From positions 1 to 35,443 of the forward strand of contig NZ_JAJUJR010000002.1 in NCBI RefSeq assembly GCF_029265225.1: 35,443 nt of DNA, read 5' to 3'. Below the pieces are notes generated by a model, which worked only from the letters and a program-made list of their open reading frames with translations, was not told the origin of the DNA and did not search any database. Numbering within the stretch: the first letter of the stretch is position 1; the number at the start of each line of letters is the position of its first letter. The DNA comes from Sedimentibacter sp. GTDB lineage: Bacteria; Bacillota; Clostridia; Tissierellales; Sedimentibacteraceae. The translations under genes were made by a program, and so were the position numbers. Positions 1-35,443 of this stretch are shown piece by piece.

Positions 1-1397
1 AGAATTTCTTTCCTGCTTCTGTAATTCTGGTTCAAATCCACACGCCTGTTCATTTCGTCAGAATCCATGTTAGGATATTCATCGCTTTTCTGATTGAAAA
101 TGCTCGGGTCAGCAAGCCTGAAGCGGTAAATGCTCTGCTTCACGTCTCCGACCATGAACAGATTGTTTTCGTTTTTCACTGAATTCAGGAGCTCTTCCTG
201 CAGCCTGTTGCTGTCCTGATATTCATCAATAAAAATATATTTGAACTTATTTTTGTACGTATTGCTGATTTCTGTCTGCCTTAGTATCTGAAGTGCATAG
301 TGTTCCACATCATTGAAATCAGCTATAGACTTTTCAAGCTTCACGGCTTTGAATTTCTCACTGAGCTCCTTAATCAGTTCAAAAAGAGCTCGCATTGGAA
401 CGTGCATATATTGAATGTCACATGCAAATTCTTCAAGTGTCCTTTGAGGAATCAGGGAGATGATGGTCTTGATAACCTTTTTATACTCTTCTCTTGATTC
501 CTTCACATCCTCCTGCTTGCTTAAGTCTGTCTCATCCTTTGCTTTTCCTCTCAAAGCTTTGAGGGACGGAAAAGCAACACTGTGTGTACGTCTTATAAAT
601 TCCGTAAAATCACTTTTAAGAGTTTCTTTAAGATTTTTTAAATTGTTTAAATCTTCAGCTATGGTATCCTCGTATACAGCCGGACCGTCAGGTTCGCGGC
701 AAAGCTCAATTGCAAATTCAAGTGCTTCTTCCGCTCCGTCAAGAAGAAGATTTAAATTTTCCTTTACTGCCTCAAGCCACAGTGAGTTTTTAAGCTCATC
801 ACCTGAAATGTGGAGCATGTCTACCTTTTCTTCAAGCCATTTCAAAGGGTCAGGGAAGCTCAGTATAAATCTGTACACATCTTTTATTATTTCATTAAGT
901 TCCTTATCGCCCCTGTTGCCCGTAAAACTTTCAACGAGCCTGATGAAGCCTTCTGTCTTTTGTGCATATGCATTTTCCAGCACTTCATCAATGGCATCAT
1001 TGAGCAGTATATCCACCTCGTTCACATCTCCTATGCGAAAGTTCGGATCTATGCCCACCACATGGAAATTTCTCCTGACAACGTCAATGCAGAATGAGTG
1101 TATAGTAGATATGCTGGATTTGCTGAGCATGTTAAGTTGTTTTCTCAGATGGTCATTTCCTGACCCCTTTAAAACCTCCTTCACAAGTGCCTTATGAATT
1201 TTCTGCTTCATTCCTGCGGCAGCTGCATTTGTGAAAGTCACAATTAGAAATTTGTCTATATCTTCATTCTCATTTATTATCAAATTTATTATTCTTTCAA
1301 CAAGCACCGTTGTCTTTCCTGAACCGGCGGCGGCCGACACAAGAATATTCTTGTTTCTCAAGTCTATTACAGTCTGCTGACTTTTGCTAAATTTCAT
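1..1397 (-). CDS. addA: ATP-dependent helicase/nuclease subunit A, N-terminal part (runs off the left edge of the window)
   Basis: Reverse-strand translation from 1397 begins MKFSKSQQTVIDLRNKNILVSAAAGSGKTTVLVERIINLIINENEDIDKFLIVTFTNAAAAGMKQ, a UvrD-type Walker A of AddA; start overlaps the addB stop by 11 bp. Confidence 0.93.
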   Translation of the reverse strand, partial: MKFSKSQQTVIDLRNKNILVSAAAGSGKTTVLVERIINLIINENEDIDKFLIVTFTNAAAAGMKQKIHKALVKEVLKGSGNDHLRKQLNMLSKSSISTIHSFCIDVVRRNFHVVGIDPNFRIGDVNEVDILLNDAIDEVLENAYAQKTEGFIRLVESFTGNRGDKELNEIIKDVYRFILSFPDPLKWLEEKVDMLHISGDELKNSLWLEAVKENLNLLLDGAEEALEFAIELCREPDGPAVYEDTIAEDLNNLKNLKETLKSDFTEFIRRTHSVAFPSLKALRGKAKDETDLSKQEDVKESREEYKKVIKTIISLIPQRTLEEFACDIQYMHVPMRALFELIKELSEKFKAVKLEKSIADFNDVEHYALQILRQTEISNTYKNKFKYIFIDEYQDSNRLQEELLNSVKNENNLFMVGDVKQSIYRFRLADPSIFNQKSDEYPNMDSDEMNRRVDLNQNYRSRKEI

Positions 1398-4300
1398 CTG
1401 GCTCGCCTTCCTTCATTATTTCAAGTAAAATTTCATCTTTCTTGAGCTTCTTGATTTTTCTGTAGCTGTTTTTGTCAGAAGACGGGTCAAACTGGCACAC
1501 GCCCCTGAAATCGCAGAATGTGCACGGAACCTTATCTCCTGCTTCCTTTTTATAGGGATTTATTCCAATGTTTCCTCCGAGAATTTTTCCTGCAATATCT
1601 TTAGCAACACTGTCTGTCTTGTTTAATAATGCCTTGAATTCCTTATCTGTAAGAGTCTTGGATGATTTTGAAGTGCTTCCGTCCTTGTTGAATGTTACAG
1701 GAATAATGTCAGAAGCTTTCTTATCCCCTATTTCGTTGTCCATGCCTGTTATGATATGTGAATCTTCAAGAACATATCCCTTGAGAGAAAGCTTGTTGAA
1801 TATAACATCCTGAGGGTTAGTTTCAGCAATGGAGTCACCGTCTACTAAAGGATCGTCAATGCAGAAATAATATGCACCGCCTATTTCCGGCCTGGATGCA
1901 AAAAGTTTTTCGCCGTTTTTCATTATGGCTGACATATACACAAGCAGCTGAAGCTGAAGGCCCTGCACTGCATCTGACAGGTCAATGTCCTTGTAGGACG
2001 ACTTGTAGTCAATGATGTTCACATAGGTGCCCTGTTCTTTTTCAAGTGTATCCACCCTGTCGATTCTTCCCTGGAAATAAATGCTCAAATCGTCGTCTAT
2101 TTTAATTTCTACGGGTTCAACAAATGTCCGTCCTTCATTGTCACCAATTGAAAGCTCTGTAAACCTTGGCCTGAAGCTTCCTCTCTGAAGCTGCTTTATG
2201 ATTGTATCTGCAGCTCTGTTAACAAGTCTTTTGATTTTTTCCTTCATGTACTTGTTGCGCTCGTTGGCGTCAAGAGCAATGTAATCCATTGCTCCTTCTG
2301 CAAGAATTCTTTCAGTGCAGGATAAAGAAATTTCCCTTACAGTATCCTGGTCCATGGTGTTTATGTCTTTGTCTGACTTTGTGATCTCATTAGTAAACTG
2401 TTCAACTGCCTGGTGGTATATGTTTCCAAGATCATAAAATTCAACCTTCTGAACGATCCTTGGCTGAGGCTTTATGATATTTTCCATAAAAAATTTAAAA
2501 GGGCAGGCTGCAAAGCTCTCAAGCCTTGAAACCGACATGGTAACAGGCATCTGATATATTTTTTCAAGATTTTCCCTGTTTATGTTTTCAGCCCTGTTGT
2601 CGTAGAGAAGACCAAGCTTTATGAGATTGGCAGTGTCTTCGTCATTTTTTTCATACCAGGCGTAGACATTTTTCCACACATCTTTTATATCATCACCTTC
2701 GCAAAAATCACGGAGTTTTGAAACAAGCGTGTCCACAGTTCCTCCAATACCTGAAACATTGTCCATTTCAGATGTTTCACTAAGATCAGACTTTTCCTTA
2801 ACAAACGGAAACAATGATTTAAGCCTTTCTGTGTACATTGATGGCTGCAGCGATTTTCCTTCGGCAGTTCCCATGGCATAGCTGAAGTACAGTCTTTCAG
2901 AAGCAGAAGTAAAAAGCTTGTACAGCATGTGCTTTTCCCTGTACATGTAATAATCTGCATTGTTTATGATTTTCATGCCTGATGCAGCAAGAATTTCTCT
3001 TTCGTCATTGAGAAGAAGTCCGCTTTCCGAGCTTCTTGAATCAAGTTTTCCTTCATTGGCCCCAAGTATGAATACAGATTTGTAGGATTTCACTGAAATT
3101 TTATCGGTTTCTCCAACTGTTACCTTGTCAAGGGTTGGAGGTATTATGCTTATTTTTACTTCTCTGAATCCGGCTTCAATCATTTTCCTGTAATCAGACG
3201 GGGTGATTTCCATGCTGCCCCCTGTCAATATTATCTGCTCGAGAATTTCCACAACATAATTCCATACCTGGGCGTTTTCGCTTGACAGTTCATAGAAGCC
3301 TGATTTTTTAAACACATTGACCTGTCTTTCTATTTTTTCCTGTACAGTGAATTTATTCAGGAAATCAAACAGAAACAATGTTATGTCAAGGGCATTGTCA
3401 AGTTTTTTGAATTCTTTTTTTGCTTCTTTCATCCCGCCTGTAAATTTTTCTCTCAGGCTGTTGAAATATTCAATTCCATCACATTTAAAGCGGAAAACCC
3501 TGAACCATTTATCACCTTCAATGCCGTATTGCAGGGCAAAGTTTTCAAGCTTGCTCACTTCATCATAGTTAAGTGCAGAAAACCCGGTCTTCAGAAATTC
3601 AAACACACTGTCGTGCCTGAAATTATAAATAAACATATCAAACAGGGACAGTATGAATTTTGTTAGAGGGTTACCCATGATGTCTCTTTTCATGTCCAGG
3701 AAAAACGGTATTTCAAACTGTGTAAAAACTTTCTTGATGTTAATGCTGTAGGAATCAATGTCACCGACTGCAACTCCTATATCCTTCCATCTGTATCCAT
3801 GATCTCTTACAAGAGTTATAATTTCAAGGGCTGTTTTTTCAGTTTCAGTGTAAGGGTTCAGAGAAGAACGTATTTGTATTTTGTCAGATGTTTTCGCGAA
3901 CTTCATGTCTCCCAAGGAAAACATGCTTTTTTCAAGAACTTTTATTTCTTCTGAAAATGAGTCTTCATTAAGTTTTACAATTTCAAAATGAACTTCATCA
4001 TCAGTAAGTGACTTGAACGTATCGTGAACAGTTTTAAATGCTTCCCAGTCTTGTGCACTCGAAAGATTATGAAGGCAGGACGGGTCGATGTTTAATGATA
4101 GTGTTACAGACCCTGCATATTTCACAAGTTCCTTAATAAGCTTAAGCCTTTGTCCGTTGAAGCTTTCAAAACCGTCAATCCATATTTTTGAATTTCGTAT
4201 GTATTCCGATTTTGCCACAGCAGAAATAAACAGGTCCATTTTGTCTTCTTCGTCAAAAAACCTGTCCTTTGTGTACTTGTTGACTTCTGTGTAAATTGTC

Positions 4301-4788
4301 AGTATATCTTCTAGTTTTGAGCTTAAGAGGTGGTTGTCCTTTTCCGTTACCTTATGCTTTAATATTTGTTCAAGAAATTCTACGCTGACCATGTTTTGCT
4401 TTAGTTCGCTCACAAGATTGTCAAATTCTCTTAAAAATCCTTCCTGTCTTGAAGCTTTTTTAAAGAGCTTGAGATTATCCTTGTTTTCCTCAAATATTTT
4501 TTTTAAAAGCATAATTTTGCCGTACTGGTTTATTTCCTGAACCTTAAGTCCTCCGACCTCTTCAAATACCTTGTACCCAAGACGCTTGAAACTTAAAACT
4601 TCCACAGACATTATGCCGCTTGAGCTTATTCTGTCAATGATTTCATATTCGGATTGATATGTCATCTGTTCAGGAACAACCAGAAGCAGGTTTTTTTTGC
4701 TCTTGCCTGTTATTTCCTTGTTTATTTCATCGTAAATATACGTTGATTTTCCCGTCTTGGCCCTTCCCGCTACAATTTTAAGTCCCAT
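1387..4788 (-). CDS. addB: ATP-dependent helicase/nuclease subunit B
   Basis: 1133 aa; N-terminal MGLKIVAGRAKTGKST Walker A; C-terminal nuclease and CTFCDFRGVCQFD Fe-S cysteine motif; adjacent to addA. Confidence 0.95.
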   Translation of the reverse strand: MGLKIVAGRAKTGKSTYIYDEINKEITGKSKKNLLLVVPEQMTYQSEYEIIDRISSSGIMSVEVLSFKRLGYKVFEEVGGLKVQEINQYGKIMLLKKIFEENKDNLKLFKKASRQEGFLREFDNLVSELKQNMVSVEFLEQILKHKVTEKDNHLLSSKLEDILTIYTEVNKYTKDRFFDEEDKMDLFISAVAKSEYIRNSKIWIDGFESFNGQRLKLIKELVKYAGSVTLSLNIDPSCLHNLSSAQDWEAFKTVHDTFKSLTDDEVHFEIVKLNEDSFSEEIKVLEKSMFSLGDMKFAKTSDKIQIRSSLNPYTETEKTALEIITLVRDHGYRWKDIGVAVGDIDSYSINIKKVFTQFEIPFFLDMKRDIMGNPLTKFILSLFDMFIYNFRHDSVFEFLKTGFSALNYDEVSKLENFALQYGIEGDKWFRVFRFKCDGIEYFNSLREKFTGGMKEAKKEFKKLDNALDITLFLFDFLNKFTVQEKIERQVNVFKKSGFYELSSENAQVWNYVVEILEQIILTGGSMEITPSDYRKMIEAGFREVKISIIPPTLDKVTVGETDKISVKSYKSVFILGANEGKLDSRSSESGLLLNDEREILAASGMKIINNADYYMYREKHMLYKLFTSASERLYFSYAMGTAEGKSLQPSMYTERLKSLFPFVKEKSDLSETSEMDNVSGIGGTVDTLVSKLRDFCEGDDIKDVWKNVYAWYEKNDEDTANLIKLGLLYDNRAENINRENLEKIYQMPVTMSVSRLESFAACPFKFFMENIIKPQPRIVQKVEFYDLGNIYHQAVEQFTNEITKSDKDINTMDQDTVREISLSCTERILAEGAMDYIALDANERNKYMKEKIKRLVNRAADTIIKQLQRGSFRPRFTELSIGDNEGRTFVEPVEIKIDDDLSIYFQGRIDRVDTLEKEQGTYVNIIDYKSSYKDIDLSDAVQGLQLQLLVYMSAIMKNGEKLFASRPEIGGAYYFCIDDPLVDGDSIAETNPQDVIFNKLSLKGYVLEDSHIITGMDNEIGDKKASDIIPVTFNKDGSTSKSSKTLTDKEFKALLNKTDSVAKDIAGKILGGNIGINPYKKEAGDKVPCTFCDFRGVCQFDPSSDKNSYRKIKKLKKDEILLEIMKEGEPDEI

Positions 4789-4803
4789 AATCCCTCCGTT
4801 ATT

Positions 4804-4840
4804 AAAATTAAGAATTAAGAGTTAAGAATTAAAAATTAAA
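4804..4840. repeat. Short AT-rich direct repeat (AATTAAG-like units)
   Basis: AATTAAGAATTAAGAGTTAAGAATTAAAAATTAA between the addB start and the nearby GTAGGGG element. Confidence 0.6.
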
Positions 4841-4862
4841 TGCACATTATTTTCAACAAATC

Positions 4863-4889
4863 GTAGGGGCGGATCTTGTGTCCGCCCGC
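4863..4889. repeat. GTAGGGG-type intergenic palindromic repeat, copy A (single-arm/truncated)
   Basis: GTAGGGGCGGATCTTGTGTCCGCCCGC; shares ACAAATCGTAGGGGCG with copy B and GTAGGGGCGGA...TCCGCCCG with copy C. Confidence 0.75.
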
Positions 4890-4961
4890 GTCATTGATTC
4901 ATTATTTATAAATTTAGTCATGCAACCAAGAATTTATAGATTAAATTCTGCATTAGTGTTG

Positions 4962-5987
4962 TTACTGATTGCTGTCTGTTGGTTTATACAAATTTCTGTT
5001 GTCCAGAAGCCATATTTTGTCTGTGAACTGACCAGGCTCTATTCCTTCAAGTGCATGTTCAAAATCAAACATGCGCGCATCTATGATATCAAGAAAGTGA
5101 AGTATTTCAGCTTCAGGAGTCATAGGTTTTTTGGGGCTTCCGAATTCAGGCTCATAGTGATGAGACAGAACCATGTGCTGTAAAATAATGCTTTTTTCCC
5201 TGCTTAAGCCTATTTTTTCGCCTTCGATTTCAATTTCCTTTATTCCCTGTATGATGTGTCCCAATAGTTTTCCTTCCATGGAATAATCTGAAACAACACC
5301 GTATTCGTCTGAATCCATTTCTAGTATCTTGCATATGTCATGAAGCAGCACACCAGCGTATATATAATCCATTCTCAGGAATCCATAAACCTGACCGAGT
5401 TTTTCCCCAGACTGCAGCATTCTGAGAGTGTGGTACAAAAGGCCTCCCATGTAGGAATGGTGGTTCTTTTTTGCTGCCGGATAATAATAAAGCTTTTTTT
5501 CATATTTGTTCAATATGTTTGAAACCAATAGCTTTATTTCTGAATCCTTGATTTTTTTCCCGTACCCTTTTACAGATGCAAGCATTTCCGATGGTTCTAT
5601 AGGAGCTGAAGGTATAAGTTCGCTTATTTTTATGTCATCTTCGGCATTCCTGCCTCTTACTTTGTTGACCTTGAGCTGTCTTGTTCCGCTCCACTCAAGA
5701 ACCTCACCCCGTACTTTTACTACGGAATTTTCAGCTACAATATCTTCTGTTTCTTTTGAATATTCCCATATTTTCGCATTTATTTCTCCGGTTTTGTCAA
5801 CCAGTTCAAGATCTATGTATTGCTTTCCGTTTGTTGTTTTCTTGACTTCAAAGCTTTTCACAAGATAAAAGCCGTCAGCTTTCTCGCCAGCTTTAAGCTC
5901 TGAAATAGTTTTGCCCATGCCTGACATGCTCTTCATCTGTTCTCTTGCTTTTTCGTTGAGCATATCGCCAATACTTGCCTGACCCAT
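4962..5987 (-). CDS. 3'-5' exoribonuclease YhaM-like (OB-fold plus HD domain)
   Basis: 341 aa; OB-like N-terminus (VKSFEVKKTTNGKQYIDLELVDKTGEINAKIWE) and HD-domain motifs (HHSYMGGLLYHTLRML, YAGVLLHDICKI, LSHHYEPEFGSPKKP). Confidence 0.85.
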   Translation of the reverse strand: MGQASIGDMLNEKAREQMKSMSGMGKTISELKAGEKADGFYLVKSFEVKKTTNGKQYIDLELVDKTGEINAKIWEYSKETEDIVAENSVVKVRGEVLEWSGTRQLKVNKVRGRNAEDDIKISELIPSAPIEPSEMLASVKGYGKKIKDSEIKLLVSNILNKYEKKLYYYPAAKKNHHSYMGGLLYHTLRMLQSGEKLGQVYGFLRMDYIYAGVLLHDICKILEMDSDEYGVVSDYSMEGKLLGHIIQGIKEIEIEGEKIGLSREKSIILQHMVLSHHYEPEFGSPKKPMTPEAEILHFLDIIDARMFDFEHALEGIEPGQFTDKIWLLDNRNLYKPTDSNQ

Positions 5988-6096
5988 AATTTGCCTCTTT
6001 TCATCATATAATAGTTAATTATAGCATAATGAATGCCGCTATAAAATAATTTTTTGCGATTTTATAAATAAAACATAGGGGACTGTTTTAGGGCAT

Positions 6097-6115
6097 AAAA
6101 AAAGGGCAACGCCCT
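6097..6115 (-). terminator. Rho-independent terminator for the sigma/anti-sigma unit
   Basis: On the minus strand AGGGC-GTT-GCCCT followed by TTTTTT. Confidence 0.7.
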
Positions 6116-6271
6116 CAGACTACTGACAAACCTAATTTTATACAAATCGTAGGGGCGATCTTGTATCCGCCCGTGTTATCAATTCAATAATTTTGTTATT
6201 TTCGGGAGGACACAAGGTCCTCCCCTACATTATTGAAATAGCTTTGTCATCAACCTGAGGCAGAGCCCTTA
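6102..6271. repeat. Nested palindromic element containing GTAGGGG repeat copy B
   Basis: Inner inverted repeat 6149-6228: GTAGGGGCGATCTTGTATCCGCCCG ... CGGGAGGACACAAGGTCCTCCCCTAC. Outer arms AAAGGGCAACGCCCTCAGACTACTGACAAA... and the reverse complement of ...CTTTGTCATCAACCTGAGGCAGAGCCCTT. Confidence 0.8.
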
Positions 6272-7552
6272 AAGTTTGTGTCTGTTTTTCATGTATTTTT
6301 TTACCTTAACAAGAACAACAACCAAAATGATTATTACAGGTATCAATATTGGAGAAACAGAAACAATATAAATCAAAAGATTTTCAAACGTCCTTATGAT
6401 GGAATTAACAGTGTTGATAAATCCTTCCTTTGATTTTTCCCACATGCTGTCCTGGCCTGCAATGTTGAAATTAGCTGCAAGAACTTCATTCACATCAAGA
6501 TTGACTGTTGACATGCCTGCTCTGTCGTCAATGTCCTTCAAGCTTATGTTAAGGGCATCTATTTCAGTCCTCACGCGTCTTAATTCATTTTCAATAAGGA
6601 GCATTTCTTCTACAGTCTGAGCCTTGTCAAACAATGACCTCAAATGCTCTTCCTGAACCTCAAGGTTTTTAACCTTGTTGTCCTTTTCATAATAATCCTT
6701 TGTAACGTCAGTTTCGCTTAGGTTCTTGCTTTTAACTTCGCTTGAATTTTCAACATATTTTATAAATTCATAAAAGTTTTCCTGAGGAACGCGGATTTTG
6801 AGGTTTCCATACATAAGCTTCTCATCATTTTCAAATACCTGGTATACCTCTGAGCTGCTGTTTTCCAGATATCCTCCCAGACTTTGAACTTCTGATGTGA
6901 GATTGTTTATGAAACTTTCATAATCATTTGTTTCAACCCTCAAATTTCCTGTCTTTATTATTTTCATTTCACTTTCAGGAACGCTCATCAGACTGTATTG
7001 ACTTTCATCTTTTGCCTTAGATTCTTCTGCTTCCGATGTGCCCCTTACATCCATTGTGAAGCCGTAATCTGCCGATTCAGCAGGGGCTGCGGGAGCTGCA
7101 GGAGCTTCTGTTGCTCCATTATACTGTGCAGTATCATAAGACATTTCCGACTTTGCGTTTTTCATGCCAAGGTTGTTCATGCCGTAAACCAGGAAAACCA
7201 GCGCCAAAGCAGCAGCAAGGCTTCCATACTTAACCCATCTTGACATCTTGTTTTTTGACCTTCTTGGAATTTCTGTTATTTCAACAGTCTTTTCATTAAC
7301 AGATGGCTTATGAAGCTCAGCTTTTTCAGCCTCAGCAGCAAGAAGTTTTTCATGAAGCCTTTTGCAGTAGCCTAAAGGTGGTTCTTCATCAGGAATTTCC
7401 TGCAACGCTTGTATAATTTTTTTGTATTCCTCAAGCTCTTTTTGGCATTCTTCGCACATTTGAAGGTGCTCTTCAACCAGGAGCTTTTCATTTTCATCCA
7501 GTTCGTCATCAATGTATAATGACAATAAGTCTCTCACTTCATTGCAATTCAT
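6269..7552 (-). CDS. Anti-sigma factor: zinc-finger N-terminus fused to a DUF4349 ectodomain
   Basis: MNCNEVRDLLSLYIDDELDENEKLLVEEHLQMCEECQKEL zf-HC2-like motif; TM WVKYGSLAAALALVFLVYGM; DUF4349-like region with coiled coil; C-terminal TM ILIPVIIILVVVLVKVKK. Directly downstream of an ECF sigma gene. Confidence 0.85.
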   Translation of the reverse strand: MNCNEVRDLLSLYIDDELDENEKLLVEEHLQMCEECQKELEEYKKIIQALQEIPDEEPPLGYCKRLHEKLLAAEAEKAELHKPSVNEKTVEITEIPRRSKNKMSRWVKYGSLAAALALVFLVYGMNNLGMKNAKSEMSYDTAQYNGATEAPAAPAAPAESADYGFTMDVRGTSEAEESKAKDESQYSLMSVPESEMKIIKTGNLRVETNDYESFINNLTSEVQSLGGYLENSSSEVYQVFENDEKLMYGNLKIRVPQENFYEFIKYVENSSEVKSKNLSETDVTKDYYEKDNKVKNLEVQEEHLRSLFDKAQTVEEMLLIENELRRVRTEIDALNISLKDIDDRAGMSTVNLDVNEVLAANFNIAGQDSMWEKSKEGFINTVNSIIRTFENLLIYIVSVSPILIPVIIILVVVLVKVKKYMKNRHKL

Positions 7553-7564
7553 TTTATCACCACC

Positions 7565-8146
7565 TTAGCTCTGAATGTTAAGTTCATTTTCAAGTATTTC
7601 TTTCAGACTTTTTCTGGCCCTGTTGAGCCTCGATTTAACCGTACCTAGATTGCAGTTGAGTATTTGTGATATTTCACTGTAGGAAAATCCCTGAATGTCT
7701 CTCAATATTATGATTGTTTTAAAATCATCCTCCAGTCTTCCAACTGCATCATTTATGAGCCTGCTGTTGAAATTCTTTTCAATTAATATGTCCGGGTTGT
7801 TGGAATCATCAGCTATTTCTATTTGAAATTCTTTATTTCCGCCTAAATCAATATTTTCATCGATGGAAACGGCATTAATATTTTTTTTGCGCTTGAAATC
7901 AATGCATGTGTTAACAACAATCCTGTACATCCAGGATTTGAAGGAAGACTGCATATTAAAATTCTGTATGCTTTTATAAACCTTTATAAGCGCTTCCTGA
8001 GAGGCGTCTTCTGCGTCCTCAACATTTCGAAGCACTCTCAAGGCAATGTTGTAAGCTGTTCTCTTATAATCCTTTATAAGCTCTTCGAAAGCATCAACAT
8101 CGCCACTCCGGCTTTGTTCCACAAGCCATAGTTCATTGCCTTTCAT
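7565..8146 (-). CDS. RNA polymerase sigma factor, ECF subfamily (SigW-like)
   Basis: 193 aa; sigma region 2 (YNIALRVLRNVEDAEDASQEALIKVYKSIQNF...FKSWMYRIVVNTCIDFKRK) and region 4 (ILRDIQGFSYSEISQILNCNLGTVKSRLNRARKSLKE). Confidence 0.95.
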   Translation of the reverse strand: MKGNELWLVEQSRSGDVDAFEELIKDYKRTAYNIALRVLRNVEDAEDASQEALIKVYKSIQNFNMQSSFKSWMYRIVVNTCIDFKRKKNINAVSIDENIDLGGNKEFQIEIADDSNNPDILIEKNFNSRLINDAVGRLEDDFKTIIILRDIQGFSYSEISQILNCNLGTVKSRLNRARKSLKEILENELNIQS

Positions 8147-8174
8147 CTTTTCACTCCGTTCGGTTATATTATTA

Positions 8175-8201
8175 GACGTTAACTTATTTTTATTTGTTCC
8201 A
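8175..8201 (-). promoter_or_regulatory. Putative ECF-type autoregulatory promoter
   Basis: Minus strand TGGAAC - N17 - CGTC, with CGTC about 28 nt upstream of the sigma gene ATG; resembles SigW/SigM/SigX-type promoters. Confidence 0.55.
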
Positions 8202-8212
8202 ATAAATTTATA

Positions 8213-9430
8213 TTAAATATAAGTTTTTACAAACTGTACTGCAGTCCTTCCGGTCCTGCCTCCGTTCTGCATAGCAAATTTCTTTGCATCGGCAAGCAGC
8301 TGTTCTTTAGAACTGTATTTAACCTGATACTTTTCAGCAAGTCCAAGGACAATTTCAAAATATTCGTTTTGATTTGGTTCGCTGTAAAGTATTGTGAGTC
8401 CAAAACGGTCTGCAAGGGACGTCTGTTCATTTATGGCATCTCTTAAGTGAACCTCGTTCTGCCTGTCAATCATGCTTTCCTTAATGAGATGCTTCCTGTT
8501 TGAGGTAACATAAAACAAAATGTTTGAAGGCTGTTCGTATATGCTTCCTTCCACTGCAGACTTAAGATATTTGTATGAATTTTCATTGCTTTCAAATGAC
8601 AGGTCGTCAATGAAAATGATGAAGTACATGCCTCTGTTTTTCAGTATATCTATGATTTTTGTTATGTAGTGCAGATTTTTCTTGTCAACCTCAAGAAGTC
8701 TCAGTTTGCTCTTTCCAAACATTGGTATGAGCGCCTTGACGCTTGTTGACTTTCCTGTTCCGCTGTCTCCCACCAGCAGAGCATTCAGGGCAAATTTTCC
8801 CTGAAGGAATTTTTCAGTATTGTTTATTATTTTATTTTTTTGATTTTCATATCCATAAATATTTTCCATGGCTACAGGTTTGAAATTGTCAACAGTTACA
8901 ATTTTTCCCTGGTCGTTTATACTGAAGGCATAATTGTTTCTGTATTCACCGCATCCTGTTTTTTCATATTCAGCATAAATGAAGTCATATATTTCTTCTG
9001 TCTTGCTGCTTTTGAATATTTCAGTCAGGGACTCACTGTTTTGATAATTTATGAAGTTATTCATGTCTCCTGCCTTGTCAGCCATTCCTTTTAACGGAAT
9101 ATCATATATTTTTTTAAACAGTGATATATCGTGAAGAACTGCCTTTTTTATCTTAGCATCTATATCCAGTCCTTTTTCCCTTCTGAGACTGAATATGTTT
9201 TCATCCGACAGAATCTTATTTGACAAATAGTCGCCTATGGAATCCATTCCGCTTAAAAGCAGCCTGCCGCACAAATTGTAGTACTCGTTTGAGTACTGTT
9301 CCTTGTTTTCAAAATTTGAATTGTCGCTGTATTTAAAATATTTCTGGCACAATAAGTCATAGCTTTTTATAATTTCATCTTCTAGAATATTTCTGTAAAC
9401 CAGCAGGTTTGATAATAATGTGTCTGTCAT
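8213..9430 (-). CDS. DUF815-family AAA ATPase
   Basis: DNFKPVAMENIYGYENQKNKIINNTEKFLQGKFALNALLVGDSGTGKSTSVKAL, FIIFIDDLSFE, GGRTGRTAVQFVKTYI. Confidence 0.9.
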   Translation of the reverse strand: MTDTLLSNLLVYRNILEDEIIKSYDLLCQKYFKYSDNSNFENKEQYSNEYYNLCGRLLLSGMDSIGDYLSNKILSDENIFSLRREKGLDIDAKIKKAVLHDISLFKKIYDIPLKGMADKAGDMNNFINYQNSESLTEIFKSSKTEEIYDFIYAEYEKTGCGEYRNNYAFSINDQGKIVTVDNFKPVAMENIYGYENQKNKIINNTEKFLQGKFALNALLVGDSGTGKSTSVKALIPMFGKSKLRLLEVDKKNLHYITKIIDILKNRGMYFIIFIDDLSFESNENSYKYLKSAVEGSIYEQPSNILFYVTSNRKHLIKESMIDRQNEVHLRDAINEQTSLADRFGLTILYSEPNQNEYFEIVLGLAEKYQVKYSSKEQLLADAKKFAMQNGGRTGRTAVQFVKTYI

Positions 9431-9518
9431 AGCTGTTCTCCTTAGGTATTTTCAATAATTATATCATCATAAAAACCTATTAGCAATATAAAAGGCTTCA
9501 AAACCGAATCATTTCAGC

Positions 9519-9543
9519 AAAAAAAGCGCCCCGAGGGACGCTT
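9519..9543 (-). terminator. Rho-independent terminator downstream of hutH
   Basis: Minus strand AGCGTCCC-TC-GGGGCGCT followed by TTTTTTT. Confidence 0.8.
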
Positions 9544-9558
9544 AAACTTTTTTAAATT

Positions 9559-11088
9559 TTAAAACAATATTTCTCCTGCACTTTCCTCGCAAACTTTGAC
9601 CAATGTTCCATCTATTATCAATTCTTCGCACTTGTTTATATCTTCGTAGAGAGGTCTGTCTTCTGTAAGCATAGGAACTGATTTTCTAACAGCTTCATAC
9701 ACTGTCTTTGTTCCTTTGCCAAGACCCTTGTTTCCTCTCATGTCGATTCCCTGGCACGCGCACATGATTTCCATGGCAAGGACTCTTCTTACATTTTCCA
9801 TTATTTCTCTTGACTTTCTGGCTGCTATTGTACCCATTGACACGTGATCTTCCTGATTTGCAGAAGAAGGAATTGAGTCAACAGATGCAGGATGAGAAAG
9901 CACCTTGTTTTCTGAAACCAATGAAGCTGCAGAGTACTGCACTATCATGAAACCTGAATTTATTCCGCCGTGTTCCACAAGGAATGCAGGAAGTCCGCTG
10001 AGAGCAGGATTCACAAGTCTTTCCAGCCTTCTTTCAGAAATGTCGGCCAATTCTGCCAGCGCAATTCCAAGAAAATCAAAGCTTAGGGCCATAGGCTGTC
10101 CATGGAAGTTTCCTCCTGATATTCCTTCCTTTGTTTCCGGGAATATAATTGGGTTATCTGTTACTGAGTTTATTTCAATTTCAACTTTTTCCTTAACGTA
10201 ATTTACTGCATCCTTGCTTGCTCCGTGTACCTGAGGCGTGCATCTTAGAGAATAAGCATCCTGTACTCTTATGTCTCCCTGTCTTGTAGTCATTTTGCTT
10301 TCAGCTAACAAATCAAGCATTATTCTTGCAGTGTCCATCTGACCCTTGTGAGGTCTTACATCATGAACCTTGTGGTCAAGGGCATCAACTATTCCGTGGT
10401 GAGCTTCAAAGCTTAATGCTGCAGCAATGTCTGATATTTTAACAAGATTTAAGGCATCGTACACAGTCAGTGAACCAACTGCAGTCATAACCTGTGTTCC
10501 GTTAATAAGTGCAAGACCTTCCTTTGATGTAAGTTCAATTACCGGAATTCCTGCTTTTTTCATGGCTTCTTCCCCTGTCATTACAACTCCTTCATATTCT
10601 GCAATTCCAAGGCCGATCATAGGAAGAACCATATGTGATAATGGAGCCAGGTCTCCGCTTGAACCAAGGGAACCCTTCTGAGGAACAACCGGATGAACTT
10701 TCTTGTTAAGCATTTCAATCATTGTGAGGATAGTTTCCAGTCTTGCTCCGGAATAACCCTTGGCAAGGTTGTTAATTCTCAGTAAAATTATGCCTCTTAC
10801 TATTTCAGTGTCAAATGGCTTGCCTGCTCCAACTGCATGTGTTATTATGAGATTTTTCTGAAGCAGTCTTGACTCGTCTTTAGAAATTGAAACGTCGCTG
10901 AACTTTCCGAAGCCTGTTGTTATGCCGTAAACAACATCACCGTTATCTACAAAATCATCCACTATTTTTCTTGATGCCAATATTCTATCAACAGCTGACT
11001 TGGACAATTCAACGCTGCAATAATTTCTGCACACCTCTGCAATTTCCTCAAGGGTTAATGTATTGCCTGTTATAATAACCTTTTCCAT
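9559..11088 (-). CDS. hutH: Histidine ammonia-lyase (MIO family), with an SSG motif in place of ASG
   Basis: 509 aa; YGITTGFGKFSDV, GSLGSSGDLAPLSHMVLP (MIO site), QDAYSLRCTPQVHGA, NPIIFPETKEGISGGNFHGQPMA. Confidence 0.88.
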   Translation of the reverse strand: MEKVIITGNTLTLEEIAEVCRNYCSVELSKSAVDRILASRKIVDDFVDNGDVVYGITTGFGKFSDVSISKDESRLLQKNLIITHAVGAGKPFDTEIVRGIILLRINNLAKGYSGARLETILTMIEMLNKKVHPVVPQKGSLGSSGDLAPLSHMVLPMIGLGIAEYEGVVMTGEEAMKKAGIPVIELTSKEGLALINGTQVMTAVGSLTVYDALNLVKISDIAAALSFEAHHGIVDALDHKVHDVRPHKGQMDTARIMLDLLAESKMTTRQGDIRVQDAYSLRCTPQVHGASKDAVNYVKEKVEIEINSVTDNPIIFPETKEGISGGNFHGQPMALSFDFLGIALAELADISERRLERLVNPALSGLPAFLVEHGGINSGFMIVQYSAASLVSENKVLSHPASVDSIPSSANQEDHVSMGTIAARKSREIMENVRRVLAMEIMCACQGIDMRGNKGLGKGTKTVYEAVRKSVPMLTEDRPLYEDINKCEELIIDGTLVKVCEESAGEILF

Positions 11089-11115
11089 CTTTTTCTCCTT
11101 TTGCCTGATTTACAA

Positions 11116-11160
11116 AAAATAAAAAGCAAATTTCAGCATACTAAGTATGCTAAAATTTGC
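11116..11160 (-). terminator. Terminator of the upstream lipoprotein gene (possible attenuator ahead of hutH)
   Basis: Minus strand GCAAATTTTAGCATACTTAGTATGCTGAAATTTGC followed by TTTTTATTTTTTG. Confidence 0.75.
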
Positions 11161-11229
11161 CTCCTGCTATCTATTGTCTATAGGCTTATTTATTACAATA
11201 ATTATATTACAAAATATAATTATTGTCAA

Positions 11230-12015
11230 TTACTCAGACTTTTTTACAATTAATTTGGCATCCACGCTGGCTGGGACACTTCCGTCGGTTTTTTCAGGAT
11301 ACACGGTAATCTGGTCCCCTTCCTTAAGAGTGGAGTGTGCAAAATTAGTAATTGTTTCAGAATTCACCTTTATGTCATATTCCCTGTTGTCGTCAGAAAC
11401 TCCGTATACTCTGAGCATTCCGTTTGTGTCTCTTGAAATTTCCCTTACTGTTGCATTTATCTTTGAAGTCTCGTCATAAAAAGACAGAAGCTCATTTCCG
11501 TTGTTATCTTCAACATAATCCGCTATGAACTGGTCCCCTTCTTTCAAATTGAAACCTTCCGGATATTTTAACTTCAAGTCTCCCATTTCAGTTATTGCTG
11601 TAATGAAATCTTCTCCAACTTCTCCCACTGTTGCTGTAACTCGTTTGATATCAACACCGTCCTGAGTCTTTCTTTGAGTATAGTCGTAATACTGATCCGA
11701 TACAGCATCGAATGTTCCTCCCTCAAGCTGGTTTATTCCCACGTACTCACCGAGAAAAAAATTGCTTGACCTTGCCTGGTCAACCTTGTAAGTATTGACA
11801 TTTTCTCCTTCCTGAACATGAATACCATCCTGGTCAATTTTAATAATCTTTCCCTGAGCATTATACCTTCCCGGAATATTCTCGTCAGAGCTGCTTTCGT
11901 TTCCGGATTTTAAATTTTCCTGATACTTCTCCTTTTGTTCTGATCCAGCACAACCTGCCAATGAAAAAGCAAGAGCTACTATTATAAATATGATAATTTT
12001 TTTATTATTTTTCAC
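11230..12015 (-). CDS. Lipoprotein of unknown function
   Basis: MKNNKKIIIFIIVALAFSLAGCAGSE lipobox signal; several short beta-rich segments (GKIIKIDQDGIHVQEGENVNTYKV, ATVGEVGEDFITAIT, ATVREISRDTNGMLRVYGV). Confidence 0.75.
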   Translation of the reverse strand: MKNNKKIIIFIIVALAFSLAGCAGSEQKEKYQENLKSGNESSSDENIPGRYNAQGKIIKIDQDGIHVQEGENVNTYKVDQARSSNFFLGEYVGINQLEGGTFDAVSDQYYDYTQRKTQDGVDIKRVTATVGEVGEDFITAITEMGDLKLKYPEGFNLKEGDQFIADYVEDNNGNELLSFYDETSKINATVREISRDTNGMLRVYGVSDDNREYDIKVNSETITNFAHSTLKEGDQITVYPEKTDGSVPASVDAKLIVKKSE

Positions 12016-12208
12016 ATTTTACCTCCGCGTATTGATTTGTTTTTTTATTTTTTCCTGTTGCGTCTGTTATATTCTGCATATTGACAAATTAGTTTTAATA
12101 TTTAAGAAAAAATCATTTACAAATTATAATACTTTGTGCTATATTAATACTGTTTGTAGATTTTATTTTAATAAAATTTACGAAATGAAAATATTAATGA
12201 GGTACTGT

Positions 12209-12643
12209 ATGGATTCGTTAGATATGCAAATAATTAAGAACATTGAGAAAGAAGGAAGAATTTCTCATGAAGAGCTTTCAAAGAGACTGAACTTATCAAG
12301 ACCTGCTATACATAACAGAGTCACCAAACTTGAAGAACAGGGTATAATTTCAGGCTACAGAGCGACTATTGACTGGGTTAAACTTGGTTTCACAACTAAA
12401 GCAATGATTTCATTGAGAGTGAGAACCACAGATTACGATAAACTGTTGCTGCAATTAAAAAAACTCGAAATATCGAATTTAGTAATTGAAGAATGCCACA
12501 TCGTTACCGGTACATGGTGTATAATAATGAAAGTCAGATGCACAACACCACTTGAGTTAAAAGCAATTCAGGATGAGCTGCATAAAATCGAAAGTATTAA
12601 AGAATCATCAACATCTTTGATTTTGTCTTCAATTTATGATTAG
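12209..12643 (+). CDS. Lrp/AsnC-family transcriptional regulator
   Basis: MDSLDMQIIKNIEKEGRISHEELSKRLNLSRPAIHNRVTKLEEQGIISGYRATIDW plus a C-terminal RAM-like domain; start chosen at 12209 within the longer ORF (GAGG upstream). Confidence 0.9.
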   Translation: MDSLDMQIIKNIEKEGRISHEELSKRLNLSRPAIHNRVTKLEEQGIISGYRATIDWVKLGFTTKAMISLRVRTTDYDKLLLQLKKLEISNLVIEECHIVTGTWCIIMKVRCTTPLELKAIQDELHKIESIKESSTSLILSSIYD

Positions 12644-12649
12644 CAATAA

Positions 12650-12740
12650 AAAAACCAGCATTTAAATGCTTAAGTTAAAGATTTTACTAAGAACAGGGCA
12701 ACCTGTTCTTTTACTTTACTGTGTCATTTAGCTGGTTTTT
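12650..12740. terminator. Branched, bidirectional palindromic terminator between convergent genes
   Basis: Outer AAAAACCAGC...GCTGGTTTTT; inner GCATTTAAATGC palindrome and AAGAACAGG-GCAA-CCTGTTCTT hairpin. Confidence 0.7.
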
Positions 12741-12745
12741 TATAG

Positions 12746-13216
12746 TTATTTGTCTTCCAGTGCCTTATCTACTGCTTCCTTGATGGCATTGCTTGTTACA
12801 GTTGCTCCGGATACACCTTCAACATCTGTTGAGTCTTTTTCTTCAATTTTATCAGGCAGCTCTTCGATAGCTTTTGAGCCAACGCCTTGAGTTTCTTTTT
12901 CTCCAACAGCTTCAACTGAAACTATGTCATCACCGTCAACAGTTACTGTTACAGTTACTTCCCCTCCGTATCCCTGAGCCGAACCTTGAAGTGTACCTGC
13001 TCCGGCTGCACCATTACCGCCGTTTGTTCCTGTTCCGTTTGTTCCGGTCCCGTTTGTTCCGTTCCCTTTTGCATCGGTTCCGTTTGTTCCAGTTCCATTT
13101 GTTCCTGTGTTGTTGTCTGTATTGCCTGTGTTGTTGTTATCATCATTGTCCGCACATGCAACCAAGCCCAAACTCATGATTATCATCACACATAATATCA
13201 ATGCTATTTTTTTCAT
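12746..13216 (-). CDS. FMN-binding domain lipoprotein with a low-complexity NGT/GTNG linker
   Basis: MKKIALILCVMIIMSLGLVACADN lipobox; YGGEVTVTVTVDGDDIVSVEAVGEKETQGVGSKAIEELPDKI...GVSGATVTSNAIKEAVDKAL; SGAT fits an ApbE flavinylation motif. Start set by GGAGG upstream of 13216. Confidence 0.85.
   Translation of the reverse strand: MKKIALILCVMIIMSLGLVACADNDDNNNTGNTDNNTGTNGTGTNGTDAKGNGTNGTGTNGTGTNGGNGAAGAGTLQGSAQGYGGEVTVTVTVDGDDIVSVEAVGEKETQGVGSKAIEELPDKIEEKDSTDVEGVSGATVTSNAIKEAVDKALEDK
13022..13130. repeat. Coding low-complexity tandem repeat (Gly-Thr-Asn linker)
   Basis: Repeated CCGTTTGTTCC/TGTTCC units encoding GTNGTGTNGT. Confidence 0.8.
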
Positions 13217-13310
13217 AATAACCTCCATGTTATTTAACTTCAAAAATAGTATAACCAACCAATATTATTCCATTCATCAAAAATTTTCATAAAAAAGTTG
13301 CTCGCAAATA

Positions 13311-13343
13311 AAAAAACCGGCAATTAATTTGCCGGTATTTTTT
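13311..13343. terminator. Bidirectional-looking rho-independent terminator
   Basis: AAAAAA-CCGGCAA-TTAAT-TTGCCGG-TATTTTTT. Confidence 0.8.
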
Positions 13344-15030
13344 ATTTAATTGTTAAATCCAGTTCAACTTTGTTTTCAAAAGATTTAACTATTGCAGCTA
13401 TTATGTCTCCATGTGCATCAGTCAAGCTCATTGTTGCTGTTGATGTAACATCTGCAAGCATTGCTTTTTCATCAGCAGATAAAGCATCATATTTAGCCTT
13501 GTCTTCAGGTTTATCAGATCCATCTTTTAATGGTCTTCCGTTTAAATCAGAAGTGTATTTATCATTCCATTCCTGGATTTCTTCAACAGTCTTTCCAAGG
13601 AACATGTCTTCAAAATAATCCATCTGATCTGTCCAAGTTCCTGTATTGAGTCTGTAAGAGTCTCCTCTTTCTCTCTTAGTTACCCAGCCTTCAACTTCTT
13701 TCAGGAAGCTTTCGTCAGTAACTGTCAGAGTTGCATCAACTTTTTCATCATGGTTTTCATCATAGTTGTATGATTGTCCTGTAAAACCAGAGAAATGAGG
13801 CATTTCAGCTCCGTCATAGTTTGGTGTTGCAACTTCAAGAATGTCTACGTTAAGAGATACAAGTTTTCCGTCCTTGTCAAACAATGAGTTTGCAAAAACC
13901 TTGTTGATGCTGTAAACCTGTACATCTTTGTCATCTTTTCCAGGGCCCACACGCGGAACGCTTACAAGAGCAGTTCCCTGTGAAGCTATTTCTTCAGTTT
14001 CTACAGGAATGCGGTTTTCATATGCTTCTTTTATTGCAGCAACTATGTCACCGTGAGCATCTTTCAAGCTCATCGTTGCGCTACCGATAACATCAGCAAG
14101 CATTGCTTTGTCTTCTTCGCTTAAAGCCTTATATTTTGCCTGATCTTCTGGTTTGTCAGAATCAGCTTTCAAAGGTCTGCCGTTTACATCTGATGTGTAT
14201 TTATCAAACCAGTTCTGTACTTCTTCAACAGTCATTCCTACGAACATGTCCTGGAAATAATCCATTTGGCTGGTCCAAGTTCCTGTAGCAAGCTTATAGC
14301 TGTCTCCTCTTTCTCTCTTTGTGTTCCAAGAGTTTACTTCAGCTTTAAAATTATCTTCAGTGTCAACAGTCTTTGAGTCTACAACTTCATCATGATTTTC
14401 ATCATAGTTGTATCCGCCTTGTCCTGGGTATCCGCTGAAATGAGGCATTCCTTCTCCGTCATAGTTAGGAGTTGCTACTTCTAATATATCTACGTAAAGA
14501 GAAAGAATTTTTCCGTTTTCATCGAACAATGCATTTGCAAATACATCATTTGTACTGAAAACCTGAGTTTCAGTATTATCCTTGCCAGGTCCCAGACGTC
14601 CGATGCTTGCAAGTCCAAATCCCTGGAATACTTTTGCAGCAGACTGAGAGATAGGATCTTTTTCTTCTTTAACTTCTTCTGTAGGAGCCGGATACTTTGC
14701 AGGATCCAATGCATTGTTTACAGCATATATTATTGCTTCGCTTGTATATGTAGCACCTGCAATAACGTCTACATCAGTTGAATTTGCTTCAACTATTTTC
14801 GCAGGAAGCTGCTCAATTGCATTTGAACCGATTCCCTTTGTTTCGTTTTCGCCAACTGCTTCTACTTTTACTATTTTGTCTCCTTCTTTAGTTACTGTAA
14901 CAGTAACTTCTCCGCCGAAACCTTTGCCAACTCCTGTCAAAGTTTCTGTTGCCGGAGCTTGTTCCTTGGCACATGCAACAATGCTTAAAAGCATCAAGGC
15001 ACATACCGTGATTGAAACTAGTTTTTTCAT
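13342..15030 (-). CDS. FMN-binding domain lipoprotein with two tandem copies of an uncharacterised ~190-aa domain
   Basis: MKKLVSITVCALMLLSIVACAK lipobox; FMN-binding domain ending VIAGATYTSEAI; two copies of GPGKD...QV.S.N.VFAN.LFD..GK..SL.VDILEVATPNYDG..MPHFSG...YNYDENHDE.VD. Start set by GGGAGG upstream of 15030. Confidence 0.85.
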   Translation of the reverse strand: MKKLVSITVCALMLLSIVACAKEQAPATETLTGVGKGFGGEVTVTVTKEGDKIVKVEAVGENETKGIGSNAIEQLPAKIVEANSTDVDVIAGATYTSEAIIYAVNNALDPAKYPAPTEEVKEEKDPISQSAAKVFQGFGLASIGRLGPGKDNTETQVFSTNDVFANALFDENGKILSLYVDILEVATPNYDGEGMPHFSGYPGQGGYNYDENHDEVVDSKTVDTEDNFKAEVNSWNTKRERGDSYKLATGTWTSQMDYFQDMFVGMTVEEVQNWFDKYTSDVNGRPLKADSDKPEDQAKYKALSEEDKAMLADVIGSATMSLKDAHGDIVAAIKEAYENRIPVETEEIASQGTALVSVPRVGPGKDDKDVQVYSINKVFANSLFDKDGKLVSLNVDILEVATPNYDGAEMPHFSGFTGQSYNYDENHDEKVDATLTVTDESFLKEVEGWVTKRERGDSYRLNTGTWTDQMDYFEDMFLGKTVEEIQEWNDKYTSDLNGRPLKDGSDKPEDKAKYDALSADEKAMLADVTSTATMSLTDAHGDIIAAIVKSFENKVELDLTIK

Positions 15031-15200
15031 GATACCCTCCCATTGTGATATATATTCAGTATTAATCATACTGAATGCATAAAAATTTTCCTCAGCAAGA
15101 ATGTTAAAAAATCTACATTTTTATTCAAACTGCTGCAAGAAAACGTATCTTTATAATAACACCTAAAATTATTTTAGTCAATATAAACATAAGTCATAAA

Positions 15201-15299
15201 CCGTGTTAAGAAAGCATAAAGAAAAGTTCATTCTTACTTATGAAATCTTAACACTCATGGCATAACCTTAACACGGAATTAATGCTTTCAGTGTTAAAA
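15201..15299. promoter_or_regulatory. Putative operator cluster upstream of the Ktr operon (GTGTTAAG/CTTAACAC repeats)
   Basis: CCGTGTTAAG at 15201-15210, CTTAACAC at 15247-15254, CTTAACACGG at 15267-15276 and GTGTTAAAA near 15291. Confidence 0.5.
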
Positions 15300-15325
15300 T
15301 ATTATTGCAATCAAGGAGGTGTCAT

Positions 15326-15811
15326 ATGGAATTAATTATAGTATTAATGCTGATTGCATTGTATTTTGTAGGCTTCAAATTCATTGACAGCATTTATAAA
15401 CTTGCTTCTCCCTGCGAAAAAAAACCAGTCTCTGAAAAACATGATGAGAGCAGCAAACTCAGCGTTTCCGATGAAAAGAAAACGTTTGATGCCTTAATAT
15501 ACGGAAACGAGGATTATTGCAATGAAATTTCAGATTCATTGAAAACATACAACATAAGTTCCGAAACGCTCAATGATTTAAATGCAGTTAACATGTCAAA
15601 CTCCTATAAATTTTTGATTGCAGCAGGAAACTCAGATCTTGACAATCTGACCATTTGCTCCATAGGGACAAAGATGATGGAAATAGATAAAGTATTTGCT
15701 GTGTGCAACCAGACTTACAGCAGGAAATTATATGAAGAAAACAACATAAACATATTCAAATCATGCTGCGCTGCAGATGACATTGCACGCACAGTTGCAA
15801 CATTCAGCTAG
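15326..15811 (+). CDS. Membrane-anchored protein with a divergent TrkA-N/RCK-like domain
   Basis: N-terminal TM (MELIIVLMLIALYFVGFKFIDSIYKLA); FDALIYGNEDYCNEISDSL...KFLIAAGNSDLDNLTICSIGTKMMEIDKVFAVCNQTYSRKLYEENNINIFKS resembles TrkA-N; AAGGAGG RBS; directly upstream of ktrB. Confidence 0.65.
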   Translation: MELIIVLMLIALYFVGFKFIDSIYKLASPCEKKPVSEKHDESSKLSVSDEKKTFDALIYGNEDYCNEISDSLKTYNISSETLNDLNAVNMSNSYKFLIAAGNSDLDNLTICSIGTKMMEIDKVFAVCNQTYSRKLYEENNINIFKSCCAADDIARTVATFS

Positions 15812-15821
15812 GAGGGACATT

Positions 15822-17165
15822 ATGTTTGAATTAAAAAAAATTAAACTTAATTATACAGAAATAATAGTCTTTGGTACATTTGCCATAATTTTTCTTGGAG
15901 GTGTTCTGTTAAGCCTTCCTGTTTCTTCACGAGAAGGAATTTCCACTCCTTTTCTGGACTCACTGTTCACGGCTGCATCAGCCTTTTGTGTCACAGGCCT
16001 GGTGGTTTATGATACATACACACACTGGTCCATGTTCGGCCAGACAGTCATACTTTTACTTATTCAAATAGGCGGCTTGGGATTCATGACAGTCATAACG
16101 CTGTTTTCTCTTTTCCTCAGGAGAAGAATAGGGCTTAAGGAAAGAAGACTGTTGATGGAATCAGCAAACACGTTAAAAATTGGCGGAATAGTTCTTCTGG
16201 TAAAAAAAATCATTATAAGAACATTTATTTTTGAAAGCATAGGTGCCTTTGTTCTTACCTTAAGCTTCTACAGGCGTATGGGCCTTAGGGAAGGATTATA
16301 CAACGGAATATTCCATTCAATATCTGCCTTTTGCAATGCAGGATTTGACCTTATGGGTAAATACGGACAAAATTCATCCCTGACGCACTTCTATGATAAT
16401 CCTGCAGTCAACATTACAATTATGTCGCTTATAGTAATAGGCGGCCTTGGTTTTGTGGTTTGGGACGATGTGGCTTTAAACCGCAGTGATTTTAAGAAGT
16501 ACCAGCTTCATTCAAAACTTGTGCTTGTTGCAACAACTGTTTTAATTTTCGGCGGAGCACTGATATTTTTCATGGTAGAAAGAAATTTCAGCATGCTGGG
16601 AATGAACATTGGGGAAAAAATACTTGCATCGCTGTTTCAATCCGTAACAACCAGGACAGCAGGATTCAATACAATCAATCTTAACGGAATGTCAGAAGGC
16701 GGAACACTCTTAACCATTATACTTATGATAATCGGCGGAAGCCCAGGCTCCACTGCCGGAGGAATTAAAACCACCACATTTGTTGTTCTTTTGCTTGGAG
16801 CCTTGTCAAATGCAAAACAAAGCTCTGAAATTTCAGCATTCAAGCGAAGACTTGAAAGTGATGCTTTAAAAAAAGCAAGCGCCATAACGGTTATTTATAT
16901 AACTACGGCACTTGTTGCGGTAATGACCATATGTTCTGTTCAGAATTTTTCACTGACGGAAGTTATGTTTGAAGTATTTTCAGCACTTGGAACAGTTGGT
17001 CTTTCATTGGGAATTACACCAAGCTTAAGCATGGTTCCAAAAATAATAATAACTCTTCTTATGTACGGAGGAAAAGTCGGCGTCTTGTCTGTTGCCATTG
17101 TTCTGGCAGAAAGAAAAGAACCATCACTGTTAAGCAGACCTCTTGGAAAAATTATAATCGGATAG
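15822..17165 (+). CDS. ktrB: K+ uptake transporter subunit, KtrB/TrkH family
   Basis: TAASAFCVTGLVVYDTYTHWS, HSISAFCNAGFDL, QSVTTRTAGFNTINL, GGSPGSTAGGIKTTT pore-loop motifs; RBS GGAGGG before 15822. Confidence 0.93.
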   Translation: MFELKKIKLNYTEIIVFGTFAIIFLGGVLLSLPVSSREGISTPFLDSLFTAASAFCVTGLVVYDTYTHWSMFGQTVILLLIQIGGLGFMTVITLFSLFLRRRIGLKERRLLMESANTLKIGGIVLLVKKIIIRTFIFESIGAFVLTLSFYRRMGLREGLYNGIFHSISAFCNAGFDLMGKYGQNSSLTHFYDNPAVNITIMSLIVIGGLGFVVWDDVALNRSDFKKYQLHSKLVLVATTVLIFGGALIFFMVERNFSMLGMNIGEKILASLFQSVTTRTAGFNTINLNGMSEGGTLLTIILMIIGGSPGSTAGGIKTTTFVVLLLGALSNAKQSSEISAFKRRLESDALKKASAITVIYITTALVAVMTICSVQNFSLTEVMFEVFSALGTVGLSLGITPSLSMVPKIIITLLMYGGKVGVLSVAIVLAERKEPSLLSRPLGKIIIG

Positions 17166-17174
17166 GAGAATAAT

Positions 17175-17825
17175 ATGAAATCAGTATTAATTATAGGAAT
17201 GGGCGCCTTTGGACGTCATTTGGCGCTTAAAATGACAGAATTAAAAAATGACGTTATGATAGTTGACAAGGATGCTGCAATTATTGAAGACATGTCTTCT
17301 CAGGTAACAGATGCTCAAATCGGCGACTGCACAAAGGAAGATGTTTTAAGAGCTCTTGGTGTCGGTAATTTTGATGTTTGTTTTGTAACAATAGGCGATA
17401 CATTCCAATCATCCCTTGAAATAACTTCACTTTTAAAGGATTTGGGTGCAAAGTACGTGATTTCCAAAGCCAGCAGGGATATTCAGGCAAAGTTTCTTTT
17501 AAAAAACGGCGCAGATGAAGTTGTCTATCCAGACAAGGACATGGCTGACAAGCTTGCCATCAGATGCAGCGCAAACAACGTTCTTGATTATTTTTCAATA
17601 TCCAACGACTACTCCATATTTGAAATACCCATTATGAAAAGCTGGACCGGAAGAAGCATAGAGGAAATAAATGTAAGAAAAAAACACCATATAAATATTC
17701 TTCTTATTAAAAACGGAAGCAAAATTATGACTCTCCCAAAGGCAGATTACATTTTTAAAGAAGATGATTTAGTACTGGTTCTGGGAAGGTCAGAAGATGT
17801 TCTCAGATTTTCAGACAGCATATAA
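17175..17825 (+). CDS. ktrA: K+ uptake regulatory subunit, KtrA/TrkA family
   Basis: MKSVLIIGMGAFGRHLALKMTELKNDVMIVDKD Rossmann motif and C-terminal TrkA-C-like region (FKEDDLVLVLGRSEDV). Confidence 0.93.
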   Translation: MKSVLIIGMGAFGRHLALKMTELKNDVMIVDKDAAIIEDMSSQVTDAQIGDCTKEDVLRALGVGNFDVCFVTIGDTFQSSLEITSLLKDLGAKYVISKASRDIQAKFLLKNGADEVVYPDKDMADKLAIRCSANNVLDYFSISNDYSIFEIPIMKSWTGRSIEEINVRKKHHINILLIKNGSKIMTLPKADYIFKEDDLVLVLGRSEDVLRFSDSI

Positions 17826-17829
17826 ACAT

Positions 17830-17852
17830 AAAAAGTGCCCTAGGGCACTTTT
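17830..17852. terminator. Bidirectional terminator between the Ktr operon and the two-component system
   Basis: AAAAAGTGCCCTAGGGCACTTTT palindrome. Confidence 0.85.
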
Positions 17853-18537
17853 ATTCATCTGCAAACCTGTATCCCACACCTATTTCAGTAAGTATGAACC
17901 TTGGATTTGAACTGTCCTTTTCAATTTTTCTTCTGAGGCTTGCCATGAAAACCCTTATGCTTTTGGAATCCCCTGCTTCTCCGTATCCCCACACTTCCTT
18001 TGAAATCTGACTGTGGGTCACAACCTTTCCGCGGTTTGCAATCAATAGCAAAAGGAGCTTAAATTCTATGGGTGTGAGATGCACCTCTGTTTCATCAACA
18101 AATATCCTTCGTTTTTCGCTGTCCACTGTCAGGCAATCAAATTTATACACGCTTTCAGGCATGTGGGCTATTTCTCTTTCAATAAGTCTTTCCATTACAC
18201 GCAATCTTGCAAGGAGCTCTCCCATGGAAAAAGGCTTTGTCACGTAATCGTTGGCTCCTTCATCCAAAGCCTGAATTTTATCGCTGTCCTGTTCCCTTGC
18301 TGATACAACAATGATTGGAATGTTTGAAACGTTACGTACCTGTTTAATGATGTTTATGCCGTCCATGTCAGGAAGTCCCAGGTCCAGGATTATTATGTCG
18401 GGATTTTCTGTGCAGAACGAAAGAATTCCTTCATTTCCGTTATGTGCTGTCACAATGGAATACCCCTTGGCCTTAAGGGCCATGGTCACAAAATTAAGTA
18501 TTTTGTTGTCATCTTCAATTACCAGAATTTTAGCCAT
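17851..18537 (-). CDS. OmpR-family response regulator, KdpE-like
   Basis: MAKILVIEDDNKILNFVTMALKAKGY...DIIILDLGLPDMDG...VTKPFSMGELLARLR and a winged-helix C-terminus (WGYGEAGDSKSIRVFMASLRRKIEKDSSNPRFILTEIGVGYRF). Confidence 0.92.
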   Translation of the reverse strand: MAKILVIEDDNKILNFVTMALKAKGYSIVTAHNGNEGILSFCTENPDIIILDLGLPDMDGINIIKQVRNVSNIPIIVVSAREQDSDKIQALDEGANDYVTKPFSMGELLARLRVMERLIEREIAHMPESVYKFDCLTVDSEKRRIFVDETEVHLTPIEFKLLLLLIANRGKVVTHSQISKEVWGYGEAGDSKSIRVFMASLRRKIEKDSSNPRFILTEIGVGYRFADE

Positions 18538-19976
18538 TATTCAACCTCCAAAGGGAGCCTGACTTTAAACACCGCTCCGCCTGTAATATTATTTTCTGCT
18601 GTTATTACTCCCTTGTGGGCAGTTACAATTTCCTTGCAAATTGTCAGTCCAAGACCAACACCCAGGTGCGAGTCCACAATGTTGTTCTTATGCTTGGTCA
18701 CAAAACCGTCAAACACCCTGTTCAGTATTTCCGGGTCAATGCCTGCACCGTTGTCAGAAATTTCAAAAACAGCAAATGCACCGTCAGTATATACCTTAAG
18801 AAAGACAGATGCTCCCTCCCCTGCATATTTGTAGGCATTGTCTAGCAGATTGACCAGAACCTGCACAATTAATTTTCCCTCAACAGGAACAAGAATTATT
18901 TCCTCAGGAACAATCACATGAAGCCTTCCTGAGGATGTCAGAGAAGGAACATGAGACAATGCCTGGTTTACAATGTCATCAACAGCTTCAAAATCTTTGT
19001 TCAGGGTTATTATTCCCTCTGAAAAACGTGTCATGTCCAATATGTTTTGAACGGTTTTTATGAGCCATGCAGATTCATCGCATATGTCTGAAGCAAGTTT
19101 TTTTACGGACTTTGGATCAAGACTGTCATAGCTTTCCAGAATAAGCTCCCCTGCTCCCTTTATTCCTGTCAGCGGAGTGCGCAGGTCATGGGAAATGCTT
19201 CTTAGAAGAGTGCTTTTCAAATGTTCGCTTTCCATATCAACTCTTATTTTTTGTCTTTCCTCATAAATAAACTCCCTGTCCAGCACTATTGCCATCTGAT
19301 GGACTATTGCCTTAATGAGCATGTCAATTTCGTTTGTTATGGGAACATTGCAGTTAACTATTTTCATAACTCCCAACTTTTTACCTACACCCTTAATAGG
19401 AATTATGTTTATATTTGTTGTAACGGAATCTGCATAGTCCGGAAGTCCTTCAGTGCTGTAAACCTGTTCGCAGGCATCTAACTTCACGTAGCAGTCAAAA
19501 CCAACATAATCCTTTATAAAGTTAATGCCTTTCAAAACAATGTTGTCCCTGCCTGTGACATTTAAAAAACCCTTTGTTACATCATATAGGAGTTTTGCAG
19601 TTCTTTCATTTCTTTTTGACACCTCTGTCTGATACTGAAGCTTTGAAGTCATTGTGCTTGAAATCAGCGAAGCAATCAAAAAAAACACAATGAGTATAAC
19701 ATCATCTGAATTGCTTATCTGAAGGCTGTGGTACGGCTCAGTAAAAAAATAATTGAACAGGAGAACACTGAGAACAGCAGCAATGGCGCTGTATATGTAT
19801 CCCCTTGTAAATATGGTTACCGTAAGAACACCCACTATAAAAACCATAAGTGAGTTTTCTTTCCCTATGCCTAGACTGTTCATTATGAAAGAAAGGATTA
19901 CGGACAAGACACAGATTAAAATTACATTTAAAAAATATTTAAAATTCAATTTATTGTTATGGAAATAATTTTTCAT
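18537..19976 (-). CDS. Sensor histidine kinase, KdpD-like (DUF4118 TM region plus kinase; lacks the N-terminal KdpD/Usp part)
   Basis: DUF4118-type TM segment (GRGYIY-like: TRGYIYSAIAAVLSVLLFNYFFTEPYHSLQI), H-box SISHDLRTPLTGIKGAGELI, N-box and GVGLGLTICKEIVTAHKG. Only 479 aa. Confidence 0.88.
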   Translation of the reverse strand: MKNYFHNNKLNFKYFLNVILICVLSVILSFIMNSLGIGKENSLMVFIVGVLTVTIFTRGYIYSAIAAVLSVLLFNYFFTEPYHSLQISNSDDVILIVFFLIASLISSTMTSKLQYQTEVSKRNERTAKLLYDVTKGFLNVTGRDNIVLKGINFIKDYVGFDCYVKLDACEQVYSTEGLPDYADSVTTNINIIPIKGVGKKLGVMKIVNCNVPITNEIDMLIKAIVHQMAIVLDREFIYEERQKIRVDMESEHLKSTLLRSISHDLRTPLTGIKGAGELILESYDSLDPKSVKKLASDICDESAWLIKTVQNILDMTRFSEGIITLNKDFEAVDDIVNQALSHVPSLTSSGRLHVIVPEEIILVPVEGKLIVQVLVNLLDNAYKYAGEGASVFLKVYTDGAFAVFEISDNGAGIDPEILNRVFDGFVTKHKNNIVDSHLGVGLGLTICKEIVTAHKGVITAENNITGGAVFKVRLPLEVE

Positions 19977-20101
19977 AAAGCCCTCTTTATTATTGATTAT
20001 ATTATTATATCACATGGACAGAAAAACAAAATACTATTTTACTTCCTTGTAATAATATTATTTATTTAGTATAATTGAAAAAATGATAATTGGAGGAATT
20101 T

Positions 20102-20734
20102 ATGAAGGTAGTAGCATTTAACGGAAGTCCGAAAAAAGAAGGCAATACATATGAAGCATTAAAAATCGTGGCAGAGCAGCTTGAAAAGGAAAATATTGAA
20201 GTAGAAATAATCCATGTGGGAAACAAAAAAATTCTTGGCTGCACAGCTTGCAACTCTTGCTTTAAAACGAGAGATGAAAGATGCATCATTAATGATGAAG
20301 TTAATGAATGGATTCAGAAAATGAAAGAGGCTGACGGAATAATTCTTGGTTCTCCTGTTCATTTTTCAGCAATAAGCGCTACGATGAAATCATTTCTTGA
20401 CAGAGCGTCCTATGTGAGCAGCGCAAACAGAGGTCTTTACAGAAACAAGGTTGGAGCAGCAGTTGTTGCAGTAAGACGATCAGGCGGGCTTCCAGCATTC
20501 AACCAGCTAATAAATTACATCACGTATGCTGAGATGGTAATGCCCACATCCAACTACTGGAACGTTATTTACGGTCAAAAACCCGGTGAAGCTCTTCAGG
20601 ATGATGAAGGAGTTCAAATAATGAGAATACTTGGTAAAAATATGGCATGGATAATGAAGCTTATAGAACTTGGCGAAGGTAAAATAGAAAAGCCTGAACC
20701 TGAGAAAAAAATAGGCATGAATTTTATAAGATAA
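20102..20734 (+). CDS. NADPH-dependent FMN reductase/iron-sulfur flavoprotein family
   Basis: MKVVAFNGSPKKEGNTYEALKIVAEQL, CTACNSCFKTRDERCIINDE, GIILGSPVHFSAISATMKSFLDR; GGAGG before 20102. Confidence 0.92.
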   Translation: MKVVAFNGSPKKEGNTYEALKIVAEQLEKENIEVEIIHVGNKKILGCTACNSCFKTRDERCIINDEVNEWIQKMKEADGIILGSPVHFSAISATMKSFLDRASYVSSANRGLYRNKVGAAVVAVRRSGGLPAFNQLINYITYAEMVMPTSNYWNVIYGQKPGEALQDDEGVQIMRILGKNMAWIMKLIELGEGKIEKPEPEKKIGMNFIR

Positions 20735-20736
20735 CA

Positions 20737-20808
20737 GTAGGGGCGGACCTCGTGTCCGCCCGTTATTATTTCAATAATTTTGTTATTTGGGAGTAGTAGC
20801 CTCTCCTA
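20737..20808. repeat. GTAGGGG-type intergenic palindromic repeat, copy C
   Basis: GTAGGGGCGGACCTCGTGTCCGCCCG...TTCAATAATTTTGTTATTT...GGGAGTAGTAGCCTCTCCTA; core TTCAATAATTTTGTTATTT identical to copy B. Confidence 0.8.
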
Positions 20809-20815
20809 ATTATTA

Positions 20816-21424
20816 TCAGTCAAGGGAAAATGAAACCAATCCTCCCCCAAGAGTGGTTGTTTCATACCAAAGAGGAAGGTTTATTTTTTTAACCATGCAT
20901 TCATCGAGTATCTCCACTGCAGCCAAACAATTATCCTCTTCATATTCAAGAGAAATTATTGTTACCCAGTGCCATTTGTAAAGACACTTTTCTTCTCCGT
21001 TGCATAAATTCAAAAATGCAAGCGGAACATCATTATCCAAAGATGATTCAATAAAATCAAACATTGTTTCATATGAAGGACGTCTTTCTTTTTCCTTTGG
21101 TATGTCTAATACCTTAAATGAAGCGCTTCTTCCAATTTCATCTGCATATTTCATAAAACCTTCATAGAAAATTTTTGTTGTGTTCACTCCCTTTAAAGTA
21201 GGAGTTACATAATTCCACAATTCATTCATTATATCTAAAGCGCCGTTCTTGCTTGTTTTATTCTTGTTGCTGTATATTACAACGTTGGATGCTGTCGTCG
21301 GACCGCAGCCAGCCATCTTCTGCCATTTCTTCTTATACCATTCCTGGCTGCAGCCTTTGTATACCAGACCATCTTCATCCAGGATTTCAAAATATTCAGG
21401 ATTTCTCAAAACTTTTTTTGTCAT
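20816..21424 (-). CDS. Uncharacterised protein, possible C39/papain-like cysteine peptidase fold
   Basis: 202 aa; WQKMAGCGPTTASNVVIYS (Q..GCGPT) and KWHWVTIISLEYEEDN (candidate His), arrangement typical of C39-like peptidases. Confidence 0.55.
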   Translation of the reverse strand: MTKKVLRNPEYFEILDEDGLVYKGCSQEWYKKKWQKMAGCGPTTASNVVIYSNKNKTSKNGALDIMNELWNYVTPTLKGVNTTKIFYEGFMKYADEIGRSASFKVLDIPKEKERRPSYETMFDFIESSLDNDVPLAFLNLCNGEEKCLYKWHWVTIISLEYEEDNCLAAVEILDECMVKKINLPLWYETTTLGGGLVSFSLD

Positions 21425-21692
21425 AATTTCACCGCCATGCTTCTTTGTTCATAACCACAAAAATTTTGGTTATGTAATGAATTATAACATATATTCTCAT
21501 CCATATACAAATGAAACATTATTGAATATGTTGAACAATATATAATTAATTTGGCAGCATTTTTACGTCATATTAAACATCAGCTATAGTATATGTTTAG
21601 AAAATATTCCTATTTTTCAATGAATTGTAGCATATACAACCGTTGCTATACAAATATGTTATACTGTTTGCCGAAAATGTTTCCAAATTGTA

Positions 21693-21721
21693 TTGACTTT
21701 TAACAAATTTCATCTTATAAT
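21693..21721 (+). promoter_or_regulatory. Vegetative-type promoter of rbsR operon
   Basis: TTGACT (21693-21698) - 17 nt - TATAAT (21716-21721). Confidence 0.8.
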
Positions 21722-21742
21722 TTACTTAAACGTTTAAGTAAA
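21721..21742. promoter_or_regulatory. LacI/RbsR-type operator
   Basis: Perfect 22-bp palindrome TTTACTTAAACGTTTAAGTAAA starting at the -10 element, 10 bp before the rbsR ATG. Confidence 0.85.
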
Positions 21743-21752
21743 AGGGAAAATC

Positions 21753-22793
21753 ATGAAGATAACTATAAAAGAAATAGCAAAAGAAGCCAATGTATCCATA
21801 GCAACTGTTTCAATGGTCATAAACAAAAAGGATCACAACATTACAGAAGCTACAAGAAATCGTGTTCTTGAAGTTGTAAAAAAGTACAATTATCTTCCAA
21901 ACGCCATGGCAGGAAGTCTTGTCACTCAAAGAACGCACATTATCGGTCTTGTGCTGCCTGACATTACAAATCCTTTTTTCCCTGGCATTGCAAGAGGGGC
22001 TGAAGACAAGGCCAATGAAGCAGGCTACAGCATAATTTTCTGCAACACGGACGATAAGCTGGAAGTACAGGAGAAATATATTGAGTCTCTTACAAAAAAA
22101 ATGGCTGACGGAATAATAATAGCCCATTCATCAAGCAGCGAGAAAATGCCTGAAATATTGGAAAGATGCAAGGTTCCCATAATTTTAATCGACAGGGACT
22201 TTGATTCAGAAAATATATGCGGAAAGGTTCTTGTTAACAATTCAAAGGGTGCCCATATGGCTGTTTCATACCTGATTGAGCAGGGATACAAAAAAATTGC
22301 GTATCTTTCAGGACCATTAAAGACAAGGACTGCTTATGAAAGGCTTGAAGGCTATAAAAAAGCACTCAGTGACAATGAAATCCAGTTTAATGATAAGCTC
22401 GTAAAATTCGGGGACTACAGAATTGAATGGGGACAAAAAGGAGTAAATGAACTTCTTAATGAACCGGAAGATTTTGATGTAATATTCTGCGGCAATGACC
22501 TTATTGCAATTGGAGCCATGAAGGAACTCAAGGAAAAAGGATATAACGTTCCGGATGAAATCGGAGTTATGGGGTATGATGATATTTATATGGCAAGCCT
22601 GGTTGATCCATCCCTCACAACTGTAAGACAGCCAAATTACCAGATGGGTTACAAGGCAATGGAGCTTTTGGAAGAAAGGCTAAAAAAGGCTCCGGGAAGC
22701 GATAACAATTCAGGTGAAATGAAAACAATCACACTTGATACTGAAATCATTGTGAGAAATTCAGTAAAGATAAATAAGAAGGTGAAACCATGA
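21753..22793 (+). CDS. rbsR: LacI-family transcriptional regulator, RbsR-like
   Basis: MKITIKEIAKEANVSIATVSMVINKKDHNITEATRNRVLEVVKKYNYLPNAMAGSL HTH and sugar-binding domain; first gene of the rbs cluster. Confidence 0.9.
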   Translation: MKITIKEIAKEANVSIATVSMVINKKDHNITEATRNRVLEVVKKYNYLPNAMAGSLVTQRTHIIGLVLPDITNPFFPGIARGAEDKANEAGYSIIFCNTDDKLEVQEKYIESLTKKMADGIIIAHSSSSEKMPEILERCKVPIILIDRDFDSENICGKVLVNNSKGAHMAVSYLIEQGYKKIAYLSGPLKTRTAYERLEGYKKALSDNEIQFNDKLVKFGDYRIEWGQKGVNELLNEPEDFDVIFCGNDLIAIGAMKELKEKGYNVPDEIGVMGYDDIYMASLVDPSLTTVRQPNYQMGYKAMELLEERLKKAPGSDNNSGEMKTITLDTEIIVRNSVKINKKVKP

Positions 22794-23209
22794 AAAAAGG
22801 AACATTATTAAATTCAGAAATTTCATATGTCATCAGCAAAATGGGACATACCAACACTCTTACCATAGGTGACTGCGGCCTCCCTGTTCCGGAAGGTGTT
22901 CAGAGAATAGATCTGGCTGTTACAAAAGGACTGCCTGAATTCATGCCTGTATTAAAAGCTGTACTTGAAGAGCTGTCAGTTGAAAAAATAATACTGGCTG
23001 AAGAAATAATGGATAAAAGTCCGGATATTCTTAAAAATATAATGGAAATAATAAATCTGACTGAAACAGAAGAAAACAAGAAAATAGATGTGGAGTATGT
23101 TCCTCACGAAGTGTTCAAAGAAAGAACAAGAAATTCAAAAGCTGTAATACGCACAGGAGAATATAAACCCTTTGCCAACATCATCCTTGTTTCTGGCGTA
23201 ACATTTTAG
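22790..23209 (+). CDS. rbsD: D-ribose pyranase
   Basis: MKKGTLLNSEISYVISKMGHTNTLTIGDCGLPVPEGVQRIDLAVTKGLPEF...VIRTGEYKPFANIILVSGV. Confidence 0.95.
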   Translation: MKKGTLLNSEISYVISKMGHTNTLTIGDCGLPVPEGVQRIDLAVTKGLPEFMPVLKAVLEELSVEKIILAEEIMDKSPDILKNIMEIINLTETEENKKIDVEYVPHEVFKERTRNSKAVIRTGEYKPFANIILVSGVTF

Positions 23210-23232
23210 TAAATTAACCAGGCGGTGATCTA

Positions 23233-24723
23233 GTGAAAGAAATTGTAGTATCCATGCAGCATATAAGCAAGGATTTTTCAGGAGTAAAGGTTTTAAAGGA
23301 TGTAAGCCTTAACATATATAAAGGCAGCGTAATGGCCCTTGTGGGTGAAAACGGAGCAGGCAAATCAACGCTCATGAAAATACTCACAGGCGTTTATTTA
23401 AAAACCCAGGGTGAAATATTCCTGGACAATGAATCAGTAAATTTTCCCGACACCAGAGCATCACAATCAAAGGGAATAGCAATAATTCATCAGGAACTCA
23501 ACCTTGTAAAAGACCTTTCCATTGGAGAGAATATTTTCTTAGGAAGAGAGCCTGTTTCATCAGGCAGAATAATGTGGAATAAGCTCCACGAGGATGCCGG
23601 ATACTGGCTTGGCAAGCTTGGCCTGAAGGAAGATCCAAGAGAACTTGTCAAAAACATAAGTGTTGGAAAGCAGCAGCTTGTAGAAATAGCAAAGGCACTT
23701 TCCATTGACGCCAAAGTAATCATAATGGATGAACCAACAGGAGCACTCACTCCTGCTGAAACCGACAAGCTTTTTGATGTTATAAAAGATTTGAAAGAAA
23801 GCGGAAAAAGTATAGTATACATTTCCCACAGGCTTCATGAAATTTTTGAAATATGCGATGACGTAACTGTTTTAAGGGACGGTGAGCTAATCGGTGAAAA
23901 ATCCATTGAAAGTCTTGATGAAGATAAAATCATAGAAATGATGGTAGGAAGAAAATTAAGTGAGCAATACCCAAGAATCGAATCTGAACCAGGTGAGGAA
24001 ATACTCAAAGTAGAAAATTTGTCCAATCAGTTTGTGAAGGAAGTTTCATTTTCTCTTAAAAGAGGTGAAACTCTTGGAGTTGCAGGTCTCATGGGTTCTG
24101 AAAGAACAGAGCTTATGCGAAGCATTTACGGCATTTATCCTGCGAAAGGTTCCGTTTACTTAAACGGAGAAAAAGTAAAAATAAATTCTCCATTGGACTC
24201 GCTCCGCTATGGAATTGCCTATGTTACAGAAGACAGGAAAGCCAACGGCATCATAACGGGAATGAACGTACGTGAAAATATAACACTTTCTTCCCTTGAG
24301 CTTTTCAAGGGCCCTCTTGGATTTATCAGCAAGGGCAAAGAAGAAATTTCATCAAAAGAATATATTGAAAAAATGTCAATTAAAACTTCAGGAACAAAGC
24401 AACAGCTGAGGTTCTTAAGCGGCGGCAACCAGCAGAAAGTATCTATAGCAAAAAGTCTTATGACAAACCCTAAAATACTTATTTTGGATGAACCCACAAG
24501 AGGCGTTGACGTTGGAGCAAAAAAAGAAATTTATGACCTCATCAACAAGTTTAAATCTGAAGGCATGAGTATCATAATGGTTTCTTCGGACATTCCTGAA
24601 GTGCTGGGAATTTCGGACAGAATAATGGTAATGCACGAAGGCCGCGTTTCGGGTTTTCTTAACAGAGATGAAGCAACACAGGAAAGCATAATGACTCTTG
24701 CAGTAGGAAAGGATGTGATTTAG
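23233..24723 (+). CDS. rbsA: Ribose ABC transporter ATPase (GTG start)
   Basis: Two ABC cassettes: GENGAGKSTLMKILTGVY, LSGGNQQKVSIAKSLMTNPKILILDEPTRGVDVGAK. Confidence 0.95.
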   Translation: MKEIVVSMQHISKDFSGVKVLKDVSLNIYKGSVMALVGENGAGKSTLMKILTGVYLKTQGEIFLDNESVNFPDTRASQSKGIAIIHQELNLVKDLSIGENIFLGREPVSSGRIMWNKLHEDAGYWLGKLGLKEDPRELVKNISVGKQQLVEIAKALSIDAKVIIMDEPTGALTPAETDKLFDVIKDLKESGKSIVYISHRLHEIFEICDDVTVLRDGELIGEKSIESLDEDKIIEMMVGRKLSEQYPRIESEPGEEILKVENLSNQFVKEVSFSLKRGETLGVAGLMGSERTELMRSIYGIYPAKGSVYLNGEKVKINSPLDSLRYGIAYVTEDRKANGIITGMNVRENITLSSLELFKGPLGFISKGKEEISSKEYIEKMSIKTSGTKQQLRFLSGGNQQKVSIAKSLMTNPKILILDEPTRGVDVGAKKEIYDLINKFKSEGMSIIMVSSDIPEVLGISDRIMVMHEGRVSGFLNRDEATQESIMTLAVGKDVI

Positions 24724-25668
24724 ATGAACAATGTAAAAAAGATACTTAAAAACAAGCCGCTGATTGTGCTCATAGCAGCCTCTGTGGCAATAGCACTTTT
24801 AAACCCCAGATTTCTTTCCTGGAGCAACATATTGACTGTATTGAGACAGACATCCATCAATGCTGTAATTGCAACTGGAATGACATTCGCCATCTTAATA
24901 GGAGGTATTGACTTGTCTGTCGGTTCTGTTCTCGGGCTATGCGGAGCCATAGCAGCTACAATGGTTTCTTCAGGAACAAATGTTGTGCTTGCAGTCCTGA
25001 CAGTCCTGGTGCTGGGAACAGCCATAGGTTATTTTAACGGAACGTTGATCACGGCAGGAGGGCTTCAGCCTTTCATTGCCACTTTGGGAACTGTTACACT
25101 GTTAAGAGGAGCCATACTTGTATTCACCCAGGGCCGCCCTATTAGCACAGGTAACACCGCAGCTTCTGAACACTTTTCAGAAATAGGAACAGGGTTTTTA
25201 GGCCCCATACCCATTCCGGTATACATCATGTTATTGGTTTTCATTGTTGCTTACTACATTTTAAACCATACACGCATAGGAAGATATATTTACGCTACAG
25301 GATCAAACGAGGAAGCTACAATGTATTCAGGCATTAAGACAGCACGTGTGAAGCGTTTTGTATATGCAGTTTCCGGCATGATGGCAGCTCTTGCAGGAAT
25401 ACTTCTTACGGCAAGGCTTGGTTCTGCTCAGCCAACTGCAGGTGCCGGTTATGAACTTGATGCCATTGCTGCGGTTGTTCTCGGAGGAACAAGCATGGCC
25501 GGAGGCATAGGAACCATTGGAGGAACAGCAATAGGAGCACTGATAATAGGTGTTCTTAACAACGCGCTCAACCTCATGAAAGTATCATCTTACTATCAAG
25601 ACGTTGCAAAAGGTATTGTAATACTGATTGCCGTTTTATTAGATAGAAAACAAAAATCATCAAGGTAA
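24724..25668 (+). CDS. rbsC: Ribose ABC transporter permease
   Basis: [29 protein letters not shown] and [30 protein letters not shown] motifs. Confidence 0.95.
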
Positions 25669-25696
25669 TAAAAAAAATATTATATGGAGGAGTATC

Positions 25697-26635
25697 ATGA
25701 AAAAATTATTAAGTCTTATAGTAGCATCAATAATGATAATGTCATTATTTGTTGGATGCGCTAACACACAGGAACAACCTGCACCTGAAAAGCCTGCAGA
25801 AAATCAGCAGCCAGCTGAAGAAGCAAAAACAATCGGTCTTGCAATTTCAACTTTGAACAACCCGTTCTTTGTTGACCTTGAAGCAGGAGCAAAAGCTAAA
25901 GCTGAAGAGCTTGGTGCAACTCTTGTAACTTTGGATTCACAGGATGACTCAGCAACAGAAATGTCAAATGTGGAAGATTTAATCAATCAAGGCGTTGATT
26001 TAATCCTCATTAACCCTACAGATTCAGATGCTGTAAAGAGTGCAGTTGAAGCTGCCAACAAGGCAGGAATACCTGTTATAACTCTTGACAGAAGCGCTAA
26101 CGGCGGAGAAGTTGTATCTCACATTGCTTCTGACAACGTAGCTGGCGGAAAACTTGCCGGAGAATACATAGTAGAATTATTAGGCGGAAAAGGAAATGTT
26201 GTTGAACTTGAAGGAGTACCCGGAGCATCTGCAGCAAGAGAAAGAGGCGAAGGCTTCAACGCTGCAATAGCTGAAAGCGACATAAAAGTTGTTGCTAAAC
26301 AAACTGCTAACTTCGACAGAGCAGAAGGTTTGACAGTTATGGAAAATATTCTTCAGGCTCAGCCTGAAATAGATGCTGTATTTGCACACAATGATGAAAT
26401 GGCTTTAGGAGCACTTGAAGCTATAAAGGCTTCAGGAAGAGAAATAATAGTAGTTGGATTTGATGCAACTGACGATGCTAAAGCTGCTGTTGAAAGCGGC
26501 GAAATGGCTGCAACAGTTGAACAGCTTCCAAAAGAAATAGGATCATTGGGAGTTGACACAGCAATTAAATTATTAAAAGGCGAAACAGTAGAAAAATCTA
26601 TACCAGTAGCATTGCAGCTTGTTACAAAAAAATAA
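25697..26635 (+). CDS. rbsB: Ribose ABC transporter substrate-binding lipoprotein
   Basis: [24 protein letters not shown] lipobox; [56 protein letters not shown]. Confidence 0.95.
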
Positions 26636-26642
26636 ACATAAC

Positions 26643-26668
26643 AAAAAGGAGACGCAAGTCTCCTTTTT
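26643..26668. terminator. Bidirectional terminator after rbsB
   Basis: AAAAAGGAGAC-GCAA-GTCTCCTTTTT. Confidence 0.85.
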
Positions 26669-26670
26669 AA

Positions 26671-27402
26671 TTAAATGTTGTACAATATTTTAGAAAGAAA
26701 TTCCTTTGACCTTTCATGGACAGGATTTGAAAAGAAATCCTGCGGGTTGTTTTCTTCAAGAATCTGCCCTTCATCCATGAATAAAATTCTGTTTGCCACA
26801 CTTTTAGCAAAACCCATCTCATGAGTAACAACAACCATTGTCATACCGTCTTCTGCAAGGTCTTTCATGAGCTTTAAAACCTCTCCTATCATCTCCGGAT
26901 CAAGAGCCGATGTAGGCTCATCAAACAGCATTATTTCAGGTTTCATGGCCAGTGAGCGCACTATTGCAATTCTTTGCTTCTGACCGCCGGAAAGCATTGA
27001 AGGATATTCGTCTTTCTTGTCACCTAGCCCAATTCTTTCAAGCAGTTTCAACGCATTTTCTTCTGCTTCTTCCTTAGTCTGAAGATTTAACTTTACAGGC
27101 GCCAGCGTTATGTTTTCCATTACTGTCAGGTGAGGAAACAAATTGAAGTGTTGAAAAACCATTCCCATTCTCTGCCTTATTCTGTTAATATCGCTCTTTT
27201 TATCTGTGATGTTGTCTCCCTGAAAAATAATGCTGCCTGATGTGGGGGTTTCGAGAAGGTTCATGCATCTTAAAAGCGTGCTTTTCCCGGAGCCTGAAGG
27301 ACCTATTATTACGACCTTGTCACCTTTTTTGATTTCAGTGTTTATGTTTTTTAAAACTTCATTTTTACCGAAGCTTTTTTTTATATTTTTAATTTCTATC
27401 AC
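26671..27402 (-). CDS. Polar amino acid ABC transporter ATPase (GlnQ-like), probable GTG start
   Basis: [52 protein letters not shown]...[48 protein letters not shown] upstream suggests GTG at 27402 rather than the ATG at 27423. Confidence 0.92.
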
Positions 27403-28087
27403 TTTCAGACAGCCTCCTTTCAAGCCTTTTCTGAACTGCAGTAAGTCCTACTACCATTACAAGATAAAACAATGCAACTGAATACAGCGGAAAAAACGGC
27501 TCCCATGTCCTGCTTCTCACTATGTCTCCTGCCTTTGTAAGATCTATGATGGGAACATATCCTGCTACCGAAGTTTCCTTAAGCAGTGCAATGAACTCGT
27601 TTCCCAGGGCAGGCAGAATGTTTTTCAATGCCTGTGGAAATATGATGTAAATCATTGTCTTTTTTCTGTCCAGTCCCAGGGACATGCCTGCTTCTATCTG
27701 ACCTTTGTCCACTGAATCTATTCCCGCCCTGGCAATTTCAGAAACATAAGCCCCTGAGTTGATGCCGAATGTGAGTATCGCAACCAATATGCTGTTGTCA
27801 ATGTTTACGAAAATTACATAGTACATAATAAGCAGCTGGACTACAACCGGTGTTCCCCTTATGACAGTAACATAAAGACTGCATATTTTATCAAGAATAA
27901 AAAGCTTCCTGTTGTCTTTTGCATTTGTTTTTACCAAAGCAATAAAAATTCCTATTGCTATTCCCATCAATGTTGCAAAAAAAGCAATAAAAACAGTGTT
28001 GGATATACCTGAAGCAAATAACTTGTATCTTCCTTCGACTATAAATGTTTTATTAAAGCTGTTTATAAAATTTTCTAGTTTTGTCAT
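27389..28087 (-). CDS. Polar amino acid ABC transporter permease
   Basis: HisM/GlnP-type motifs ([61 protein letters not shown]); AGGAGG before 28087. Confidence 0.93.
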
Positions 28088-28101
28088 GGTGCCTCCTGTG
28101 G

Positions 28102-28131
28102 AAAAAAAAAGCGATAATAACAAATTATCGC
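28102..28131 (-). terminator. Intra-operon terminator between substrate-binding protein and permease genes
   Basis: Minus strand GCGATAAT-TTGTT-ATTATCGC followed by nine T. Confidence 0.75.
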
Positions 28132-28144
28132 CTTTAAGCATCTA

Positions 28145-28966
28145 TTATTTTGAATGATTTTCTATGAACTCTGCGATCTTGCCTTCGTCAAGCAATCTCT
28201 GAAGTGTTGAGTTTATTGAGTTTAACAGTTCCTCGTTTCCTTTTTTGACACATATGCCGTAAGCTTCGCTTATGTCACCGAATACTACCGTCTTAAGACC
28301 TTCGTTGCCATTTACAATTTCTTCAGCTGGCAGCTTGTCTATTACCACTGCGTCAATTCTTCCTGCCAAAAGGTCCTGGGAAGCTTCAAGTGCATTTTTG
28401 TATGTTTTCACTTCAGCACCTGAGTTATACAAATCCCCTTCCGGAAGATTAACAGCATCTGATATGGCAAGGTCACCTGTTGTACCAAGCTGGACGCCTA
28501 TTTTCTTTCCTTTTAAACCTTCCATGTCCAGTATTTCAGCGTCTTTTTTAGAGATGATGTGCTGAATTGATTCAACATAACTGATTGAAAAATCAACCTG
28601 CTCCTGTCTTTCAGCAGTGATTGTCATTCCAGCTGCTCCAAAGTCAGCTTTGTCATTTAAAACTGCCGGAATTATGCTTGAAAAGTCTATGTGTTCAACA
28701 ACTAGTTCTTTTCCCATGTCTTTTGCAATTTCATTTGCAATGTCAACGTCAACACCTACTATTTTTTCGCCTTCAAAATATTCAAATGGCGGGAATTCCG
28801 CATTTGTGTACATTACCAAAGTGTTGTCTTCCTCTTTTTCTGCCTGTGCAGCTGTATCCTGATTTGTTGTATTTTCTGCTGGTTGTTCATCTGTCTTTGA
28901 ACTGCAGCCTGTAGTTAATGCAAAAATCATTGTCATGATCAATAATAACGATAATACCTTTTTCAT
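28145..28966 (-). CDS. Polar amino acid ABC transporter substrate-binding lipoprotein
   Basis: MKKVLSLLLIMTMIFALTTGCSSKT; LVMYTNAEFPPFEYFEGEKIVGVDVDIANEIAKDMGKELVVEHIDFSSIIPAV; TTTGGAGG before 28966. Confidence 0.93.
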   Translation of the reverse strand: MKKVLSLLLIMTMIFALTTGCSSKTDEQPAENTTNQDTAAQAEKEEDNTLVMYTNAEFPPFEYFEGEKIVGVDVDIANEIAKDMGKELVVEHIDFSSIIPAVLNDKADFGAAGMTITAERQEQVDFSISYVESIQHIISKKDAEILDMEGLKGKKIGVQLGTTGDLAISDAVNLPEGDLYNSGAEVKTYKNALEASQDLLAGRIDAVVIDKLPAEEIVNGNEGLKTVVFGDISEAYGICVKKGNEELLNSINSTLQRLLDEGKIAEFIENHSK

Positions 28967-29117
28967 TTTTTTCCTCCAAAGAATGTAATTTTTACGATAA
29001 ACGTATGGTATCACTTTTCGGAGTCAATGTCAAATATTTTATCATATTTTTGTATAATTATATTTTTATTCCCCAAATGAATTCTTATACTTAGCATCTG
29101 ACTATTGAAAATGCAGT

Positions 29118-29540
29118 TTATTTATTGTCAATTCGTTTTCCAACTTGAAAAAGTTCTGAATTTTTTTTCATTTTCTGTTTATCAATCAATTTTAAAACAA
29201 GCTGAGCAGCTATGATGGAGACAATGACAGCAAGCGCAGAAATACTTTCTTTGTTTTTTATTCCCGGCAGCATCTGTACAATAATTACGGAACATATGAC
29301 AAGAATTGCGGACAGGGCATAAAGCATGGCGCTGCTTTTTGCAGTCACTTCGCCTTGAGCTCGTATTTCAACGTAATCTCCTTCCTTAATATTGTCTTCA
29401 ACTTCCTTTTCTATCCTTGCGGAATAGTGTTTGCATCCGGCGGTACAATTTCTGCAGTTATCACCGCATGGAAGCACTTTTTTAATGTATATGGTTGCAG
29501 TTGTGCCTTTCTTTTTTTCAATTTTGCCAATAAGAGCCAT
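29118..29540 (-). CDS. RseC/MucC-family (SoxR-reducing system) protein
   Basis: MALIGKIEKKKGTTATIYIKKVLPCGDNCRNCTAGC cysteine cluster, two TM segments. Confidence 0.8.
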   Translation of the reverse strand: MALIGKIEKKKGTTATIYIKKVLPCGDNCRNCTAGCKHYSARIEKEVEDNIKEGDYVEIRAQGEVTAKSSAMLYALSAILVICSVIIVQMLPGIKNKESISALAVIVSIIAAQLVLKLIDKQKMKKNSELFQVGKRIDNK

Positions 29541-29581
29541 TAAATTTTTCCTTTCAATAATTATTAAAAAATTTTACAACT

Positions 29582-29600
29582 ATGGGTATATTTTTACCCA
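29582..29600. promoter_or_regulatory. Short inverted repeat upstream of the RseC-like gene
   Basis: TGGGTA-TATTTT-TACCCA within 60 bp of the start codon. Confidence 0.3.
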
Positions 29601-29639
29601 ATTTCTAACAATTCAAATTTTAATAAATTGTAACAAATA

Positions 29640-29660
29640 AAAAAGGACTTAGTCCTTTTT
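29640..29660 (-). terminator. Terminator of the MBL-fold gene
   Basis: AAAAAGGACT-T-AGTCCTTTTT palindrome just after the stop codon (minus strand). Confidence 0.8.
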
Positions 29661-30384
29661 ACTCAACTATTTCTATCTGAACTTCATTCAGCCAGCTTAT
29701 GAGTTCCTTTTTTTCAAAAGGTTCCATGTGGCCAAACAATGCAGTTTCAAATTCAAGTTCCTTGAACTTTTCTGTAAGTTTTACAAGCTTATCCTTGTAG
29801 TAAACAGGTTTACCGTGATGAAAATCCTCACTTATTATGTCTCCTATGAATATTGTTTTTTCCTCCGGAATAAATACTACAACACAGTCATCGGCATGAG
29901 AGCTGTCAAGCTTCATAGCTTGCGCATGAATGCCTCCCAGATCTATGTTCAAATTTTCTTCAAACACAATGTCAGCAGTTGTAACGTGTATTTCTTTTCT
30001 GTCCGGATATTCTCTGCGTATCATTGTATCGCAAAATTCTATGTCTTCTCCGGACTGAAGTCTTTTTTCCATTGCCTTGTCAGACCACTGCCACCTGCTC
30101 ATAATTTCAAGATACTCATTTGTTCTTCTGCAGGCAATGGTTGGTGCGTCAACATACATCATGCCATATGTGTGATCCCAGTGTGAATGGGTTATGACAA
30201 CGAAATCAGGATATTTTAGACCTTCTTTCTTAATTTCCTCCATGAATAAATCAACATGTTTTTTTGAATTTCCGGCATCCACCATCAGAGAATATTTTTC
30301 TCCTTTAATATAACCCAAAATAGGTCTGTCCGTTTCTTCATTGAAAGGCAGGTAATAAATTTTATCAGTTAATTTTTTAAGCAT
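29659..30384 (-). CDS. MBL-fold metallo-hydrolase
   Basis: VVITHSHWDHTYGM (HxHxDH), DSSHADDCVVVFIPEEKTIFIGDIISED, TALFGHMEPF. Confidence 0.9.
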   Translation of the reverse strand: MLKKLTDKIYYLPFNEETDRPILGYIKGEKYSLMVDAGNSKKHVDLFMEEIKKEGLKYPDFVVITHSHWDHTYGMMYVDAPTIACRRTNEYLEIMSRWQWSDKAMEKRLQSGEDIEFCDTMIRREYPDRKEIHVTTADIVFEENLNIDLGGIHAQAMKLDSSHADDCVVVFIPEEKTIFIGDIISEDFHHGKPVYYKDKLVKLTEKFKELEFETALFGHMEPFEKKELISWLNEVQIEIVE

Positions 30385-30401
30385 ATAATTCTCCTTTATT
30401 A

Positions 30402-31616
30402 TTATTCGTACCTAAGTGCTTCTATGGGGTCTGCCTTGGCAGCCTTCCTGGCGGGATAGTAACCAAAAAATATACCGATTACCATGGCAAATACAACTGC
30501 TGCAACCACTGATACGGGATTTACTACTATGGGAATGGAAATAAAAGCCCCTCCTATCATTACAAGACCAATTCCAAATGCTGTTCCTGCAATGCCTCCT
30601 ATGGCAGAAAGAGTTGCAGATTCAATTAAAAACTGAAAGAGGACGTCTTTTGTCCTGGCTCCAAGAGCTTTTTTTATTCCTATTTCCCTTGTTCTTTCAG
30701 TAACAGAAACAAGCATTATGTTCATTATTCCTATTCCTCCCACAAGAAGGGATATGGCAGCTATGCAGGCAACTGCTATGGACAATCCTCCTAATATGCT
30801 GTCAACCTGTGCCTGGTCTTCCTCAACGGTGTAAAAAGTGTAGTTGTCAGGATTTCTGTTTTTCAAGTTTGCAATGTAGCCAAGCATTTCATCCCCAACC
30901 GGCTCCACAGAATATTTTTCAGCAATAAACACATCAAGGCTGTAAAAACCGTAGCTGGACGAAAAAGCCTTTGTATATGGTATAAAGCTGTCCTCATATT
31001 CATCCTGTCCCTCAAGAAGAGCCAGAACAGGTGATTTTTCATCCTTGTAAACTCCAACCACCAGAAGGTCTTCCATGCTGTTGTCAATTTTAACCCGCAC
31101 TGTCATTCCTGTTGCATTTTCCCTTCCAAACATCTTCACTGCAGCATTTTGCTCAAGGACAATTACTCCAGCCTTCCTGTCAACGTCGTTTTTGTTGATC
31201 ATTCTGCCATAAAGCATCTTGATTTCCTGAACATTGTCATATCCCCCATCGACACATGCCATTCGCAGTTTCACAGTCTTCTTTTTAATTGTTACATCGC
31301 TCCTTAAGCTTTCATTGGGGCCTAAATATTCAATTTTGTCCCCAAACCTTTCCTTTAGCAGTTCAATGTCGTCAATGTAGAAAAAATCCGTCGACCTGAA
31401 GTCGTCAATGTTGCCCACATAAAGGACGGCTCTGTTTTTGCCTATTCCCTTGTATATGTCATCCATAACTCCTTTCATGCTGTCCCCTATTGACACTATT
31501 GCAATTACTGAGCTGATTCCTATTATTATGCCAAGCATTGTAAGAAGGGAGCGCATTTTATTCGAGAGAATCGACCGGAATGCTATTTTAATGTTTTCCA
31601 GCCACATCACATTCAC
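30402..31616 (-). CDS. ABC transporter permease, MacB/YknZ-like (FtsX-type core)
   Basis: [94 protein letters not shown]. Confidence 0.93.
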   Translation of the reverse strand: MNVMWLENIKIAFRSILSNKMRSLLTMLGIIIGISSVIAIVSIGDSMKGVMDDIYKGIGKNRAVLYVGNIDDFRSTDFFYIDDIELLKERFGDKIEYLGPNESLRSDVTIKKKTVKLRMACVDGGYDNVQEIKMLYGRMINKNDVDRKAGVIVLEQNAAVKMFGRENATGMTVRVKIDNSMEDLLVVGVYKDEKSPVLALLEGQDEYEDSFIPYTKAFSSSYGFYSLDVFIAEKYSVEPVGDEMLGYIANLKNRNPDNYTFYTVEEDQAQVDSILGGLSIAVACIAAISLLVGGIGIMNIMLVSVTERTREIGIKKALGARTKDVLFQFLIESATLSAIGGIAGTAFGIGLVMIGGAFISIPIVVNPVSVVAAVVFAMVIGIFFGYYPARKAAKADPIEALRYE

Positions 31617-32301
31617 CTTCCTTCCTGCTGTCTTTTACAATTTCTCCGTCTTTGAACATTATAACCCTTTTTGCGTGTTCCGCAATATCAGGTTCGTGAG
31701 TTACAAGTATTATGGTGTTTCCTTCCTTGTTCAGTTCCTTGAAAATGCTTATAATCTCTTCGGAAGACTGTGTATCCAGGTTACCCGTTGGTTCATCGGC
31801 AAGGATTATGGGAGGATTGTTTGCCAGGGCTCTTGCTATGGCAGCCCTCTGTTTCTGCCCTCCTGAAAGTTCATTAGGAAGGTGGTTTATCCTGTCTCCA
31901 AGACCAACCTTCTCAAGAAGTTCCAGTGCTCTTTCGTGCCTTGCTGAGGATTTCATTTTTGCATAAATCATGGGAAGTTCAACATTTCTTAAGACGTTGG
32001 TTCGCGGTATGAGATTGAATGCCTGGAAAACAAAGCCGATTTTTTTGTTTCTTATGAGAGAAAGCTCATCTGTATTTTGTTTTTCTATTTCAAGCCCGTC
32101 AAGATAATATTTACCTGATGATGGTCTGTCAAGGCAGCCTAAAATATTCATGAGCGTTGATTTTCCTGAGCCTGAATGTCCCATTATGGCAATGAAGTCT
32201 CCCTTTTCTATTTCAAGGTTAACATTTTTCAAGGCATGCACTTCAACAGAGCCTGTCTTATATATTTTATTTAAATTAACAATACTGATTAACTTTTCCA
32301 T
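31588..32301 (-). CDS. ABC transporter ATPase, MacB/LolD/YknY-like
   Basis: [79 protein letters not shown]. Confidence 0.95.
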
Positions 32302-32308
32302 AACATAC

Positions 32309-33559
32309 CTATTCTTTTTCTTTATTTACGTCATTAAGTATTGCTGCCATGCCATCTGTCAATGTGTAGTCTGGATTCACAACCACATTCATTCCTTCTT
32401 CAAGTCCTTCTCCGGATATTTCAGTCTCCAGGTCTGTTTCAAGACCTATTTCAACTGCAACGGATTTTACGGTGTTGTCGCCGGTCAGAACAAAAATTTT
32501 ATATTTTTCATTTTCATCCTGCAGAATTGCTCCGGCTGGAACTGCAAACACATTTTCCGACTTGTCAACATTGATTTTTGCAGATGCAATTACTCCTGCT
32601 ATGAGGCTGTCCGGCTTTTTAACAACATCAATGAGAACCGGTATGACTCTTTCCATGTCATTGCTGTCCTTTTGCTCAGCTGTTGGTGAAATTCTTGCAA
32701 CTGTTCCTTCAGCAAATTCGTTTCCAAGAATATCTGAATAAATTTGAACACTCTGACCGTTCTTGATCTTTCCTATGTCAAATTCACTGACTGAAACCTT
32801 CATTTGAAGGCTGTCAAGATTCTCCACAACAAACATTGCCTTTTCATCTTCTGTGTCCTTTGCATATCTTCCTATGTTTACATTGACTCTTGTGACTGTT
32901 CCGTCAATGGGACTCTTAATATATATTTTTTCTAGTTCCTCTTTTTTTTGTTCAAGCTCCTGCCTTTGTATTTCTAGTTGTTTTTCTTCGGCACTGCTTA
33001 AAGCTACCTTGCCGTTTACTGCATTGTACCCTTCCAAATTTTTTCTTGCCTCAGCAAGACTTGTTTCTATTTTTTTGAAGTTTTCCTCTGTTATTATATC
33101 ATTTTCAAAAAGCTCCTTGTTGCTTGCATAGCTTTCTTCCGTATTTTTCAGTTCAAGAACGGCCTTGTCGTACTCAAGCTGCAGTGATTTTAGTTTTTCC
33201 TGCTGCTGAAGATATGTAAGCTCTATTTGATTTTCTTCAGCCATTATTTGTTTTTCAAGTTCTTCTCCGTCAAGAACTGCCAGAACCTGGTCCTTCTTGA
33301 CAATGTCTCCTTCTTTAACCATTATGTCAATAATTTCATAGTTCAGTGCAGAAACAACATCCGCCTTTTCTATTCCTTCCAATGGAGCCTTAACAGATAT
33401 TATCTGTTCAATTGTCTTTTTCTCCAATGGTGCAACATTTGCAGCAAAAACATCTTCTGCCTTTGAATTGTTTGCAATGTTGAATATCACAATTCCTGCA
33501 GCTGCTGCGACAAGTAAAATCACAATTCTTTTTCGTGTAAATATTTTTTTCATTTCCAT
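32309..33559 (-). CDS. Efflux periplasmic-adaptor/membrane-fusion protein, YknX/HlyD-like
   Basis: N-terminal TM; VSALNYEIIDIMVKEGDIVKKDQVLAVLDGEELEKQI; coiled coil; IYIKSPIDGTVTRVNVNIGRYA. Confidence 0.92.
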   Translation of the reverse strand: MEMKKIFTRKRIVILLVAAAAGIVIFNIANNSKAEDVFAANVAPLEKKTIEQIISVKAPLEGIEKADVVSALNYEIIDIMVKEGDIVKKDQVLAVLDGEELEKQIMAEENQIELTYLQQQEKLKSLQLEYDKAVLELKNTEESYASNKELFENDIITEENFKKIETSLAEARKNLEGYNAVNGKVALSSAEEKQLEIQRQELEQKKEELEKIYIKSPIDGTVTRVNVNIGRYAKDTEDEKAMFVVENLDSLQMKVSVSEFDIGKIKNGQSVQIYSDILGNEFAEGTVARISPTAEQKDSNDMERVIPVLIDVVKKPDSLIAGVIASAKINVDKSENVFAVPAGAILQDENEKYKIFVLTGDNTVKSVAVEIGLETDLETEISGEGLEEGMNVVVNPDYTLTDGMAAILNDVNKEKE

Positions 33560-33562
33560 CTC

Positions 33563-34336
33563 CTAATTATAATTCAAATTCATGCTGGTTTTAAATCCTG
33601 TAAAATCAATTTTTAAATAATCAATGTTGTTTTCTTTAATGGTTGTTATGGCTTTTATATTTTTATATTTGCTGATTGTTTTAATGTTTTCAAAGCCAAA
33701 GCCCACAAAATTATAAAAACTTATTCTGCGCTGTCCATTTTCATTTTCCTCAAGCACTGCTGCCACGTCAAAACCAAGTCCGAAATAATCTCCAAATGTT
33801 ATGTCTTTTAAATTCCATGAACTGAAAAACGAACCAAGCCATTTCTTGTTCAGCTTTTCGCCGTCCCATGTATAAAAAAACGGTCTTCTGCTAACATCGC
33901 TGTAAAACCTTGTGTCTTTTTCAACTCCTATGAATATGTCAGCATTAGGGTCATTGTCAATATTGCATGCATCAATTCTCCATGGCTTTATATCAGAAAA
34001 ATCCTGTCTGTAAATTTCCTCGGCAATAATTTTTTCTGATGAAATTTTTATGTCATAAAAAACTGCCTCACTTCCCCATGAACCTGAGCCTTTTGTCCTG
34101 GTCAGTGCAATAATTTCCTCATTTCCGTCGCTGTCCAGGTCATAAATTATGTAATCAAACAGTCTTTCAGCAATTATTTTCTCAACTTCAAAATTGTTTC
34201 TTGAATATATATAACCGCCGATATCAAATAAATTATATGTTCCTCCTTCATTTTCAATGCATAACTCAGGCTGCCTTGTTAAAAACCAGACAGCCGGAAG
34301 GATTAAAAATATTAAAATTGTGAGTTTCTTTGTCAT
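33563..34336 (-). CDS. Exported protein with FG-GAP/EF-hand-like repeats, unknown function
   Basis: N-terminal signal/TM (KKLTILIFLILPAVWFLT); YDLDSDGNEEIIALTRTKGSGSWG; DACNIDNDPNADIFIGVEKDT; stop/start overlap with neighbour. Confidence 0.65.
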   Translation of the reverse strand: MTKKLTILIFLILPAVWFLTRQPELCIENEGGTYNLFDIGGYIYSRNNFEVEKIIAERLFDYIIYDLDSDGNEEIIALTRTKGSGSWGSEAVFYDIKISSEKIIAEEIYRQDFSDIKPWRIDACNIDNDPNADIFIGVEKDTRFYSDVSRRPFFYTWDGEKLNKKWLGSFFSSWNLKDITFGDYFGLGFDVAAVLEENENGQRRISFYNFVGFGFENIKTISKYKNIKAITTIKENNIDYLKIDFTGFKTSMNLNYN

Positions 34337-35443
34337 TTTGACCAGTCAAGCTCCATATCCTCTTTAATTGTAACATTGTTGCTTTCCGCAGAAACAAACG
34401 AATTTGTCCATTCAGGCTTAGAAACCACAGGTTGATCAGGCTCTTCTATTTCAATGATTTCATAGTAATCTGAATTTTCAGTAAGTGATTGAATTACGTC
34501 ATCAGAGACATCTTTTTCTTCATACTGGCCGGTTGCAGAATTTAAAGCCATAACAACCCTTTTCACTCCAATCATGTCATGCCATTTTAAATCTGTAAGC
34601 CTTTCATGGGACAAAAATTCATAGTAATTAAAAAGTGCACCTCTTGCAAGAAACGTCTTATTGTTTGTATGGCATACCACATAAATTTCAAGAGGCAGTC
34701 CGTTTCCTACTTCAAGATAAGTTGACGCCGGATAATATGTATTTGGAGCTATTGTTGCAATATCTGCCACAAGAGCTGAAGTATAGTCATTTCCTGTATC
34801 AATGTTTTCTTCCCACATCATCATGTTTATGAGCTGGACCATGCTGTCTATTCTTCCGCCGTATGAAAACAGCATTTCATTTTCTTCCGGTGTAATGTCC
34901 TGATTTGTAAGTTCCTTTACAGAAACGTTCATGAGAACATCCTGCATTTGTATCATGCTGTCAAGAACATTGGCTGAAGGCTCATTTAACATGCCCCTGA
35001 TTCTCAGATGTTCCTTGGTATATTCCGCAAGCCATTTTAGATTTGCGTACACTTCTGCATTAGGCTCCACATAATTGTAAGGAATGGTAAAGTCAGGTCC
35101 TCCTCCCATTTCTGCAGCTGCCTGCTTCATGTACAAAATCGTGTCATGCTTAAGCTCCGCATAGCTTCCAAGGGCAGTGTGGATGTTCTTGTCAGTCCAC
35201 TTTTCACTTCTCATGAACCTCGGCATTCCATCAGTGTTTTCAAAATTTGCAGCAGATGCTTTTACAGCCCTGAGCCACCCCTTGTATAAATCCTTCTGCC
35301 AGTCATCAACTGTAAATCCTTCCTGTTTATCACGAAGCAGATTCAAGTTGTATTCGTATTTGTCCCACTTGGTTTTGGGCTGGTAGTACATGTCAAGAAT
35401 TTCTTCGGCCCTTTTGCTTCCAAGAGATGCAACAACGTCAAGC
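34333..35443 (-). CDS. DUF3160-like protein, C-terminal part (N-terminus beyond the right edge)
   Basis: KDLYKGWLRAVKASAANFENTDGMPRFMRSEKWTDKNIHTALGSYAELKHDTILYMKQAAAEMGGG; reading frame stays open to the window edge (LDVVASLGSKRAEEILDMYYQP). Confidence 0.8.
   Translation of the reverse strand, partial: LDVVASLGSKRAEEILDMYYQPKTKWDKYEYNLNLLRDKQEGFTVDDWQKDLYKGWLRAVKASAANFENTDGMPRFMRSEKWTDKNIHTALGSYAELKHDTILYMKQAAAEMGGGPDFTIPYNYVEPNAEVYANLKWLAEYTKEHLRIRGMLNEPSANVLDSMIQMQDVLMNVSVKELTNQDITPEENEMLFSYGGRIDSMVQLINMMMWEENIDTGNDYTSALVADIATIAPNTYYPASTYLEVGNGLPLEIYVVCHTNNKTFLARGALFNYYEFLSHERLTDLKWHDMIGVKRVVMALNSATGQYEEKDVSDDVIQSLTENSDYYEIIEIEEPDQPVVSKPEWTNSFVSAESNNVTIKEDMELDWSK

Follow-up and report, generated by a model that had tools for sequence, protein, structure and literature searches.

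The DNA analyzed here, a 35,443-nucleotide stretch of a Sedimentibacter sp. contig (NZ_JAJUJR010000002.1, positions 1 to 35,443; 'the window'), encodes a small membrane-anchored RCK-like protein (hereafter TM-RCK, 161 aa; 15326..15811, + strand) next to a Ktr potassium transporter, and this raises the question of whether the protein is a further part of that transporter and, if so, what it does there. The initial annotation, made from the sequence, had placed the gene directly upstream of ktrB and ktrA, and its neighbors bear this out: ktrB (TrkH/KtrB family pore, 447 aa; 15822..17165, + strand; PF02386, E 4.5e-62; TIGR00933, E 1.8e-101) starts 10 nt past the TM-RCK stop and is followed by ktrA (216 aa; 17175..17825, + strand), which encodes TrkA_N and TrkA_C domains (PF02254, E 2e-25; PF02080, E 4.1e-12) with an intact GMGAFG. 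Beyond ktrA lie a convergent kdpE-like response regulator (17851..18537, − strand; PF00072, PF00486), which is conserved at the locus, and a short kdpD-like sensor kinase (DUF4118-HisKA-HATPase; 18537..19976, − strand) in which no KdpD N-terminal or Usp domain was found. KdpA was not found in the organism's own genome (81% complete), so the kdpDE pair probably serves Ktr. On the other side, two neighboring FMN_bind proteins are encoded at 12746-15069 (− strand); the shorter contains a GTNGTGTNG low-complexity stretch, and the other (575 aa) has a long internal duplication after its FMN_bind domain.

Upstream of TM-RCK, TTAACAC repeats, both direct and inverted, occupy positions 15240-15297 and are kept across Sedimentibacter. 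Within them, two CTTAACA half-sites 20 bp apart (15244..15285, + strand) resemble KdpE half-sites; they form a candidate KdpE site that we regard only as a lead. The pattern of two TCTTAACA half-sites 20 bp apart scores 13-15/16 upstream of TM-RCK in 11/11 tested Sedimentibacter loci, against a shuffled mean of about 10/16, a comparison that overstates the significance because the pattern was picked after the window had been seen. In many Sedimentibacter loci the half-sites are followed by TTTATAC; the pattern also occurs in some distant loci (e.g., L155, 16/16) and is absent from others. As to a riboswitch upstream of the gene, there was no Rfam match in the window.

The gene starts with ATG preceded by AAGGAGG; a weaker alternative TTG start is found upstream in the same frame, at 15305. 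As the initial annotation had proposed, hydropathy and AF2 models give a small protein with one N-terminal TM helix and a linker. The TM helix (residues 2-27; 15329..15406, + strand) is seen in the AF2 helix, in the hydropathy of 21 members and in the TM alignment, and it continues into an amphipathic end with the family consensus GYxxMxKIDxFI; the linker (residues 32-50; 15419..15475, + strand) is disordered by AF2 and, to judge from its Ka, evolves fast; the remainder (residues 55-161; 15488..15808, + strand) is an RCK_N-like domain without the GxGxxG loop and beta3-alphaC. An AF2 model of the whole protein (12-sequence alignment) has a pLDDT of 81.9, and that of the domain (21 sequences) a pLDDT of 93.9 and a pTM of 0.88, with five strands and alternating helices; both models show an alternating beta/alpha fold from about residue 55. 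TM-RCK has no RCK_C (TrkA_C) domain: there is no PF02080 match, and the C-terminus comes directly after the N-domain. D104, N107, C127 and N128 are invariant across the family (21-member alignment, A3).

A comparison of three close genomes gives Ka/Ks values of 0.15-0.21 for TM-RCK, 0.05-0.07 for ktrB and 0.03-0.04 for ktrA. Within TM-RCK, Ka is 0.07 for the TM part, 0.08 for the domain and 0.28 for the linker (linker Ks 0.37); constraint thus acts on the helix and the domain but not on the linker, as expected of a tethered domain. These substitution rates, together with a TM-RCK-ktrB gene order that recurs in 25/28 loci (vide infra), argue against chance and, with the conservation of the protein, exclude a spurious or decaying ORF; to judge from the sequence comparisons, TM-RCK is a real, constrained gene. 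We also rejected a phage origin, as tblastn gave no match in phages. A scan of contigs with the single window protein recovered only two close relatives (S. saalensis DSM 13558 and the MAG UBA6113), and profile searches of whole genomes were needed to find the others.

Taken alone, the TM-RCK sequence of the window has no Pfam match, so the protein has probably been left as 'hypothetical' in annotations; its match in NCBIfam is weak (TrkA, E 0.02, residues 60-143). The family is more informative: the A3 profile (21 members) matches TM1088A (E 2e-8) and TM1088B (E 1.2e-5), Pfam TrkA_N (PF02254) is matched by 17/21 members at E up to 1 (best 2.4e-9), and hhalign gives 97.9% against the TM1088B-like proteins of related genomes. 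In TM1088A, it is the second half that the family profiles match, in agreement with the earlier reading of the region as the second half of a TrkA-N domain. The same comparison with the neighboring KtrAs gives no match (hhalign, 1.3%), which excludes TM-RCK as a duplicate of its own partner. The best PDB match in Foldseek is 3l4b, the TM1088A:B ring (E 3.9e-3, TMq 0.70); by sequence and fold searches the domain is RCK/Rossmann-like, as the initial annotation had supposed, and has TM1088A/B as its nearest relatives, with the reservation that the fold alone does not set it apart from a receiver. Because two usual features of RCK_N, the six-strand Rossmann fold (five strands by AF2, beta3-alphaC being absent) and the glycine loop, are missing, we classify the domain as divergent and RCK_N-derived rather than as a standard member, although the family matches the RCK_N profile.

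The spacing between the beta1 Gly and the DxxN motif that opens alphaD is 42-48 residues in 21/21 members and 70-73 residues in KtrA and in the TM1088A-like and TM1088B-like domains; the whole family thus lacks approximately 25 residues, namely beta3-alphaC, which forms part of the nucleotide site. No aligned member has a GxGxxG nucleotide-binding loop, and the glycine motif is invariant in 16 KtrAs of TM-RCK operons. The initial annotation was therefore right that YGNEDYC replaces the glycine motif, but it was incomplete, since beta3-alphaC has gone as well. In RCK rings, the alphaD-alphaE half contributes to the surface used for assembly; TM-RCK has lost the ligand-sensing half and kept this one. 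In TM1088A, the contacts to AMP include the glycine loop, Gly57 and Ala59 (PMC4380455). By our reading, the equivalents of Gly57 and Ala59 fall in the part missing from TM-RCK. The suggestion that the domain is possibly ligand-blind is strengthened: with the glycine loop and beta3-alphaC absent in all members examined, the TM-RCK domain is, on this alignment evidence, very probably ligand-blind.

Like KtrE of the Synechocystis KtrABE system, TM-RCK would be an additional Ktr component; KtrE is a lipid glycosyltransferase, unrelated to RCK domains. KtrE is the named extra component of that system besides KtrA and KtrB (PMC4380455). KtrA/TrkA proteins (PF02254 + PF02080) share with TM-RCK the RCK_N-type fold and the context of K+ uptake; unlike them, TM-RCK is membrane-anchored and has neither RCK_C nor a nucleotide site. 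A two-protein RCK ring with an N-domain-only subunit is known from Thermotoga maritima (TM1088A:B, 4:4; PMC4380455), in which TM1088A is soluble, has an intact GxGxxG and binds AMP (PDB 2G1U, 3L4B; PMC4380455). TM1088A is the closest solved relative of TM-RCK by sequence and the protein that it would most resemble in its way of working. Like TM-RCK, it is small and consists of a single TrkA-N (RCK_N) domain without RCK_C, and its gene accompanies those of a TrkH-type pore and of a full-length partner of the TrkA type; TM-RCK differs in having a TM anchor, in lacking the glycine loop and beta3-alphaC, and in accompanying KtrB/KtrA. The gene set of a TM1088A-type ring, that is, an N-domain-only RCK protein, a TrkH/KtrB pore and a full-length RCK partner, is thus present at the TM-RCK locus. 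The earlier statement that known Ktr/Trk rings are soluble holds for the TM1088A and TM1088B subunits, but the regulators are not all single-subunit (PMC4380455). What is new in TM-RCK is the membrane tether and the deleted ligand site; an N-domain-only RCK subunit has precedent. In the open-licence literature we found no paper describing TM-RCK, nor anything relevant on membrane-anchored RCK subunits, on third RCK subunits or on the Ktr of Sedimentibacter.

Two other arrangements of RCK genes were observed in these genomes. Sedimentibacter also has a second K+ locus (L032, G000:C176, 184-6558; also L030 and L031), which encodes an unusually fragmented TrkA system with TrkH, a full-length TrkA-type protein, kdpDE, single-domain RCK_N proteins of 133 aa and 150 aa (the latter seen whole in L030) and a 168-aa protein with a hydrophobic stretch at either terminus. 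In several genomes, TM1088A/B-like pairs (RCK proteins of 143-146 aa and 221-226 aa) are encoded directly upstream of trkH, often behind response-regulator genes (L029, 6480-9038; L063, L064, L065).

In total, we found TM-RCK in 28 loci of 27 genomes from 8 families and two classes of one phylum; other profile matches, mostly full-length TrkA-type proteins, are left out of these counts. Sedimentibacter contributes 12 loci (11/25 genomes); profile searches added another family of the same order (G221, G224), 9/391 genomes sampled from the class, one genome of the phylum sample from a different class (G724) and four further relatives of G596. In 25/28 loci ktrB is immediately downstream on the same strand, with ktrA next (the L179 contig is cut inside ktrB); where the boundaries are clear, the distance from TM-RCK to ktrB is −8 to +22 nt, and the two genes often overlap by 4 nt. 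The TM-RCK-linked KtrBs form one clade (support 100/99), and all 11 Sedimentibacter genomes with intact TM-RCK have this clade, as against 0/12 of those without TM-RCK; in the remaining two, G020 has only the TM piece and a contig end cuts G006. Sedimentibacter has a second ktrBA clade, located behind rplT, and next to this one there is no TM-RCK and no kdpDE. The genome neighborhoods are thus consistent with the initial annotation, as TM-RCK is kept beside ktrBA both in related genomes and in other families.

We conclude that TM-RCK is probably an undescribed third subunit of one kind of Ktr system; our preferred explanation, to which we assign a probability of roughly 55%, is that it is a dedicated, membrane-tethered pseudo-RCK accessory subunit of one KtrAB clade. 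The operon suggests that TM-RCK would be made together with KtrB, by co-translation, and under KdpDE control. The TM helix would keep the domain close to KtrB on its cytosolic face, and the pseudo-RCK domain could dock on KtrA or KtrB via its retained alphaD/alphaE surface; TM-RCK itself would not read ATP/ADP, but it would retain KtrA at the pore or bias the conformation of the ring, and so the gate. In Vibrio, the N-termini of KtrB already connect the KtrA ring with the membrane and the gate, and Gram-positive KtrBs reportedly have shorter N-termini that lack the hydrophobic patch (PMC12059179); we speculate that a separate tethered subunit could fill this role.

The strongest rival makes TM-RCK a co-sensor for the short KdpD: it would bind the DUF4118/HisKA region of the kinase in the membrane, report the state of Ktr and take the place of the N-terminal sensor domains absent from this KdpD. 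We consider this possible, if unlikely. Outside Sedimentibacter, the genes usually run TM-RCK, ktrB, ktrA, kdpD and kdpE in one direction, and short-form kdpDE (or the part that the contig reaches) is present in every TM-RCK locus with enough sequence (in G003, close to the locus but not adjacent). KdpD is thus associated with TM-RCK about as constantly as KtrB, so KtrB is not a uniquely constant partner and KdpD is a live alternative. Two loci (G289 and G489) count for the co-sensor and against an accessory subunit of KtrAB: TM-RCK directly precedes kdpD, ktrBA is divergent, and the KtrB sits on a long branch outside the clade of TM-RCK-linked KtrBs. The KdpDs of the exceptional loci cluster with KdpDs from other TM-RCK loci. 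On the other side, kdpDE is on the opposite strand in Sedimentibacter, where TM-RCK is tightly joined to ktrB, and in G553, where ktrBA is absent apart from a weak, short match to the 3' end of ktrA (E 0.011), kdpD is frameshifted, as if the module decays without Ktr. The G553 locus itself (L154, 4998-7917) is apparently decaying, with TM-RCK still open.

The two partners could also be combined, with TM-RCK physically bridging KtrAB and the short KdpD by reading the conformation of the KtrA ring and passing this state to KdpD; we hold this to be doubtful, but, if true, the activity of the transporter itself would control ktrBA transcription.

A special form of the accessory-subunit explanation is a mixed ring like that of TM1088A, in which the TM-RCK domain would replace some KtrA N-domains in a hetero-octamer. 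The 4:4 ring of its closest solved relative with TM1088B (PMC4380455) favors such a subunit, but we think it quite unlikely: the deletion of beta3-alphaC changes the edge of the domain, a tether would constrain the ring geometry, and the KtrA at the TM-RCK locus is canonical. This last point also counts against an accessory subunit in general, as a canonical KtrA may form a complete ring alone.

Very unlikely, in our estimate, is that the TM helix is the essential part, a KdpF-like stabilizer of KtrB, and the RCK-like domain dispensable. KdpF (of KdpFABC) is likewise a small single-TM protein beside a pore of the same superfamily, but it has no cytosolic domain, and profiles of the TM-RCK helix gave no KdpF match in Pfam or the PDB, so we rejected a KdpF-like helix. 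In G020, the TM part of TM-RCK continues in frame into KtrB and the RCK domain is missing (L044, 1502-1660), as a stabilizing helix would allow; with Ns and a gap beginning some 130 bp further downstream, this joint is doubtful, and it is either a natural fusion or an assembly fault. The purifying selection on the domain and its four invariant residues also argue against dispensability.

The weakest reading, that the domain is a divergent CheY-like receiver and not RCK, is highly improbable: receivers do reach similar Foldseek TM scores (HP1043, TMq 0.76; PhoB, TMq 0.72), but only TrkA-type proteins are matched well by sequence profiles, 0/21 members match Response_reg in Pfam, and removal of edge strand beta3 from the RCK_N order 321456 leaves 21456, the receiver order (strand order inferred, not taken from coordinates), which explains the fold matches.

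Descriptions of KtrAB give it two components, with KtrA as the sensor of ATP/ADP. That a third gene is conserved, and that its product is tethered to the membrane and has no ligand site, implies an additional level of regulation or assembly in one KtrB clade, for which the related ktrBA without TM-RCK in the same genomes provides a natural comparison; TM-RCK may also be a direct link between KtrAB and its sensor kinase.
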